DNA of 64,000 nt, taken from the NCBI GenBank assembly GCA_019136655.1, contig JAGVTU010000026.1:1-64000 (forward strand), in the 5' to 3' direction. Position 1 is the stretch's first letter; the number at the start of each line of letters is the position of its first letter. The notes beneath the pieces were generated by a model that saw only the letters and a program-made list of their open reading frames with translations, was not told where the DNA came from and ran no database searches. The position numbers and the translations under genes were made by a program. The DNA comes from Bacteroidota bacterium. GTDB lineage: Bacteria; Bacteroidota; Bacteroidia; AKYH767-A; OLB10. Below are positions 1-64,000 of this stretch, in pieces.

Positions 1-3000
1 TAGTCCGCTACATAATCCATTGGTTATTCCGCTGATACTTGCAGGTACCTTTGCTACTCCCGGTGCTACCGTACGACATTTTGGTGCTGAAACAACACCG
101 CAAATGCTTGTGGCAGTTACACAAATGTTGCCTACATTATTGTATGAAGGATTGAAGTTCAGATTCATGCTATTAGTGCCCTGACCACTATTTATGCTCG
201 TATTTGTTGGTACTGTCCAGTTATAACTTGCTATTCCTGCTCCTGCTGTTACTGCATAGGTTTCATTGGTATTTGGACATGCTGTTGTGCTGCCTGTAAT
301 GATACCGAAACTGCCTGATGCTGTGCCTATAGCCAGACATTTTGTTGCTGATGTATAACAGCTTGTTTTTGCTGCCACACACAGTGTGCCGCCATTCCAA
401 CTCGGACCAAAATCTATAGTAACATTCAGTGATGATGTTGTAGCTGAGTTACCCTGTCCGTTGATGCTTGCATCACCTGTTATAGTCCATTGGTAAGAAG
501 TTGCTCCTTCAGGAGCTGACGGAATGCTATATACTTTTCCATTTGTATTGGCACACACTGTTGCATCTCCGTTTATTGATTCAGGTACGGATACACTGTA
601 GCGTACCTTCTGAATTTTACGCAGTGAATTTCCGCATCCGTTTCCTGCCTGAACACCTATAGAATAAAGAGAGGTACTTGGTGTTCCAAATACGATGGCT
701 ACACTTGGTGTTGTACTGGTATAGGGTGATGGATTTCCATCAAATGTAGTACCCGGAGGACCATCCCATGTGTACATGGTGGCTCCTGCAACAGCCGGAA
801 TACTCAGATTTGCTGTAGTTCCCGGACATGCACGCTTTGTGCAGGTGGGACTGAACTGATATATGTTAACGTCACAGGAATTGTTGCCGGACATCCATTT
901 GCATCGCTCACAGTTACAACTGTTGTTCCTACAGGAAGATTGGTAAAAGTTGCCTGTGCAGGATCATTGATGTAATTTACAAAATTAATTGTGAAGTCAT
1001 AATTTGCTGTACCTCCACTGGCACCAATTGTAACTTCTCCGTCACTTCCTCCTATACAACCTACATCCTGATAGTCTATAATAGTCAACGTTGGATTTGG
1101 ATTTTTGAGATTGTAGGATTCTGATTTGTACTGGTAAAACCATTTGGACCTGTCCATGCAAATGAATTTCCACTCATCTGACCCGGGGCAAGATTATCTC
1201 CAGTTAGAGCTATTGTCCCTCCCTCACAAGCATCTCCACCTGATGATGCTACAGGTAACGGTTCTGGATTAAGACTAAATGACCAAACTGGAGGTGTATT
1301 ACATGTGTCACTTGGATATAATGGAACTACTTTCCAATAGAATGGACCTGTTCCTGACAAAGTGCCAGGATTGTATGTTGTACCGGATTGATTAGGAGAA
1401 ACAAGTGTTGTCCCGGAAACATTATCAAAATAAACATCATAACCGGTTGCTCCTGTCATGGATGGCCATGAAAGAACTAAACCCGGATCAGGACATATAA
1501 AACTTGAATTTGCCGGATATATGGGAGCACTTATACAGGTTGCCGGCTCAATAGTTATCAGATAGTCTTCTGTTTCACCAAAACTAAGAAGGGTACATTC
1601 ATCAGTATCTAACGGTGAGGGTGAGGTATCAGACGAACGAACTCTCATTCTGGTTGTTCCGGTTAAAGCACTGTTCGGTACGGTAAAATTAAGTCCTAAA
1701 GTAGTCAAACTGCCCACATTACCCGTAATGCCTATAGATTCAGACGGACTAAAGCTTCCATCCTGATTAAAGTCAATCCATCCACGAATATAACAGTCAG
1801 ACCAGGTACCTCCTGCTAAATTGATGGTATATTGACTGCCTGCAACAAGGGTAGCTGTTGTACTTCCTGACTGTGGGTATAAAGTATAGTATGGAGAAAC
1901 AGCTCCGGTTGAAGGATTATTTAAAGTAGTTGTTAAAATTTCTACCAGTGAAATATAATCACCAAAACCCGTACCTGAAGAATAATTAGGAATGCAATAA
2001 CAAGATGCAAGATCTGCTGTAAATGTTTTGAAAGTACATCCTGAAGATGTGCCATCATTATTATAAGCTGTAACTTTCCATCCATAAGTTCCGGCTGCTA
2101 ATGCTCCGGTACTATAACTTGTTACATTTCCAAGATCTACATCATTAAGAATATTGTCATAGCTCGGAGCATTGTTTCCAAAAGTCAATTTATAACCTAA
2201 TGGACCTCCTCCACCACTAGCCCAGTTAAGGGTAGTGCCATTAATACAGGCTGTACCTAAATCGGCAGGAGAATTCATTATTGGACAATTTGGTGGCTGC
2301 GCTATGTAGAACTGAACTTCAATTGCTGAACGAAATGGTGCAGCAGGTGAAAAATCAGTCCATGGTCCGCCTGTGAGGTTATTGGCGTAATAAAATGTAT
2401 TAGCACGAACGGGATTTTCTGTTTGATAAGAAAAACCTATATTCACAGTATTGGAAGTTTCCTGAACTACCCCAACAAAGAAATTTCCGAGAACACTTAC
2501 TGCCGGTGAAATTGGAATAAAAGATTGCTGGGCAGCACTGGAAATATTTATAACACTTGGTGAAACATACAACAAATTATTAGGTTGGCCACCAAGTTCA
2601 TCATAAATAGCTATTCTAAACTGGCGGCTGGCACTTGATGCCTGGAAATCAACCTTTACTTCATTGATTTGACCTGTGATGGCACTGTTGAATTTGGAAA
2701 CAAAAACTCCATAAATTCCGGGGTTAAAACCAACACCTCCGGATAATGGTGCAGCATATTTGTATGAATAAAGATTGGAAGTTATTGGCTGAGTCATACT
2801 AATGCTGTTATTTAGATTATTATCATCATTCGGAACACTTACTGAAACAATATTGGCGCCTGTTGCAGTAGGTGTAAATGCATTAAATGAAATAATCGTT
2901 GATGCACACGATGCAAGGGAAGGAATTGTATATACGTCTGTAAAGCTATTCGCTCCCGAAATGTTTAGACTTACATTTAAACCGGTCAATAGATTAGAAC

Positions 3001-3718
3001 CATTATTGGTTATCCTTGCCTCAATGACATGATTTGTTGTAAATCCAACAGGCATACTACCTAGCGTATAAACCTGATTGACACTTGCATCATTCGCTGC
3101 TGCTATTGCAACACGGGTTACGGGACGAAAACTACTCGATGTTAAAGTGGCTGGTAATGAGATATTACTTTGATTTCCCTTTAGCCCATTAGTCAGATTG
3201 GTATTACAACTGACTACACAAGACGTTGAGGTCGAACCCGGATTGTTCCATTCAAAAGCAACGTATAAACCACCTCCTGTATATGTAAACGGGGTTGACA
3301 ACGTTACATCAAAGGTTGTAACCGGTGTGCCGGGCAGGTTATAAGCAGATGAATAAACATTGGTCATTCCTCCAATAGCTGTAGTCCACGTAGTTGATTT
3401 AGTATTTGTTAAATCACTCGTGTTTTCCATGTAAATGGTAAGGTTACCGGAAACTGAAACAGATGCAGCTGTCGAATAAACCCATCCAATGCTTCCCAAG
3501 TTAATGCCTGATGGAATACCTGCAGCTGCAATTTCTGATGCTGTAATCAAATAAACGCTTCGTTCATATCTGAAATTCCCCATTGGTGCCCTGGCATTCC
3601 CTGAAGTGCCGTTACCATTATGTAGTGTTACCGGACATTGTGCAAATGCCGTAGTTAAGTTCATTACTCCCATTGTCATTGTAAACAGAAGCAACCATTT
3701 GTACATTTTTTGTTTCAT
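1..3718 (-). CDS. Giant secreted surface protein with GEVED and Fn3/Ig-like domains; frameshifted, partial at 3' end
   Basis: The protein begins with a signal peptide (MKQKMYKWLLLF...TTAFAQ) and is clearly exported. After an N-terminal adhesin-like part of beta-rich repeats there is a GEVED domain at about residues 572-720 (starts YCIPNY, contains WIDFNQDGSF, ends GETEDY). An Fn3-like segment follows (LSWPSMTGATGYDVYF), then Ig/PKD-like repeats. The first frame (3718 to 1085) stops just after WTGPNGFTSTNQNPTIS. The same protein continues in a second frame (about 1105 to 840, NPNPTLTIIDYQDVGCIGG) and then in a third, which I translated by hand from about 846 to base 1 without any stop. Both junctions are repaired by adding one base, at the T5 run 1102-1106 and the G3 run 847-849. 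T9SS substrates of this type usually end in a sorting domain, which would lie left of the window. It is either a decaying gene or one carrying two sequencing errors. The domain class is secure; the biological target is unknown. Confidence 0.8.
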
Positions 3719-3920
3719 TGTGATTAAAGTTTAAATTGTTAAGAATTCTAATTATTATTTTTAAAGAAGAAAAATGGGCATATTGCATTTTGGACACTAT
3801 TAATCTTTCTGCAACGCACCTGATAGAATTCGATAATTCCTGAAAGGTGGTTATACTTTCGGAAAAACAACCAGTAACTTTTAATTCGCTAAAATGTCAA
3901 TATTATCTACCTTTTAAATA

Positions 3921-4052
3921 CTATTTCAGGCGAATTGTTGTTTCTGCCAACCTCTCTGCACTGGTTGTTAGCTCCATGTTTTTGTTGACCACATCATAGA
4001 AGCTATGAACACAATAAAAAGGTACATCGAACGGCTCAGCGTTAGTACCCAT
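3921..4052 (-). CDS. Possible 43-residue small protein (weak)
   Basis: An ATG-initiated frame of 43 codons lies alone in an 890-base gap. It starts MGTNAEPFDVPFYCVHSF and ends AETTIRLK. Its composition is balanced and protein-like rather than the Ile/Lys/Asn-rich output expected from AT-rich non-coding DNA. A second frame (3968-4084, 38 codons, MTNKNQTLPP..., with a hydrophobic stretch MYLFIVFIASMM) overlaps it on the same strand, and at most one of them is likely to be real. I see no convincing ribosome site or promoter. It could also be the decayed end of a former gene. I do not recognise any family. Confidence 0.2.
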   Translation of the reverse strand: MGTNAEPFDVPFYCVHSFYDVVNKNMELTTSAERLAETTIRLK

Positions 4053-4084
4053 CGGGGTGGGAGTGTTTGGTTTTTGTTTGTCAT

Positions 4085-4607
4085 TGTGTTAGTTGTTAAA
4101 TGGTTAATAGAATTGTTGTAATTGAAACTACAAAATTATTTAAGTACAGTCTCACTAAATTCCTGCAATAGTAAAAAGTCGAAAATAAGATAGACAATTA
4201 CTTTTTATGGATTGAATAGTACTTTCTGAGTCTATGAACTTGGATAGGGTACAATTTTTCATACATAAAGAGTTATAGATTAATCTAAAGAAACTCCGGT
4301 TTGTTTTTTCTGAACCAAATATAAGATGAATTATTGATTAAGCAATCATCTTGTATTATTATCTTTTGTAAATTACCAAGCAAGATTGTAACTAATTGAT
4401 TTTTAAACAAATAATTTTATGCATCAGAACAACTAAGCAACCCGCAGAACAAATGAGTCAAAAAAGGTTGGCAGAAAATATTTCACAGTGAAGTAAACCG
4501 TCCATGTTTTCGGTGGCAAAAGTGCCAGACTCATTACATTCAACTGCTCTAGGTCTGATACACTGCGCACTCTTAATTTGATAAAATAATCTATTGCTGA
4601 CTTATAA
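4085..4607. other. Gene-poor AT-rich interval
   Basis: No convincing gene lies here. A 74-codon frame on the minus strand (4433-4657) runs into the acyltransferase 3' end and looks like chance. A weak imperfect inverted repeat (AAGATGA ... TCATCTT, about 4326-4353) is present without a U-tract. Nothing else is recognised. Confidence 0.5.
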
Positions 4608-5375
4608 TTATCTGTCGTTTGCACCATAGCCATAATGGTAGGCAGCCAATAACTCATCCATTCGTTGCCTGTAGGTGTTTTTCAGCTGAGGCACATCTTC
4701 CAAAGTAAGTCCTTTTACTTCAACAGGTTTATCAATAATTACGCGTGCTGTTCCCGGCTTGCCTCCTAATATTCTTCTCGGACTATCGGGCAGCAACTTC
4801 CAGTGATCCACATAACATACGGGCAATATACTTACCTGATTTTCAACTGCAAGTTTAAAAGCACCGTTTTTCATGGGGCCAAGTTGCGGATTGCAGGGCG
4901 GTATGGTGGCTTCAGGAAAAATGGCAATGCTGATATGATTTTGCAAATCGTTGCCTGCGCGCAAATAAGCCTTATGCGAAGCCGAGCGGCTTGCACGGTT
5001 GACACCAATATTCATCCGTTTGAAGAAAATATTGAAAAAAGGTACGCGCTCCAGTTCGGCCTTTCCCATAAAATGAAAGTAGTGCGGAAATGCCACATAC
5101 GTTACCACTATATCAAGATAAGAAATATGATTGGGGCAGATCAGATACGTTTTATCTTTTTCGGGTTGATAGTTATGGATAACCTTTACTCTGATACCTG
5201 ACAAAAAAACAATCAACCGTGCATGCAGCTGCATCCACCAAAAAGCGCGATGATATGGTGCCTTGCCGCTGAGAGTTATCACAAAAAACGGAAACAACAG
5301 AAAGAAAGTAAGCACAGCTTCAAAAAAAAACCAAAACCGCCAGAGGTTACCCAGCACAATCCTGAAAAATCTCAT
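4608..5375 (-). CDS. plsC: 1-acyl-sn-glycerol-3-phosphate acyltransferase (PlsC family)
   Basis: This family transfers an acyl group to the sn-2 position of lysophosphatidate during membrane phospholipid synthesis, at the inner face of the inner membrane. The 255-residue length is normal. The N-terminus has a hydrophobic anchor (about residues 10-36). The catalytic NHx4D motif is at residues 82-88 (NHISYLD), with GKAEL at 104-108. The third motif, usually FPEGTR, reads FPEAT at 153-157, a tolerated variant. ILPV near residue 183 matches the last conserved block. It is divergent from kbl, with about 107 bases between starts, so the two share a promoter region. Several PlsC-like paralogues with other acceptors (for example ornithine lipid or lipid A-like substrates) exist in Bacteroidota, so the exact acceptor is inferred. 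Confidence 0.88.
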   Translation of the reverse strand: MRFFRIVLGNLWRFWFFFEAVLTFFLLFPFFVITLSGKAPYHRAFWWMQLHARLIVFLSGIRVKVIHNYQPEKDKTYLICPNHISYLDIVVTYVAFPHYFHFMGKAELERVPFFNIFFKRMNIGVNRASRSASHKAYLRAGNDLQNHISIAIFPEATIPPCNPQLGPMKNGAFKLAVENQVSILPVCYVDHWKLLPDSPRRILGGKPGTARVIIDKPVEVKGLTLEDVPQLKNTYRQRMDELLAAYHYGYGANDR

Positions 5376-5401
5376 GCGGCTAAGGTAAAAAAATAGAGTC
5401 G

Positions 5402-5434
5402 TTTGATGCGTAATGCCGGTGTTTACTAATTTTG
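5402..5434 (+). promoter_or_regulatory. Bacteroidota-type promoter for kbl
   Basis: TTTG at 5402-5405 is followed after 21 bases by TAATTTTG at 5427-5434. This is an exact match to the Bacteroidota primary sigma consensus (TTTG near -33, TAnnTTTG near -7). It would place the transcript start around 5440, about 40 bases before the kbl ATG. Confidence 0.6.
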
Positions 5435-5482
5435 GCTTTTCAATGCAGCATAAATTGCACTCTAAAGTTTTAAGAAAATATT

Positions 5483-6670
5483 ATGTACGACACACTGAAA
5501 CCTGTTCTTGAAAAAGAACTGAAAGAAATAAAAGAGGCCGGATTGTATAAGCAGGAGCGCATCATCACTACTCCGCAGGCAGCCGACATTACTGCCAATG
5601 GCAAAGAAGTGATAAACTTTTGTGCCAACAATTATCTGGGCTTATCATCACATCCCGAAGTAATAAAAGCTGCACACCGTGCCATAGATACACATGGCTA
5701 CGGCATGTCGAGTGTACGTTTTATTTGCGGAACACAGGATATACACAAAGAACTTGAACAAAAAATTGCTTCCTTCCTCGGCACTGAAGACACCATACTT
5801 TATGCAGCAGCTTTTGATGCAAACGGAGGTGTGTTTGAACCTTTGCTGAACGAACAGGATGCGCTTATCTCTGATGAACTGAATCATGCTTCCATCATTG
5901 ACGGCATACGTCTTTGCAAAGCCGACCGTCATCGCTATAAGCATAACGACATGGCCGATCTGGAAGCGAAACTTCAGGCTACACAGGACAAACGCCACCG
6001 CATGATTGTTACCGATGGAGTTTTCAGTATGGACGGAACCATTGCACAGTTAGATAAAATTTGTGAACTGGCAGATCGTTATCGCGCACTTATCATGATA
6101 GACGAATGTCATGCATCGGGTTTTATGGGAAAAACAGGACGCGGCACACATGAGCATCATGGTGTGATGGGACGCATTGACATCATCACAGGCACTCTGG
6201 GAAAAGCACTTGGAGGAGCTATGGGAGGTTTCACCTCAGGACGCAAAGAAATTATTGAAATGTTGCGTCAGCGCTCTCGTCCATATTTATTTTCAAATTC
6301 GCTGGCACCCTCCATTGTTGGTGCATCCATTGCAGTACTCGATATGCTGAGCCATACCACTGCATTGCGCGACAAACTTTGGAATAACACACAGTATTTC
6401 AGAAAAAGAATTACCGAAGCAGGGTTTGATATTAAACCGGGCGAACATCCCATTGTACCGATTATGCTTTACGAAGCCAAACTTGCGCAGGACTTTGCAG
6501 CAATGTTGCTGGACGAAGGAATTTATGTAACAGGATTTTTCTATCCGGTTGTGGCCAAAGGCAATGCCCGCATACGTGTGCAACTTTCAGCAGGGCATGA
6601 AACACATCACATTGACAAAGCAATAGAGGCTTTTGTAAAAGTGGGTCGCAAATTGGGAGTGGTCAAGTAA
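5483..6670 (+). CDS. kbl: Glycine C-acetyltransferase (2-amino-3-ketobutyrate CoA ligase)
   Basis: This is a PLP enzyme of the alpha-oxoamine synthase family. It cleaves 2-amino-3-oxobutyrate with CoA to glycine and acetyl-CoA, the second step of threonine catabolism after threonine dehydrogenase. The 395-residue length is that of Kbl. Visible PLP-site features are the [11 protein letters not shown] block with His135, Asp207 in IDECHASGF, and the Schiff-base lysine at about residue 241 in [15 protein letters not shown]. The N-terminus (ETLKP-like [12 protein letters not shown]) and the segment [14 protein letters not shown] are Kbl-typical rather than BioF- or HemA-like. No tdh gene is visible nearby. 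The gene has its own promoter upstream and a hairpin terminator downstream, so it is probably monocistronic. Confidence 0.93.
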
Positions 6671-6690
6671 TTTATTGTTGTGATAACTTC

Positions 6691-6724
6691 AAAGGAGTAT
6701 AACAAAAATTATGCTCCTTTTTTG
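6691..6724 (+). terminator. Rho-independent terminator after kbl
   Basis: The stem is AAAGGAGTATAA (6691-6702) paired with TTATGCTCCTTT (6709-6720), with one G-U pair, a six-base loop and a T-rich tail. It sits between kbl and the converging permease gene. Confidence 0.75.
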
Positions 6725-6736
6725 TTTCCAAAAGCA

Positions 6737-8191
6737 TCATTGCTTTCTCTTAAACAGGTAATACACCGGAAGGCCGAGTAATACTATGAGAAGGCCTTTG
6801 CCTGCAACAGCAGTTTTGGTGTAAAGCAGAATGCAGCAGATTGACAAAGCAAGCACAATGTATAATACAGGCAGCAAAGGATAAGCTACAACTTTATAAG
6901 GCCGTGGTGTATCAGGTTCTTTTTTGCGCAGAATAAAAATACCTGCAATGGTGACAACATAAAACAACAAAGAAGCAAAAATGGTGTAGTCGAGCAATTC
7001 TCCATACGTACCACTCAAACACAGCACAGAAGCCCACACTGCCTGAAACCACAGTGCTTTGGCAGGTACGCCATGTGCATTAAGTTGCTTTGCCTGTTTG
7101 AAAAAAAGTTTGTCCAATGCCATGGCATAATACACTCTTGCACCACTGAGAATAATTCCATTGTTGCAACCAAAAGTTGAAATCATAATCAATGCAGCCA
7201 TGATGTAAACACTGGCATCACCAAAAATCATAGATGCAGCAGCAGTGCCAACGCGGTCGGTACCACCTCCTGCAAACTGTATTCCCTGCCCTGCCACATC
7301 AGCAGCTGCAGGGTCGCCTTTCAAAGGCAATAACGAGAGATAGGCAATGTTTACCAAAAAATATAATACGGTAACTATGCCTGTTCCCAACAACAAACTG
7401 CGTGGAATATTTTTCTTAGGGTCTTTAATTTCTCCTGCAATAAAAGTAACATTGTTCCATGCATCGCTGCTGAATAATGAGCCTATGATGGCAGTTCCTA
7501 AAACAAGTATCAGTGCAAACCCGCTGATGTTTTCCGAAATCCATCCACTGTCAGTTTTTACAGTCTTTACTGCGGTCCAGGCATTGTCGAAGTTGGATGA
7601 AAGCAAATCTGTTTTCATGCCAACATAAAGTCCTGCAATAATCAGTATAAACAAAGCCAGCAATTTGGCTGATGTAAAAAAAGTCTGTATTGTTTTGCCG
7701 CTTTCAATTCCATTGGTGTTTACCCATGTAAGAAATACAATAAGTAAAATCGCCAGACACTGTGCTGCTGAAATCTGAAACAAACCTGCATCCATCAGAA
7801 TATTGGTATCGCTCAGGAATGGGATAAACACTCCTGTGAACCTTGCAAAAGCTACTGCTACTGCAGCTATCACACCTGTTTGAATCACCATAAAAACTGT
7901 CCATCCATACAGAAAGGAAAGTGTATTTCCCCAGGCTCTTTTTATAAACACAAACTGACCGCCTGCATCGGGCATCATTCCTGCAAGTTCGCCATAACAC
8001 AGTGCTGCAATAAGCGTAATGAAACCACTCAGCACCCACAGAAAAAGCAGCCAGCCCGCAGAGCCTGTTAATCGTGCCATATCAGAACTTACAATAAAAA
8101 TACCGGAGCCAATCATGGAACCTGATACCAACATGGTAGCATCCCACAAACTCAGCGAGCGGTGCAACTTTGTTTTATCGTTTTGTTGCAA
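6737..8191 (-). CDS. APC-superfamily amino acid permease (LAT/SteT-like)
   Basis: A 484-residue inner-membrane transporter with about 12 hydrophobic helices. The first helix carries the substrate-binding glycine motif GSMIGSGIF (about residues 24-32), diagnostic of amino acid-polyamine-organocation carriers, and the second carries the ELAGMMPDAGGQ segment. The short hydrophilic N-terminus and overall pattern resemble the LAT/SteT exchanger branch. The substrate cannot be deduced. It lies 16 bases downstream of a second APC permease on the same strand, so the two are probably co-transcribed. Both are flanked by kbl and gcvP, which handle threonine and glycine. A link to import of those amino acids is attractive but is inference only. 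Confidence 0.88.
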   Translation of the reverse strand: MQQNDKTKLHRSLSLWDATMLVSGSMIGSGIFIVSSDMARLTGSAGWLLFLWVLSGFITLIAALCYGELAGMMPDAGGQFVFIKRAWGNTLSFLYGWTVFMVIQTGVIAAVAVAFARFTGVFIPFLSDTNILMDAGLFQISAAQCLAILLIVFLTWVNTNGIESGKTIQTFFTSAKLLALFILIIAGLYVGMKTDLLSSNFDNAWTAVKTVKTDSGWISENISGFALILVLGTAIIGSLFSSDAWNNVTFIAGEIKDPKKNIPRSLLLGTGIVTVLYFLVNIAYLSLLPLKGDPAAADVAGQGIQFAGGGTDRVGTAAASMIFGDASVYIMAALIMISTFGCNNGIILSGARVYYAMALDKLFFKQAKQLNAHGVPAKALWFQAVWASVLCLSGTYGELLDYTIFASLLFYVVTIAGIFILRKKEPDTPRPYKVVAYPLLPVLYIVLALSICCILLYTKTAVAGKGLLIVLLGLPVYYLFKRKQ

Positions 8192-8207
8192 TGTTACGCT
8201 GTTGTTT

Positions 8208-9671
8208 TTACTGATTCTGATTATTTACCTTACTGTGATGACGGCTGTAGAAAAAGTAGATTGCCACACCAATGACCATCCATACAATAAGTCGAATCCA
8301 TGTATCACCGGGTAATGTTGCCATTACACCTAATGAAGTAAGTATTCCCAGTATTGGAGTAACAGGGAACAAAGGTGTTTTAAACGGACGATTTATTTCA
8401 GGTCTCTTGTATCGTAAGATAAGGATTCCTCCACTTACAAGTGTAAATGCAAGCAATGTTCCGATAGAAACCAATTCTCCTAGTAATCCTATTGGAAATA
8501 ATCCACCTACAATCATGGCCACCCCACCTGTGAGAATGGTAGTGATGTAAGGAGTTTTAAAACGGGGATGTACTTTACCGAACACAGCCGGCAACAGACC
8601 ATCGCGTGACATACTGTAGAAAATTCGCGGCTGACCCATGAGCATAACAAGAATTACAGAACTCAAACCTGCAATAGCGCCCAGTTTAATAGGTGTACGC
8701 AACCACTCTAAGCCACTTCCGGCAGCATCTACTGCAACTGCTATGGGAGCTGCTACATTGAGCTGATTATACTTAACAATACCGGTCATCACCAAACCTA
8801 CAAGTATGTAAATGATAGTACAAATTACCAGCGACCCCAATATACCCCAGGGCATATCGCGCTGTGGATTTTTTGCTTCCTGCGCTGCAGTGGATACGGC
8901 ATCAAAACCTATGTAGGCAAAAAAGATTACACCTGCTGCTCTGAAAATTCCACTCCACCCGAAATGACCGAACCCTCCCTGATTCTCCGGAATGTATGGT
9001 TGGTAGTTTTCTGATACAATATAATTAGCTCCGAAAATGACAAAGAGTAAAATCACCACCACTTTAATAATTACAATAAGGTTATTGAAATTGGCAGATT
9101 CGCGAATACCTACAACCAACAACAGCGTCATCACTGCAACAATAAACATAGCCGGTAGATTAAGGATGGCTCCGGTAAGTGCAATCTGATGTGTGTGATG
9201 GTCATAAGAAAAAGGAGCATTGCATAAAGCATCGGCAATGTAGATACCGTGATCTTTCAGAAAACTCACCACATAACCCGACCATCCTACTGACACAGTA
9301 GCTGCGCCAAACAAGTATTCAAGAATAAGGTCCCATCCGATAATCCATGCGAAAAATTCACCGAGGGTTGCATAAGCATAGGTGTAAGCACTTCCCGAAA
9401 TTGGAATCATAGAGGCAAACTCGGCATAGCACAAACCTGCAAAAGCACAGGCAAGTCCTGCTACAACAAAAGAAATAGTAACAGCAGGCCCCGCATACTG
9501 AGCAGCAGCCTGACCTGTAAGAACAAAAATTCCTGCTCCTATAATTGCACCTATTCCAAGTGTAATTAAGTTAAGTCGAGAAAGCGTGCGTTTGAGAGTA
9601 TTCCCCTCCGTTGATTCAGCTTCTTTCATCAAGTTGCTGATGGATTTAATAGCCCAGATGTTTTTCGCCAT
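8208..9671 (-). CDS. APC-superfamily amino acid permease (cationic amino acid transporter type)
   Basis: A 487-residue membrane carrier with about 12 helices. The N-terminus has the [16 protein letters not shown] signature of the CAT/YfnA/GkApcT branch, followed by the [16 protein letters not shown] block and the conserved [26 protein letters not shown] segment in helix 6 and its loop. These features are closer to bacterial homologues of cationic amino acid transporters than to the neighbouring permease, so this is a tandem pair of diverged transporters rather than a recent duplication. The actual substrate may be neutral amino acids. It is the first gene of the pair and has a strong promoter match immediately upstream. 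Confidence 0.9.
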
Positions 9672-9693
9672 ATTCAGTTTAGTTGTGAGCTAA

Positions 9694-9724
9694 CAAACCT
9701 ACATGATTTGATTTGAATTACCAA
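9694..9724 (-). promoter_or_regulatory. Promoter for the tandem amino acid permeases
   Basis: Read on the minus strand, TTG (9724-9722) is followed after exactly 20 bases by TAGGTTTG (9701-9694). This is a full match to the Bacteroidota TTG-N19/21-TAnnTTTG pattern, about 22 bases before the ATG of the 9671 permease. Confidence 0.65.
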
Positions 9725-9749
9725 AAATGATATTCTGTATTGTTAATTT

Positions 9750-10592
9750 TCACTTCAGAAGTGTAAACAACACCAATATCACCGTCTGAATAATCAGCAA
9801 ACTGTCTGCACCAACATTATAGAATAAGTAGTTGGCTTCAGGTTTGGCATAATAAAGCATAATTGCAACAGGAATTACACTTAGCAACAATGCATTAACC
9901 TGGCTCTGCCCAATCCATGAATAATACTCAGTAAAAACGGTTAATGCGGCAAAACATAACAATGCAGCATAGCCTATCCCTTTACTGACATTCAAACCTA
10001 GCGCTACAGGCAAGGTATTGTGATTTCTTTCCCTATCAGGAATCATATCGCGAATGTCAAACAGAATGGTAATACTGAATACAAATAAAAATCGTCTCAG
10101 AAATAAGGACAGTGGAATAGCACTGTTCACTTCCATATTCACCACAGCAAGCGGAACGGCTACTGTAACCATTGCCCAAAAAAATGCAAGAAAAATATTC
10201 TTGAGTAAAAAAATATTTCGCAATCCCTTAAGTGGTTTGTTACGATAATAAAAGGGCATGATATACAACATAGCACCAACAAATGAAATCAGTATCAGTT
10301 GTTGAACCTTAAAATCTAAAAAAAGAAATATGAGAGATGCAGGAATCAGGCTGGCGAAAAACAAAAGTGATTTTGCTTTAGTAAATCCAAATCTTTCAAA
10401 CTTGGGAGTATTGTAAACAGCTAACGTTGCAAAAAATATCAGAGGAAGAATAATCAGGCTGCTTTCATAATCTTTCTGTACAAATATCAAAGTCTGATAA
10501 CTTGCAGATGTTGCAGCCAAAGCTATCAGTACTTTTCTTCTGACCAATTGATACAGAAAAAAAGCAAGCGTGTATTGCCTATTGATTTTCAA
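9750..10592 (-). CDS. UbiA-family-like integral membrane protein lacking the first aspartate motif
   Basis: A 280-residue protein with about eight or nine hydrophobic helices. The segment DIRDMIPDRERNHNTLP (about residues 178-194) matches the second Asp-rich motif (DxxDxxxD) of UbiA-type prenyltransferases, which bind prenyl diphosphate through Mg2+ and attach it to aromatic or other acceptors. The first motif, usually NDxxDxxxD in the loop after helix 2, is replaced here by YNTPKFERFG with no aspartates. It may therefore be a divergent or non-catalytic relative. Its start overlaps the end of the upstream gene by 14 bases, implying translational coupling with that protein. Function unknown; membership of the UbiA fold is inferred from one motif and topology. 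Confidence 0.6.
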   Translation of the reverse strand: MKINRQYTLAFFLYQLVRRKVLIALAATSASYQTLIFVQKDYESSLIILPLIFFATLAVYNTPKFERFGFTKAKSLLFFASLIPASLIFLFLDFKVQQLILISFVGAMLYIMPFYYRNKPLKGLRNIFLLKNIFLAFFWAMVTVAVPLAVVNMEVNSAIPLSLFLRRFLFVFSITILFDIRDMIPDRERNHNTLPVALGLNVSKGIGYAALLCFAALTVFTEYYSWIGQSQVNALLLSVIPVAIMLYYAKPEANYLFYNVGADSLLIIQTVILVLFTLLK

Positions 10593-11223
10593 TAATTGTC
10601 AAGGTAACAACGCCAATTGCAAATCCTATCATTCCTGAGATAAAACCTTGCTTAATTCTCTGGTTACGCTTATGCTTTTGATATCCTGATATAAATCCTT
10701 CGCTGTTCTTAAATTGTGGGGCAATGTCAGGTGCATCAGGCAAGGCCGGGCTGCTGCGTCCTACTGCAATGGCATAAATTGCAGGTACAGGAATACCATA
10801 AAACGACAGAAGACTTCCGGCACCACCTACAGCTACTCCGCCTATCTCTGTAAAATTTACTCTCCTGTGCCATGTTTTACTGTGTTTGTTAAAATGATCG
10901 CGTCTGTGCAACATACCATATTGTTGTCCTTTAATGTAATCGCTTACCCATGCCACATTAGGATCTCCGGCAACAGTATCAGGATTGTAAATAATCTTCT
11001 CTGTTCCGTCAGCATGTTTTACTGAAAACACTTTGTAAACATCCAACTTTTTCACCCTGCTGCTGCCATTGTATTTTACATACCTAACCCAATCAGGGTC
11101 ATTGAGGTTATACATTTTCACGGTTTTTTGTTTTCCGTTTAATAGGCATAAAGTATCCTGTGCATCAGCATGCAGACCGATGAAAAATAAAAACAGAAAA
11201 ACAAGGCTTTTACGTAAAATCAT
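10579..11223 (-). CDS. Uncharacterised exported/membrane protein, coupled to UbiA-like gene
   Basis: A 214-residue protein with an N-terminal signal peptide (MILRKSLVFLFLFFIGLHADAQ). A hydrophilic region that looks like a small beta domain follows (residues about 22-115, rich in Lys/Tyr/Val). After it come a Gly/Ala-rich hydrophobic segment (about 125-155) and a final C-terminal transmembrane helix (GFISGMIGFAIGVVTLTII). I recognise no family. Its 3' end overlaps the start of the UbiA-like gene by 14 bases, so the two are probably made together. A TAGTTTTG box (11247-11240) sits about 16 bases upstream of the ATG. The overlap suggests a shared membrane process. Confidence 0.7.
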   Translation of the reverse strand: MILRKSLVFLFLFFIGLHADAQDTLCLLNGKQKTVKMYNLNDPDWVRYVKYNGSSRVKKLDVYKVFSVKHADGTEKIIYNPDTVAGDPNVAWVSDYIKGQQYGMLHRRDHFNKHSKTWHRRVNFTEIGGVAVGGAGSLLSFYGIPVPAIYAIAVGRSSPALPDAPDIAPQFKNSEGFISGYQKHKRNQRIKQGFISGMIGFAIGVVTLTIIENQ

Positions 11224-11239
11224 AAACTGTATTTAAAAT

Positions 11240-11247
11240 CAAAACTA
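11240..11247 (-). promoter_or_regulatory. -7 promoter element for the 11223 gene
   Basis: TAGTTTTG on the minus strand matches TAnnTTTG and lies 16 bases before the ATG. No TTG is seen at the expected upstream spacing, so only half of the signal is supported. Confidence 0.4.
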
Positions 11248-11339
11248 TAAAAAAACAACTAAAAGTATATACAGTTAAAAAATATTATGAACATATCTGA
11301 AATTTACAAAGGTTATGTTTCACGAAAATTACTAATTGC

Positions 11340-11347
11340 TATTTTTG
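11340..11347 (+). promoter_or_regulatory. -7 promoter element for gcvP
   Basis: TATTTTTG matches TAnnTTTG and lies 18 bases before the ATG at 11366. It falls inside the upstream extension that would be translated from the TTG at 11336, arguing that translation begins at 11366. The -33 region (TATGTTT) is a poor match. Confidence 0.5.
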
Positions 11348-11365
11348 CAGCAAATTCCAAAATAC

Positions 11366-14233
11366 ATGTTTTACTCTTTTGCCGACAGGCATAACGGACC
11401 TGATAACGCACAGGTTCAGCAGATGCTTAAAAAAGTTGGCGCCAAATCCATTAACGATTTAATTTCTAAAATCATTCCCGAAACCATCAGACTTGCCAAA
11501 CCACTGAACCTGCCTGCTGCACAGAGTGAGTTTGACTATCTGAATGAGTTGAAAGCCATTGCTTCGGAAAATTTGTTGTTTAAAAACTACATCGGTCTGG
11601 GATATTACAACACCATCGTTCCGGGTGTCATCAAGCGAAACATTTTTGAAAATCCGGGATGGTACACTGCCTATACTCCCTATCAGGCCGAAATTGCTCA
11701 GGGGCGTATGGAAGCACTGCTCAATTTTCAGACGATGGTTTGCGACCTCACCGGTATGGAACTTGCCAATGCTTCGCTGCTTGACGAAGGCACCGCTGCT
11801 GCCGAGGCAATGGGAATGTTTTTTCATACCCGTTCCAAAGAAGCCGTAAAAAATAATGTATGTCGCTTTTTTGTTTCGGAAAATTGTTTTCCGCAAACGA
11901 TAGATGTTCTGCGCACACGAAGCAAACCTCTGGGCATAGAACTTATTGTAGGAGATGAACAACTTTTCTCTCCTGATGAAACTTATTTTGGTGCATTGCT
12001 TCAGTATCCTGATGTGCATGGTGCAGTACTTGATTACAGAAATATTGTAAACATGTGTCATCGCCATGAGATAAAAGTTGTGGTTGCTGCCGACCTGTTA
12101 AGTTTAGCACTGCTTACTCCTCCCGGTGAATGGGGTGCCGATTGCGTTGTAGGTTCTACGCAACGTTTTGGTGTGCCTATGGGATATGGAGGACCTCATG
12201 CTGCATTCTTTGCAACAGGTGCTAATTTCAAAAGAGATATTCCCGGTCGTATTATCGGACTAAGTATAGATGCTGCCGGAAATCCTGCTCTGCGCATGGC
12301 ACTGCAAACACGCGAGCAACATATCAAAAGAGATAAGGCAACCAGCAACATTTGCACTGCACAGGTGCTGCTTGCCGTGATGGCATCCATGTATGCAGTA
12401 TATCATGGCAGTGAAGGCATAAAAGCAATTGCGTCCTCCATACATATCCGTACACATCAGCTGGCTGAGAGCCTCAGAAAAGCAGGTTTCAAACTGCTGA
12501 ACCAAACCTATTTCGACACACTGAGCATAGAAGTGGAAGATGCTGAAAGTGTAAAAGATCTTGCCGAAGCAAATAACATCAACTTCCGTTATACCGGAAA
12601 TATTGTAAGCATAAGTATTGACGAAACTGTTTCTGACAATGACATGAAAGATATTCTTCGTGTGTTTGCAGCTACTATTGGAAAAAAATCAATCGCTCAT
12701 CAAAGTGCTGAAAATGCACAGGCAATACCACAATCGCTGCAGCGAACATCACCTTATCTTACACATCCTGTATTCAACACACATCACAGCGAAACTGAAA
12801 TGCTTCGTTATATTAAGATGCTTGAGAACAAAGACCTTGCTCTTAATCACAGCATGATATCGCTTGGTTCGTGCACCATGAAACTCAATGCTACCAGTGA
12901 AATGGAGCCTCTGAGCTGGCCTGAGTTTGCCAACATGCATCCGTTTGCACCGTTGGAACAGGCACAGGGATATGCACAAATCATTACTGAGTTTGAAGGT
13001 TATTTAAAAGAGATAACAGGCTTTGCAGGAATATCACTTCAGCCTAACAGTGGTGCACAGGGTGAGTATGCAGGGCTGATGGTTATCAGAAAATATCAGG
13101 AAGACAAAGGTGAATCGCATCGCAACATTGTACTTATTCCACAGTCGGCACATGGCACCAACCCTGCAAGTGCAGTGATGGCTGGATTAAAAGTTGTGGT
13201 TGTGAAATGTGATGAAAACGGAAACATTGACATCAGCGACCTTCGCGAAAAAGCAGAAGCAAACCGCGACCAGTTGTCTTGTCTGATGGTTACGTACCCT
13301 TCTACACATGGTGTTTACGAAGAGGGAATCAAAGAAATCACTTCAATTATACATACCAATGGCGGTCAGGTTTATATGGATGGTGCCAACATGAATGCAC
13401 AGGTAGGACTTACCTGTCCTGCACTTATAGGTGCTGATGTTTGCCACCTCAATCTGCATAAAACTTTTGCCATACCGCATGGTGGTGGTGGCCCCGGCAT
13501 GGGACCTATTGGTGTAGCACAACACCTCGTTCCCTATTTGCCATCACATCCTCTTGTGAAAACAGGCGGAGCCAAAGGTGTTCATGCTGTATCGGCAGCA
13601 CCATGGGGCAGCGCATTAATTATTCTGATCAGCTACGGTTACATAAAAATGTTAGGTGCTGACGGTGTGAAACGTGCTACTGAAATGGCAATTCTGAATG
13701 CCAACTATATGAAAGCTTGTCTTGAAAATCATTATCCTATTCTCTATAAAGGCAAAAACGGATATTGTGCTCATGAAATGATTCTTGACTGTCGTGCATT
13801 TAAAACTTCAGCAGGCATTGAAGTAATTGATATTGCAAAGAGGTTAATGGATTATGGTTATCATGCACCAACTGTTGCATTTCCTGTAGCAGGAACACTG
13901 ATGGTAGAACCTACAGAAAGTGAATCGCTGCCTGAGTTAGATCGCTTCTGTCAGGCAATGATTTCCATACGCAATGAGATAAGCGAAATTGAAAAAGGCA
14001 ATGCATCACGCGAAGACAATGTATTAATCAACTCACCACATACTGCTGTTGAAGCAACTGCTGATGAATGGACACATAGCTATAGTCGTAAGAATGCAGT
14101 TTATCCTGCTGAGTGGGTTGCTCAAAACAAATTCTGGCCATCGGTTAAACGTGTTGACAATGCACATGGCGACAGAAATTTGATTTGTACCTGCCCTGAT
14201 ATTTCAACTTACGAATCAGAAGTGGTGATGTAA
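11366..14233 (+). CDS. gcvP: Glycine dehydrogenase (decarboxylating), glycine cleavage P-protein
   Basis: P-protein decarboxylates glycine with PLP and passes the aminomethyl group to lipoyl-H-protein, feeding one-carbon units to tetrahydrofolate. The 955-residue single-chain form (fused P1 and P2 halves) is normal for Bacteroidota. The N-terminal half begins FADRHNGPD and contains [14 protein letters not shown]. The C-terminal half contains [11 protein letters not shown] and the PLP-lysine at residue 699 in [17 protein letters not shown]. The open frame extends upstream to a TTG at 11336. I chose ATG 11366 because homologues begin close to FADRH and because a promoter -7 box (11340-11347) lies within that extension. 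gcvT and gcvH are not in the window, so the gene stands alone with its own terminator. Confidence 0.96.
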
Positions 14234-14253
14234 CACCATTGCGTCAGACATAA

Positions 14254-14288
14254 GAAAAAGGCTGCCTTTTTAAAGACAGCCTTTTTTA
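14254..14288. terminator. Bidirectional terminator between gcvP and nuoN
   Basis: A long hairpin (AAAAGGCTG...CTTT / AAAG...CAGCCTTTT, one internal mismatch) is flanked by A-rich sequence on the left and a T-run on the right. It can therefore stop transcripts from gcvP and from the complex I operon, which converge here. Confidence 0.85.
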
Positions 14289-14313
14289 TTTTTTTAAAAA
14301 TCTAATTTTTGAT

Positions 14314-15690
14314 TTATAACAACCCTGCTACAAACTGCGGCAAAATACCGAGTAGTAAACTCAAAATTCCACAGATGTAAAGTACTGTAAGATCTGATGG
14401 CTGACGGTAGTATGCAGTATTCTCTAGTTCAGGCTCCTGAAATGCAGCAATGATTACTTTAAAGTAAAAATAAACACCAATGAGCGAACTTAACACTGCA
14501 ATAAGCACAAGCCATGTAAGACCTCCGTTGAGCGTTGACACAAACATGTAATACTTACCAAAAAATCCGGCAACAGGAGGAATACCTGCCATACTCAGCA
14601 TACACAATGTAAGCATGATGGCTGCAAAAGGATTTTTTCTGAAAAGACCTTTCACTGATTTAATTTCTTCGCGACCTGTTACTTTATGCACCTGATACAA
14701 AACATTAAATACGCCTAAAGTGGATATGGCATAAGCCAGCAGGTAAAACATTAATGCGCTTCTTGAAGTTCCTCCCGGAGATGCCAGTGCCATCAGCATA
14801 TAACCGGCATGTGCAATACTTGAATATGCAAGCATACGCTTAAGACTTTTCTGATATACCGCTGTGATGTTTCCAAGCAGCATGGTCACTGCCGACATGA
14901 TTGCAAAAACAGGAATCCAGAATTCATATACCGGAGCAAAACAGTAAATAAACAAACGATATAACGCTGCAAAAGCCGCCATCTTCACCACACTCAGCAT
15001 GTAGGTAGTTACCAGCGTTGGCGAACCATCATACACATCGGGTGCCCAGAAATGGAATGGCACTGCTGAAACTTTAAACGTTAGACCCGTAAGTATCATC
15101 AGTATTCCAGCATAAAAATACATTGGCAGACTTCCGTTGTGTTGCTGCACATAAGCAGAAATTTCCTGAAGATTGAAACTGGAAGTGGCACCATAAATTA
15201 AGGCTATACCAAACAACAAAAATCCTGTGGCAAAAGAGCCAATCATAAAATATTTCAATGATGCTTCGTTGCTGAATAAATTTCCTTTGTCGCTGCCGGC
15301 AAGAATATAAAGTGCTATGGAAAGAATTTCAAGGCCAAGAAAAAGTATAGTCAGGTCAGAGAAATTGGTCATCATCACTCCGCCTGTAAGCGAAAACAAA
15401 ATAAGTGCATAATGCTCGCTGGCACTGCTGTGGCTGCTGAAAAAATCTTTCGACATCAGGAACCACAGAAAAGTTATACCTATGAGCATGGTTGTGAATA
15501 CGACTGCATAATTATCAGTCAATACCATCTGGTTGAAATAAGTTGCATACTGACCCCAGTCGTAAACCGAAAATACAAGTGCTATCAGCAATCCAAGCAA
15601 CGACAGTCCGAATAATGCTTTCTTAAGTTTAAAAACATCAGACATCATCGCGGCAATGCCTGTAACTGAAAGTATGACGATGGTGTTCAA
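14314..15690 (-). CDS. nuoN: NADH-quinone oxidoreductase subunit N
   Basis: One of three antiporter-like proton-pumping subunits of complex I, in the inner membrane. The 458-residue protein has about 14 helices. Charged in-membrane residues of the family are present: the Glu in FLGLEILSIALYIL, the Lys in SLKYFMIGSFATG, the Lys/His pair in FKVSAVPFHFWAPDVYDG, and the Lys in KSLKRMLAYSSIAHAGYML. It is the last gene of the operon, 27 bases after nuoM, and is followed by the shared hairpin terminator. The chain is slightly shorter at the N-terminus than the longest homologues but starts with a plausible first helix. Confidence 0.96.
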   Translation of the reverse strand: MNTIVILSVTGIAAMMSDVFKLKKALFGLSLLGLLIALVFSVYDWGQYATYFNQMVLTDNYAVVFTTMLIGITFLWFLMSKDFFSSHSSASEHYALILFSLTGGVMMTNFSDLTILFLGLEILSIALYILAGSDKGNLFSNEASLKYFMIGSFATGFLLFGIALIYGATSSFNLQEISAYVQQHNGSLPMYFYAGILMILTGLTFKVSAVPFHFWAPDVYDGSPTLVTTYMLSVVKMAAFAALYRLFIYCFAPVYEFWIPVFAIMSAVTMLLGNITAVYQKSLKRMLAYSSIAHAGYMLMALASPGGTSRSALMFYLLAYAISTLGVFNVLYQVHKVTGREEIKSVKGLFRKNPFAAIMLTLCMLSMAGIPPVAGFFGKYYMFVSTLNGGLTWLVLIAVLSSLIGVYFYFKVIIAAFQEPELENTAYYRQPSDLTVLYICGILSLLLGILPQFVAGLL

Positions 15691-15717
15691 GTCTTTTTTA
15701 TTTTATAATTTAATTTT

Positions 15718-17175
15718 TTACTGTGCATTAATTAAACTAAGCAATGCTTTTACACTTGGTGATGCTGTATCCAACAATACTGAAGGAAAAATTCCCATCA
15801 GAACAACCAACGCTGCAACAGACACCAATACTGTTTTTTCTGAAATGGTAAGCGGACTGAAATCGCTGTCGCTTAAGTGACGGCTTCCCAACATAATTGC
15901 CTGATAGCTGCGGAACATATAAACTGCTCCGAGAATGACAGACAAAGCTGCAAAAAATGCCATCCATTTGTGATACATATAAATTCCGGTAAGCAGCAGA
16001 AACTCTCCAACAAAACCATTTGTAAGCGGAAGTGCAACTGTACCCAACAGGATAATCATAAATGATACAGCAAAAAATTTCTGATTATTTGCAATACCAC
16101 CCAACTCTGACAGGTTACGGGTTTTCAATCGCGTCATCAGAATGTCTGCAATAAAGAATAATCCAACTGCATTCACACCGTGGCTCAGCATCTGAAACAC
16201 TGCACCTTCGGTAGCTTCGCTGTTCAGTGTAAACACACCTGCTGATATCAGACCAACGTGAGCAATAGATGCATAAGCTATCAATCGTTTGAAATCTTTT
16301 TGTACAATGGCAATGCAGGAAGCATACACCACTCCTGCCACACAAAATGCCATAATCATAAATCCATACTCATTGACTGCAGCGGGTACGGTTGGCAACA
16401 GCCAGCGCAGTAAACCATAAATACCCATCTTCAGCATGATTCCTGAAAGCAACATGGTTCCGGGAGTGGGCGCATCCACATAGGTATCGGGTTGCCATGA
16501 GTGCAGAGGGAAAATCGGAATCTTTACTGCAAAAGCAAAGAACATTGTCCATAATACAAATGCCTGCTGCGAGCCTGAAAGTTTTAACTGATAGAATGCA
16601 TCAATGTCGAATGTATGTGTATCGGGTGTCTGAAGATAGAGGTAAATCAAACTTACCAGCATCAGCAAACTTCCTGTTAATGTATAGATAAAAAATTTCA
16701 GTGTGATGCGTACCCTGTCTTTTCCTCCCCACAATAAGCAGATAAAATATATAGGAATAAGAGCTAGTTCCCAGAAGATATAAAACAGAAATCCATCTAA
16801 TGCAACAAACACACCGAGCAACGCAAACTGCATCAGCAGGATGAGTGTGTAAAATGCTTTGGGATTTTCAATTCTTCTTCCGAATGATGAAAGTATTATC
16901 AGCGGTGTAAGTACGTTGGTAAGCATAATCAGCAACAGGCTGATGCCATCCATTCCAATTTTAAAACTGATGCCTAAAGAAGGAATCCATGCATAACTCA
17001 TCACCTGCTGCATTCCGTTTGCAGGAACAAATCCCATAAACAGATATACAGAAAGCAATAAACCTGCCAACGACAATGCAAATGCTGTTTTGCCGGCAGC
17101 CTCCTTAGCAGGAAGCAGCGATAACACCATACTCACCAATGGCCAAAGCAGTACTATCAAAAGTGTGTTATTCAT
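15718..17175 (-). CDS. nuoM: NADH-quinone oxidoreductase subunit M
   Basis: Proton-pumping membrane-arm subunit, 485 residues and about 14 helices. Key residues visible are the Glu in YIFWELALIPIYFI, the Lys in AVKIPIFPLHSWQPDTYVDAP and the Lys in KDFKRLIAYASIAHVGLIS, which form the central charged axis of the antiporter fold. The start codon overlaps the nuoL stop by one base (TAATG at 17175), a typical coupling junction within the operon. Confidence 0.97.
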   Translation of the reverse strand: MNNTLLIVLLWPLVSMVLSLLPAKEAAGKTAFALSLAGLLLSVYLFMGFVPANGMQQVMSYAWIPSLGISFKIGMDGISLLLIMLTNVLTPLIILSSFGRRIENPKAFYTLILLMQFALLGVFVALDGFLFYIFWELALIPIYFICLLWGGKDRVRITLKFFIYTLTGSLLMLVSLIYLYLQTPDTHTFDIDAFYQLKLSGSQQAFVLWTMFFAFAVKIPIFPLHSWQPDTYVDAPTPGTMLLSGIMLKMGIYGLLRWLLPTVPAAVNEYGFMIMAFCVAGVVYASCIAIVQKDFKRLIAYASIAHVGLISAGVFTLNSEATEGAVFQMLSHGVNAVGLFFIADILMTRLKTRNLSELGGIANNQKFFAVSFMIILLGTVALPLTNGFVGEFLLLTGIYMYHKWMAFFAALSVILGAVYMFRSYQAIMLGSRHLSDSDFSPLTISEKTVLVSVAALVVLMGIFPSVLLDTASPSVKALLSLINAQ

Positions 17176-19073
17176 TACAGCAATAGTTTAAATGCAAACA
17201 GGTAAATTACTCCAATAACCATGACGACTAAGTAAATACCAAGGCGACCGGTTTGCAACATCCGTGCTGCTGATGCTGTTAAATTGGTCACCTTAGGAAT
17301 TCCATTCACTATACCGTCAATAATATTAATATCAAAAATTTTATAAAACATTTCAGAGATGGCATCCAGTGGTTTTCTTATCACTGCATCATAAATTTCA
17401 TCCACATAATATTTGTTGGCCAAAACTTTTTGAAATGATTTTGTTTCCGAATCTTCTTCAGGAACCACCTTGTCGGCAACATACATTTTGCGTGTGAAAT
17501 AATACACAGCAGCCAGTGCTACAATGGTTCCGATAAGCAATGAGAAATCAAATGTATGAGAGAGAATAAATTCTTTAGGTGAATAAATCACAGGAGCAAC
17601 AAACTCATTGAATACATGATGTACTCCGAGTTTTTCACTCATCCAGTGTGGCATACCCATAAAGCCACCAATTACTGAAAGTATTGCCAGCACCATCAAA
17701 GGCGCTGTCATCACTGACGGTGATTCATGCAGATGCTCCTGCTGATGATGTGTTCCTCTGAAATCGCCATGGAAAGTCAGCCAGTATAAACGGAACATAT
17801 AAACAGCTGTGAGCAATGAAGTAAAAGCCATGACTACAAACATTAACGGAGAATGTACCCATGTAGCTGCCAGAATTTCATCTTTTGAAAAGAATCCGGA
17901 GAAGAGAGGAATACCGCTTATGGCAAGTACACCCATCAGGAATGTAATATGTGTAACCGGTAAATATTTTTTTAGTCCACCCATTCTGCGAATATCCTGC
18001 TCGCCACCCATAGCATGTATCACACTGCCTGCACACAGGAAGAGCAGCGCTTTAAAAAATGCATGTGTAACTACGTGAAACAATCCGGTAGTGTAAGCAC
18101 CGACACCAAGAGCTACAAACATAAACCCCAGCTGACTGACGGTAGAATATGCAAGTACTTTCTTAATATCATTTTGTTTCAGTCCAATGGTAGCGGCCAT
18201 CAAAGCAGTAATCATTCCTATAAAAGCAACTACCTCACCTGAGAAAGGTGATAACATGTATAGCACATTACTTCTGATAACCATATACACTCCGGCAGTA
18301 ACCATGGTTGCAGCGTGAATAAGTGCTGATACCGGTGTAGGACCTGCCATGGCATCAGGCAACCAGGTGTACAACGGAATTTGTGCACTCTTGCCTACAG
18401 CGCCAACAAACAGCAACAAGGTGATGGCTGTGATGGTTGGATCGCCTTTGGGATAATTTTTAGCTGCTTCAAAAACTTCTTTGTAATCAAGTGACGAGAA
18501 TGTCTGATATATAAGAAACATTCCGAGTAAAAATCCGAAGTCGCCAATACGGTTCATCACAAAAGCTTTGCGGCCTGCATTGTTATAATCGGTGTTTTTG
18601 AACCAGAAACCAATCAGCAGATATGAGCACAATCCAACTCCTTCCCATCCTGCAAACATCACCACATAATTACTTCCCATAACGAGCAGCAACATAAAAA
18701 ACACAAACAGGTTGAGGTATGACATGAACCTTGGATAATCCTCATCGTGCTGCATGTAGCCAATGGAGTAAACATGAATCAGAAAACCTACTCCTGTAAT
18801 CACCAACAGCATAACTGCTGTGAGATGATCAACCATAAACGACAGTCCAAGATGCAAACCTCCTGCATTGATCCATGGAAACAATTCTGTGCTATATGAA
18901 TCTGCACCTTTAATAAATGAAAGAAAAAGATAAAACGATATAATAAAAGAACTGAGTACAGTAGTGTTGCTGATTATCCCCACCATACCCTTTGGAAGTT
19001 TTTTATTTAAAACTCCTATCAGAATAAAACCGGCTAACGGCAAAAGTGGAATGAGTGAAATAATCAAATCCAT
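17175..19073 (-). CDS. nuoL: NADH-quinone oxidoreductase subunit L
   Basis: The distal proton-pumping subunit of complex I, 632 residues. The antiporter core is shown by MFAGWEGVGLCSYLLIGFW, KSAQIPLYTWLPDAMAGPTP, SALIHAATMVTAGVYM and the Lys-rich IKKVLAYSTVSQLGFMF. The C-terminal extension (about residues 480-632) includes a hydrophilic stretch (DKVVPEEDSETKSFQKV) and a final hydrophobic helix. These correspond to the long lateral helix HL and its anchor that brace the membrane arm. It lies four bases after nuoK. Confidence 0.97.
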   Translation of the reverse strand: MDLIISLIPLLPLAGFILIGVLNKKLPKGMVGIISNTTVLSSFIISFYLFLSFIKGADSYSTELFPWINAGGLHLGLSFMVDHLTAVMLLVITGVGFLIHVYSIGYMQHDEDYPRFMSYLNLFVFFMLLLVMGSNYVVMFAGWEGVGLCSYLLIGFWFKNTDYNNAGRKAFVMNRIGDFGFLLGMFLIYQTFSSLDYKEVFEAAKNYPKGDPTITAITLLLFVGAVGKSAQIPLYTWLPDAMAGPTPVSALIHAATMVTAGVYMVIRSNVLYMLSPFSGEVVAFIGMITALMAATIGLKQNDIKKVLAYSTVSQLGFMFVALGVGAYTTGLFHVVTHAFFKALLFLCAGSVIHAMGGEQDIRRMGGLKKYLPVTHITFLMGVLAISGIPLFSGFFSKDEILAATWVHSPLMFVVMAFTSLLTAVYMFRLYWLTFHGDFRGTHHQQEHLHESPSVMTAPLMVLAILSVIGGFMGMPHWMSEKLGVHHVFNEFVAPVIYSPKEFILSHTFDFSLLIGTIVALAAVYYFTRKMYVADKVVPEEDSETKSFQKVLANKYYVDEIYDAVIRKPLDAISEMFYKIFDINIIDGIVNGIPKVTNLTASAARMLQTGRLGIYLVVMVIGVIYLFAFKLLL

Positions 19074-19077
19074 CGTC

Positions 19078-19386
19078 TTATTCTTTTAACTTGTTAAAGA
19101 AATCTATATCTACCGATTTGGCATTGCGATATATCATTACCAGTATGGCCAAACCTACTGCTACTTCTGCAGCAGCAACAGCCATGATAAAAAATACAAA
19201 TATCTGTCCTGACGGATCATTATGCTGATTACTGAAAGAAGTAAGCAATAAATTCACCGAGTTCAGCATAAGTTCAATACACATAAATATAACGATGGCA
19301 TTTCTGCGGAACAACACACCTGCCACGCCAATACAAAACAGTACGGCTGAAAGCAGGAGGTAGTGGTCAATGTTTATTGCTGCCAT
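19078..19386 (-). CDS. nuoK: NADH-quinone oxidoreductase subunit K
   Basis: Small three-helix membrane subunit (102 residues) next to the quinone-coupled proton path. The two conserved in-membrane glutamates are present in [15 protein letters not shown] and [17 protein letters not shown]. It is separated from nuoJ by two bases and from nuoL by four. Confidence 0.97.
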
Positions 19387-19388
19387 TG

Positions 19389-19880
19389 TTATTTAATTTC
19401 TTTTTTACCAAGCATAACTGCACCAACTATTGCCGTAAGAAAAAGTACTGAAACCATTTCGAACGGCAGCATATATTTATTGTAAAGTACACTTCCTAAA
19501 GTTTCAACCAAACCGATTTCTGAATGCTGATTGATTGCTGCAGCATCTACACCCTTCATGGCACTTACAACTACAATCATCAACAAACCACCGGATATAA
19601 CTGCTGCAAATTTTGCTACAATACTTTTGTTGGGTTCTACTTCTTTATTAAGGTTGAGCATCATAATGATAAAAAGGAATAATACCATAATGGCTCCTGC
19701 ATAAACAATGAGGTGTACTGCTGCAAGAAATTGTGCATTCAGTAAAATATAATGACCAAACAAAGTGAAAAAGAAGAATATCAGATACAACACACTATAA
19801 ACAGGCTTTCGGTTAAATACCGTCATTAAAGCGCTGGCAACTGAGAGGGCAGATAGTATGTAAAATGCGTACTGACTCAC
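19389..19880 (-). CDS. nuoJ: NADH-quinone oxidoreductase subunit J
   Basis: A 163-residue membrane subunit with five hydrophobic helices. The family segment with a pi-bulge region is recognisable as [20 protein letters not shown], and the C-terminus ([15 protein letters not shown]) is typical. Unlike the rest of the operon it is not tightly joined to the upstream gene. About 60 bases separate its start from the inserted lipoprotein gene at 19941-20264. Confidence 0.96.
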
Positions 19881-19940
19881 GATAGTTTAGAAGTGTAAAA
19901 CCGGTGCGAAATTATATTTTTATTCCTAATTTAATAATGC

Positions 19941-20264
19941 TTATTCGTTTGTTTTTTCAGGGCAAACATAAATATCGGTAACAGCAACATGTACTTTATG
20001 CTGAGGGTAATACAGGCTGTTGGATTCATATTCATATTTTTCCTCTTTAAATTTATCATCTTTAAACTCAGCTTCTTTATCACATTTAGTAAATGTCTGA
20101 ACTGTATCTGCTGGAATGAGATAGGGGCTGAGGGCAGTATCTGTGTAAGTGCACAATTCCGAACGAATGATATAACAGTCTCTGCAAACATCCTTATCGC
20201 ACGATTGCAACAATGCAGCAGCAACAATTGTCAAAGGCAGTAATATTTGTTTTATTCCGGTCAC
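19941..20264 (-). CDS. Uncharacterised Cys-rich lipoprotein inserted in the nuo operon
   Basis: A 107-residue protein read from a GTG that directly follows the nuoI stop (TAAGTG). It has a signal peptide with a lipobox (IVAAALLQSC), so the mature protein would be lipid-anchored from Cys22. The mature part is short, hydrophilic and rich in Cys and acidic/Lys residues. It has a CxxC (CRDC), further cysteines in SELCTY, FTKCDK and DIYVCPE, and a charged stretch (EFKDDKFKEEKYEYES). Six or seven cysteines in 86 residues could form disulphides or bind a metal. Complex I operons do not normally carry a gene here between nuoI and nuoJ. I recognise no family. Zero-base spacing to nuoI implies co-translation. 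It could be a periplasm-side accessory factor or an unrelated passenger. Confidence 0.75.
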   Translation of the reverse strand: MTGIKQILLPLTIVAAALLQSCDKDVCRDCYIIRSELCTYTDTALSPYLIPADTVQTFTKCDKEAEFKDDKFKEEKYEYESNSLYYPQHKVHVAVTDIYVCPEKTNE

Positions 20265-20813
20265 TTAACTTTCTATTTGGCGATGTGCTCTTGCACGAAC
20301 ACTGATATCAATTCTTTTTTCAGGTTCTATTCCTTCAACAAGTTTGTCTTTTCCAAAAATAAAATCATCCCGCAGCAAATCTACCGGCACGTTTCTGTCG
20401 GTAAGAAAAATTGCTTCTTTGGGGCAGGCTTCTTCGCACAATCCGCAGAAAATGCAACGCAGCATGTTGATTTCATATACAGCTGCATATTTTTCTTCGC
20501 GATACAGATTTTCTTCTCCGGGTTTTCTCTCAGCTGCAGTCATGGTAATGGCTTCGGCAGGGCAAGCTACCGCACACAACCCGCAGGCCGTGCAGTTTTC
20601 TCTTCCCAACTCGTCACGCTTCAGCACATGCCACCCGCGCCATACCGGTGCTACCGGTCGTTTTTGTTCCGGATATTTAATGGTAACTTTCTTTTTAAAT
20701 AAATGCTTCAGAGTAATCATCATCCCTTTTGCTATTTCAGGGAGATAGAGTTTTTCCATAAAACTCATTTTTTTGTTGACGACTACTTTGCTTCTGTTTG
20801 TTAAACTTTGCAT
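20265..20813 (-). CDS. nuoI: NADH-quinone oxidoreductase subunit I
   Basis: The 8Fe ferredoxin-like subunit that carries electrons to the final cluster N2. Two 4Fe-4S motifs are present: CTACGLCAVACP and CIFCGLCEEACP. The 182-residue frame may start later, at MSFMEKLYLPEIAKG or MEKLYLPEIAKG, which look like a more usual N-terminus. The first 15 or so residues are Lys/Asn-rich and unconserved in appearance. The gene follows nuoH by 42 bases and abuts the lipoprotein gene downstream. Confidence 0.96.
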   Translation of the reverse strand: MQSLTNRSKVVVNKKMSFMEKLYLPEIAKGMMITLKHLFKKKVTIKYPEQKRPVAPVWRGWHVLKRDELGRENCTACGLCAVACPAEAITMTAAERKPGEENLYREEKYAAVYEINMLRCIFCGLCEEACPKEAIFLTDRNVPVDLLRDDFIFGKDKLVEGIEPEKRIDISVRARAHRQIES

Positions 20814-20855
20814 TGCTCTATTTTTTTTCTATCCGAATTTATTTTTTCTTTTCAC

Positions 20856-21896
20856 TTAAAAATGAAACAGTCCGTTTCTCCACAATAAAAATAATCCTGT
20901 AAGCAGCATATTTACTATAGATAAAGGAATCATCACTTTCCAACCGAGATTCATCAACTGGTCGTATCTGAAACGGGGGATAGTCCATCTTACCCACATA
21001 AAGAAAAATATAAAGAAGAATATTTTAGCGAAAAAGAAAACTACACCGAGAATAGCCAGCATATTGTGCGATAATCCTAATCCTCCAATAAAAGGCATAT
21101 TAAATCCTCCGAAGTAAAGTGCTGAGATAACTGCAGATGAAATAAACATATTGATATACTCAGCAAAGAGATAGAAGCCAAGTTTCATGGATGAATATTC
21201 AGTATGATACCCTCCTACCAGTTCAGTCTCACATTCAGGAAGGTCGAAAGGTGTTCGGTTAGTTTCGGCAAATGCACACACAAGAAAAATTAAAAATCCC
21301 AATGGTTGATAAAACACATTCCAGTGTGCTCCCGGTTGCTGCAAAACAATTTCGCGCAAACTCAGTGTACCGGTCATCATCACCAGCGATATGATTGCCA
21401 TTCCCATAGCCAGCTCATAGCTGATCATTTGTGAGGATGCCCGTATGGCACCTAACAAAGAATATTTATTATTTGAAGCCCAGCCTCCAATCATAATACC
21501 ATAAACTCCTATGGAAATCACAGCGAAAATGTAAAGAATACCAATATTGACATCTGTAATCTGAAGGATGTATTCCTGTCCGTTGATGATCAAAGAATTT
21601 CCCCAAGGAATTACCACACCCGTCATGCATGCAGTAAGCATCATGAGTGATGGGCCTAAAATAAATAACGCTTTATCGGCATTAGCAGGAATGATTTCTT
21701 CTTTCATAAACATCTTCACACCGTCAGCCAATGGTTGAAGAATTCCGAATGGTCCTGCACGGTCAGGTCCCACCCTGTCCTGCATGAAAGCTGCAATCTT
21801 TCGCTCAGCATAGGTTGAATACATCGCTATGAGCAATGAAACTGCAAACACTGCAATTACAAAAATGACTTTAAAAATGAGTTCTGAATATTCCAT
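20856..21896 (-). CDS. nuoH: NADH-quinone oxidoreductase subunit H
   Basis: Membrane subunit forming the quinone-binding chamber at the junction with the peripheral arm, 346 residues and about eight or nine helices. Family signatures are ERKIAAFMQDRVGPDRAGP, the following QPLADGVKMFMKE, and the loop ETNRTPFDLPECETELVGGY with its acidic residues. It lies eight bases after the nuoG gene. Confidence 0.97.
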   Translation of the reverse strand: MEYSELIFKVIFVIAVFAVSLLIAMYSTYAERKIAAFMQDRVGPDRAGPFGILQPLADGVKMFMKEEIIPANADKALFILGPSLMMLTACMTGVVIPWGNSLIINGQEYILQITDVNIGILYIFAVISIGVYGIMIGGWASNNKYSLLGAIRASSQMISYELAMGMAIISLVMMTGTLSLREIVLQQPGAHWNVFYQPLGFLIFLVCAFAETNRTPFDLPECETELVGGYHTEYSSMKLGFYLFAEYINMFISSAVISALYFGGFNMPFIGGLGLSHNMLAILGVVFFFAKIFFFIFFFMWVRWTIPRFRYDQLMNLGWKVMIPLSIVNMLLTGLFLLWRNGLFHF

Positions 21897-21904
21897 TGCT
21901 GAAT

Positions 21905-22903
21905 TTAGTTGTTATGTGCTTTTTCACCAATCAGTTTCTGCCTTGACAAATCCTGTTTCAACTGCTTCAACTGTTCGTAATGATTTTGTGATATTACCGA
22001 ATGTCTGTCAATATGTCGTGGGCCTTCGATTACCCAGTCTGACAGATTTTTTTTCTCGAAACGACATGTGTTGCATATCCATCCGGGTTTACCGTCTTCG
22101 GTATTTTCTATTTCATGATAAACACCTTTTCTGCCGGTTACACGAAGTACTGCATCACCTGAAACCCACAGTGCAACTCTTCCGCAACAAACATCACAGT
22201 CGCGATGTGCATCGAGAGGTTTGGTAAACCATACACGTGATTTAAAGCGGAATGTTTTATCTGTTAATGCTCCTACGGGACAAACATCAATCATGTTGCC
22301 ACTCCATTCATTATCTATTGCTTTTTCTATATAGGTTGAAATTTCGGCATCCCACCCTCTGTTGAGAACACCGTGTACACGCTCGGGACACAACTGCTCA
22401 GCAACTTTCACGCAACGATAACACATGATACATCTGTTCATGTGCAGTTTTATCTTATCACCGATATTGCGCATCGGGAATGTCCTTCGTCTGAACTCAG
22501 TGCGTGTGCCTTCATCACCATGACCATAACTTAAATCCTGCAGGTCGCACTCACCTGCCTGATCACAAACAGGGCAATCCAATGGATGATTGAGTAACAA
22601 AAATTCAACAACACCTTCTCTGGCTTCAAGAACTTCGGGTGAAGTGATATTCTGGACTTCCATACCATCCATCACTGTTTGACGGCAACCTACTACCAAC
22701 TTAGGCATAGGGCGTGGGTCTTTGTCAGAGCCTTTGGTAACTTTCACCAAGCATGTACGACAATAACCTCCTGATGTTTTTAATGTAGAGTAATAGCACA
22801 TAGTTGGCGGGACAATATCGCCTCCTATTTTGCGTGCTGCTTCTACAATGGTTGTTCCGTCCGGAACTTCTATGGTATGTCCGTCAATGGTAACCCGAGC
22901 CAT
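21905..22903 (-). CDS. nuoG: NADH-quinone oxidoreductase subunit G, short form
   Basis: Iron-sulfur subunit passing electrons from NuoF/NuoE towards NuoI. It contains an N-terminal 2Fe-2S ferredoxin domain (MCYYSTLKTSGGYCRTC, CRQTV), the His-Cys cluster motif HPLDCPVCDQAGECDLQD and a 4Fe-4S motif (CIMCYRCVKVAEQLC ... CPVGALTD). There is then a last Cys-containing block (DCDVCCGRV ... WICNTCRF). At 332 residues it lacks the long molybdopterin-oxidoreductase-like C-terminal domain of E. coli NuoG (about 900 residues). The downstream frame is closed by nuoH, so the domain is absent rather than split off. As far as I know, short NuoG forms occur in other Bacteroidota. Confidence 0.94.
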   Translation of the reverse strand: MARVTIDGHTIEVPDGTTIVEAARKIGGDIVPPTMCYYSTLKTSGGYCRTCLVKVTKGSDKDPRPMPKLVVGCRQTVMDGMEVQNITSPEVLEAREGVVEFLLLNHPLDCPVCDQAGECDLQDLSYGHGDEGTRTEFRRRTFPMRNIGDKIKLHMNRCIMCYRCVKVAEQLCPERVHGVLNRGWDAEISTYIEKAIDNEWSGNMIDVCPVGALTDKTFRFKSRVWFTKPLDAHRDCDVCCGRVALWVSGDAVLRVTGRKGVYHEIENTEDGKPGWICNTCRFEKKNLSDWVIEGPRHIDRHSVISQNHYEQLKQLKQDLSRQKLIGEKAHNN

Positions 22904-22904
22904 A

Positions 22905-24245
22905 TTATATTTCTTGTAAGTTATTAATGCGGTAATAATGTTTCACATCACTCTTACCGTTTTTTATGTATTGTTCAAATTCGCTGCGGAAATGTCTGAT
23001 GGCTGCAGCTACAGGCCATGCAGCAGCATCACCAAAAGGACATATTGTTTTACCTTCTATTTTTCTCTGAATGTCCCACAACAGGTCAATGTCTTTTGTT
23101 TCACCTTTGCCATCGAGCAGGCGACTGAGAATTTTATACATCCATCCCGTTCCTTCTCTGCATGGCGAACATTGTCCACAACTTTCGTGGTGATAGAACC
23201 GTGAGAAGTTCCACACATTTTTCACTACGCTGGTATCTTCATCCATCACAATAAATCCTCCTGAACCAAGCATCGTTCCTGTGGCAAAACCACCTTCTGC
23301 AAGACTTTCATACGTCATCAGTCGTGGTTCACCGTTGGCAGTTTTCAAAATTAATTCGGCTGGCAACACCGGTACTGAAGAACCTCCTGCTACAACAGCT
23401 TTCAGTTTTTTTCCGTTGCGAATTCCTCCGCAATACTGTTCGCTGTAAATAAATTCTTCTACAGGCACACCCAGTTCAATTTCATAAACTCCGGGTTTAT
23501 TTATATGTCCTGATGCTGAAATAAGTTTGGTACCTGTGCTTTTTCCTATTCCAATTTTAGCATACTCTTCGCCTGTTATTCTGATGATAGGTACTACTGC
23601 GGCAATGGTCTCTACGTTGTTTACTACAGTAGGACATCCCCACAAACCTTTTACAGCAGGAAACGGTGGTTTGATACGTGGGTTTCCGCGTTTGCCTTCA
23701 AGCGATTCGAGCAATGCAGTTTCTTCTCCGCATATGTATGCACCGGCACCGCAATGCACATGCAGGTCGAGGTCGAAGCCGCTGCCTAAAATATTTTTTC
23801 CCAAATAACCTGCAGCATAAGCTTCGTCAATTGCTTTTTGCAGAATATGATAAACATACATCATCTCACCGCGGATGTAGATGAATGATGTGTTGGCTCC
23901 CAATGCAAAACTTGAAATAATCATACCTTCAATGAGGATATGCGGCTTGCGTTGCATGAGGTAACGGTCTTTGAATGTACCGGGTTCACTCTCGTCAGCG
24001 TTGCAAATGAGATAGCGTGGTTCTCCGGGAGGTTTGGCCAAAAAACTCCATTTCATTCCTGTGGGGAAACCTGCACCACCGCGTCCGCGAAGCCCTGACT
24101 TTTGCACTTCGGCAACAATATCTTCGGGTTTCATCTGAAGTGCTTTTCTGAGCGATTCATAACCGCCAGTTTCCTGATAGCCGTTAAGTGTATTGATACC
24201 CGGCTTATCTAAATTATCTAAAAGCAGTTGTCGTCCCATTGTCAA
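22905..24245 (-). CDS. nuoF: NADH-quinone oxidoreductase subunit F
   Basis: The NADH-oxidising subunit carrying FMN and a 4Fe-4S cluster, 446 residues. The nucleotide-binding region is [17 protein letters not shown] (about residues 52-68), the FMN region is [20 protein letters not shown], and the cluster ligands are in [11 protein letters not shown] and ICPFGD. Its ATG overlaps the nuoE stop by four bases (ATGA type). Confidence 0.97.
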
Positions 24246-24784
24246 GATTTAATTTTTTCTTTTTCCCAATGTGTTCTGCGCACACCGGCATTTCTGTGTT
24301 CTTCAAGAATGGTATCTACTTTTTCAAGCGTCAGGTTTTCGTGATAGGTTTCGCCAATCTGCATCATTGGTGCTGTTCCGCAACTTGCCAGACATTCTAC
24401 TGTTTTCAGAGTAAACATTCCGTCAGCTGTGGTTTCACCGTTTTTAATTCCTAATTTTTTTTCAATATATCTCACTACATCTTCTGCACCCATGAGCCAG
24501 CATGGACCGGTGTGGCAAACTTCAATCAGACACTTACCAACCGGTTTCAGATTAAACATGGTATAAAACGTAGCCACTTCATAAACTTCTATCGGCTGTA
24601 TTTTAAGAACAGATGCTACATAGTCCATAACTTCAGGACTTAGCCATCCGTCAAACTCTGCCTGCGCAATATGCAATATGGGCAATATTGCCGACTTATG
24701 TTTCCCTTCGGGATATCGCTTGATTATCTTTTCGATGAGTGCAAGTGCATCATCCGAAAATTTTATTTCTTTATTAGTTGCCAC
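24242..24784 (-). CDS. nuoE: NADH-quinone oxidoreductase subunit E
   Basis: Thioredoxin-fold 2Fe-2S subunit that pairs with NuoF, 180 residues. Its four cluster ligands are visible as CHTGPC (C-x4-C) and CLASC (C-x3-C), with EVATFYTMF just upstream. It overlaps nuoF by four bases and follows nuoD by 39 bases. Confidence 0.97.
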   Translation of the reverse strand: MATNKEIKFSDDALALIEKIIKRYPEGKHKSAILPILHIAQAEFDGWLSPEVMDYVASVLKIQPIEVYEVATFYTMFNLKPVGKCLIEVCHTGPCWLMGAEDVVRYIEKKLGIKNGETTADGMFTLKTVECLASCGTAPMMQIGETYHENLTLEKVDTILEEHRNAGVRRTHWEKEKIKS

Positions 24785-24823
24785 GATATATATTTTACTT
24801 ACTTCAATACAGTTTAAATATTC

Positions 24824-26047
24824 TTATGCATCCAACTCTCCTGCGATTACATTCATCGAACTCATTGTAAGAATGGCATCGCTCAGGTAACCTCCCTTTA
24901 TCATTTCAGGATAACCCTGATAATAAATAAAACAAGGTCTGCGCATGTGTAAACGATAAGGCGTTCTTCCGCCATCACTCACCAGATAGTAACCCAACTC
25001 ACCGTTGCCACCTTCCACACAATGATATACTTCGCCTTTAGGCACTGATGTTTCTCCCATAATAATTTTAAAGTGATAAATGAGTGCCTCCATCTTGGTA
25101 TATACATCCAGTTTCTGAGGAAGATAGTAATCCGGAACATCAGGAGCAAAGTAAGATGTTTTGTCTTCGAGTTTATCCAACTTCTCCATTGCCTGCTTAA
25201 TAATTTTTATGCTCTCCCACATTTCCTGTTCGCGCACCATAAAACGATCATATGTATCACCATTGGTACCAACAGGAATGATGAAGTCAAACTCTTCGTA
25301 AGACGAATAAGGATTCATCACACGCACATCGTAATCCACTCCGGCAGCACGCAAATTAGGACCGGAGAAAGAATAAGCCAATGCCAACTCCGCTGAAATC
25401 GGACCGCAGTTAATAGTACGATCCATAAATATACGGTTGCGCACCAACAATGCTTCAAACTCTTTCAGACCACGAGGTAAATCTTCAAGCAGTTTTTCAA
25501 TCTTAAGCCATGAAGCCTGATTAAAATCTCTTTCAAGTCCACCTATGCGTCCGATGTTGGTATTCATTCGTGCGCCACAAATCTCTTCGTAAATATCATA
25601 AATGCGTTCTCGGAACTGGAAGATATACAGAAATCCTGTCATGGCACCGCTGTCAACACCAATCACCGAATTGCAAATAATGTGATCGGATATACGCGCA
25701 AGTTCCATGATGATGATCCTTAAATACTCCACACGCTTTGGAAGTTTTATTCCTGCAAGCTTTTCTACTGTCATGTGCCATCCCATATTATTGAGAGGTG
25801 AAGAGCAATAGTTAAGCCTGTCAGTGATGGGAGTTATTTGTCCGTAGGGTCTGCGTTCTGAAAGTTTTTCGAATGCACGGTGAATGTATCCGATGGTTTG
25901 TTCTGTATCTACTACAATTTCACCATCCATTTTAAGCACATTCTGAAAAATACCATGTGTGGCAGGGTGTGTAGGTCCCAGATTAAGGGTTGTATATTCC
26001 TTACTGATGACTTCCTGTTTTGTATCCTGATTAACCTCTTCTTTCAT
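24824..26047 (-). CDS. nuoD: NADH-quinone oxidoreductase subunit D
   Basis: The 49-kDa-type subunit that forms the quinone headgroup site together with NuoB, 407 residues. It begins with the signature LNLGPTHPATHGIF (residues about 20-33), in which the His is part of the quinone pocket. It then shows IGYIHRAFEKLSE, GVDSGAMTGFLY and GGNGELGYYLVSDG. The very C-terminus reads NVIAGELDA, whereas many homologues end in an FGEVDR-type sequence; this is a mild variation. It is a separate gene from nuoC, not the fused NuoCD form. Confidence 0.97.
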   Translation of the reverse strand: MKEEVNQDTKQEVISKEYTTLNLGPTHPATHGIFQNVLKMDGEIVVDTEQTIGYIHRAFEKLSERRPYGQITPITDRLNYCSSPLNNMGWHMTVEKLAGIKLPKRVEYLRIIIMELARISDHIICNSVIGVDSGAMTGFLYIFQFRERIYDIYEEICGARMNTNIGRIGGLERDFNQASWLKIEKLLEDLPRGLKEFEALLVRNRIFMDRTINCGPISAELALAYSFSGPNLRAAGVDYDVRVMNPYSSYEEFDFIIPVGTNGDTYDRFMVREQEMWESIKIIKQAMEKLDKLEDKTSYFAPDVPDYYLPQKLDVYTKMEALIYHFKIIMGETSVPKGEVYHCVEGGNGELGYYLVSDGGRTPYRLHMRRPCFIYYQGYPEMIKGGYLSDAILTMSSMNVIAGELDA

Positions 26048-26058
26048 TCCATTAATTT

Positions 26059-26556
26059 TTATCTGCCAAACATTTTATCATCTTTATCAAATCTTGCCTG
26101 GTCTTCGAGCGGATATTCTTTTCTCAGCGGCCAGCCTACCATGCTATCCTCATTGAGTATTCTTTTCAGTTTAGGGTGGCCATCAAAATGAAAACCAAAA
26201 AAATCATACGCTTCGCGTTCCATCCAGTTGGCAGCAGGCCAAACATCAGTAATGGTAGGAAAGTGTGGCGGGTCGTGCTGTACAAATGTCTTCAGTCGTA
26301 TGCGCAGGTTGCGTTTCCAGTCATGCAGGTGATATACCATTCCGAATTTCTTTGGACTGTCGGGGTAATGAATGCCATTGCATGTTGTGAGATAAGCAAA
26401 ACCGTTTTCTTTAAGCCAGATGATTACATTCTTAATTACATCAACAGATACTTCTGCAACAGAAACATCGTATAACTTTTCGACACTGATAATTTTTTCT
26501 CCAAAATGCTCTTTTAGCATCTTTTCAAATTCATCAGCCTCTATTGTTTGAAACAT
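26059..26556 (-). CDS. nuoC: NADH-quinone oxidoreductase subunit C
   Basis: The 30-kDa-type structural subunit of the peripheral arm, 165 residues. The family signature is clear in ANWMEREAYDFFGFHFDGHP and in the end block WPLRKEYPLEDQARF. It sits between nuoB (27 bases) and nuoD (11 bases). Confidence 0.96.
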   Translation of the reverse strand: MFQTIEADEFEKMLKEHFGEKIISVEKLYDVSVAEVSVDVIKNVIIWLKENGFAYLTTCNGIHYPDSPKKFGMVYHLHDWKRNLRIRLKTFVQHDPPHFPTITDVWPAANWMEREAYDFFGFHFDGHPKLKRILNEDSMVGWPLRKEYPLEDQARFDKDDKMFGR

Positions 26557-26583
26557 ATTCGTCCGTATTGATAAGAAAGTTTT

Positions 26584-27144
26584 TTATTTAATTCCGTAAC
26601 TGGCTAACAGCTCTGCATACTCGGCAGAATTTCGTCTGCGCAATGACTCATTTTGTGCAAGCTCCTGAATTTTCATCACGCCATCAAGTATCATCTCCGG
26701 TCGTGGAGGACAACCCGGTACATACACATCCACAGGAATAATTCTGTCAATTCCCTGCAGCACGCTGTAAGTATCAAATATTCCTCCCGAACTTGCGCAT
26801 GCCCCTACAGACAATACCCATCTGGGTTCTGCCATTTGTTCATACACCTGCCGTAATACAGGTCCCATTTTTTTTGCAATGGTACCCATCACCATCAGCA
26901 TATCTGCCTGACGGGGAGAGAAACTCAGTCGCTCGGCACCAAAACGCCCGAAGTCGTAATGCGAAGCCATGGTAGCCATAAACTCAATACCACAACAAGA
27001 AGTGGCAAAAGGCAAAGGCCATAGAGAATTTTTGCGCGCCATTCCAACTGCTCTGTCTAAAGTAGTGGCCAGAAAACCATGTCCTTCATACCCTTCAAGA
27101 CGTTCGTTTGAGAGGTGAACTTTCCGTACGTTTATATCTGACAT
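26584..27144 (-). CDS. nuoB: NADH-quinone oxidoreductase subunit B
   Basis: Carries the terminal 4Fe-4S cluster N2 that reduces quinone, 186 residues. The tandem-Cys ligand motif is in [12 protein letters not shown]. The other two ligands lie in [10 protein letters not shown] and VPGCPPRPE. All expected residues are intact. Confidence 0.97.
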
Positions 27145-27182
27145 TTTATTGATTCTAATGTTTAATAAATTTTCTTTCTAAA

Positions 27183-27554
27183 TCATTCCCACTTAAGTGC
27201 ACCTTTGCGAATGATATAAATAAATCCTACCATCAACAAACTTACAAACAGAAGCATTTCTATAAATCCTGTAAGGCCTAGTTTCAGAAAATTAACCGCC
27301 CACGGATACATAAATATCACCTCCACATCAAAAAGTACAAATAATATGGCAATAAGAAAATATTTAATCGAAAATGGTAATCGTGCATTTGATTGTGATT
27401 CGATACCACATTCAAAAGTATCAAGTTTAATTTCTGATTTACGCTTTGGTCCCAGTAAATGTGTAACAAAAATTGTTGTAACAACAAATCCAATAGCAAC
27501 AACAAACATGATGGCTATTGGAATATAATCAGCAGGAATGCTTAAAAAAACCAT
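27183..27554 (-). CDS. nuoA: NADH-quinone oxidoreductase subunit A
   Basis: Three-helix membrane subunit (123 residues) that contacts the quinone chamber. The conserved loop KRKSEIKLDTFECGIES contains the family Cys, and the Asp/Glu in LFDVEVIFMYPWA are present. It is the first gene of the 13.2-kb operon, with a promoter box 20 bases upstream. Confidence 0.96.
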   Translation of the reverse strand: MVFLSIPADYIPIAIMFVVAIGFVVTTIFVTHLLGPKRKSEIKLDTFECGIESQSNARLPFSIKYFLIAILFVLFDVEVIFMYPWAVNFLKLGLTGFIEMLLFVSLLMVGFIYIIRKGALKWE

Positions 27555-27573
27555 AATAAAGACTTTTACTGCA

Positions 27574-27602
27574 CAAAGTTAGCCTTTTTCTATAATGCCA
27601 AA
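27574..27602 (-). promoter_or_regulatory. Promoter for the nuo operon
   Basis: On the minus strand TAACTTTG (27581-27574) matches TAnnTTTG exactly. TTTG (27602-27599) lies upstream at a 17-base spacing, slightly shorter than the usual 19-21. It predicts a leader of about 14 bases before nuoA. Confidence 0.5.
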
Positions 27603-27640
27603 GAGAAAATGGCCTATTGTTTTTAATGCTATGATAGTCA

Positions 27641-27672
27641 AAACAAAAAAAGAGGAGGCAATGCCTCCTCTT
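27641..27672 (-). terminator. Terminator after the 27754 T9SS gene
   Basis: A perfect ten-base stem (AAGAGGAGGC / GCCTCCTCTT) with a three-base loop is followed on the minus strand by a T-run (TTTTTTTGTTTTG). It insulates the nuo operon from the upstream gene. Confidence 0.88.
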
Positions 27673-27753
27673 ATATTTTGTTTAATCGTATCGTATAAAA
27701 CTCCTCCCTAAACCGCACAAAATCTGTATTGTGCTTTTTACAGAAAGTTTTTA

Positions 27754-30700
27754 TCAGTCATTCTGAAATAATCTGCGTGTATAAACTTCACTGTTGATGA
27801 TAATCTTAACAGTATATATTCCTGAAGAATAACCATAATTTTTAGCAATGAATGGATAGGTATATGTTCCCGGTTCCTGTTTGCCTTTGAACAGTGTAGT
27901 TACCGTTTGGCCAAGCTTATTAATTACCACCAACGAAACATCTGAAGTTTGATCAAGATAGTACGTAACATTGGTTTGTCCGCTGAAAGGATTTGGGCTA
28001 ACAGTAAAATTAAACTTATCATCGCTTATAGAAGCTGCAACTGTTTTGCTGATTTCATTTTTACCATCAAAATCAATCTGATTCAGACGATAATAATATA
28101 CTACACCCGGAAGCACATTGGCATCCCTGAAGGAATAAGACTTCATAACATTGGTTGTACCATGACCATCAACCCAACCTATTTTTTCAAATTCCTTTCC
28201 ATCAGTGCTGCGCTGCACATCAAAACCTTTATTATTCTTCTCACTTGCTGTTGACCAGTTAAGAATAATTTGCCTGTCTTTACCTTTTGCAGTGAAATAA
28301 AGCAACTCTACAGGTAGTGGTGTTGGCGATTGTGCTGTACCAAACATCAACGGTATTGTAAGGCTACCAGGATTGATAGCAGTCCATATTAAGTTGGTAC
28401 GAGTTACTGGACCGGGTAATGACGTTCCACTAATACAAACATTGGCGGGCAAAGGATTCAAAAGCCAATTCGCGGCAGTAGCAGGGTTGCCACTTTTGTT
28501 AAACATTACCGTTTGACCCTGGTTGCCATTGCTATAACCATTTTCTGTAAGTGTAACGTCAAGAACACCTCCTGTCAAGCCCGTATTACCCAACAACATT
28601 CTCCACAAACCATTATTCAATGCTGTTGCACCTAATGAATGATATTTTACACTACACTCATCTGTTGCTCCTCCTGTAAATGCAGTATTTGATGCAGGAA
28701 CGGTGTTATCAAATCCAACAAGGAAATAAGAAGGATTTGGTGCTAATGCAGTAGTTACATTTAATTGCATGTTGGAATACTTGGTACTGGTTCCCACAGG
28801 AAAATCATAAGTACCTATTGCACCTGTTATTGCTTTTTTCAAAACATAATACCCTGGAGCAGTTCCCGGGCCTACAATATAACTATTAGGATTCATACCG
28901 GTAATTACTCCTGTAGAATTGGGGTTAGTAACATCTACATATCCTCTATAATTAGGTGCAATTCCATTATTGTTTGGTGAACCCAACAACACTAGTTTCC
29001 CGGAATTAAACGACAAACTACTTGATAAACCGAGTCTCATGTGTGCAACTGTATTACTTCCATGATACAGAACTGAAACAGTAGAAGGTGAAGACTGATT
29101 CAGATAAACATCTCCCAAAATACCTCTGTTCATATAATCCTGATTAGCTGCACCATTAAATTCAAGAACAGATCCACCACCAGTAAGAAATACACTTGTA
29201 CCATAAACCAAAAAATTACCTCCAACTTTTACATACTTGCCATTTCCACCTGGTGCAGCATTTAAATACGATGTATTATTAGTACCGGATGTACCTGAGT
29301 TATATCCAACTTTCAAATTACCTTTAACATCAAAATCCTGATTGGCGTAAATCTGATGAGACAAACTCGTTTTATAAACATCTAAGTGATTAAATGCATT
29401 GGCACCGGTAAGATTGCCATCTAAGTTTTGTATTCCGGTATAAGTACCTGTAGCAGGACCATCTAATATAACACGAGATCCAGCTTGGGCATTAAATGAT
29501 CCATTATTTTTAAAATCTTTACAAATTTCGAGTACACCGGTACCTGTAACTGTTAATGTTGCACCCGGGTTAATAGTCAAATTCCGACAACTAACACTGC
29601 CTGTAATAATCGGTGGATTCACATATACAGAAGTAATCAGCGCATCTGTTTCGCCATTTACTCCCGAACAATTGGGAACATTACAACCACCCCAATTAAC
29701 AGGATCGTTCCAGTTGGAACTTACAGTACCCGTCCATGTAATTGGAGAGCCATTAGGAACACTGCCGCTTATTACTGCTGCAGGACTAGGGGTTGTATTG
29801 GCAAAACTTAAAGTAAAGCCTGATGTACTATTTGCCCAGTTGTTTACATATACATAATAAACATCACCTGCTACAACCGGAATAGAAGCTTCGTAAGCGC
29901 CATTAAAGCCGGGATAAGCTGGTGGTGAATTGCCACCTGTATAACATCCGGTTACACCAAGTGCACTGTAATTACACCTGATCTCACCCTGCGATTGTGT
30001 TGCAGGATTTGCTATAGATGCACATGTCGCCAGAGTGCCGCTTCCGGCTATTTTCCATACAGCAAAGTCGTAATCTGTAGCAGAAAATCCATTGAAGTCA
30101 TTAGGTACAATATCAAACATCAAATTTCCTGCACCAATAATATTCACCTGATACCAGGCTCCTGCTCTGTCACCTGCCAACAAACAGTTACCACTTCCTC
30201 CTGTAAAATCACAGACAGATGCATATCCCTGATAGCCCGGGTTAGGTACAAATGTAGAATTTGAACATACAATATTTGGTGATGCACAATCTGCGCCCGG
30301 TGTAGGAGGATATGGATTGGCACAACCTGTACCACCATCCATTATAAAAAGTGTAAATGTTCCTACGTCTCCATTCTTGCCATCCACAGCAATGTAATAA
30401 TCGTAACCGGCAGCAAGACCAGACTGAGTTAATTCAGAGTTAAGATAGCTTGAAGATCCGCAACTTCCTCTGTCTTGATTACAGTTTACATAAGTAAGCG
30501 TATTTCCTGAACCACACGGTACCACTCCTGTTAGAGGAGAACGAGTGTAGAGTGCAATTTGTGTATCATAAAGTGAGCCGCGCTCTGTACGTATTTTTAC
30601 ACATCCGCTTGATGGTGCACGAAAACGATACCAAACCGTATTAACCTGTGTGGCACCTCCTGTATTTGTCCAGCATCCCGGAGGAGCAGGTTCATCGGCA

Positions 30701-32322
30701 TTGCTTCCACAAATATTACTTCCCGGCAGATACAAACCTGCGGGTGATAAAGGAGGTATAGGGAATGCATTGCAAGGTGCATCATTAGAAGGTCCTCCGG
30801 TAGAAGTAATACTGACATTATCAACAGCAGCGGGAGGTTGACTACCAATAATGTTATCGTTACGCCAACTAAAAACTAAACGGAATTGTCTGCCTGCTAA
30901 TGCATTAAGCGAAGCTGTATAAAGGGTATAGGAAGACTGACCATTTAGTGGGCCTGCTATGCGTACCGGATTGCTTAGATTTGGTAACGCACCTCCAATT
31001 GCCCCTCCAACAATATTTGTTCCGGCAGTAGGTACATAAGATACCGGAACAGCAAACACTTCGAGATAATCGTAACCGCTTTCACCGGCAACACGATATG
31101 AAAATGTGAGGTTGATACAACTTCCTCCACCTGTGAGGTCAATAATTGTACTGCTCATTGCGTGTACCCGTGATGTTGCGGAAGTAGAATAGGTATTGGT
31201 ACTTCCACCAGTGTTGGATATATACAAACCCCTGTTGCCGCTTGCGCTGGTTGCATTTCCAATATACCACTGATTGGTTTGACCTGTATTGTATAGTGTC
31301 CAGTTGATACATCCTTCAAAATCTTCATTGTAAGGCGGCACACCACTCACAACAGGGTTAGAACCTGTAGTAAAACTATAAACAAATGATCCACATCCTA
31401 ATGTATTTGCACCAGCTGAGTTCACCGGAATGATTCGCCAAAAATAAGTTGTATTAGCTGCAAGGCTTATGAGGTTATAAGTATTTTGACTGGTTGTACC
31501 TACAGTAGTCCAAGGGCCGCTTAATGTAGGGCCTGTTTGAACCTGATAACTTGTTGCACCATTACAACCCATGGAATGATTCCAGTTTAACGCGACATTA
31601 CAGGGAGACAATCCCAATGCCCCGTTGGATGGTGTGGTATAAACAACGCAAGAAGGAACAGCTGTTGGAGTTTGATAAGTCAACAATACATTGTCAACTG
31701 CTGCAGGAGGATTGGTGCTTGCACCAACAAAACCATCACTTACATACAAAAAAGCAAGGGTATAGTTAACGCCATTTCCTGCCATCTTTGGGTCTAAATT
31801 TATTGTTTCAGCTTGCCAGGTATTAAATCCGTTATACCAAACCGAACCAACCTGATATAATGACTGAATGTCGTTGGTAGTGATTGGTCCTGCTTTGGGA
31901 ATCAGATATACTTTCATGTTATCCAAATCAGTATTGGACACATCTGTCTCACCCATACATTTCCAGTTAAAACTTAATGTAATGCAAGAATTGTTTGCAG
32001 GAAATGTTACTGTCAATGTTCTAGCAAGTATGAGTGAGTCGCGGGTAGTGAATGTATAGGTGTATGGTGGCGTTGGAGCTCCGGGATTGGAAGACACATA
32101 CGCAGCCTGTGTACCTGACACAGAGCCTGCAGCAGTGCTTACCACCCAGGCATCTGCCGGAGGTGTTACAATATTTTTAGTGGCTGCCCAATTGTTACCT
32201 GCAAGACCTCCACCTGCATCAAAATTACCTCCGTTAGCAGGTCCTATTACAGTCACTTGAGACCAGCCTGCAAAATTCAAACTAAGAAGTATTCCGGTTA
32301 AAAGTGCGTAAATTTTTCTCAT
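27754..32322 (-). CDS. Giant secreted multidomain adhesin-like protein with T9SS type A sorting domain
   Basis: A 1522-residue protein with a signal peptide (MRKIYALLTGILLSLNFAGWSQ). There are two jelly-roll/MAM-like segments, in the first 220 residues and at about 335-515, with the repeated phrase PPAAVDNV and a SINLTF/CINLTFS strand pattern. Between them lies an Fn3 domain (about 225-325). Next comes a region like a pre-peptidase/PPC domain (VWYRFRAPSSGCVKIRT...), a long parallel-strand middle region, and an Fn3 domain near 1355-1440 (IILNWSTASEKNNKGFDVQRS). The C-terminal about 80 residues (FTVSPNPFSGQTNVTYYLDQ ... SGIYTVKIIIN) are a type A T9SS sorting domain, which directs outer-membrane export and attachment. 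It has its own promoter and terminator. The ligand is unknown; it is probably surface adhesion or structural. Confidence 0.9.
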   Translation of the reverse strand: MRKIYALLTGILLSLNFAGWSQVTVIGPANGGNFDAGGGLAGNNWAATKNIVTPPADAWVVSTAAGSVSGTQAAYVSSNPGAPTPPYTYTFTTRDSLILARTLTVTFPANNSCITLSFNWKCMGETDVSNTDLDNMKVYLIPKAGPITTNDIQSLYQVGSVWYNGFNTWQAETINLDPKMAGNGVNYTLAFLYVSDGFVGASTNPPAAVDNVLLTYQTPTAVPSCVVYTTPSNGALGLSPCNVALNWNHSMGCNGATSYQVQTGPTLSGPWTTVGTTSQNTYNLISLAANTTYFWRIIPVNSAGANTLGCGSFVYSFTTGSNPVVSGVPPYNEDFEGCINWTLYNTGQTNQWYIGNATSASGNRGLYISNTGGSTNTYSTSATSRVHAMSSTIIDLTGGGSCINLTFSYRVAGESGYDYLEVFAVPVSYVPTAGTNIVGGAIGGALPNLSNPVRIAGPLNGQSSYTLYTASLNALAGRQFRLVFSWRNDNIIGSQPPAAVDNVSITSTGGPSNDAPCNAFPIPPLSPAGLYLPGSNICGSNADEPAPPGCWTNTGGATQVNTVWYRFRAPSSGCVKIRTERGSLYDTQIALYTRSPLTGVVPCGSGNTLTYVNCNQDRGSCGSSSYLNSELTQSGLAAGYDYYIAVDGKNGDVGTFTLFIMDGGTGCANPYPPTPGADCASPNIVCSNSTFVPNPGYQGYASVCDFTGGSGNCLLAGDRAGAWYQVNIIGAGNLMFDIVPNDFNGFSATDYDFAVWKIAGSGTLATCASIANPATQSQGEIRCNYSALGVTGCYTGGNSPPAYPGFNGAYEASIPVVAGDVYYVYVNNWANSTSGFTLSFANTTPSPAAVISGSVPNGSPITWTGTVSSNWNDPVNWGGCNVPNCSGVNGETDALITSVYVNPPIITGSVSCRNLTINPGATLTVTGTGVLEICKDFKNNGSFNAQAGSRVILDGPATGTYTGIQNLDGNLTGANAFNHLDVYKTSLSHQIYANQDFDVKGNLKVGYNSGTSGTNNTSYLNAAPGGNGKYVKVGGNFLVYGTSVFLTGGGSVLEFNGAANQDYMNRGILGDVYLNQSSPSTVSVLYHGSNTVAHMRLGLSSSLSFNSGKLVLLGSPNNNGIAPNYRGYVDVTNPNSTGVITGMNPNSYIVGPGTAPGYYVLKKAITGAIGTYDFPVGTSTKYSNMQLNVTTALAPNPSYFLVGFDNTVPASNTAFTGGATDECSVKYHSLGATALNNGLWRMLLGNTGLTGGVLDVTLTENGYSNGNQGQTVMFNKSGNPATAANWLLNPLPANVCISGTSLPGPVTRTNLIWTAINPGSLTIPLMFGTAQSPTPLPVELLYFTAKGKDRQIILNWSTASEKNNKGFDVQRSTDGKEFEKIGWVDGHGTTNVMKSYSFRDANVLPGVVYYYRLNQIDFDGKNEISKTVAASISDDKFNFTVSPNPFSGQTNVTYYLDQTSDVSLVVINKLGQTVTTLFKGKQEPGTYTYPFIAKNYGYSSGIYTVKIIINSEVYTRRLFQND

Positions 32323-32351
32323 ATTATTTTCTGTAGATAAAATTCGAGTTT

Positions 32352-32359
32352 CAAATATA
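32352..32359 (-). promoter_or_regulatory. -7 promoter element for the 27754-32322 gene
   Basis: TATATTTG on the minus strand matches TAnnTTTG and lies 29 bases before the ATG. No TTG is found at the usual upstream spacing. Confidence 0.45.
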
Positions 32360-32526
32360 TTAAGTCTTAATTAAAAACAGAACTGTTTACTAAAATTTTT
32401 TTATAACCATAAATTTTCCTGATTCTTTAAAATCAGAAATATCCATAAATTCCTAAAAGGCCGAAAAATTATTACTTCTGTCAAGCCTTTTTTAGAAAGA
32501 TTGGGTAAATCTGCTAAAAAACCAAG

Positions 32527-34290
32527 TTAATGTCCGATTATACGGATTCCAAGCTCAGAAAGTTGCTCATTTTCTATGAAAGATGGGGCATCAATCATGA
32601 TATCGCGTGCAGCATTGTTTTTGGGAAAAGCAATAAAATCGCGTATAGAATCTGACCCTCCGAAAAGTGAGCACAAACGGTCGAAACCGAAGGCCAATCC
32701 ACCATGCGGTGGAGCTCCATACTGGAATGCATTGAGCAGAAAACCAAACTGTTCCATTGCTTTTTCGGGCGTAAATCCAAGAATTTCAAACATCCTGGAT
32801 TGTAAAGTTTTATCAAAAATTCGAATGGAACCTCCTCCTATTTCTACTCCGTTGATGACCAGGTCATAAGCATTTGCTCGGACCTTGCCCGGCTGAGTAC
32901 TCAAAAGCTCAATGTCCTCAGGTTTGGGGGATGTGAAAGGATGGTGCATGGCATGAAAACGGTTGGTTTCTTCATTCCACTCAAGCAATGGAAAATCAAT
33001 AACCCACAAACTGGAATATTTGTTCTTATCCCTTAATCCCATCCTGCTTCCCATTTCGAGACGCAGTTCGCTAAGTGCTTTTTGGGTTTTCTGTTTCTGT
33101 CCTGAAAGAATCAATACCAAATCTCCCTGCTTTGCTCCCATTCCCTGTACGATTTGAATCAATTCTTCAGGAGAATAAAATTTATCAATACTCGATTTGA
33201 TACTGCCGTCAGTATTGTAACGAATATATACCAATCCTCCGGCTCCAATCTGCGGTCGCTTCACCCAATCGGTCAACTCATCTAATTGCTTGCGGGTGTA
33301 AGCAGCACAACCTGATGCTACAATTCCGGCAGTATATTCAGCCTCATCAAACAACTTGAATTTGCCTGAAGGAAATACAGGCTGTGTTTCGTCACTCTTA
33401 AGTTCTTTGATACACATCTCAAACCTTGTATCAGGTTTGTCGTTGCCATAATTTTTCATGGCATGTGCAAAGGTCATACGTGGCAAGCAGTCAACATCTA
33501 AATTCTTAACTTCTTTGAATAAATGTTTTACCAAACCTTCAAATGTTCTTAAAATATCTTCCTGCTCTATAAAACTCATTTCGCAGTCAATCTGAGTAAA
33601 TTCAGGTTGTCTGTCGGCACGCAGGTCTTCATCGCGAAAGCATTTCACAATCTGATAATACCTGTCGAAACCGGCCACCATCAGCAGTTGCTTAAAAGTT
33701 TGTGGTGACTGTGGTAATGCATAAAACTGCCCGTTGTGCACTCTGGAAGGGACAACAAAATCGCGTGCTCCCTCAGGAGTTGATTTTATTAAAACAGGTG
33801 TTTCTACTTCAATAAATTTTTCTCCGTCAAGATAATTACGAATCAACGAAGCCAGTCTGTGCCTCAATTCAAGATTGGCTCTGACACTTGTTCTGCGAAG
33901 ATCGAGATAGCGGTATTTCATTCGCAATTCGTCACCGCCATCAGTGTTTTCTTCTATGGTAAACGGTGGAGTTTCTGAAGCATTTAATATTTCCAAATTA
34001 TCTACAAGCACTTCAATTTCTCCGGTAGGAATTTTTAAATTTTTATTACTACGTTCGGTAACTTTTCCTTTTACCTTAATTACATATTCACGGTTTACAT
34101 TGCGTGCAGATTTACATAAATCTTCATTCACATCCATGTTAAAAACCAGTTGTGTTATTCCATAGCGGTCGCGCAGGTCAATAAATGTCATTCCGCCTAA
34201 ATCGCGTGATTTTTGCACCCATCCGCATAATATCACTTCCATGCCATTCTGTTGCATGGTCAACTCTCCACAAGTGTGTGTACGAAGCAT
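32527..34290 (-). CDS. aspS: Aspartyl-tRNA synthetase
   Basis: Charges tRNA-Asp with aspartate. The 587-residue length is that of the bacterial type with an inserted GAD domain. The N-terminal OB fold recognising the anticodon begins THTCGEL and includes [21 protein letters not shown]. The catalytic core shows class II motif 2 ([18 protein letters not shown]), the aspartate pocket ([18 protein letters not shown]) and motif 3 ([11 protein letters not shown]). A TAATTTCG box (34324-34317, one mismatch from TAnnTTTG) lies 26 bases upstream. Whether it is discriminating or also charges tRNA-Asn cannot be told here. Confidence 0.97.
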
Positions 34291-34466
34291 TAAATCTGAA
34301 TTTTATAAAGAGAGGCCGAAATTATGAAATAAGCACTTAGAGACCCGACTTAAATGTTCTGTTGAAAAATTCAAAAAGAAAATGTAATTAATGTCAAACT
34401 TTCGCAATAGTATGGTTGTTGTGGTCAATAAGAATGGTTAATATTTTCATTTTCACTGAAAAAGCC

Positions 34467-34474
34467 TATTTTTG
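34467..34474 (+). promoter_or_regulatory. -7 promoter element for the HU/IHF-type gene
   Basis: TATTTTTG matches TAnnTTTG and lies 44 bases upstream of the ATG at 34519. The upstream -33 region (ATATTTTC) is only a weak match. Confidence 0.45.
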
Positions 34475-34518
34475 CGGCTCATGAAAAAGCGATATTAATT
34501 TTTAAATTTTAACATAAC

Positions 34519-34827
34519 ATGACAAAAGCAGAGTTGGTAAATGAAATTTCGGTAAAAACCGGAGTAGAGAAAATGGTGGTGCAGAATGTAGTTGAGTCCA
34601 TGATGAAGGTGGTAAAGAACTCATTGGTGCAACATGACAATGTTTATTTGAGAGGTTTCGGTAGTTTTATAGTTAAAAAAAGAGCTCAAAAAACCGGCCG
34701 AATTATTACAAAGAATACAGCTATTATTATTCCGGAGCATTTTATTCCTGCATTTAAACCGGCTAAGACCTTTACCGATAAAGTAAAGAATGCTCATAAA
34801 AAGAAAGAATCTCAACCTCAGTTGTAA
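34519..34827 (+). CDS. HU/IHF family DNA-binding protein
   Basis: A small nucleoid protein that bends DNA as a dimer, 102 residues. It begins with the family helix MTKAELVNEISVKTGV. It carries the beta-hairpin region LRGFGSFIVKKRAQKTGR and the DNA-arm, where the usual NPRTGE is replaced by IITKNTAIIIP. The C-terminal block FIPAFKPAKTFTDKV (FKPGK-type) is normal, and a short Lys-rich tail follows. The arm variation is more like the IHF-related proteins of Bacteroidota than E. coli HU. It lies eight bases before the TPR gene on the same strand. Confidence 0.92.
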   Translation: MTKAELVNEISVKTGVEKMVVQNVVESMMKVVKNSLVQHDNVYLRGFGSFIVKKRAQKTGRIITKNTAIIIPEHFIPAFKPAKTFTDKVKNAHKKKESQPQL

Positions 34828-34835
34828 TTGACTGA

Positions 34836-35645
34836 ATGTCTTCATCATCAAAAAGTATTCTTACAATTGCCATTGCAGTTGTTTTAGTTTTCTCGTTATT
34901 TCTTCTTCCTCGCTACAAAAAGAATTCAGCTACTGATGTTAAAACATCTGAAGGACGTGGATTTGATGTTGGCGTGTTTGAACAAAATGCAATAGCGGCA
35001 TTGGAACCGGGAGAAAAAAAACAATTGGATAGTTTAATGACAAACAAAAGCGGAAATTCCGACTCCCTGATTTCGTTTTGGGATCAGCACGGCAAGCCGG
35101 GAATTTCCGCTTTTTATGCTGAAGAAAAAGCAAAAAAGGATATAACTGAAAAAAATTACATCAATGCTGCATATCGCTACTTTGATGCTTTTAAAGATGC
35201 TAACGACTCGCTCGAGCAGAGTTATTTTGTAAATAAGGCTATTGAAAGTTATTCTGAAGTGCTCAAAATCAACCCTGAAAACCTAAATGCAAAGACCGAT
35301 TTAGGAATATGCTACGCAGAAAGTGCCATAAACCCAATGCAGGGAATTTCACTTTTGCAGGAAGTGGTTAAAAAAGACCCAAATCACGAGAATGCACAGT
35401 TAAATCTTGGCTTTTTATCCGTCAAATCGGGGCAATATGACAAAGCCCTGGCCCGGTTTAATACAGTACTGAAAATCAACCCTTCAAGAATAGATGTATA
35501 TGTTTTTATCGGACAAACCTACTTGCAAATGGGGAATAAAGCAGAGGCTATCCGAAATTTTGAGACCTTTAAATCGCTGAGTAATAACACCCAGGCACTG
35601 GCTCAGATAGATGCCTATCTTAAAGAACTTAAATCTAATCCCTGA
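34836..35645 (+). CDS. Membrane-anchored TPR protein
   Basis: A 269-residue protein with one N-terminal transmembrane segment (SILTIAIAVVLVFSLFLL, no clear cleavage site) and a periplasmic part. A linker of about 100 residues is followed by tetratricopeptide repeats at about 130-265 (AIESYSEVLKINPENLNAK, AQLNLGFLSVKSGQYDKAL, ARFNTVLKINPSRIDVYV, IGQTYLQMGNKAEAIRNF). TPRs mediate protein-protein contacts; no partner is evident. It follows the HU-type gene by eight bases and precedes the small basic protein and RNase G gene, suggesting a co-regulated group. A perfect 15-base inverted repeat lies inside the coding sequence (35046-35114). Confidence 0.85.
   Translation: MSSSSKSILTIAIAVVLVFSLFLLPRYKKNSATDVKTSEGRGFDVGVFEQNAIAALEPGEKKQLDSLMTNKSGNSDSLISFWDQHGKPGISAFYAEEKAKKDITEKNYINAAYRYFDAFKDANDSLEQSYFVNKAIESYSEVLKINPENLNAKTDLGICYAESAINPMQGISLLQEVVKKDPNHENAQLNLGFLSVKSGQYDKALARFNTVLKINPSRIDVYVFIGQTYLQMGNKAEAIRNFETFKSLSNNTQALAQIDAYLKELKSNP
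35046..35114. repeat. Perfect 15-bp inverted repeat inside the TPR gene
   Basis: AAAAGCGGAAATTCC at 35046-35060 is exactly reverse-complementary to GGAATTTCCGCTTTT at 35100-35114, with 39 bases between. The right arm ends in a T-run, so in RNA it resembles an intragenic terminator or attenuator with a large loop. Confidence 0.9.
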
Positions 35646-35662
35646 TATATATCAAAAAATGC

Positions 35663-35670
35663 TACTTTTG
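35663..35670 (+). promoter_or_regulatory. -7 promoter element for the small basic protein and RNase G
   Basis: TACTTTTG matches TAnnTTTG, lies just after the TPR stop codon and 50 bases before the ATG at 35721. No TTG at the usual spacing. Confidence 0.45.
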
Positions 35671-35720
35671 CATTCCCTTTTTTAAAACGGAAATACTAAT
35701 TAAAAAAATATTAAAATAAG

Positions 35721-35810
35721 ATGCCAAGCGGAAAGAAGAGAAAACGCCATAAAATGGCCACTCACAAGCGCAAAAAAAGATTGAGAAAAAACAGGCATAA
35801 GAAGAAATAA
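35721..35810 (+). CDS. 29-residue basic protein of the AURKAIP1/COX24 (mS38/bS22-like) type
   Basis: The frame reads MPSGKKRKRHKMATHKRKKR and continues LRKNRHKKK. It has 29 residues, more than half of them Lys, Arg or His. The HKMxTHKRKKRLRKNRHKKK pattern is that of the COX24/AURKAIP1 C-terminal domain, the family of mitochondrial ribosomal protein mS38 and mycobacterial bS22. It is annotated as a tiny conserved protein across Bacteroidota. It has its own ATG preceded by an A-rich leader (AATATTAAAATAAG) and a promoter box at 35663. The probable role is binding rRNA in the small subunit; this is family-based inference. It precedes RNase G. Confidence 0.85.
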   Translation: MPSGKKRKRHKMATHKRKKRLRKNRHKKK

Positions 35811-35906
35811 CTTTTAGCCTAATTACGGTATGCGGTTTTTTTGAAACCGAAATTGTCCGTATTTTTTTATCAGGAGCCACCGCTCCAATTATCAAAATTT
35901 TTTGCC

Positions 35907-37460
35907 TTGAGTAATGATTTAATTATAGACTCAAGCCCATCGGAAGTACGAATTGCCCTTTTAGAAGAAAAAAAACTCGTTGAACTTAACAGCGAAAAAA
36001 GGGACAGAAGTTTTTCGGTAGGCGATATATACCTTGGAAAGGTAAAGAAACTCATGCCTTCGCTCAACGCAGCGTTTGTTGACATTGGCTATGAGAAAGA
36101 TGCCTTTTTACATTATCTCGACCTTGGCCCACAGTTTCAGTCGTTGCTGAAATTTGTAAAAGATACTCAGGCAGGCCGTCAAACCGACTCCACGCTTAAT
36201 CAGTTTGAACTTGAAAAAGACATCATCAAAACGGGTAAGATTACCCAGGTGATGAGTTCGGGATTGTGGTTGCCGGTTCAAATTGCCAAAGAACCTATCT
36301 CTACTAAAGGGCCACGAATTACAACTGAAATTTCAATTGCAGGGCGATATTTTGTTGTTACTCCTTTTTACAATCACGTATCTGTATCATCAAAAATAAA
36401 AAGCCCTGAGGAGCGCAATCGCCTGAAAAGATTAGCGCTTAGCATTAAGCCAAAAAATTTCGGAATTATTGTAAGAACAGTAGCTGAAGGAAAAAAAGTT
36501 GCCGAACTGGATAAAGACATTCAGGATGTGCTGATGCGATGGAATAATTTTTATGAAGCACTTAAAACATCCAAACCCGGACAAAAAGTTTTAGGAGAAA
36601 TTGACCGCACTTCATCCATTCTGAGAGATATACTGAATCCCAACTTCAACAATATTTATGTAAACGATCAGGTTCTGTATGACGAAATAAAAACTTATCT
36701 GCACTCTATTGCACCTGAGCAGGAAGATATCATCAGAATGTTTAAAAATAAGCAACCCATTTTTGAGCATTTTGGTATTGACAAACAAATCAAATCCGAC
36801 TTTGGCAAAACAGTGCCCATGCAAAACAGTGCTTATCTTGTGATAGAGCATACTGAAGCCATGCACGTGATTGATGTGAACAGTGGAGGAAGAAACCGTG
36901 GCGACAGCGACAGTCAGGAAAACAATGCATTTGAAACCAACTGCATGGCAGCTCGCGAAATTGCTCGTCAGCTGCGCCTGCGTGATATGGGCGGCATCAT
37001 TGTCATAGATTTTATTGATATGACAAACCTTGAGCATAAGAAACAACTTTACGAAGTGCTTAAGGAAGTGATGAAGCGTGATACAGCAAGACATACTATT
37101 TTACCTCCCAGCAAATTCGGTCTTATACAGCTTACCCGCGAAAGAGTAAGGCCTGAAATGAAAATTTCGACCACTGAAAAATGTCCGTCATGCAATGGCA
37201 CAGGAGAAATAAGGGCCAGCATTTTGCTGATGGACGAGATTGAAAACAACCTTCGCTATCTTGCAAAAGAACAAAACGAAAGAAAAATAACACTTTGTGT
37301 GCATCCGTTTCTGGAGGCATATATTACGCATGGATTTTATTCATTAAAACTCAAATGGTTTTTTAAATATAAAATCAGGGTTGCTGTTGAAGCAGTTTCA
37401 TCATACGCCATTACGCAGTACACTTTTTACAACAAAAAAGGCGAAGAGATAAAAATCTGA
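35907..37460 (+). CDS. rng: Ribonuclease G/E family endoribonuclease
   Basis: Single-strand-specific endoribonuclease for rRNA maturation and mRNA decay, 517 residues. The N-terminal S1 domain (about 35-130) includes VGDIYLGKVKKLMPSLNAAFVDIG. The catalytic domain has the Mg2+ aspartates in AMHVIDVNSGG and GGIIVIDFIDM. The zinc-link motif is CPSCNGTGEI. The long C-terminal scaffold of RNase E is absent, so it is of the RNase G class. The longest frame begins at a TTG (35841). I prefer the TTG at 35907 (TTGAGTAATGAT, giving MSNDLIIDSSPSEVRIALLE), because homologues start with this MSN-LII block and the upstream 22 residues look like non-coding sequence. No in-frame ATG is near, so a non-ATG start is required. 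Confidence 0.93.
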   Translation: MSNDLIIDSSPSEVRIALLEEKKLVELNSEKRDRSFSVGDIYLGKVKKLMPSLNAAFVDIGYEKDAFLHYLDLGPQFQSLLKFVKDTQAGRQTDSTLNQFELEKDIIKTGKITQVMSSGLWLPVQIAKEPISTKGPRITTEISIAGRYFVVTPFYNHVSVSSKIKSPEERNRLKRLALSIKPKNFGIIVRTVAEGKKVAELDKDIQDVLMRWNNFYEALKTSKPGQKVLGEIDRTSSILRDILNPNFNNIYVNDQVLYDEIKTYLHSIAPEQEDIIRMFKNKQPIFEHFGIDKQIKSDFGKTVPMQNSAYLVIEHTEAMHVIDVNSGGRNRGDSDSQENNAFETNCMAAREIARQLRLRDMGGIIVIDFIDMTNLEHKKQLYEVLKEVMKRDTARHTILPPSKFGLIQLTRERVRPEMKISTTEKCPSCNGTGEIRASILLMDEIENNLRYLAKEQNERKITLCVHPFLEAYITHGFYSLKLKWFFKYKIRVAVEAVSSYAITQYTFYNKKGEEIKI

Positions 37461-37606
37461 GTCTGATACTTTGTAGAAAATCATTCACGATCTACTTGTC
37501 GTCTGTATTGTTCTCTTTTATGAGGGAAAAACTAAAATCAAGTACCTTCTCAAAAAGCTTTGAAAGTATTCCTTCTACCCTTCAATGACTACATTTTGTA
37601 ATCCAT

Positions 37607-37614
37607 TACATTTG
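37607..37614 (+). promoter_or_regulatory. -7 promoter element for the DUF885/LtaS-like operon
   Basis: TACATTTG matches TAnnTTTG, 23 bases before the ATG at 37638. No TTG lies at the usual spacing upstream. Confidence 0.45.
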
Positions 37615-37637
37615 TTACCTCAATTAAAAAATTCTGT

Positions 37638-39395
37638 ATGAAACACTCTCTGTCTTTTTTAATCCTGATTATTCTGATGAATGCCTGCAGCACACCTTCA
37701 ACAACTGATACTAATACTGAATTCAACAAACAGTTTGATGATTACAAAAACCGGTTTGTGGAACAGATGTGGGAAATATATCCCATGTGGGCAACAGAAA
37801 TCGGATATCACAGGTATGACAGTATCCTTGAAATAAACAATGCTGATTATCGCAATCGCATTTTAAAATTCGCAAAAGAGAACCTCGATTCACTTCAGGG
37901 ATTTGATTCCACCAAACTGTCTGACTTGAATAAAATGGATGCAGAAATCATAAAGAATTTTTTGCAGAAGAGTCAATTCAATATCGAAGAATTAAAATCG
38001 TGGCAGTGGGACCCTTCAGGATACAATGCTAGCGGAAATCTCTCTTACATGCTTTCAGAAAATTACGAACCGCTGAACAACAGAATTATAAATATCGCTA
38101 AGAAGTTAGAACAGATACCGGCATACTACAATGCTGCCAAAGAGAATATTCAAAACCCTTCACCAGAACATTTGCAACTTGCCATCGAGCAGAATACAGG
38201 TGGATTTGAATCATTGGAAGCAACATTAAAAGATTCATTGGCACAAAGCACACTGAGCAGCGATGAAAAAGCAATGGTTGAGTCTCAGATGAAAAATGCA
38301 ATGGCTGCTGTCCAGGATTATATTTCTTTTCTGAAAAACTTAAAAAATGAAAATGGCAGAAGCTTCAGACTGGGAAGTGATTTGTACGGTAAGAAATTCA
38401 ACCTTGAAATTGAAAGTAGATATACCTATGAACAAATTTACGACTCTGCCATGCAGCGAAAAAAATATCTTCACACGCAGATGGCAACACTTGCAACACA
38501 ACTGTGGCCAAAATATTTTGGAAATACAACCATTCCGGAAGATACTCTGACACTGATCAGTAAGGTGATTGATACGTTATCCATGAATCATGTTAAGCCG
38601 GAAGATTTTCAGTCAACAATAGAAAAACAAATTCCGGAACTTGAGAAATTTGTCACTGGCCATAACCTGATTTATCTCGATCCGTCCAAGCCTTTGAAAG
38701 TAAGAAAAGAACCTGCTTATATGGCAGGAGTTGCGGGCGCTTCGATAAGTGCACCCGGACCCTATGACAAAAACGGAAATACTTATTACAATGTTGGATC
38801 ACTAGCAGGATGGGATGCACAGCGTGCAGAAAGTTATTTGCGTGAGTATAATAATTACACCCTGCAGATTCTGAATATACACGAAGCTGTGCCCGGCCAT
38901 TACACACAACTTGTTTACAGCAACAATTCGCCAAGTATTATCAAATCTCTACTCGGAAATGGTGCCATGATTGAAGGATGGGCAGTGTATGGTGAGTTGA
39001 TGATGCTTGAAAATGGATATGGCAACAATGAGCCTGAAATGTGGCTGATGTATTACAAGTGGAATTTAAGAACCGTATGCAATACTTTGCTCGACATAAG
39101 TGTGCACACCCGTAACATGTCTCATGATGAAGCATTACACTTACTTACCAAAGAAGCTTTTCAGCAAAATGCAGAAGCTGAAGGCAAATGGAGAAGAGTC
39201 ATGCTCACCAATGTGCAACTGACAAGTTATTATACAGGCTTTAAAGAAATATGCGACCTGCGCGAAGAGTGTAAAAAAATTCAAGGTGATAAATTTAATC
39301 TGAAAGCGTTTCACGAAAAATTTCTCAGTTATGGCAGTGCCCCTGTTAAACTGATTCGTGCACAAATGTTGGCTGATTTGCAACAACAGAAATAG
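37638..39395 (+). CDS. DUF885 family lipoprotein, probable zinc hydrolase
   Basis: A 585-residue exported protein with a lipobox (ILMNAC, Cys16), so it is membrane-anchored by lipid. It belongs to DUF885, a group of putative metallo-carboxypeptidase/hydrolase proteins. The thermolysin-like HE-x-x-P-G-H motif is at residues 415-421 (HEAVPGH), and the downstream acidic ligand motif is EGWAVYGE. The segment YNVGSLAGWDAQRAESYLRE just before the motif is also family-typical. The substrate is not known. The LtaS-like gene begins three bases after its stop, so they form an operon. Confidence 0.9.
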   Translation: MKHSLSFLILIILMNACSTPSTTDTNTEFNKQFDDYKNRFVEQMWEIYPMWATEIGYHRYDSILEINNADYRNRILKFAKENLDSLQGFDSTKLSDLNKMDAEIIKNFLQKSQFNIEELKSWQWDPSGYNASGNLSYMLSENYEPLNNRIINIAKKLEQIPAYYNAAKENIQNPSPEHLQLAIEQNTGGFESLEATLKDSLAQSTLSSDEKAMVESQMKNAMAAVQDYISFLKNLKNENGRSFRLGSDLYGKKFNLEIESRYTYEQIYDSAMQRKKYLHTQMATLATQLWPKYFGNTTIPEDTLTLISKVIDTLSMNHVKPEDFQSTIEKQIPELEKFVTGHNLIYLDPSKPLKVRKEPAYMAGVAGASISAPGPYDKNGNTYYNVGSLAGWDAQRAESYLREYNNYTLQILNIHEAVPGHYTQLVYSNNSPSIIKSLLGNGAMIEGWAVYGELMMLENGYGNNEPEMWLMYYKWNLRTVCNTLLDISVHTRNMSHDEALHLLTKEAFQQNAEAEGKWRRVMLTNVQLTSYYTGFKEICDLREECKKIQGDKFNLKAFHEKFLSYGSAPVKLIRAQMLADLQQQK

Positions 39396-39397
39396 CG

Positions 39398-41422
39398 ATG
39401 AATCGTTTCAGTCTGTTTTTAGCAAACATTAAAAAACTTGTCGGTGTTTACGTTACCGGTCTGGTAATTCTGTTTGCAATCAGATTGTTTTTTATGACCA
39501 GGATTTTTTCGTGGCAGGAAGCCGGTCAGTTCAAATCAGAAATTATTTCAGCTTTTGTTGTCGGGTGGCGGTTTGATACTATGGTGTTGATGTATGGGTT
39601 GGCCTTACCTGTACTGTTGTGTTTAATTGCTTTACTGTTCCGAACTGAAAAAATTCACATTTGGATCAACATCTTCAACATGCAGTACAGCAAATTTATA
39701 CTGTTCGTTTTTACATTGATTGGAATTGTTGATGTTTATTATTTCAATTACTTTCAGTCGCACATCAATGTGCTGGCTTTTGGTTTGTTTGAAGACGATA
39801 CCGCTGCAGTACTTAAATCGGTATGGACAGATTATCCTGTGGTGAAAGTGGTGATTGCACTGTTGATAGCAAGATTTTTAATTCATCGTACAGTCAGAAG
39901 AATATTCAGAAACATACACGCTGACAGTTCAAAAAAAATTCCTTTGGCTCCACTGTGGTCAGTCATTGTATTGGGAGCTTTTTTTCTGGGTATGCGCGGG
40001 TCAGTAGGCACCTTCCCTTTGCAAATAGATGATTCCACTGTTTGCGATAACAGTAATGTAAATCTATTGCCGATAAACGGAGTGTTTGCAATTAAGGAAG
40101 CTTTTATGATGAGGAGCAGACAAATGAGTATTGACGGCAACATTGCTTTCTTAAAAAATATCGGATTCGGTAATGTTCAGTCAGCTGTCACAACTTATTT
40201 CGATAAACCTGCATCAACAGATCCTTATGAAATTTATTTTGATACCACTGTTGCAAACAATTCTCAAAAGCCATTACCCAATGTAATTTTCTTTCTCATG
40301 GAAAGCATGAGCAACAACAACCTTTACTATCACAGTCCAACACTAAATTTATACGGAGCACTTGAAAAACATCTGAGCAAGGATATTTTTCTCCGCAATT
40401 TTTTACCCAGTGGAAACGGTACCATCAACAGTCTGGAAGGCATTATGGTGAATACTCCTATCACCTCTCTGGCACAGTCAGAATTTAACGGTATTTCGTA
40501 TTCATCATCAGTGGCACTGCCTTTTGTAAATGCAGGTTATGAAACAACCTTCATTACGGGAGGTAAATTCGGTTGGCGAAATATCAATGAGTTTATTCCG
40601 CATCAATATTTTCAGCATGTTGAAAGCAAGGATAATGTGATGAAAGAAATTCCGGGAGCTACAGAATGTGAATGGGGTGTTTATGATCAATATTTGTTTG
40701 ATTATGTGTTTAAGAAACTAAAAGAAGCCAAACGTCCGCAAATGATTTTTGTACTTACCACTACCAACCATACACCGTTTCATCTGCCCGATAATTACAA
40801 ACCTTATACGATAAAACTAACAGCAGAAATAAAATCGAAGTTGCTGACTGATGAAGCTATGGCAGTAAAAAATCTTACTAATCTGCAATATTCCAATGAC
40901 TGTTTAGGGCATTTTATGGATGAGATAAAAGCATCACCATTGGTAAATAATACACTTGTAGCAGCAACCGGTGATCACAACAACCTGATGCTTTTTGATT
41001 TCAATGATGAGCAGTTGTTTTTTCATCGCAGTGTTCCATTTTATTGTTATATCCCTGATGCGTACAAACCACATGTTCCATTGCATGAATGGGGCTCGCA
41101 TAAAGATATTTTTCCTACACTTATCAACCTTTCGTTACCCGGAAGCCGTTATTTTAATTCGGGCGATAATCTTTTTGATACTACAAGCACACCTTCAAAC
41201 ATTTTTGCAACCAACTGGATGAGTATGGAAGCAATGAACAGCAGTGGTGCCGTAAAATTTGGTACAGAAGAAAAATATTTCGAATGGAAAGAAAATCACT
41301 TGTTGGCACCCACCACCACTCCGTCAGAAGATTTAAAAAAACTTATGCAGCGTGCACGTGCACATTATGCAGCTATGGCTTATTTCATTAAAAACGAAAC
41401 CGTGAAGCATCAAAAAAATTAA
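39398..41422 (+). CDS. LTA synthase-like sulfatase-fold membrane transferase
   Basis: A 674-residue protein with about five N-terminal transmembrane helices (residues 15-205) and a large extracytoplasmic alkaline-phosphatase/sulfatase-fold domain. The metal-binding Glu302 is in NVIFFLMESMS, the nucleophile Thr342 is in SGNGTINSLEG, and the late metal-binding motif is AATGDHNN. These are the signatures of the lipoteichoic acid synthase family. Gram-negative members transfer phosphoglycerol or phosphoethanolamine-type groups to glycans or lipids. Bacteroidota do not make lipoteichoic acid, so a role in envelope glycan or lipid modification is inferred. It overlaps no other gene and is tightly downstream of the DUF885 lipoprotein. 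Confidence 0.88.
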   Translation: MNRFSLFLANIKKLVGVYVTGLVILFAIRLFFMTRIFSWQEAGQFKSEIISAFVVGWRFDTMVLMYGLALPVLLCLIALLFRTEKIHIWINIFNMQYSKFILFVFTLIGIVDVYYFNYFQSHINVLAFGLFEDDTAAVLKSVWTDYPVVKVVIALLIARFLIHRTVRRIFRNIHADSSKKIPLAPLWSVIVLGAFFLGMRGSVGTFPLQIDDSTVCDNSNVNLLPINGVFAIKEAFMMRSRQMSIDGNIAFLKNIGFGNVQSAVTTYFDKPASTDPYEIYFDTTVANNSQKPLPNVIFFLMESMSNNNLYYHSPTLNLYGALEKHLSKDIFLRNFLPSGNGTINSLEGIMVNTPITSLAQSEFNGISYSSSVALPFVNAGYETTFITGGKFGWRNINEFIPHQYFQHVESKDNVMKEIPGATECEWGVYDQYLFDYVFKKLKEAKRPQMIFVLTTTNHTPFHLPDNYKPYTIKLTAEIKSKLLTDEAMAVKNLTNLQYSNDCLGHFMDEIKASPLVNNTLVAATGDHNNLMLFDFNDEQLFFHRSVPFYCYIPDAYKPHVPLHEWGSHKDIFPTLINLSLPGSRYFNSGDNLFDTTSTPSNIFATNWMSMEAMNSSGAVKFGTEEKYFEWKENHLLAPTTTPSEDLKKLMQRARAHYAAMAYFIKNETVKHQKN

Positions 41423-41425
41423 AAC

Positions 41426-41455
41426 TTTCAGCTCTTTTGTGCGGGTTGGCTGAAA
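41426..41455 (-). terminator. Possible weak terminator at the 3' end of the 41428 gene
   Basis: TTTCAGC (41426-41432) pairs with GCTGAAA (41449-41455), overlapping the end of the coding region. On the minus strand it is followed by GTTTTAATTTTTTT. The stem is only seven bases with a large loop. Confidence 0.3.
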
Positions 41456-41685
41456 AACCTAATAAACGACCATAATGAAACCAATGCCCACACTCCTTCA
41501 AGAATTACAAAAGGCAGATAGTCAATCATGACGGATGCCAGACAAGCCAAAGCAGCCCCAATAAAATTCATCAGGCTATAACTCCAACTCGGGGTAGTTA
41601 TTAACCGCATGAGTTGCAACACATAAGCTGCCAGAAGAATAAAAACTCCAGTGAATCCAATCCAGTCTGAAACATTCATATTCAT
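41428..41685 (-). CDS. Small CBU_0592-type integral membrane protein
   Basis: An 85-residue protein with three hydrophobic helices: DWIGFTGVFILLAAYVLQL at the N-terminus, a middle segment NFIGAALACLASVMI, and PFVILEGVWALVSLWSFI. This pattern matches the small CBU_0592 family of membrane proteins, whose role is unknown. It reads opposite to both neighbours. Translation could start at Met1 or Met3. The call rests on the motif pattern and even hydrophobicity; no substrate or partner is evident. Confidence 0.72.
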   Translation of the reverse strand: MNMNVSDWIGFTGVFILLAAYVLQLMRLITTPSWSYSLMNFIGAALACLASVMIDYLPFVILEGVWALVSLWSFIRFFSQPAQKS

Positions 41686-41753
41686 GATTCTGTTATTTCT
41701 GCAAAAGAAACTGATTTAAAAGTTATATTCGCACCTCCAAAAAAATAGATAAA

Positions 41754-42893
41754 ATGAAATTTGCTACCAAAGCGCTTCATGCCGGAGTAGAACCTGACCC
41801 GACAACAGGAGCTATAATGACACCTATTTATCAGACTTCAACCTTTGTGCAGGCTTCACCGGGGAACCATAAAGGATATGCATATGCCAGAGGAAAAAAT
41901 CCGACACGTAATCAGCTTGAAAAAAATATTGCTGCTCTCGAAAATGCAAAGTACGGACTGTGTTTCAGCAGCGGAATGGGAGCTGCTGATGCTGTAATAA
42001 AATTACTTAGACCGGGTGATGAAGTAATTACCGGTGATGATTTGTATGGTGGCACCTACCGTATGTTCACCAAAGTGTTTGCACATTATGGAATAAAATT
42101 TCATTTCATCAACCTTGCTGATGCTAACAATATAAGCAAATACTTAAACGAAAAAACAAAATTGATATGGGTGGAAACTCCCACCAATCCTACCATGCAA
42201 ATTGTGGACATTCAGGCATGCAGTGCAATAGCAAAGAAACATGGATGTATTCTGGCAGTTGACAACACTTTTGCATCGCCTTATCTTCAAAACCCAATGG
42301 AGTTGGGTGCTGATATTGTCATGCACTCAGTAACCAAATATCTGGGTGGGCACAGCGATGTGGTGATGGGCGCATTGTGCATGAATGATGATAAAATTTA
42401 CGAACAACTGGCGTTTATCCATAACTCCTGTGGTGCTACACCGGGGCCTATGGACAGTTTCCTAGTTTTGCGTGGAATAAAAACACTTCATCTGCGCATG
42501 GAGCGCCATTGTTTCAACGGAAAAAAAATTGCGGAATTTCTCAAATCTCACCCTAAGATAGATAAAGTTTACTGGCCGGGATTTACCGATCACCCGAACC
42601 ATGAAATTGCGAAAAAACAAATGCGCGATTTCGGAGGGATGATTTCATTCGATATAAAAAGCAGAAAAAAAGAAGATGCTTTTAAAATAGCTTCTTCGGT
42701 AAAAGTGTTTTCATTAGCTGAATCTTTGGGCGGAGTAGAGTCATTAATCAATCATCCTGCTACCATGACGCATGCCAGTGTTCCGGCAGAAGAAAGAGCT
42801 CGCGTAGGAGTAACTGATTCGCTATTGAGATTAAGTGTTGGAGTTGAAGACATAGATGATTTGCTGGAAGATTTGAAACAGGCTTTAAGCTAA
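41754..42893 (+). CDS. Cys/Met metabolism PLP enzyme (cystathionine gamma-synthase/lyase type)
   Basis: A fold type I PLP enzyme of transsulfuration, 379 residues. The N-terminus (FATKALHAGVEPDPTTGAI, PIYQTSTF) and the substrate region YARGKNPTRNQLE are canonical. The phosphate-binding block is FSSGMGAADAV, the ring-stacking and Asp regions are DDLYGGTYRMF and AVDNTFASPYLQ, and the PLP-lysine lies in HSVTKYLGGHSDV. This places it among cystathionine gamma-synthase, gamma-lyase and related enzymes. The residues that separate synthase (MetB) from lyase are not decisive by eye, so I leave the symbol blank. TATATTCG at 41724-41731 may be a degenerate promoter box. Confidence 0.9.
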   Translation: MKFATKALHAGVEPDPTTGAIMTPIYQTSTFVQASPGNHKGYAYARGKNPTRNQLEKNIAALENAKYGLCFSSGMGAADAVIKLLRPGDEVITGDDLYGGTYRMFTKVFAHYGIKFHFINLADANNISKYLNEKTKLIWVETPTNPTMQIVDIQACSAIAKKHGCILAVDNTFASPYLQNPMELGADIVMHSVTKYLGGHSDVVMGALCMNDDKIYEQLAFIHNSCGATPGPMDSFLVLRGIKTLHLRMERHCFNGKKIAEFLKSHPKIDKVYWPGFTDHPNHEIAKKQMRDFGGMISFDIKSRKKEDAFKIASSVKVFSLAESLGGVESLINHPATMTHASVPAEERARVGVTDSLLRLSVGVEDIDDLLEDLKQALS

Positions 42894-42944
42894 TTTTATC
42901 TCTGTTTTTAATTAAAATTCAGCATGAAATTAGTCTAAATTTAT

Positions 42945-42952
42945 TACTTTTG
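42945..42952 (+). promoter_or_regulatory. -7 promoter element for the M43 metalloprotease
   Basis: TACTTTTG matches TAnnTTTG, 33 bases before the ATG at 42986. It overlaps the alternative upstream TTG start at 42950, which supports the later start. Confidence 0.5.
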
Positions 42953-42985
42953 ATTATTCTTATTAATTCATACAATTATATAACA

Positions 42986-45082
42986 ATGAAAAAATTTATT
43001 ACAAGGAATTTATTGATTCTTACAGCCATGACATGGGGTTATGCATCAGCACAAACACATCGTACTCACTGGTGTGCGACTGACGATGTTTGTAATCCAA
43101 TAGAAAACAGCGATCCTGTTGTGCAACAACAAAGACAACAGCTGGAAGCATTCACGCAACAATATGTTTCCAGCTTTCAACCAAGTTATTTCCGAACAAC
43201 AGGAACTCCTGTCTATGTAATTCCTGTGGTATTCCATGTGGTACATAACTGGGGGCCTGAAAACATTTCAGACGAACAGATTTATGATGCTATTCGTGTA
43301 CTTAATCGTGATTACAATCTGCAAAGAACAGATACTGCAAACATCATTCCTTCGTTTAAGGCATTGAATGCTGATGTACAAATTGAATTCCGGCTGGCAC
43401 ATCTTGATCCGTTAGGTAATTGCACCAACGGTATTGATCGCATAGCTTCCACATTAACCTATGACGCTGATGATAATTCCAAATTAAACCCATGGCCTTA
43501 TAACAAATATCTCAACATCTGGACTATTAGCAACTTTGGTGCATCACATGCAGGAGCAGCAGCTTATGCCTACAAACCTGGAACAGCACCTGCAGGCAAA
43601 GACGGAATCATTTCATTATCCAATTACGTTGGAAGCATTGGAACAAGCAGCACCACCAATCAATTTACACTGACACATGAAATAGGTCACTGGCTTAACC
43701 TGAATCACACATGGGGCGGAACAAATCAACCGGGTGTATCTTGCGGTGATGATAATGTTACTGATACGCCCGTTACAAAAGGTTTCACTTCTTGCCCACA
43801 ACCTTCAAATGCAGATATATGTAATCCCGGTATTATCGAAAACTACCAAAACTATATGGATTACAGTTATTGCTATTATATGTTCACATTAGGTCAAAAA
43901 GCAAGAATGTGGGCGGCACTTAACTCACCTATTGGATTCAGAAATCAAGTACATACAGCCTCTAATTTAACTGCCACAGGAACCAATGGCAATGCTACAA
44001 CATGTGTTCCGATTGCAAGTTTTTCATCTATTCAAAAGGTAATATGCGAAGGAGGTGTTGCCAATTTCAATGATGCCAGCGGCAATCTCGATACAGTAGG
44101 AATAACATATTTATGGGATTTCCCGGGAGGAGTGCCATCCAGTTCAACAGATAAAAATCCTACAGGAATTGTTTATCCTACAGCAGGGGCTTATGATGTT
44201 ACACTTACCGTAACTTCTTCAGCAGGATTTGATACACATACTGAAATTGAGAATGTAATTGTAAGACCTGCACAAACCAGCCTTACCGTTCCATTTTCTG
44301 AAAGTTTTGAAACAATAACTTTCCCTTCTGCTGACTGGCTGACAGAAAGTGATGATGGTGATGGATGGGAGCTGACTTCAGCTGCTGCACATACAGGATT
44401 TAATTCTGTAAGCATCAACAATTACAGCGGTAATACTACCAGTTCGAAAGATGTTTTCATCACACCGGGATTCAATCTTACGAATACTACGCAAACCCAG
44501 TTTAAATTTTGGGTGGCATTTGCATTGAAAAACACAGCAGGTTCAGATCAGCTGAAGGTTTATGCATCCAATAACTGCGGTCAGTTATGGAATCTGCGAC
44601 TCACCAAATCAGGTACCGGTTTAGCAACAGTAAGTAATGCAGTTACATCAAACTTTGTACCCACATCAACACAATGGCGTCAGGAAACAGTTAGTCTTAC
44701 ATCAGGGCAATATTCTACACGACCCAATGTTTCACTGAAATTTGAATACACAAATGATGTAGGAAACAATATTTATATTGATGACATTAATTTAAGCGGT
44801 GTAGTAGGTATCAACGACTTCCCGTTATCACAGGAAGATGTAACGATTGTACCTAATCCTGCATACGATAAGTCAACAGTGAATTTTGAATTGTCAAAAC
44901 CTGAAAATGTCTTAATTACTGTGGTAGATATGCTCGGTAATGAAGTTCATCGTATTGCTGATGAAAGATTAGATGCTGGCGAATATCAATACGAAGTAAA
45001 TACCAAATGGGCAAAAGGAATTTACATGGTGCGTATTACAGCAGGCAATCAAATCATCACTAAAAAATTAGTGGTTCAATAA
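42986..45082 (+). CDS. Secreted M43 (pappalysin-type) metalloprotease with PKD domain and T9SS type A sorting signal
   Basis: A 698-residue secreted zinc protease. From ATG 42986 there is a proper signal peptide (MKKFITRNLLILTAMTWGYASAQ). The longer frame from 42950 would bury it and overlaps a promoter box. The zinc motif is at residues 231-241 (HEIGHWLNLNH), followed by TWGG. The third-ligand spacing is kept, but the usual Gly of HExxHxxGxxH is Asn here, as in many Bacteroidota M43 proteins. The Met-turn is in NYMDYSYCYYMFTLGQ. A PKD domain (about 350-430, ITYLWDFPGG) and a jelly-roll domain (about 440-600) follow. The last 80 residues (TIVPNPAYDKSTVNFELS ... KGIYMVRITAG) are a type A T9SS sorting domain. 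Substrate unknown. Confidence 0.92.
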   Translation: MKKFITRNLLILTAMTWGYASAQTHRTHWCATDDVCNPIENSDPVVQQQRQQLEAFTQQYVSSFQPSYFRTTGTPVYVIPVVFHVVHNWGPENISDEQIYDAIRVLNRDYNLQRTDTANIIPSFKALNADVQIEFRLAHLDPLGNCTNGIDRIASTLTYDADDNSKLNPWPYNKYLNIWTISNFGASHAGAAAYAYKPGTAPAGKDGIISLSNYVGSIGTSSTTNQFTLTHEIGHWLNLNHTWGGTNQPGVSCGDDNVTDTPVTKGFTSCPQPSNADICNPGIIENYQNYMDYSYCYYMFTLGQKARMWAALNSPIGFRNQVHTASNLTATGTNGNATTCVPIASFSSIQKVICEGGVANFNDASGNLDTVGITYLWDFPGGVPSSSTDKNPTGIVYPTAGAYDVTLTVTSSAGFDTHTEIENVIVRPAQTSLTVPFSESFETITFPSADWLTESDDGDGWELTSAAAHTGFNSVSINNYSGNTTSSKDVFITPGFNLTNTTQTQFKFWVAFALKNTAGSDQLKVYASNNCGQLWNLRLTKSGTGLATVSNAVTSNFVPTSTQWRQETVSLTSGQYSTRPNVSLKFEYTNDVGNNIYIDDINLSGVVGINDFPLSQEDVTIVPNPAYDKSTVNFELSKPENVLITVVDMLGNEVHRIADERLDAGEYQYEVNTKWAKGIYMVRITAGNQIITKKLVVQ

Positions 45083-45095
45083 GCATTAAAAAACA

Positions 45096-45136
45096 AACAA
45101 AGCCTGAAACTGCAATATGTGGTTTCAGGCTTTGTT
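45096..45136 (+). terminator. Terminator after the M43 protease gene
   Basis: A perfect 15-base stem (AACAAAGCCTGAAAC at 45096-45110, GTTTCAGGCTTTGTT at 45122-45136) with an 11-base loop. It overlaps the upstream extension of the SRPBCC frame, supporting the later start for that gene. The T-run is short, so it may also act as a processing or stability hairpin. Confidence 0.75.
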
Positions 45137-45154
45137 ATTAGCATTCATAAAAAA

Positions 45155-45568
45155 ATGGCAACTAAAGATTTTTCGACACATCTGACCTATATTGTTTATG
45201 CACAACCGGAAGAGGTATATGATGCACTTACCAATCCTGCTCTGATGGCACAATGGATTGAAGGTGATTTTGTTTTTGAGTTGAAAGAAAATGGCAACAT
45301 TGCTTTTTTTGACGGATGGGTAAAAGGTGTACTTGAAGAATTTGTTCCCAACAAAACATTAAGCTATACCTGGAAGCCTAACACCTGGGACAAGAAAACA
45401 AAACCGAGCATAGTAGATATCCGATTTTCAAAAGCTGCAGCCGGAACACAAGTTGAAATTACACACACTCAATTTCCAAGTGCTGAAGAAGCTTCCAAAC
45501 ATCATGAGGGATGGATTACTTATTTTCTTGATCCGTTGAATGATTATTTCATTGCGCGGATGAAATAA
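45155..45568 (+). CDS. SRPBCC / AHSA1-like domain protein
   Basis: A 137-residue single-domain protein of the helix-grip (START/Bet v1-like) fold. Typical features are an N-terminal strand followed by PEEVYDALTNPALMAQWIEG, a central DGWVKGVLEEFVPNKTLSYTW block, and the last strand and long helix with GTQVEITHTQFPS and GWITYFLDPLNDYF. Members bind hydrophobic ligands or act as Hsp90-activator-like proteins; the ligand here is unknown. The open frame runs upstream to 45119, but that part lies in a terminator hairpin, so ATG 45155 (MATKDFST) is preferred. The stop directly abuts the stop of the converging AAA+ gene. Confidence 0.85.
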   Translation: MATKDFSTHLTYIVYAQPEEVYDALTNPALMAQWIEGDFVFELKENGNIAFFDGWVKGVLEEFVPNKTLSYTWKPNTWDKKTKPSIVDIRFSKAAAGTQVEITHTQFPSAEEASKHHEGWITYFLDPLNDYFIARMK

Positions 45569-47068
45569 TTATTCTTCAGAATCTTTTTCGTGACGGAAGT
45601 TCATCATTGACCCCATCAGATCTTTGAACTGCAAACCACTTGCAAGCTGCAGTTTGCTTATTTGCGAAAATTCTGAAAGGCCATGTAGCAAAAATTCCAT
45701 CCACAGAAGAAGATTATCACCATGGAGCTTATTACTAAAAGACTTTACAGTTGACTCCAGACCGTTTACACTGCGAAGATTTTTTTCATATTCACCATTG
45801 GCAGACTGAAACCATACATCCAGTTCATTTCCCTCATCAAACCAGCCTGTAACTGTTGCAAACACATTTTCCTTTTTTGACTTTTTAATTTTTTCAGGAT
45901 CGGGAAAATACTCTAAAAATATCTTCCTGACAGCTTTACCAATCAATGTGTATGCTACATTTTGTATTCCTTCCAGTTCGCCTTCATATACCAATTCAAC
46001 CTTTCCGGTGATAGCAGGAATAATGCTGTATAAATCACTGATCCTTGCCTGAGTGGTTGACTCATTATTGAGCAACATTCTTCTTTCGCAGGCACTGTAT
46101 AAACTTTCCAGTGCTGAAATGGTAAGGCGTGCACTCACTCCGCTTTTTTGATCAATGAGGTCGCTCTTTCGGGCTTCCATGGCTATTTGTTCTATCAATA
46201 CGGTGAGCAATGAATCTACATTTATCTTTTTCTTCTGTTCATCAGAAATACGTGCCTCCTGCGAAGTTATAGCTCCTGATACTTCAATAGACTTTGGGTA
46301 ATGCGTCAGTATCTGACTTCCGATTCTGTCTTTCAGAGGTGTTACGATGGAACCCCTGTTGGTGTAATCTTCAGGATTGGCAGTAAACACAAACTGAATG
46401 TCGAGTGGCAATCTCAATTTAAAACCTCTGATCTGAATATCTCCCTCCTGCAAAATATTAAACAAAGCCACCTGAATACGAGGTTGCAAATCGGGCAACT
46501 CATTTATCACAAAAATGTTTCTGTTGCTGCGTGGCAGCAATCCGTAATGTATCACTCTTTCATCGGCATAGGTGAGCTTCATGGAAGCTGCTTTTATGGG
46601 ATCAACATCACCTATTAAATCTGCCACTGAAACATCAGGTGTTGCAAGTTTTTCGGTGTACCGTTCAGAGCGATGCAACCATGATACAGGAGTTTTGTCA
46701 CCCATATCTTCAATCATACTTTTAGCCATTCTCGAAATCGGGTTCATGGGATCATCGTTCAAATCGGTACCTGTAACAAAAGGAACATACTCATCAAGTA
46801 AATCTGTCATCAACCTTGCTATGCGTGTTTTGGCCTGACCACGTAAACCGAGCAGTAAAATATTGTGCCGTGCCAGAATTGCTGTCTGCAACTGAGGAAT
46901 TACAGTATCGTCATAACCCTTTATTTCGGTAAAAACAGGTTCCTTACGCTGCAGTATTTGAATGAGATTATCTCTTAGTTCATCCTTAATATTCTTTGGT
47001 TTGTATCCACTCCGTTTTAATTCTCCAAGTGTGGTAATATTTTTAATTTTCATAAATGATTTTGTCAA
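45569..47068 (-). CDS. Magnesium-chelatase-type (MoxR-like) AAA+ ATPase
   Basis: A 499-residue cytoplasmic ATPase of the chelatase/MoxR clade. The P-loop is at residues 74-81 and reads GLRGQAKT, where GxxGxGKT is usual (Ala in place of the last Gly). The Walker B strand ends FVINE at 186-190, with Asn where Asp is normal. The clade's DELPDL-like motif is present as NELPDL. A sensor-1 Asn is in FVFTANPEDY. The C-terminal 130 residues are unlike MoxR and I do not recognise them. The start may be Met6 (MKIKNITTLGELK). It follows the VWA gene by five bases. Such AAA+/VWA pairs commonly remodel or insert cofactors into a target protein; the target here is not encoded beside them. Confidence 0.85.
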   Translation of the reverse strand: MTKSFMKIKNITTLGELKRSGYKPKNIKDELRDNLIQILQRKEPVFTEIKGYDDTVIPQLQTAILARHNILLLGLRGQAKTRIARLMTDLLDEYVPFVTGTDLNDDPMNPISRMAKSMIEDMGDKTPVSWLHRSERYTEKLATPDVSVADLIGDVDPIKAASMKLTYADERVIHYGLLPRSNRNIFVINELPDLQPRIQVALFNILQEGDIQIRGFKLRLPLDIQFVFTANPEDYTNRGSIVTPLKDRIGSQILTHYPKSIEVSGAITSQEARISDEQKKKINVDSLLTVLIEQIAMEARKSDLIDQKSGVSARLTISALESLYSACERRMLLNNESTTQARISDLYSIIPAITGKVELVYEGELEGIQNVAYTLIGKAVRKIFLEYFPDPEKIKKSKKENVFATVTGWFDEGNELDVWFQSANGEYEKNLRSVNGLESTVKSFSNKLHGDNLLLWMEFLLHGLSEFSQISKLQLASGLQFKDLMGSMMNFRHEKDSEE

Positions 47069-47073
47069 ACGTT

Positions 47074-48168
47074 TTATCGCACTGATTTTTTTCTGTTTCT
47101 TACGTAATCTTCAAATACAAATTCTCCTAACCCATTCAGCGAACTGTAGAATGCGCGTCCTTTATTTATCTCTGTAAACTCTCTTACAAACTGCTGAAGA
47201 TATGGGTCGGTAGCAATCATAAAAGTAGTAATGGGAATATGCAGACGTCTGCAATGTGCAGCCAGACTGAAAACGTGATTCATTATTTTTCTGTCGAGGC
47301 CAAAACTGTTTTTATAATATTCAGCACCTTCTTTGAGGCATGTTGGCTTGCCGTCAGTTATCATAAAAATTTGTTTGTTGGCAGTTTTACGTCTTCGCAA
47401 TAAGTCCATTGCCAATTGCAGACCTGCAGAAGTATTGGTATGATAAGGGCCAATCTGCAGGTAGGGCAAGTCTTTTACAGTAATTGGAAAAGCATCATCA
47501 CCAAAAGTTATGATATCGAGTGTGTCTTTGGGATAGCGTGTGCGAATTAACTCTGCCAGCGCCATGGCAACTTTCTTGGCAGGAGTTATTCGGTCTTCAC
47601 CATACAAAATCATGGAGTGAGAAATATCAATCATCAGCACAGTAGAATTCTGAGTCTTAAATTCTCTCTCCTGAATTTCCAGATCGTCTTCTGTTATCTG
47701 AAAATCATCTACACCATGATGTATTTGTGCGTTTTGCAACGACTGTGTCATGTTGATGATATCTGCAGTATCGCCAAACTGAAACGGACGTAAATCAGTA
47801 CTCCATTCATCCCCTTGTCCGGTATAAAATGTTTTATGATTCCCTTTCCCTGCCTTTTTTAGTTTTCCAAACACTTCATCCAATGATTGTTTTCTGATGC
47901 TTTGTTCCGAGCGCGAAGTCATCATCAGTGCTCCGCTTTCATTATTCTCTTTGATATAACCATTCTCTTGCAGGTCACGGATAAAGTCACCCAGGCCGTA
48001 ATTTTTATCTGTAAGCTGGTACTGCTTATCTAACTCTGTGAGCCACGATAATGCTTCAGCCACATCTCCAGAAGTATAGGTGAGTAATTCCAAAAATAAC
48101 CGTAGCAAGCGATCAAACGGATTCTCATCAGGAGGTGATATAAATTTTGTGAAACGAATGCCCGGCAT
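47074..48168 (-). CDS. VWA-domain protein, partner of the AAA+ ATPase
   Basis: A 364-residue cytoplasmic protein with a C-terminal von Willebrand factor A domain (about 170-355). Its metal-ion-dependent adhesion site is complete: DISHS at residues 181-185, the Thr in TNTSAGLQLA (about 246) and the Asp in MITDGKPT (about 272). The N-terminal 165 residues are helical and charged (PFDRLLRLFLELL, LSWLTELDKQY) and match the helical regions that precede VWA in chelatase-type adaptor proteins. It has no signal peptide. It is the first gene of a two-gene unit with the AAA+ ATPase, resembling the ChlI/ChlD or CbbQ/CbbO arrangement. The partner protein acted on is unknown. Confidence 0.85.
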   Translation of the reverse strand: MPGIRFTKFISPPDENPFDRLLRLFLELLTYTSGDVAEALSWLTELDKQYQLTDKNYGLGDFIRDLQENGYIKENNESGALMMTSRSEQSIRKQSLDEVFGKLKKAGKGNHKTFYTGQGDEWSTDLRPFQFGDTADIINMTQSLQNAQIHHGVDDFQITEDDLEIQEREFKTQNSTVLMIDISHSMILYGEDRITPAKKVAMALAELIRTRYPKDTLDIITFGDDAFPITVKDLPYLQIGPYHTNTSAGLQLAMDLLRRRKTANKQIFMITDGKPTCLKEGAEYYKNSFGLDRKIMNHVFSLAAHCRRLHIPITTFMIATDPYLQQFVREFTEINKGRAFYSSLNGLGEFVFEDYVRNRKKSVR

Positions 48169-48425
48169 TGAATGGAATTGAAGTTATAAAAATACGGTAA
48201 AGGAATAAACATAGCATCTCAAATAAAGTTTGAATGCCAAATTCATAACAGGAGAACCCCATTGAAAGGAATGTAATAACACCCGATGATAAAACTATAA
48301 TAAAAGGTAAAGTTTTACTTCTACCGGCAATTCAAAACTACATTGAAATGCCCGTGCTGTTTTAGATTTTGTTTTAAATGGGGTAGTATTATTTTCATGG
48401 CAATTACAAAAAGCACAAAAAAATA
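48169..48425. other. Intergenic region between the VWA gene and the SWIB terminator
   Basis: No gene is apparent. Two near-matches to TAnnTTTG on the minus strand (TATTTTTA and TATGTTTA, within 60 bases of the VWA start) could be its promoter but each has one mismatch. Nothing else is recognised. Confidence 0.4.
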
Positions 48426-48455
48426 ACGGGGAAAATTCTCACGAATTTTCCCCGT
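48426..48455. terminator. Bidirectional terminator after the SWIB gene
   Basis: A perfect 13-base stem (ACGGGGAAAATTC / GAATTTTCCCCGT) with a four-base loop TCAC and T-runs on both outer sides. It ends the SWIB transcript on the minus strand. Confidence 0.9.
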
Positions 48456-48474
48456 ATTTTTTCTTACAGAAATC

Positions 48475-48846
48475 TTAAGAAAGGTGTTTGCTAACGAGTT
48501 TAGTCATCTCAAACATAGAAACGGTTTTCTTGCCGTTGAACACTTTTTTCAAGTTATCATCAGCATTGATGTTACGTTTCTCTTTTGGATCCTGTAATTT
48601 GTTTTTCTTAATGTATTCCCAAAGTTTTTTTACAACTTCAGTGCGTGGAAGTGGTTTGCTGCCAACAATCGGGTGAAGAGCTTCACCAATTGTCATAGCT
48701 TTCATAAATGCAGCATTTGGAGTACGCTTAACTTTTTTCTTTGGTGCTGCTTTCTTTTTAGGAGCTGCCTTCTTTTTAGGAGCTGCTTTCTTTTTTGGGG
48801 CTGCCTTCTTTTTTGCGGGAGCCTTTTTAGCTTTTTTAGTTGCCAT
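48475..48846 (-). CDS. SWIB/MDM2-domain protein with a Lys/Ala/Pro-rich tail
   Basis: A 123-residue basic protein. Residues 1-42 are a histone-H1-like tail made of repeated AAPKKK units. Residues about 43-123 form a SWIB/MDM2 domain (MTIGEALHPIVGSKPLPRTE, VVKKLWEYIKKNKLQDPKEK, INADDNLKKVF, VSMFEMTKLVSKHL). SWIB domains are known from eukaryotic chromatin remodellers and also occur in Bacteroidota and Chlamydiae, where fusion with basic tails suggests nucleoid binding. The DNA for the tail is four near-identical 18-base repeats. It is a single gene with its own strong terminator. Function in bacteria is inferred, not proven. Confidence 0.92.
   Translation of the reverse strand: MATKKAKKAPAKKKAAPKKKAAPKKKAAPKKKAAPKKKVKRTPNAAFMKAMTIGEALHPIVGSKPLPRTEVVKKLWEYIKKNKLQDPKEKRNINADDNLKKVFNGKKTVSMFEMTKLVSKHLS
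48743..48814 (-). repeat. Four tandem 18-bp repeats encoding AAPKKK
   Basis: Units at 48743-48760, 48761-48778, 48779-48796 and 48797-48814 differ by only a few bases (plus-strand form GGAGCTGCTTTCTTTTTA). They encode the lysine-rich tail of the SWIB protein. Copy number could vary by slippage between strains. Confidence 0.9.
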
Positions 48847-48858
48847 TTTGAAATTTGA

Positions 48859-49286
48859 TTTTTTATAAATTCAGTGAACAAATCAAATACATAAAAACTG
48901 CTATTCATCATCCCGAGTCATGAATTTATTAACAAGGGTTTTCAGAGGGGAATGAGGTTAATCTTACTCTGTACCTTACACTACTTTTATTTGTTGCATA
49001 AGAATGAGAAAATTAAAATTCTCCTCTGAAATTTTGATTTTTAAGAGACAAACCAAACATCTTCCCCTCACATTCTCCTCTGTGAGATTATGCTTTACCT
49101 TCTTAAACCAATTGTTAATAACCTCAATTGATTTTTTAATTCCGTCTTATTTCAGGAGAGAAAAACAACAGTTTTATTTCAATTTCTTACACTATAAAAC
49201 CAACTTCTTTAACTGTAAGAATAGAACTAAAAACCATTAACTCATTAACTCCACTCTCCGTTTAATTACTCTAAATAATTACCAGA
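48859..49286. other. AT-rich intergenic region, no recognised gene
   Basis: The region separates the divergent SWIB and DUF5723 genes. A 78-codon frame on the plus strand (49004-49240) is rich in Phe, Asn, Lys and Leu as expected from chance in AT-rich DNA, and has no family resemblance or ribosome site. Promoters for both flanking genes must lie here, but no exact TAnnTTTG with correct spacing was found. Confidence 0.45.
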
Positions 49287-50720
49287 ATGATATCAGCATT
49301 ACGGTTAATCATCTTGGGGATTCTGCTGTCAGCAACGGCTTATTCTCAGGAAATGTGGGGCATTGCCAACAGCAACTATGGAGGCAACTTTGCCATTGAC
49401 CTGAACCCATCATCAATGGCTTTCTCTCCTATAAAATATGAGCTTAATTTTTTGTCAGGAAACGTCACTTTCCAAAACGATTACCTCTATATTCCAAAGG
49501 GAGAAATGTCAATAGGGAAGTTTTTCAAAGGCAATTACGGACAATACAACTGGCAGGATAATTATACCACCTCCGATAAGAATGCTTATTTGCACGGTTT
49601 GGTTAAAGGTCCCTCCTTCTTTACCCGTATTGGTCAAACTGCATTTGGGGTGCACTCTGCACTGAGAGCTGATGCCAGTGTACGCAATGTAGATTTTCAG
49701 ATGGCAAAATTCTTTTATGAATCAAGTCAGTATTTGCCCTTGCAACGTCAGGAGTTAGAAGCATCCAACAATCAATTGGCTGCCTTGGTATATGGTGAAA
49801 TTGGAGGGAGTGTAGCGCAACAGTTTAAAATAAGTGACAAAAACAGACTTGCTGCCGGAGTTACTGTCAACTATCTTCTTGGAATGGACGGTATGTATGC
49901 CAACATTGACCACATGCATTACAAGTTCGATGATGAAACTTATCTGCAGGTAGCCGATTTGCAGGCTCAGTATGGTTATGCCATGCCTGAAGATGGGTCA
50001 GCCGACTATCTTAAAATCAGAGGAAGAGGATTCAGCACCAACTGGGGAGTACAGTATATTCACAATTTAAATCCTGAAGCATATAATGTTTATGCCAGCA
50101 GGCTGAAGCTTAAAAAATATCAGTACAAACTTGGAATCTCACTCGTAGATGCAGGAAGTATTTTGTTTACCAAACAAACCCGTAATATTGAGATCAACAA
50201 CAATTCCTTCAATTGGGATGGTATTGACACCACTCAAATTAAAAATGTCAGCTACCTTGGGGAATTAATCCGTTCTAAAATATTTGATGACTCTACTTCA
50301 GGTTATACTGTGACCCGCTACCGTGCACAATTGCCGGCAGCTTTAAGTCTTCAGTTTGATTACAGCCTTACCTCCTACTTATATATTAATGCATCACTGA
50401 TTCAACCATTGACTTCAAAAACAACAGGTGTGAGAAGGCCGGCACAAATAAGCCTGACTCCCCGAATAGAAATGTGGCGTTATGAATTCTCAATACCTGT
50501 GTCGTTGTATGAATATAATCAGATGCGTCTGGGCGCCTGTCTTCGTTTAGGACAAGTTGTAGTTGGTTCCGACTATCTTACTTCACTGCTTGGACTTTCT
50601 AAGTTTAACGGTTGCGATATTTATATAGGCATCAAACACAGCAGCTATGCTATGGATAAACTCAGCAAACGAAAAAAACGAAAAGCAAAAGATGATTATA
50701 GCGGAGAAGACCTCCATTAA
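49287..50720 (+). CDS. DUF5723 family outer-membrane beta-barrel protein
   Basis: A 477-residue exported protein with a signal peptide (MISALRLIILGILLSATAYSQ). The body alternates aromatic and polar residues typical of outer-membrane beta strands (for example FSTNWGVQYIHNLNP, YQYKLGISLVDAGSILF, MRLGACLRLGQVVVGSDY). The early block NPSSMAFSPIKYELNFLSGNVTF resembles the DUF5723 group of Bacteroidota porin-like proteins. A lysine-rich C-terminal tail (SKRKKRKAKDDYSGED) lies after the last strand. The cargo or function is unknown. It converges with comEC, with 14 bases between stop codons. Confidence 0.78.
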   Translation: MISALRLIILGILLSATAYSQEMWGIANSNYGGNFAIDLNPSSMAFSPIKYELNFLSGNVTFQNDYLYIPKGEMSIGKFFKGNYGQYNWQDNYTTSDKNAYLHGLVKGPSFFTRIGQTAFGVHSALRADASVRNVDFQMAKFFYESSQYLPLQRQELEASNNQLAALVYGEIGGSVAQQFKISDKNRLAAGVTVNYLLGMDGMYANIDHMHYKFDDETYLQVADLQAQYGYAMPEDGSADYLKIRGRGFSTNWGVQYIHNLNPEAYNVYASRLKLKKYQYKLGISLVDAGSILFTKQTRNIEINNNSFNWDGIDTTQIKNVSYLGELIRSKIFDDSTSGYTVTRYRAQLPAALSLQFDYSLTSYLYINASLIQPLTSKTTGVRRPAQISLTPRIEMWRYEFSIPVSLYEYNQMRLGACLRLGQVVVGSDYLTSLLGLSKFNGCDIYIGIKHSSYAMDKLSKRKKRKAKDDYSGEDLH

Positions 50721-50734
50721 AAATATTACATCTG

Positions 50735-52861
50735 CTACATTTCTATCATTGCAGCACCTTGTTTTCTTAAGTCATATACATTCGTCCCGGATGGAAATGT
50801 CACATCTTTAATTTTTATTTTGCTGCTTGCATCAATAATCAGGTTTTTAGTTTCTACCCTCTGAAGCAACGTGCTTAACTTGTTTTTGCACTGATCTGTA
50901 ACAATGACGGTATGAACCTTTATTCTGTTATCTTTTGCTGAATAGGGAACAAAACCTGTTGGGATGTAAATCAACTTACCTGCATAGCAAAGGAAATTTT
51001 CATGTGTCGCTACAAATCGATTTATAACTCTGTCCTTCTTATCTGCTGTGCGAGTATTATTCCATATCATCGGAAGATGCACTAATTGCTTCATCCCGGT
51101 TTCGTACCAGTAACGTTCAATGTTGAATCTGATCAGACTTTTATCATTGAATACTTCGTCAGACGATATAAACACTTTTCTGTTTCCATTCATTATCTCA
51201 ATAGCAGACTGACCTTTTATTGCATATACTATCAGTTTCTTCTGATTTATAATAAGAACCTGATCATATATAAATGATAACAGCAGCAAGAACGATGAAA
51301 TGTAAAACAGGTAAACAGCTCTTCTGCTTTTATAAAGCAGAAACCAAACTGCCATAGCTATGATAATATAGATTAACCATGTCTGACCTATTGTGAGGTA
51401 AATTCCTTTTATCACAGCATACCTGAATTGTTCAGCTGTTACAAGCATTTCGTTCATGAGCCAGGTAAGTGCAAACACAATCTTCCACAGCCAGAATACA
51501 ATAACACTCAGATAAGAAACAAAAGAAAGCATCAGTGCAGCTACAGCCACCCAGATAACTACAGTTGAAATGGGAATAATTGCGAGATTGGAAATAAGAA
51601 ACAAATTGGGAAACTGATTAAAATATAACAGTCCGAGTGGAAACGTTACTAACTGTGCACAAATGGAAACAGAAGTAAGCTGCCAGGCAGCATTCAGGAA
51701 ATGATTTGATGTGTAAAAAAGTGTAACAAAACGCTGATGCAGATAAACAATGCCAATAACGGCAAGATATGAAAGTTGAAATCCTACTTCAGTAAGTGCA
51801 AAAGGATTTATGCAAAGAATAATAAAAGCAGAAGCAAGTGTAGTATTCAGCATATAACTGTCGCGACTGAGATACTTTGCAATGAGAATAATCGAAATCA
51901 TCATAGCTGAACGAAGGATGGGCGCTGACAAACCTGTGATAAAAGCGTAAAACCAAATAAGCAAGATGATAAAAAGCTGTTTCAGCATGTAAGCCAGTTT
52001 ATTTTTATCCATGAAAAAGAATAATTTCTGCAGGAGAACAAAAATTAATCCTACATGTAATCCGGAAACACTCAGGACATGTAATGCTCCCGAACTGGCA
52101 TACGCTGATACAAGATCGGCATCAAGCTGGTCAACATAACCTACCAGCAATGCAGAACATACAGCCACTTCACGGGGAATCATTATCTGATTCTTTATTT
52201 CGCTCAAAAACAAATCTCGATAGGCATAAGCCTGTTGCCATAATCCGGAACGATAACCCATTCCTGACAACGACCATGAATCAGCAGGGAGATAAAACTG
52301 ATTATATATCTGATGAAAACTTAAAAACCGTTTATAGTTGAACGAACCGGGGTTAAGTGGTGGAGGTATTTCCTGAGGATGCACACGGGTAACTATTAGC
52401 GAACCGTATTGCAATTTATGTGCAGAAACATTGTTCTCAAAATATACTAGTGTTTTACCGCGCGTGTACTTCCATTCACCATTCACACGCACAGCAACTA
52501 CATTGCACTCCGCTTTTACAGACTTAGCTTTTTGATGCCATGGTTCCGACAAACGAATTAAATAAGCATCAGCATTTGCAATTCGAGTATAGTGATACTT
52601 TTCTATCCAGGTTGTATTCAGCTTTATCAGCATAAACCCGGTGGCTATAAAAAACATAAACACTGCTACACCGAAATAATGTTTATATGCAAAAGATATT
52701 TTCAGTTTTCTGATAATGATGTATGCAAGCATTATGAGAAAAGAAGATATGAGAACAGCCAATACCGGGTAAATGGAAATACCGGAAAATATTCCGCATA
52801 CTATACCCAGGCAGAGTGGCAATAGCAGCCGCAGAATGGGCACTTGCGAATAGGGACGCAT
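50735..52861 (-). CDS. ComEC/Rec2-family membrane protein
   Basis: A 708-residue inner-membrane protein related to the DNA-uptake channel ComEC. There are N-terminal helices, an OB-like domain with DUF4131-type features (about 90-190), and the competence domain with its signature SGALHVLSVSGLHVGLIF (about 260-277) followed by about eight helices. The C-terminal part (about 550-708) has the position of the metallo-beta-lactamase domain but no HxHxDH metal-binding motif is visible. It is therefore shortened or degenerate. The minus-strand box TACTTTTA (one mismatch from TAnnTTTG) lies upstream. Role in DNA uptake is plausible; other competence genes are not in the window. Confidence 0.87.
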   Translation of the reverse strand: MRPYSQVPILRLLLPLCLGIVCGIFSGISIYPVLAVLISSFLIMLAYIIIRKLKISFAYKHYFGVAVFMFFIATGFMLIKLNTTWIEKYHYTRIANADAYLIRLSEPWHQKAKSVKAECNVVAVRVNGEWKYTRGKTLVYFENNVSAHKLQYGSLIVTRVHPQEIPPPLNPGSFNYKRFLSFHQIYNQFYLPADSWSLSGMGYRSGLWQQAYAYRDLFLSEIKNQIMIPREVAVCSALLVGYVDQLDADLVSAYASSGALHVLSVSGLHVGLIFVLLQKLFFFMDKNKLAYMLKQLFIILLIWFYAFITGLSAPILRSAMMISIILIAKYLSRDSYMLNTTLASAFIILCINPFALTEVGFQLSYLAVIGIVYLHQRFVTLFYTSNHFLNAAWQLTSVSICAQLVTFPLGLLYFNQFPNLFLISNLAIIPISTVVIWVAVAALMLSFVSYLSVIVFWLWKIVFALTWLMNEMLVTAEQFRYAVIKGIYLTIGQTWLIYIIIAMAVWFLLYKSRRAVYLFYISSFLLLLSFIYDQVLIINQKKLIVYAIKGQSAIEIMNGNRKVFISSDEVFNDKSLIRFNIERYWYETGMKQLVHLPMIWNNTRTADKKDRVINRFVATHENFLCYAGKLIYIPTGFVPYSAKDNRIKVHTVIVTDQCKNKLSTLLQRVETKNLIIDASSKIKIKDVTFPSGTNVYDLRKQGAAMIEM

Positions 52862-52932
52862 TGGTTTGGCGGTTTGCTGTAAAAGTAATTCTTTTATAAT
52901 AATAAAAGAAGACTTTCGCTTTACTAAAACAA

Positions 52933-52962
52933 AAAAGCCGCCTCTGAACTGAGGCGGCTTTT
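52933..52962 (-). terminator. Terminator after the M16 peptidase gene
   Basis: A perfect 12-base GC-rich stem (AAAAGCCGCCTC / GAGGCGGCTTTT) with loop TGAACT, followed on the minus strand by a T-rich tract (TTTTGTTTTAG). It separates the M16 gene from comEC. Confidence 0.9.
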
Positions 52963-52987
52963 CAATAATTTACTTATAGCAGATTTA

Positions 52988-55723
52988 TTATTTCTTGCGA
53001 TTGAAATCTCCTGCCTGAATGTACGATATTTTTTCAGGATTAATCCATTTGCGCATGGCAGCATTTACCTGTTCAACTGTAAGTGCCTGAATTTTCTTTT
53101 CAAAATCTTCATCCCATTTCATCGTGCGGTCGAGGAAAATATAATTGTTAAGTCGGGCGCATAGTTCTCTGTCCTGCGAGCGGCTTACGGAACGTGATTG
53201 AACAAATCCTTTTACGGCATCGGCTAATTCTTCCTTGGTAAAACCCTCTTTAACCATTTTACTAATCTCATCTTTGTAAGCTTCAATGAGTCTTTCAGAA
53301 TTGTCAGGATTGTAAATCGCATAGGTAAAAAATCCTCCTGATTTATCCTGAGAACTTGCCTGCAATTGCGATCCCACACCATAGCTGATTCCTTCTTTCT
53401 GACGAATACGTGTTGCCAATCGTGAATTCAAAAATCCTCCGCCCAACATATAATTTCCAATTACCATAGCAGGATAATCAGCATCATCATCGCGCAGCTC
53501 AAGATTCATACCTGCAAGCATCATTGCATTAGCTTTGTCGGGTGTGCTGATTTTTTCATTTACCGGAGTTACATCAAAATACAATTCCTTGGCACGATCA
53601 AACAATACGGGGGCGCCCCATTTGTCGAGCAGGTTATTCAGTGTGATAATCAGTGATGGCTCATCAAAATCACCTACAATAGCAACAGTAGCATTGTTGG
53701 TTGAATAAAATCTGTTATAGAAATTCTTCACCTCATCAATTGTAAGTTTATTCAGTGCATCTTTTTCCTCATCAAAACTCATTACATATCTGAAGTCTTC
53801 CTTAGGATATGGATTCAGTGTTTTTTCAAACAAGTTAGATGCTATTGCCTGAGGCTCGCTGCGTTGCTGATCAATGGAAGCAAGCTGTTCTTCTTTCAAT
53901 TTATCAAACTCCTGCTGAGAAAATGCAGGTTGCTTAATCATCTCATTCACCAGATTAAGTATTCCGTTCAGGTTTTCTTTGGTTGTGGTGATATTGACAT
54001 TTACTTCCTGTCCGCTTCCATAAATGGATACATTGGATTTTAGTCTGTCAATTTCATCGTTAATCTGCTGGAAAGATTTATTCTTTGTTCCGCGTTTCAG
54101 CATATCTGCGGTGAAGGAAGATGCAAGACCTTTGTTTTGTAAAACAGCAGGATTTCCAATGTGCATAGTCATTCTTACTGATACATTACCTCCACGTGTT
54201 GATTTTTTCAGCAATGTATATTTTGCACCTCCTGAAACGGTTGCTTTCTTAATACGCGATTCAATATTAGATGGAGAAGGGTCGAATGCTTCTGCTTCGG
54301 TAAGCGCTTTGTTTCCTTTATAATCTTTCACCAAAGCATTCACATCAGGTGATGCAGGAATTACAGCACGATCAGGTTTTGCTTCCGGAATAAATAATCC
54401 TGTGGTGCGGTTACTGGGTTTAAAATACACTGCTGCCACACGGTTTACATCTGCCGGTGTAACTTTCTCCAATGCATCTCTATAAATAAAATACAATCTC
54501 CAATCGCCTAATGCAATATACTCACTCAGTGCCAATCCTACTCTGTCGCTGTTATTAAACTGAAGCATCAGTTGTTTCAGCAGTGTGTTTTTTGCACGGT
54601 CCACTTCTTCCTTTGTAAAAGGATTCTTAGTTAAATTATCAAACAAACTGGTCATTGTATTCAACACTGTATCTACTGACTTATCTTTTAAAACTTCAGC
54701 AGCGAAATAGGCATAACCGGGGTCTTTCAACTGAAAAGCATAACCATAAGTGCTGCTCGCTTTTTTTGTTTCGATAAGTGCTTTATAAAGCCTTCCGGCA
54801 GGTTCGTTTGTCAAAGCTTCAACCAACACTTCTATGGGAGCATAATCTGCACTGGAGCCTGATGGAATATGATAACCACAGGCTGCCATCTGCACATCGC
54901 CCACTCTTCGTAATACCACACTGCGTTCACCATCCTGTGTAGGTTCAACAGTAAATGTTTCCTGCAATTTACGTTCTGGTTTTGGTATCACACCAAAATA
55001 TTCATTCACCATCTGAAGGGTTTTAGGTTCATCAATCTTTCCTGCTATGGTGAGCACTGCATTATCGGGCTGATAATATTTCTTATAAAATGCCTGCAGG
55101 TTTTCAATCGGAACTCTTTCTATATCTTCTTTTGAACCGATGGTAGATTTTCCATAATTATGCCACAGGTAAGCTGTTGAAACAACACGTTCCATCAATA
55201 CACTGCCCGGATCATTTTCTCCGCGTTCAAACTCATTGCGCACAACAGAAAATTCTGATTCCAAATCTTTTTTGGCAATGAATGAATTTACCATACGGTC
55301 GCTTTCCAGGCTCAGTGCCCAGCGCAGATTCTCATCTGTAGCATTGAATGATTCAAAATAATTGGTACGGTCGTACCATGTAGTGCCATTAGGACGCGCT
55401 CCATGTGCGGTAAGTTCCTGAGGTATGTTTTTATGATTGGTGGAGCCTTTGAACACCATATGCTCTAACAAATGTGCCATTCCTGTTTCGCCATAGCCTT
55501 CCATACGGGAGCCAACAAGATAAGTGATGTTGACTGTGATGGTTGATTTGGATGGGTCAGGAAAAAGTAACACACGAAGTCCATTTGCCAATTTATATTC
55601 GGTAATACCTTCTACCGAAGCTACTTTTACAGGAGCAGGCAGCGTTTTCGTTTTGCTCTGAGCAAATCCCTGCGTGCTGATAAACAATAAGGCTATCAAG
55701 CCTGAACGGATGATCTTATTCAT
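52988..55723 (-). CDS. M16-family zinc peptidase (two-domain, exported)
   Basis: A 911-residue protein with a signal peptide (MNKIIRSGLIALLFISTQGFAQ). The first half carries the inverted zinc motif HxxEH at residues 84-88 (HLLEH) within GETGMAHLLEHMVFKGST, and the downstream Glu ligand in the VVRNEFERGEN block. The second half (from about 480) repeats the fold but lacks HxxEH and shows an R-Y-like substrate region (RIRQKEGISYGVGSQLQ). This is the usual active/inactive pairing of pitrilysin-type peptidases, which form a clamshell around oligopeptides. It is probably periplasmic. Substrate unknown. Confidence 0.93.
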   Translation of the reverse strand: MNKIIRSGLIALLFISTQGFAQSKTKTLPAPVKVASVEGITEYKLANGLRVLLFPDPSKSTITVNITYLVGSRMEGYGETGMAHLLEHMVFKGSTNHKNIPQELTAHGARPNGTTWYDRTNYFESFNATDENLRWALSLESDRMVNSFIAKKDLESEFSVVRNEFERGENDPGSVLMERVVSTAYLWHNYGKSTIGSKEDIERVPIENLQAFYKKYYQPDNAVLTIAGKIDEPKTLQMVNEYFGVIPKPERKLQETFTVEPTQDGERSVVLRRVGDVQMAACGYHIPSGSSADYAPIEVLVEALTNEPAGRLYKALIETKKASSTYGYAFQLKDPGYAYFAAEVLKDKSVDTVLNTMTSLFDNLTKNPFTKEEVDRAKNTLLKQLMLQFNNSDRVGLALSEYIALGDWRLYFIYRDALEKVTPADVNRVAAVYFKPSNRTTGLFIPEAKPDRAVIPASPDVNALVKDYKGNKALTEAEAFDPSPSNIESRIKKATVSGGAKYTLLKKSTRGGNVSVRMTMHIGNPAVLQNKGLASSFTADMLKRGTKNKSFQQINDEIDRLKSNVSIYGSGQEVNVNITTTKENLNGILNLVNEMIKQPAFSQQEFDKLKEEQLASIDQQRSEPQAIASNLFEKTLNPYPKEDFRYVMSFDEEKDALNKLTIDEVKNFYNRFYSTNNATVAIVGDFDEPSLIITLNNLLDKWGAPVLFDRAKELYFDVTPVNEKISTPDKANAMMLAGMNLELRDDDADYPAMVIGNYMLGGGFLNSRLATRIRQKEGISYGVGSQLQASSQDKSGGFFTYAIYNPDNSERLIEAYKDEISKMVKEGFTKEELADAVKGFVQSRSVSRSQDRELCARLNNYIFLDRTMKWDEDFEKKIQALTVEQVNAAMRKWINPEKISYIQAGDFNRKK

Positions 55724-55759
55724 CTTTACTTAGAATTTAATTTGTGTTATTAATAATTA

Positions 55760-56617
55760 TTACCAGAGGTAATTTCTGTTTGTTTTAAATTGTTGGATCA
55801 TTCTGTTGAACTGCTGTGTAGTAAAACCACACTTGCATGCAGGAGAGTAGTATGACATAATATTGCCGATTTGCGGTACATACCAATTACCGTTTATATC
55901 TGCTAAATATGGATTCAGCTGACAATCTATGCCACTTGACCCTCCCGGGTCAGCAGGGGTATCGCAAATAAGATCGCCAGCAGTAAGACAATTGCTGCCG
56001 TTAATCAGTTCAACTCCTGTTCCTGTTTCGAAAGTATGATAAAGCCCAAAAAAGTGTCCCATCTCATGCGACAAAGTTTTTCCATCACCAGCACATCCTT
56101 TCGTAATAAAAATCATATCTCTCCCTCCGGGAAAATATGCATATCCGCATACCAATATTCCTGTAGGTCCTAATACCTTGCCTGAAAAATACATATTGAT
56201 GGTATTTGGTGTGTAATAGAGATTATACACCTCATCTTCGTGTTTAAAATAATTATAATTGTTGTAATTATAATTGTCCACGTAAACGAAACGACAGATT
56301 TCAAAAGAAAGGCACATGGGAGCAAAATCTGCATTCATTACTTGAACAGCCGACTGTATGGACGCCTGTGAAATACCATCATTTCCCAAACTATCGCGAA
56401 AAATATAAACAGTGATGGATAATTTTTTCCCAAGGCAATCTACCGGGAAAAACAAACCTCTCTGATTTGCACCACTGTCTTGTAGTGCCTGCATATCAGC
56501 GTTAATGAACAATCTTGGGGCCACTGTGCCACAATTCATTTGAGCAAATGCATTTGAAAATAACAGCATTGCTGAAATGATGAAAACAAAAAAACGAGTA
56601 ACAGTTGGTGATTTCAT
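55760..56617 (-). CDS. Secreted M43-type zinc metalloprotease
   Basis: A 285-residue protein with a signal peptide (residues 1-26, ending SNAFAQ). The full metzincin motif HEMGHFFGLYH is at 184-194. The later region has paired cysteines (CDTPADPGG, CKCGF) and the Met-turn in GNIMSYYSPACKCGF. There is a short Asn/Tyr run (NYNYNNYNYF, about 115-124) of unknown meaning. No T9SS sorting domain follows, so it may be periplasmic or exported by another route. It is transcribed away from the PKD giant, and the promoter of that gene overlaps this start codon region. Confidence 0.88.
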   Translation of the reverse strand: MKSPTVTRFFVFIISAMLLFSNAFAQMNCGTVAPRLFINADMQALQDSGANQRGLFFPVDCLGKKLSITVYIFRDSLGNDGISQASIQSAVQVMNADFAPMCLSFEICRFVYVDNYNYNNYNYFKHEDEVYNLYYTPNTINMYFSGKVLGPTGILVCGYAYFPGGRDMIFITKGCAGDGKTLSHEMGHFFGLYHTFETGTGVELINGSNCLTAGDLICDTPADPGGSSGIDCQLNPYLADINGNWYVPQIGNIMSYYSPACKCGFTTQQFNRMIQQFKTNRNYLW

Positions 56618-56635
56618 GTAAAGAGAGTACTTTTG
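56605..56635 (+). promoter_or_regulatory. Promoter for the PKD-repeat giant
   Basis: TTG (56605-56607) is followed after exactly 20 bases by TACTTTTG (56628-56635), a full match to the Bacteroidota consensus. The transcript would begin near 56642, giving a leader of about 95 bases. The -33 part lies inside the first codons of the divergent M43 gene. Confidence 0.6.
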
Positions 56636-56736
56636 AAAGACTGAAAATTCATCGGTGTAACTATTACACTACAAACATATCATTTTTTTTAATTCTATTT
56701 TTACATCCCGAATTTAAAACCAGATTTAGCAGATTA

Positions 56737-59700
56737 ATGAAAATATTTTCTCGGTTGACAAAGACACTCCTGCCTGCTATTATATTTAGCTTGATGGGAT
56801 TAGGTGTGTCTGCACAGATTACCGCAAGCACGACCAGTGGCTGTGCCCCTCTTGTCAATGTAAGTTTTACCTCTCCTGCAGGCCTCAGTCAAATCAACTG
56901 GGATTTTGGAGATATGTCGAGTTCTAATCTGCCAAATCCTGTTCACACTTTTTTTTCTGCAGGTAGTTTTAATGTGGTATGTACAGGTATATTGGGAGGA
57001 AATCCGTTTATTGATTCTATTAATATAAATGTTTACGGAAAGCCATTCATCTCATTTACGGCTACTACTTCTCCTCTCTCCGGGTGTGTGCCTCTGACTG
57101 TTGCATTCAAAGATTCATCGGTTGGAGGTGGAGGATCTGCCATCATCAAAAGAGAATGGGCCTTTGGTGACGGAGCAACCGATATTGGAAATAATTCTAC
57201 TCCTTCGAATATTTATTCAATTGCAGGAAGTTTCAATGTTACACTGAAGGTAACAGATGCACATGGTTGTGATTCGTCAGTAACACGACCCAATTACATC
57301 AACACCAGTGTTCAGCCTCTTGCAGTTATTACCACAAATCCCGATCCTCCTGTTGCCTGTAACACACCTTTCACAGTTTCGTTCACGGCAATTGCATCGG
57401 TATCTAATTCCACAACAGGAAGCGGCCTTACTTATCTTTGGGATTTCGGTGGCGGAAATACTTCTACCAGTGTAACACCATCACCAATTACATACAACAC
57501 AACCGGTGTAAATCCTGTTCAGCTGATTGTAAAAGACAATAACAACTGTACTGATACTGCAAAAACACTGGTGATTGTAAGTGCTCCGAAGGCTTCGTTT
57601 TTTGCATTCGGTGCTGTTAATGACACCGTTTGTTCGAAGGTGTTGTTCATCAATCAGTCCATAGGCACCAATCCTCATTATACTTATGGTGATGGCACTA
57701 CAGGAACCGATTCCATTCACACCTATGCACCGGGCACCTATCAGGTTACACTGCAAATACAGAATGGTTCTTGTACCGATGACACCACCATTACCATTCA
57801 CGTTGAACAGCCATTTGCCAATTTCACTTCAGGGCCGGGTTATAGCTGTAACTGGCCTTACACTGCACAATATACCAACACATCAACTAATGCTGCATCT
57901 TATCTCTGGACGTTTGGCGACAGTACCATTTCTTCTCAGGTAAATCCTGTTCACACCTATTCACTTCCAGATACCAATCAATACACCATTTATGATTATT
58001 ATCTCTATAGCACCATGCTTGTTGCCATCAGTGAACATGGATGCAGAGATACCATTATCAAACTAAATACTGATACTGTATTTAAAGTTACTGCACGTAT
58101 GATGCCTGACAAATCATTTGGATGCGCACCACTCACAGTAACATTTTCAGATTCGAGCCGCTCACGGGAGCCAATAGTTAACTATACTTATCTATTTGGT
58201 GATGGCACACAAACATCGGGTACTGCCACTACAGCCACACACACCTATACACAACCCGGAATTTATTACGCACAAATTATGGTGACGAATGCAGCTGGAT
58301 GTAAAGACACTTCTTTTCTCATTCCAATATATGTTGGATCACCTGCAGCTACTGCTTTTTCGGTAGTACCGACAAATATTTGTGCCAACACACCTGTACA
58401 ACTTACCAATCTTACTCCACCTTCTGATTCTGTTCAGTTTTATCACTATACCGGTGACGGAGGAATACTTTCGCATTGCTACACCGAACCAAATCCAATA
58501 TGGAATTTTAATACACAAACCGGACAACAAACCATCACTCTCACTACATCATATAATGGCTGTATTGATACTGCTTCTCAAACAGTAACCGTAAACGGAC
58601 CTATGGCGAAGTTTTATGTTGCAGGAAACTGTAATACTCCAATGATTTATCAATTCCCTGCCAACATTCAGGATGCAACTACGTGGAACTGGGATTTTGG
58701 TGATGGAACTTTTCTCGTAAACTCAGGAAACAGCAACCCAACACACGTTTACACTGCAACAGGTGATTATACGGTAATACTTACTGCATTCAATCCCGTT
58801 TCAGGTTGTCTTCCTGCTCTTGACTCTGCAAAGGTTCATGTGAGAGATATACAGGCTAATTTTACGAGAGATTCCATTATTTGTCAGAACCACACCATCA
58901 ATGTTAATGCACAATCATCTGTTGATGCATATGGCTCCTGCAACGAAGGATATCTTTGGTACTGGAATGATGGAACACCTCCGCACAATTCAGGTATGCC
59001 TACAACAACACATACTTTTTTGAGTCCGGGATCATTTCCTGTTAAGCTGGTCGTAACAGATATCAATGGCTGTGTGGACTCGATAAAGAAACAAGTAAAC
59101 GTGTATGGTGTTAATTCCTATTTCAAAGCGAATAAGACTTCCGGTTGTATGCCGCTAACCATTAATTTTACTGACAGTAGTTATGCCGACACTTTGATAG
59201 CTTCATACACCTGGAACTTTGGAGACGGAACAACTTCAAATCTTCAGAACCCTTCCCACACATACACTGTCCCAAACGATTCAGGAAAGTGGTGGGTCAC
59301 ACTTACAGTAAGAGATACTCTTGGTTGCACGAGTATTTATCAGATAGTGATTTCTACATCCATTCCTGATACAAATTTCGTGGCAACAAAAAATAATATT
59401 TGTGTTGGCGAAACAGTTAACTTCTATCCTTCTTATCAGGCACACCCAAGTTATCAATGGAATTTTGGTGATGGAGGTACATCCAATCTTACCTTGCCTT
59501 CGCACACTTACAATTCGCCCGGTTCTTATACTGTCACGCTCAATATTACAGATTCCCTTGGTTGTTCAGGTCACCGAACCATGACGAACTTTATCAACGT
59601 GCAGGATTATCCCAAAGCAGGATTTGTGAGCAGTGCTGACAGTGCACAAAATTTTTGTTATCCGTTGTTGGTTAATTTTTATGATACCAGCACAGTTAGT

Positions 59701-61110
59701 GTATTCGGCAGCAGAGAATGGAATCTGGGTAACAGTTCAAATATTTTTGTTACACCGGTTGCAGGAACCATTTATCAGACTCCGGGATTGTACAACATTC
59801 AACTTATTGTGAGCAGCTCGTTCGGATGCAGGGATACTGCTTACAATACCATACATGTGGTAGGACCTGTAGGTAATTTCAATATTGTTCCTTCAACTAT
59901 TTGCAAAGGACAATCCATTACGTTCAGTATTAAAGACACTTCCGATCTTGGAGCTTATTCGTGGGATTTTGGTGATGGTACTACCTCACCCGGAGTTTCG
60001 CCCATCACACATACCTTCAACATCAATCCTGCAAGCGGACAAACACAGGTGGGACTGGTGATGTGGTCACCTGATTCAGCTTGTACTTACACAAAAACAA
60101 ATCCTGTTTTCATCAGACAGGTGATTGCTGATTTTAATATCAACAACGGTGATACTGCATTGTGTGCCGGAGAACCGATAACGCTTGTAAACAATTCGCA
60201 GAATGCAACAAACAACAACTGGACTCTTGGAAACGGGCAGAGTTATAATGGAATTACTCCTCCACCCTATCAGATTAACGTACCGGGCGTTTACACAGTG
60301 ACTCTTGCTATTGACAACAGCACCTGGGGATGCAAGGATACGCTTCGGAAAAAATTTACCATCAACACACTTCCCAATGCTCAGGCTACCGGAGGCGATA
60401 CCTGCGTTGGCAAACCTGTTCAACTGACAGCAAGCGGTGGCACAACTTATCAGTGGACACCTTCAACAGGACTTTCAAGTACAACTATTGCCAATCCGGT
60501 TGCTACTCCATCTCAGAGTACTATTTATACTGTGGTGGTTACAGATGCCAACGGATGTTCTGTAACCTTAACGGTTCCAGTTATCATTTATACACCTCAG
60601 ACATCTGTCAATGTGAGTCAAAATATTTTTATTGGCGATTCCATTCATTTAGAAACGGGTATTGACACCAATTTTATCATAACCTGGAATCCTGTAAACG
60701 GACTGAGTTGTATCTTTTGTCCTGATCCTTGGGCAATGCCACTGACCAACACACTTTACACTGCAACCTATACCGACAGAGCGGGATGCTATTCCGGTGT
60801 TTCCTACTTTAACATTGAAATTGATCCGCGTGTAACCATAGATGTACCTACAGCATTTACACCAAACGGTGATGGCTCAAACGATGTTATTTATGCAGAA
60901 GGTTTAGGTTTGAAACGACTGATAGAGTTTAAAATTTACAACCGTTGGGGGCAGTTGTTGTTTGAATCGAATGATTTCAACAAAGGATGGAATGGCTACT
61001 ACAAAGGACAACTTCAAAATGTTGAAACATACGTTTACACTGTGAAAGCAGAAACATGGTTTGACGGAAAAACAGTAAGTAAAAAAGGAACCTTTAATCT
61101 GCTGAGGTAA
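56737..61110 (+). CDS. Giant PKD-repeat surface protein with T9SS type B (gliding-motility-associated) C-terminal domain
   Basis: A 1457-residue secreted protein. From ATG 56737 it has a proper signal peptide (MKIFSRLTKTLLPAII ... GVSAQ). The open frame to 56605 is upstream of and across the promoter and is rejected. The body is an array of about 14 PKD-type beta domains, recognisable by W-x-F/Y-G-D/N repeats (INWDFGD, REWAFGD, YLWTFGD, WNWDFGDGT, YTWNFGDGT, YQWNFGDGG, YSWDFGDGT, NNWTLGNGQ). The last about 90 residues (DVPTAFTPNGDGSNDV, FKIYNRWGQLLFES, WNGYYKG) are the type B T9SS signal. PKD arrays form extended rods for adhesion or polymer binding. Its target is unknown; pairing with the divergent M43 protease may be functional. 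Confidence 0.93.
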   Translation: MKIFSRLTKTLLPAIIFSLMGLGVSAQITASTTSGCAPLVNVSFTSPAGLSQINWDFGDMSSSNLPNPVHTFFSAGSFNVVCTGILGGNPFIDSININVYGKPFISFTATTSPLSGCVPLTVAFKDSSVGGGGSAIIKREWAFGDGATDIGNNSTPSNIYSIAGSFNVTLKVTDAHGCDSSVTRPNYINTSVQPLAVITTNPDPPVACNTPFTVSFTAIASVSNSTTGSGLTYLWDFGGGNTSTSVTPSPITYNTTGVNPVQLIVKDNNNCTDTAKTLVIVSAPKASFFAFGAVNDTVCSKVLFINQSIGTNPHYTYGDGTTGTDSIHTYAPGTYQVTLQIQNGSCTDDTTITIHVEQPFANFTSGPGYSCNWPYTAQYTNTSTNAASYLWTFGDSTISSQVNPVHTYSLPDTNQYTIYDYYLYSTMLVAISEHGCRDTIIKLNTDTVFKVTARMMPDKSFGCAPLTVTFSDSSRSREPIVNYTYLFGDGTQTSGTATTATHTYTQPGIYYAQIMVTNAAGCKDTSFLIPIYVGSPAATAFSVVPTNICANTPVQLTNLTPPSDSVQFYHYTGDGGILSHCYTEPNPIWNFNTQTGQQTITLTTSYNGCIDTASQTVTVNGPMAKFYVAGNCNTPMIYQFPANIQDATTWNWDFGDGTFLVNSGNSNPTHVYTATGDYTVILTAFNPVSGCLPALDSAKVHVRDIQANFTRDSIICQNHTINVNAQSSVDAYGSCNEGYLWYWNDGTPPHNSGMPTTTHTFLSPGSFPVKLVVTDINGCVDSIKKQVNVYGVNSYFKANKTSGCMPLTINFTDSSYADTLIASYTWNFGDGTTSNLQNPSHTYTVPNDSGKWWVTLTVRDTLGCTSIYQIVISTSIPDTNFVATKNNICVGETVNFYPSYQAHPSYQWNFGDGGTSNLTLPSHTYNSPGSYTVTLNITDSLGCSGHRTMTNFINVQDYPKAGFVSSADSAQNFCYPLLVNFYDTSTVSVFGSREWNLGNSSNIFVTPVAGTIYQTPGLYNIQLIVSSSFGCRDTAYNTIHVVGPVGNFNIVPSTICKGQSITFSIKDTSDLGAYSWDFGDGTTSPGVSPITHTFNINPASGQTQVGLVMWSPDSACTYTKTNPVFIRQVIADFNINNGDTALCAGEPITLVNNSQNATNNNWTLGNGQSYNGITPPPYQINVPGVYTVTLAIDNSTWGCKDTLRKKFTINTLPNAQATGGDTCVGKPVQLTASGGTTYQWTPSTGLSSTTIANPVATPSQSTIYTVVVTDANGCSVTLTVPVIIYTPQTSVNVSQNIFIGDSIHLETGIDTNFIITWNPVNGLSCIFCPDPWAMPLTNTLYTATYTDRAGCYSGVSYFNIEIDPRVTIDVPTAFTPNGDGSNDVIYAEGLGLKRLIEFKIYNRWGQLLFESNDFNKGWNGYYKGQLQNVETYVYTVKAETWFDGKTVSKKGTFNLLR

Positions 61111-61126
61111 TCTTTATTAAACTCTT

Positions 61127-61168
61127 CAAAAATTATTATCCGATTCCTTTAAATTGTTTTAGGAATCG
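61127..61168 (-). terminator. Possible terminator overlapping the pheS 3' end
   Basis: CGATTCCT and AGGAATCG (61141-61148, 61161-61168) form an eight-base stem inside the last pheS codons. A short T-run (61131-61127) follows on the minus strand, at a rather long distance from the stem. Confidence 0.3.
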
Positions 61169-62158
61169 AACATCATTCTCTGAAAAAATCCGCAGGTCGT
61201 TGATGTCGTAAACCAGCATGGTGATGCGTTCAATACCCATACCAAATGCAAAACCACTGTACTCCTGATGATCTATTTTACAATTTTCAAGCACAGCAGG
61301 ATCTACCATACCGCAACCTAAAATCTCTACCCACCCTGTGTATTTGCAAATATTGCAACCTTCTCCTTTGCAGAAAGTGCAACTGATATCCATTTCTGCT
61401 GAAGGTTCGGTAAAAGGAAAATACGAAGGACGCAGACGTATTTTAGTGTCTGTTCCAAACATTTCTTTTGCAAAATACAACAGTGTTTGTTTCAGATCTG
61501 CGAACGAAACATCTTTGTCAATATACAATCCTTCCACCTGATGAAAAAAGCAATGGGCACGTGCAGAGATGGCTTCATTACGATAAACTCTTCCGGGAGA
61601 AATGGTGCGAATAGGAGGCTTGTTGTTTTCCATTATTCGTACCTGCACAGAAGAAGTATGTGTTCTCAATGCAAGGTCAGGATTTTTCTGAACAAAAAAA
61701 GTATCCTGCATATCACGTGCAGGATGATCTTCAGTAAAATTCAGTGCTGAAAAGTTATGCCAGTCATCTTCAATCTCAGGACCATCTGAAACAGTAAAAC
61801 CGATGGCACCGAAAATTTCTATGATACGGTTGCGGATAATGGACAACGGATGCATGGCACCTGACTCCAGAGGTTCACCGGGCAGGGTGATGTCAATTAA
61901 CTGCTGCTGTTCTGTTTTTTCTTCGAACTGCAGTTTGAACGACTCGAATTTTTCTTCTGCATTTTGTTTAAGCAAATTCACCTGCTGACCAAACTGTTTG
62001 CGATCCTGTGGTGCAATAGTTTTCATCAGCGAAAACACCTCGCCTATCAATCCTTTCTTGGATAAAAATTTCAGTCTGAAATTTTCAAGATCAGAAGAAG
62101 TATCTATCTTAAAATCTTCAACTTCACGGATAAGGTTTTGTACGGTATCGAGTGACAT
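61136..62158 (-). CDS. pheS: Phenylalanyl-tRNA synthetase alpha subunit
   Basis: The catalytic subunit that charges tRNA-Phe with phenylalanine, as a tetramer with PheT; 340 residues, normal. An N-terminal coiled-coil (residues 1-90) precedes the class II core. Motif 2 lies in RTISPGRVYRNEAISARAHCFFHQVEGL and motif 3 in FAFGMGIERITMLVY. A four-cysteine cluster (CTFCKGEGCNICKYTGW, about residues 258-274) may bind zinc and is seen in a subset of PheS proteins. A hairpin lies within its last codons. pheT is not in the window. Confidence 0.96.
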   Translation of the reverse strand: MSLDTVQNLIREVEDFKIDTSSDLENFRLKFLSKKGLIGEVFSLMKTIAPQDRKQFGQQVNLLKQNAEEKFESFKLQFEEKTEQQQLIDITLPGEPLESGAMHPLSIIRNRIIEIFGAIGFTVSDGPEIEDDWHNFSALNFTEDHPARDMQDTFFVQKNPDLALRTHTSSVQVRIMENNKPPIRTISPGRVYRNEAISARAHCFFHQVEGLYIDKDVSFADLKQTLLYFAKEMFGTDTKIRLRPSYFPFTEPSAEMDISCTFCKGEGCNICKYTGWVEILGCGMVDPAVLENCKIDHQEYSGFAFGMGIERITMLVYDINDLRIFSENDVRFLKQFKGIG

Positions 62159-62205
62159 TGGCTTGCAGAATTAGATTGATGCAATTTTATTAATACAACT
62201 TCAAC

Positions 62206-64000
62206 TTATGAATTTGCTCCGTGGCAGTTTTTGAATTTCTTTCCGCTTCCGCACGGACAAGGATCATTTCTTCCAACTTTCACCTCAGCCTTCGCAGGTT
62301 GCTGACGTGGTGGCGGTGGTGGCCCCTGTGGTCTTTCGCCTGAAGATGTTTCGGAACCGGTATGGCTTGTTTGCATTTTGCTCATATCGGTACGTTGTTG
62401 CTGCGGACGAGCTTCCTGAACATTCTCAGGATTCTGTACCGGGATAAATCCTTTCTCAAGAAACGACACTATTTCTTTATTTACTCTTTCGAGCATCCGC
62501 TTAAATAATTCGAATGACTCAAATTTATAAATCAACAACGGATCTTTTTGTTCATATACTGCATTCTGCACACTGGTACGCAGTTCATCCATCTCGCGAA
62601 GATGCTCTGTCCATGCTTCGTCAATAAAACTCAGCACAACCGTTTTTTCAAATGAAGTAATCAGCTCTTTGCATTTGGTTTCATATGCTTTTTCAAGTGA
62701 ACATAATACATTCATTGCTTTCTGACCATCAGCAAACGGCACCACTACTTCGTTGATGGTTTTACCCTGATTGAGATAGATAGATTCAATCACAGGATAT
62801 GCCTTGTCGGCAATCATCTGCGACTTTTGCTTGTAGTGAATGTATAGTTTTTCAAAAACCTGCTGAGTTAAATCTTCAGGCTTTATCTGCATAAATGTTT
62901 TCTCATCAACCGGTGATTCTAATGACAGATAACGAATCAGGTCAAGCTGAAAAGCTTCAAAATTGCGTTCCTGATCATAAGCACTTACAATGCTGTCGCA
63001 TACATCATACTGAAGGTTCAGAATATCGAGTGCCAGACGTTCGCCAAACAATGCATGTCTGCGTTTTTTGTAAATCACTTCGCGCTGTGCATTCATCACG
63101 TCATCGTATTCTAACAAACGTTTACGAATACCGAAGTTGTTTTCTTCCACTTTTTTCTGTGCACGTTCTATAGATTTGGTTATCATGCTGTGCTGAATGA
63201 CCTCACCTTCTTTCAATCCCATTCTGTCCATCAGACGTGCAATTCTTTCACTTCCAAACAAACGCATCAGATCGTCTTCGAGAGAAACAAAAAACTGTGA
63301 TGAACCCGGATCTCCCTGACGGCCTGCACGACCACGCAACTGACGGTCAACCCTCCGCGAATCGTGACGCTCAGTACCAACAATTGCAAGACCTCCCGCT
63401 TCTTTTACTCCGGGGCCGAGTTTAATATCCGTACCACGACCGGCCATGTTGGTAGCAATGGTTACGGTGCCGGCCTGTCCTGCTTCAGCTACGATGTCGG
63501 CTTCTTTCTTATGCAACTTTGCGTTCAACACATTGTGCTTGATGTTGCGCTGCTTGAGCATTCGGCTCAGCAACTCCGAAATTTCCACAGATGTTGTACC
63601 CACAAGCACTGGTCGCCCGGCAGCAGTAAGCTGAGCAATTTCTTCAATTACGGCATTGTATTTTTCACGTCTTGTTTTATACACCAAATCCTGACGGTCG
63701 TCACGGATAATTTTTTTGTTAGTAGGAATTACAACAACGTCCAGTTTGTAGATTTCCCAAAACTCACCTGCTTCTGTTTCGGCAGTACCGGTCATACCTG
63801 CAAGTTTGTGGTACATACGGAAATAATTCTGCAGCGTGATAGTTGCATACGTTTGAGTAGCAGCTTCAATTTTTACACTCTCTTTTGCTTCAATAGCCTG
63901 ATGTAATCCATCAGAATATCTTCTGCCTTCGAGCACACGACCGGTTTGCTCATCCACAATTTTTACTTTTCCCTCTGCAATGATATACTCCACATCACGC
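62206..64000 (-). CDS. secA: Protein translocase ATPase SecA, C-terminal part (cut by window edge)
   Basis: SecA drives preprotein export through SecYEG. The frame is open to base 64000 (upstream codons read RD before [10 protein letters not shown]), so the N-terminal part lies to the right. Present here are the end of the preprotein cross-linking region, [19 protein letters not shown], the NBD2 helicase motifs ([47 protein letters not shown]), the scaffold/wing region and a Pro/Gln-rich linker. The C-terminal zinc-binding SEC-C motif follows ([18 protein letters not shown]), which contacts SecB and lipids. It lies 47 bases upstream of pheS on the same strand. Confidence 0.97.

Follow-up and report, generated by a model that had tools for sequence, protein, structure and literature searches.

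Nqo15 and Nqo16 of Thermus were identified in purified complex I. Both are mentioned as supernumerary subunits of the bacterial enzyme (PMC11522691). For the Bacteroidetes, our literature searches found no lipoprotein in the nuo operons. Here we analyze a window of 64,000 nucleotides from a Bacteroidota genome (contig JAGVTU010000026.1) in which an open reading frame (ORF) for a small, Cys-rich lipoprotein lies between nuoI and nuoJ. Judged from its conservation, it is a real, selected and genus-restricted lipoprotein gene of uncultured Bacteroidota that had previously gone unnamed.

Results

The nuo cluster of the window lies entirely on the minus strand, from position 27554 down to 14314, in the order nuoA-B-C-D-E-F-G-H-I-[lipoprotein gene]-J-K-L-M-N. 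The names other than nuoI, nuoJ and nuoG were assigned by length and order, and nuoD (24824–26047) comes ahead of nuoE (24242–24784) and nuoF. The lipoprotein gene (19941–20264, minus strand) has a GTG start at 20264, a stop codon at 19943–19941 and an ORF of 107 codons plus the stop, for a product of 107 amino acids. Immediately upstream is nuoI (20265–20813, minus strand), identified by its Pfam Fer4 domains. Downstream, after a gap of 60 nt, is nuoJ (19389–19880, minus strand; PF00499, E 4e-39), with no second gene of this kind in the genome. The upstream junction reads ...AAAGTTAA/GTGACC, with the GTG directly 3' of the nuoI TAA, and both the ORF coordinates and this TAAGTG sequence agree with the initial annotation of the window. 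In three of the four species that carry the gene, its start codon directly adjoins the nuoI stop (TAA/GTG); in the fourth, UBA6661, the two overlap. This arrangement suggests translational coupling to nuoI. We also noted that NuoG is short (332 amino acids; 21905–22903, minus strand); the 2Fe-2S and 4Fe-4S domains at its N terminus are retained, and Pfam gave no match to a molybdopterin-like domain.

The encoded protein begins MTGIKQILLPLTIVAAALLQSC/DKDVCRDCYIIRSELCTYTD..., where the slash marks the predicted cleavage point before the anchor cysteine. Substrates of signal peptidase II were defined by a charged n-region, a hydrophobic stretch and a lipobox of the form [LVI]-x-[SAG]-C in the first 30 residues. 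The signal peptide (residues 1–21; 20202–20264, minus strand) has an n-region with a lysine, then a hydrophobic stretch and the lipobox LLQS/C (LQS/C), reading MTGIKQILLPLTIVAAALLQS/C; a signal of this kind is conserved in all four species, its sequence drifting. The lipobox proposed in the initial annotation is thus present, as LLQSC, and lipidation and cleavage at C22 are predicted from it. The mature domain of 86 residues (19944–20201, minus strand) includes C22, the predicted lipid carrier, and C27, C30, C38, C61 and C101, and these six cysteines are invariant across the alignment of the four orthologues. An earlier count of six or seven cysteines in the mature domain is revised to five plus the anchor, and its description as Cys-rich with a CxxC motif (C27-R-D-C30) is retained. 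The five cysteines besides the anchor leave room for two disulfides and one free thiol.

Surface lipoproteins of the Bacteroidota carry an export signal (LES) after the anchor cysteine, described as C-X-K-(D/E)2-X in Capnocytophaga or as S-D-D-x-D/E (PMC5080379). The window protein has C-D-K-D-V, with Lys at +3, one acidic residue and Val at +5; as the motifs described so far were found in other families, it may nonetheless be displayed on the surface. Because D-K-D-V falls short of C-X-K-(D/E)2, the most likely, default placement is that of an outer-membrane lipoprotein facing the periplasm.

Searches of Pfam, NCBIfam and PHROGs gave nothing above chance for the lipoprotein, and a sequence-profile search of the PDB returned chance matches only and no solved relative, in keeping with its first description as an unrecognized gene. 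A match to Ribosomal_L40e (E 0.05) was rejected as a chance match to the CxxC motif. AlphaFold2 models built from only four sequences had a mean pLDDT of 43.5 with the full-length alignment and 52.7 with the mature alignment. At most, these low-pLDDT models have a strand that follows the CxxC, a short helix beyond C61 and a hairpin at the C terminus. Their matches in a fold search were viral envelope proteins (E around 1), the models being too poor for such matches to carry meaning.

Lipoprotein families of 65–90 amino acids without a Pfam family are widespread in Bacteroidia, often in tandem, with sequences of the kinds SCKKDxTCTC... and CxKCxxC...CGKK... (loci L067, L069, L076 and L218–L246). 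Both kinds are found side by side, on opposite strands, in L094/L218. The CxC lipoproteins (SCKKDxTCTC...) resemble the window protein in being short lipoproteins of the same class (Bacteroidia) with one mid and one C-terminal cysteine, but they have CxC just after the anchor cysteine, are often in tandem and would not be expected to be linked to nuo genes, whereas the window protein has CxxC and one more cysteine. Membership in this group was rejected, as hhalign aligned residues 1–26 only and the mature domains could not be aligned. One member of the group has a sub-threshold match to NCBIfam NF050142, limited to the signal peptide. The CxKCxxC...C-G-K-K...C lipoproteins share with the window protein an anchor cysteine, CxxC, a cysteine just before a short predicted helix and a C-terminal cysteine. 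Compared with them, however, the mature part of the window protein is approximately 30 residues longer and has an extra cysteine, C38. Membership was rejected in this case too, with an hhalign probability of 1% and a score of 12.5 against a median of 10.9 and a maximum of 21.8 for shuffles with fixed cysteines.

Orthologues of the window protein were found in Bacteroidetes bacterium OLB10 (91% identical), isolate SZAS-1 (73%) and UBA6661 (64%), in frame and at the same place. Substitutions in the mature part were mainly at third codon positions, with 2/0/17 changes at positions 1/2/3 between the window and OLB10 and 12/8/38 between the window and SZAS-1. Furthermore, the three pairs short of saturation gave dN/dS values of 0.02, 0.09 and 0.14 for the mature part, and by the same comparison the signal peptide was nearly free to change while the mature part was constrained. 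Read from these alignments, the pattern is what purifying selection on an exported protein leaves behind, and it contradicts the suggestion of a chance insertion, if by that an accident is meant that could be dispensed with.

The initial annotation had proposed a search for homologues and their position. We found the gene in all four species examined of the genus (OLB10, SZAS-1, UBA6661 and the window genome), always between nuoI and nuoJ, and its linkage to nuo genes therefore spans the whole range of the gene family. Neither of the observations named beforehand as refuting a link to complex I, homologues away from nuo genes or an insertion unique to one strain, was made: our searches returned no homologue away from nuo genes. 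Among the 24 genomes of the family examined, exactly the four of the genus were positive and no orthologue was found in the other 20, nearly all of which retain a close nuoI. The family has 20 loci with a close nuoI, and 16 of them lack the lipoprotein gene. nuoJ adjoins nuoI in 15 of these, and in the remaining one (L008) a gene for a secreted kelch protein directly follows nuoI. When 395 genomes of the class were searched with a profile, matches beyond the genus were weak throughout (E 0.001–0.1), those inspected reflecting chance or signal-peptide similarity. A close-pattern scan of 85,000 species genomes, which reaches close relatives only, recovered OLB10, SZAS-1 and UBA6661 and nothing else. 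No relative was found in phage, plasmid and viral-contig searches, and no paralogue in the window genome itself. Measured against the NuoI of the window, that of UBA6661 has 81% identity, a value within the 75–82% of NuoI proteins from other genera. Retention of the lipoprotein gene therefore extends over about the age of the genus, a considerable time. A second, divergent nuoH-I-J-K cluster (L025–L034), with NuoI about 26–44% identical, is present in several of the family's other genera. Genome G004 has the divergent cluster only, and the window genome has a single nuoJ.

The class yielded 108 nuoI loci, 92 of them with a recognizable nuoJ alongside. The gap between the two genes at these 92 junctions is usually -4 to 90 nt, and a protein-sized gene is present at five: the four of the genus and one in another Bacteroidia genome (L141; 2128–2520, plus strand), where an unrelated gene encodes a 23S-rRNA-IVP-like protein (PF05635, E 1e-32). 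This bears out the earlier statement that standard nuo operons have no gene at this position. In seven loci (L008, L145, L168, L175, L188, L190 and L198) a close nuoI is followed by a non-nuo gene and the cluster is split there. UBA6661 also has a gene for a zeta-toxin-like P-loop kinase (PF06414, PF13671) between nuoH and nuoI (3646–4215, plus strand, in L066, which is 137–706 in L004). Because such unrelated genes and split clusters are found there, the neighborhood of nuoI tolerates passenger genes, and breaks and insertions recur at the nuoI/nuoJ junction within the class.

The gap between the lipoprotein gene and nuoJ is 60–66 nt in the four species and contains a conserved promoter-like sequence, TAATTTCGC. 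The putative -7 element, TAATTTCGCACC (19903–19914, minus strand), is identical in all four members of the genus, including the diverged UBA6661. The primary promoter of the phylum has a -7 element TAnnTTTG and a -33 element TTTG (PMC6847099, PMC7366714); the element before nuoJ differs from it at one base (TTCG in place of TTTG), and a -33 element is not clearly recognizable there in the window. Related operons without the lipoprotein gene have the motif as well. TAnnTT(T/C)GC is present in the nuoI–nuoJ gap of all 11 family operons of this type in which that gap spans 50 nt or more (L012 and L015–L024), 31–56 nt ahead of nuoJ in 10 of them, and it is absent from four family operons with gaps of 19–20 nt. 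At the window's own rate approximately 0.007 occurrences are expected per 60 nt, a figure to be read with the loci being related and the trials thus not independent. From this conservation we infer a promoter, which nuoJ–N probably has for itself, separately from nuoA–I. Upstream of nuoA, a by-eye reading against the TTTG/TAnnTTTG consensus (PMC6847099) identified the promoter-like TTTG-N17-TAACTTTG (27574–27602, minus strand). It matches the consensus more fully than the site before nuoJ and is likely the start of the nuoA–I unit. A sigma-70 promoter scan was set aside as not applicable to promoters of the phylum, and an Rfam search of the nuo region found no element.

Discussion

The gene probably sits at a transcription-unit boundary of the nuo cluster. 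In the simplest model, two transcripts, nuoA–I and nuoJ–N, would be made; the lipoprotein gene would be the last gene of the former, and the latter would begin a few nucleotides past TAATTTCG. The description of the gene as embedded in the complex I operon therefore holds on the map and has less functional weight than it suggests, as a promoter-like element separates the gene from nuoJ at a break and insertion point.

We consider it rather probable that the product is a small envelope lipoprotein specific to the genus, that its gene was captured where the nuoA–I unit ends (3'), and that it serves a separate function instead of belonging to complex I. On the stem lineage of the genus, the gene would have entered at the boundary of nuoA–I and nuoJ–N, to be retained for that envelope function. 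Translation would begin at the nuoI stop by coupling, and the product would be exported via Sec, lipidated on C22, cut by signal peptidase II and, in the most likely case, fixed to the outer membrane with its domain toward the periplasm. Four of the five non-anchor cysteines would form two disulfides holding a small beta-rich domain, and expression from the nuoA–I transcript would tie the level of the lipoprotein to respiration. The shared location in four species, the six invariant cysteines and the purifying selection on a mature domain behind a free signal peptide are consistent with this reading, as are the start codon abutting or overlapping the nuoI stop, the conserved promoter-like element before nuoJ, the unrelated genes and split clusters at or near the junction, and the 20 other family genomes that lack the gene while nearly all retaining a close nuoI. 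Against it are the unbroken nuo linkage in all four species, among them UBA6661 with a NuoI as distant as those of other genera, and the imperfect match of the site before nuoJ to the promoter consensus.

That linkage can also be explained if the Cys-rich domain, held by its lipid anchor, docks onto the NuoH/J/K membrane arm from the periplasmic side and stabilizes or assembles this arm in the genus. An invariable nuoI-X-nuoJ order, the stop/start coupling to nuoI combined with purifying selection and the lack of any homologue found away from nuo genes all favor such a role, which we nonetheless regard as unlikely. Of the features analyzed, only position points to complex I, in this explanation as in the assembly or redox accessory proposed initially, and position is weakened by the promoter-like boundary ahead of nuoJ, by the unrelated genes tolerated at the junction and by the other genera of the family, which run a close complex I without the lipoprotein. 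Furthermore, in a cluster whose genes must remain together, a trapped gene holds its position with or without a functional link. We know of no bacterium with a lipid-anchored, disulfide-rich complex I accessory on the periplasmic side, and that the protein is a genus-specific accessory or assembly factor of this kind seems to us quite unlikely.

Descent from the small Bacteroidia lipoproteins with a lipid-carrying cysteine, CxC or CxxC, a mid cysteine and a C-terminal cysteine, followed by divergence and relocation beside nuoI, would account for the shared length class and for the similar order of anchor cysteine, CxxC, cysteine beside a short predicted helix and C-terminal cysteine. Such groups are common in the class, with tandem families in many genomes. 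However, the profile comparison with the CxC group covers the signal peptide only, the mature domain scores below many of the Cys-fixed shuffles against the CxKCxxC group, and the window protein has C38 as an additional cysteine and a longer hairpin region toward its C terminus, which makes this origin improbable. A spurious ORF or an assembly artefact could be suspected from the non-ATG start in three of the four species and the lack of a family match, but it is hardly credible given the third-position bias, the dN/dS values and the recovery of the gene in four separate assemblies on contigs of 62–139 kb; its conservation refutes it.

As it stands, the locus neatly illustrates the capture of a lineage-restricted lipoprotein gene at a probable transcription-unit boundary within a conserved cluster of respiratory genes, and it cautions against relying on gene order alone, which is weak evidence for shared function. 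If the protein were a true part of complex I, the bacterial enzyme would have a lipoprotein component on its periplasmic face, which is rare. Like Nqo15 and Nqo16 of Thermus, the protein is small and lineage-restricted, tied in its case to the complex I gene cluster only. In contrast to these subunits, it would be on the periplasmic side and is linked to complex I by gene position alone.
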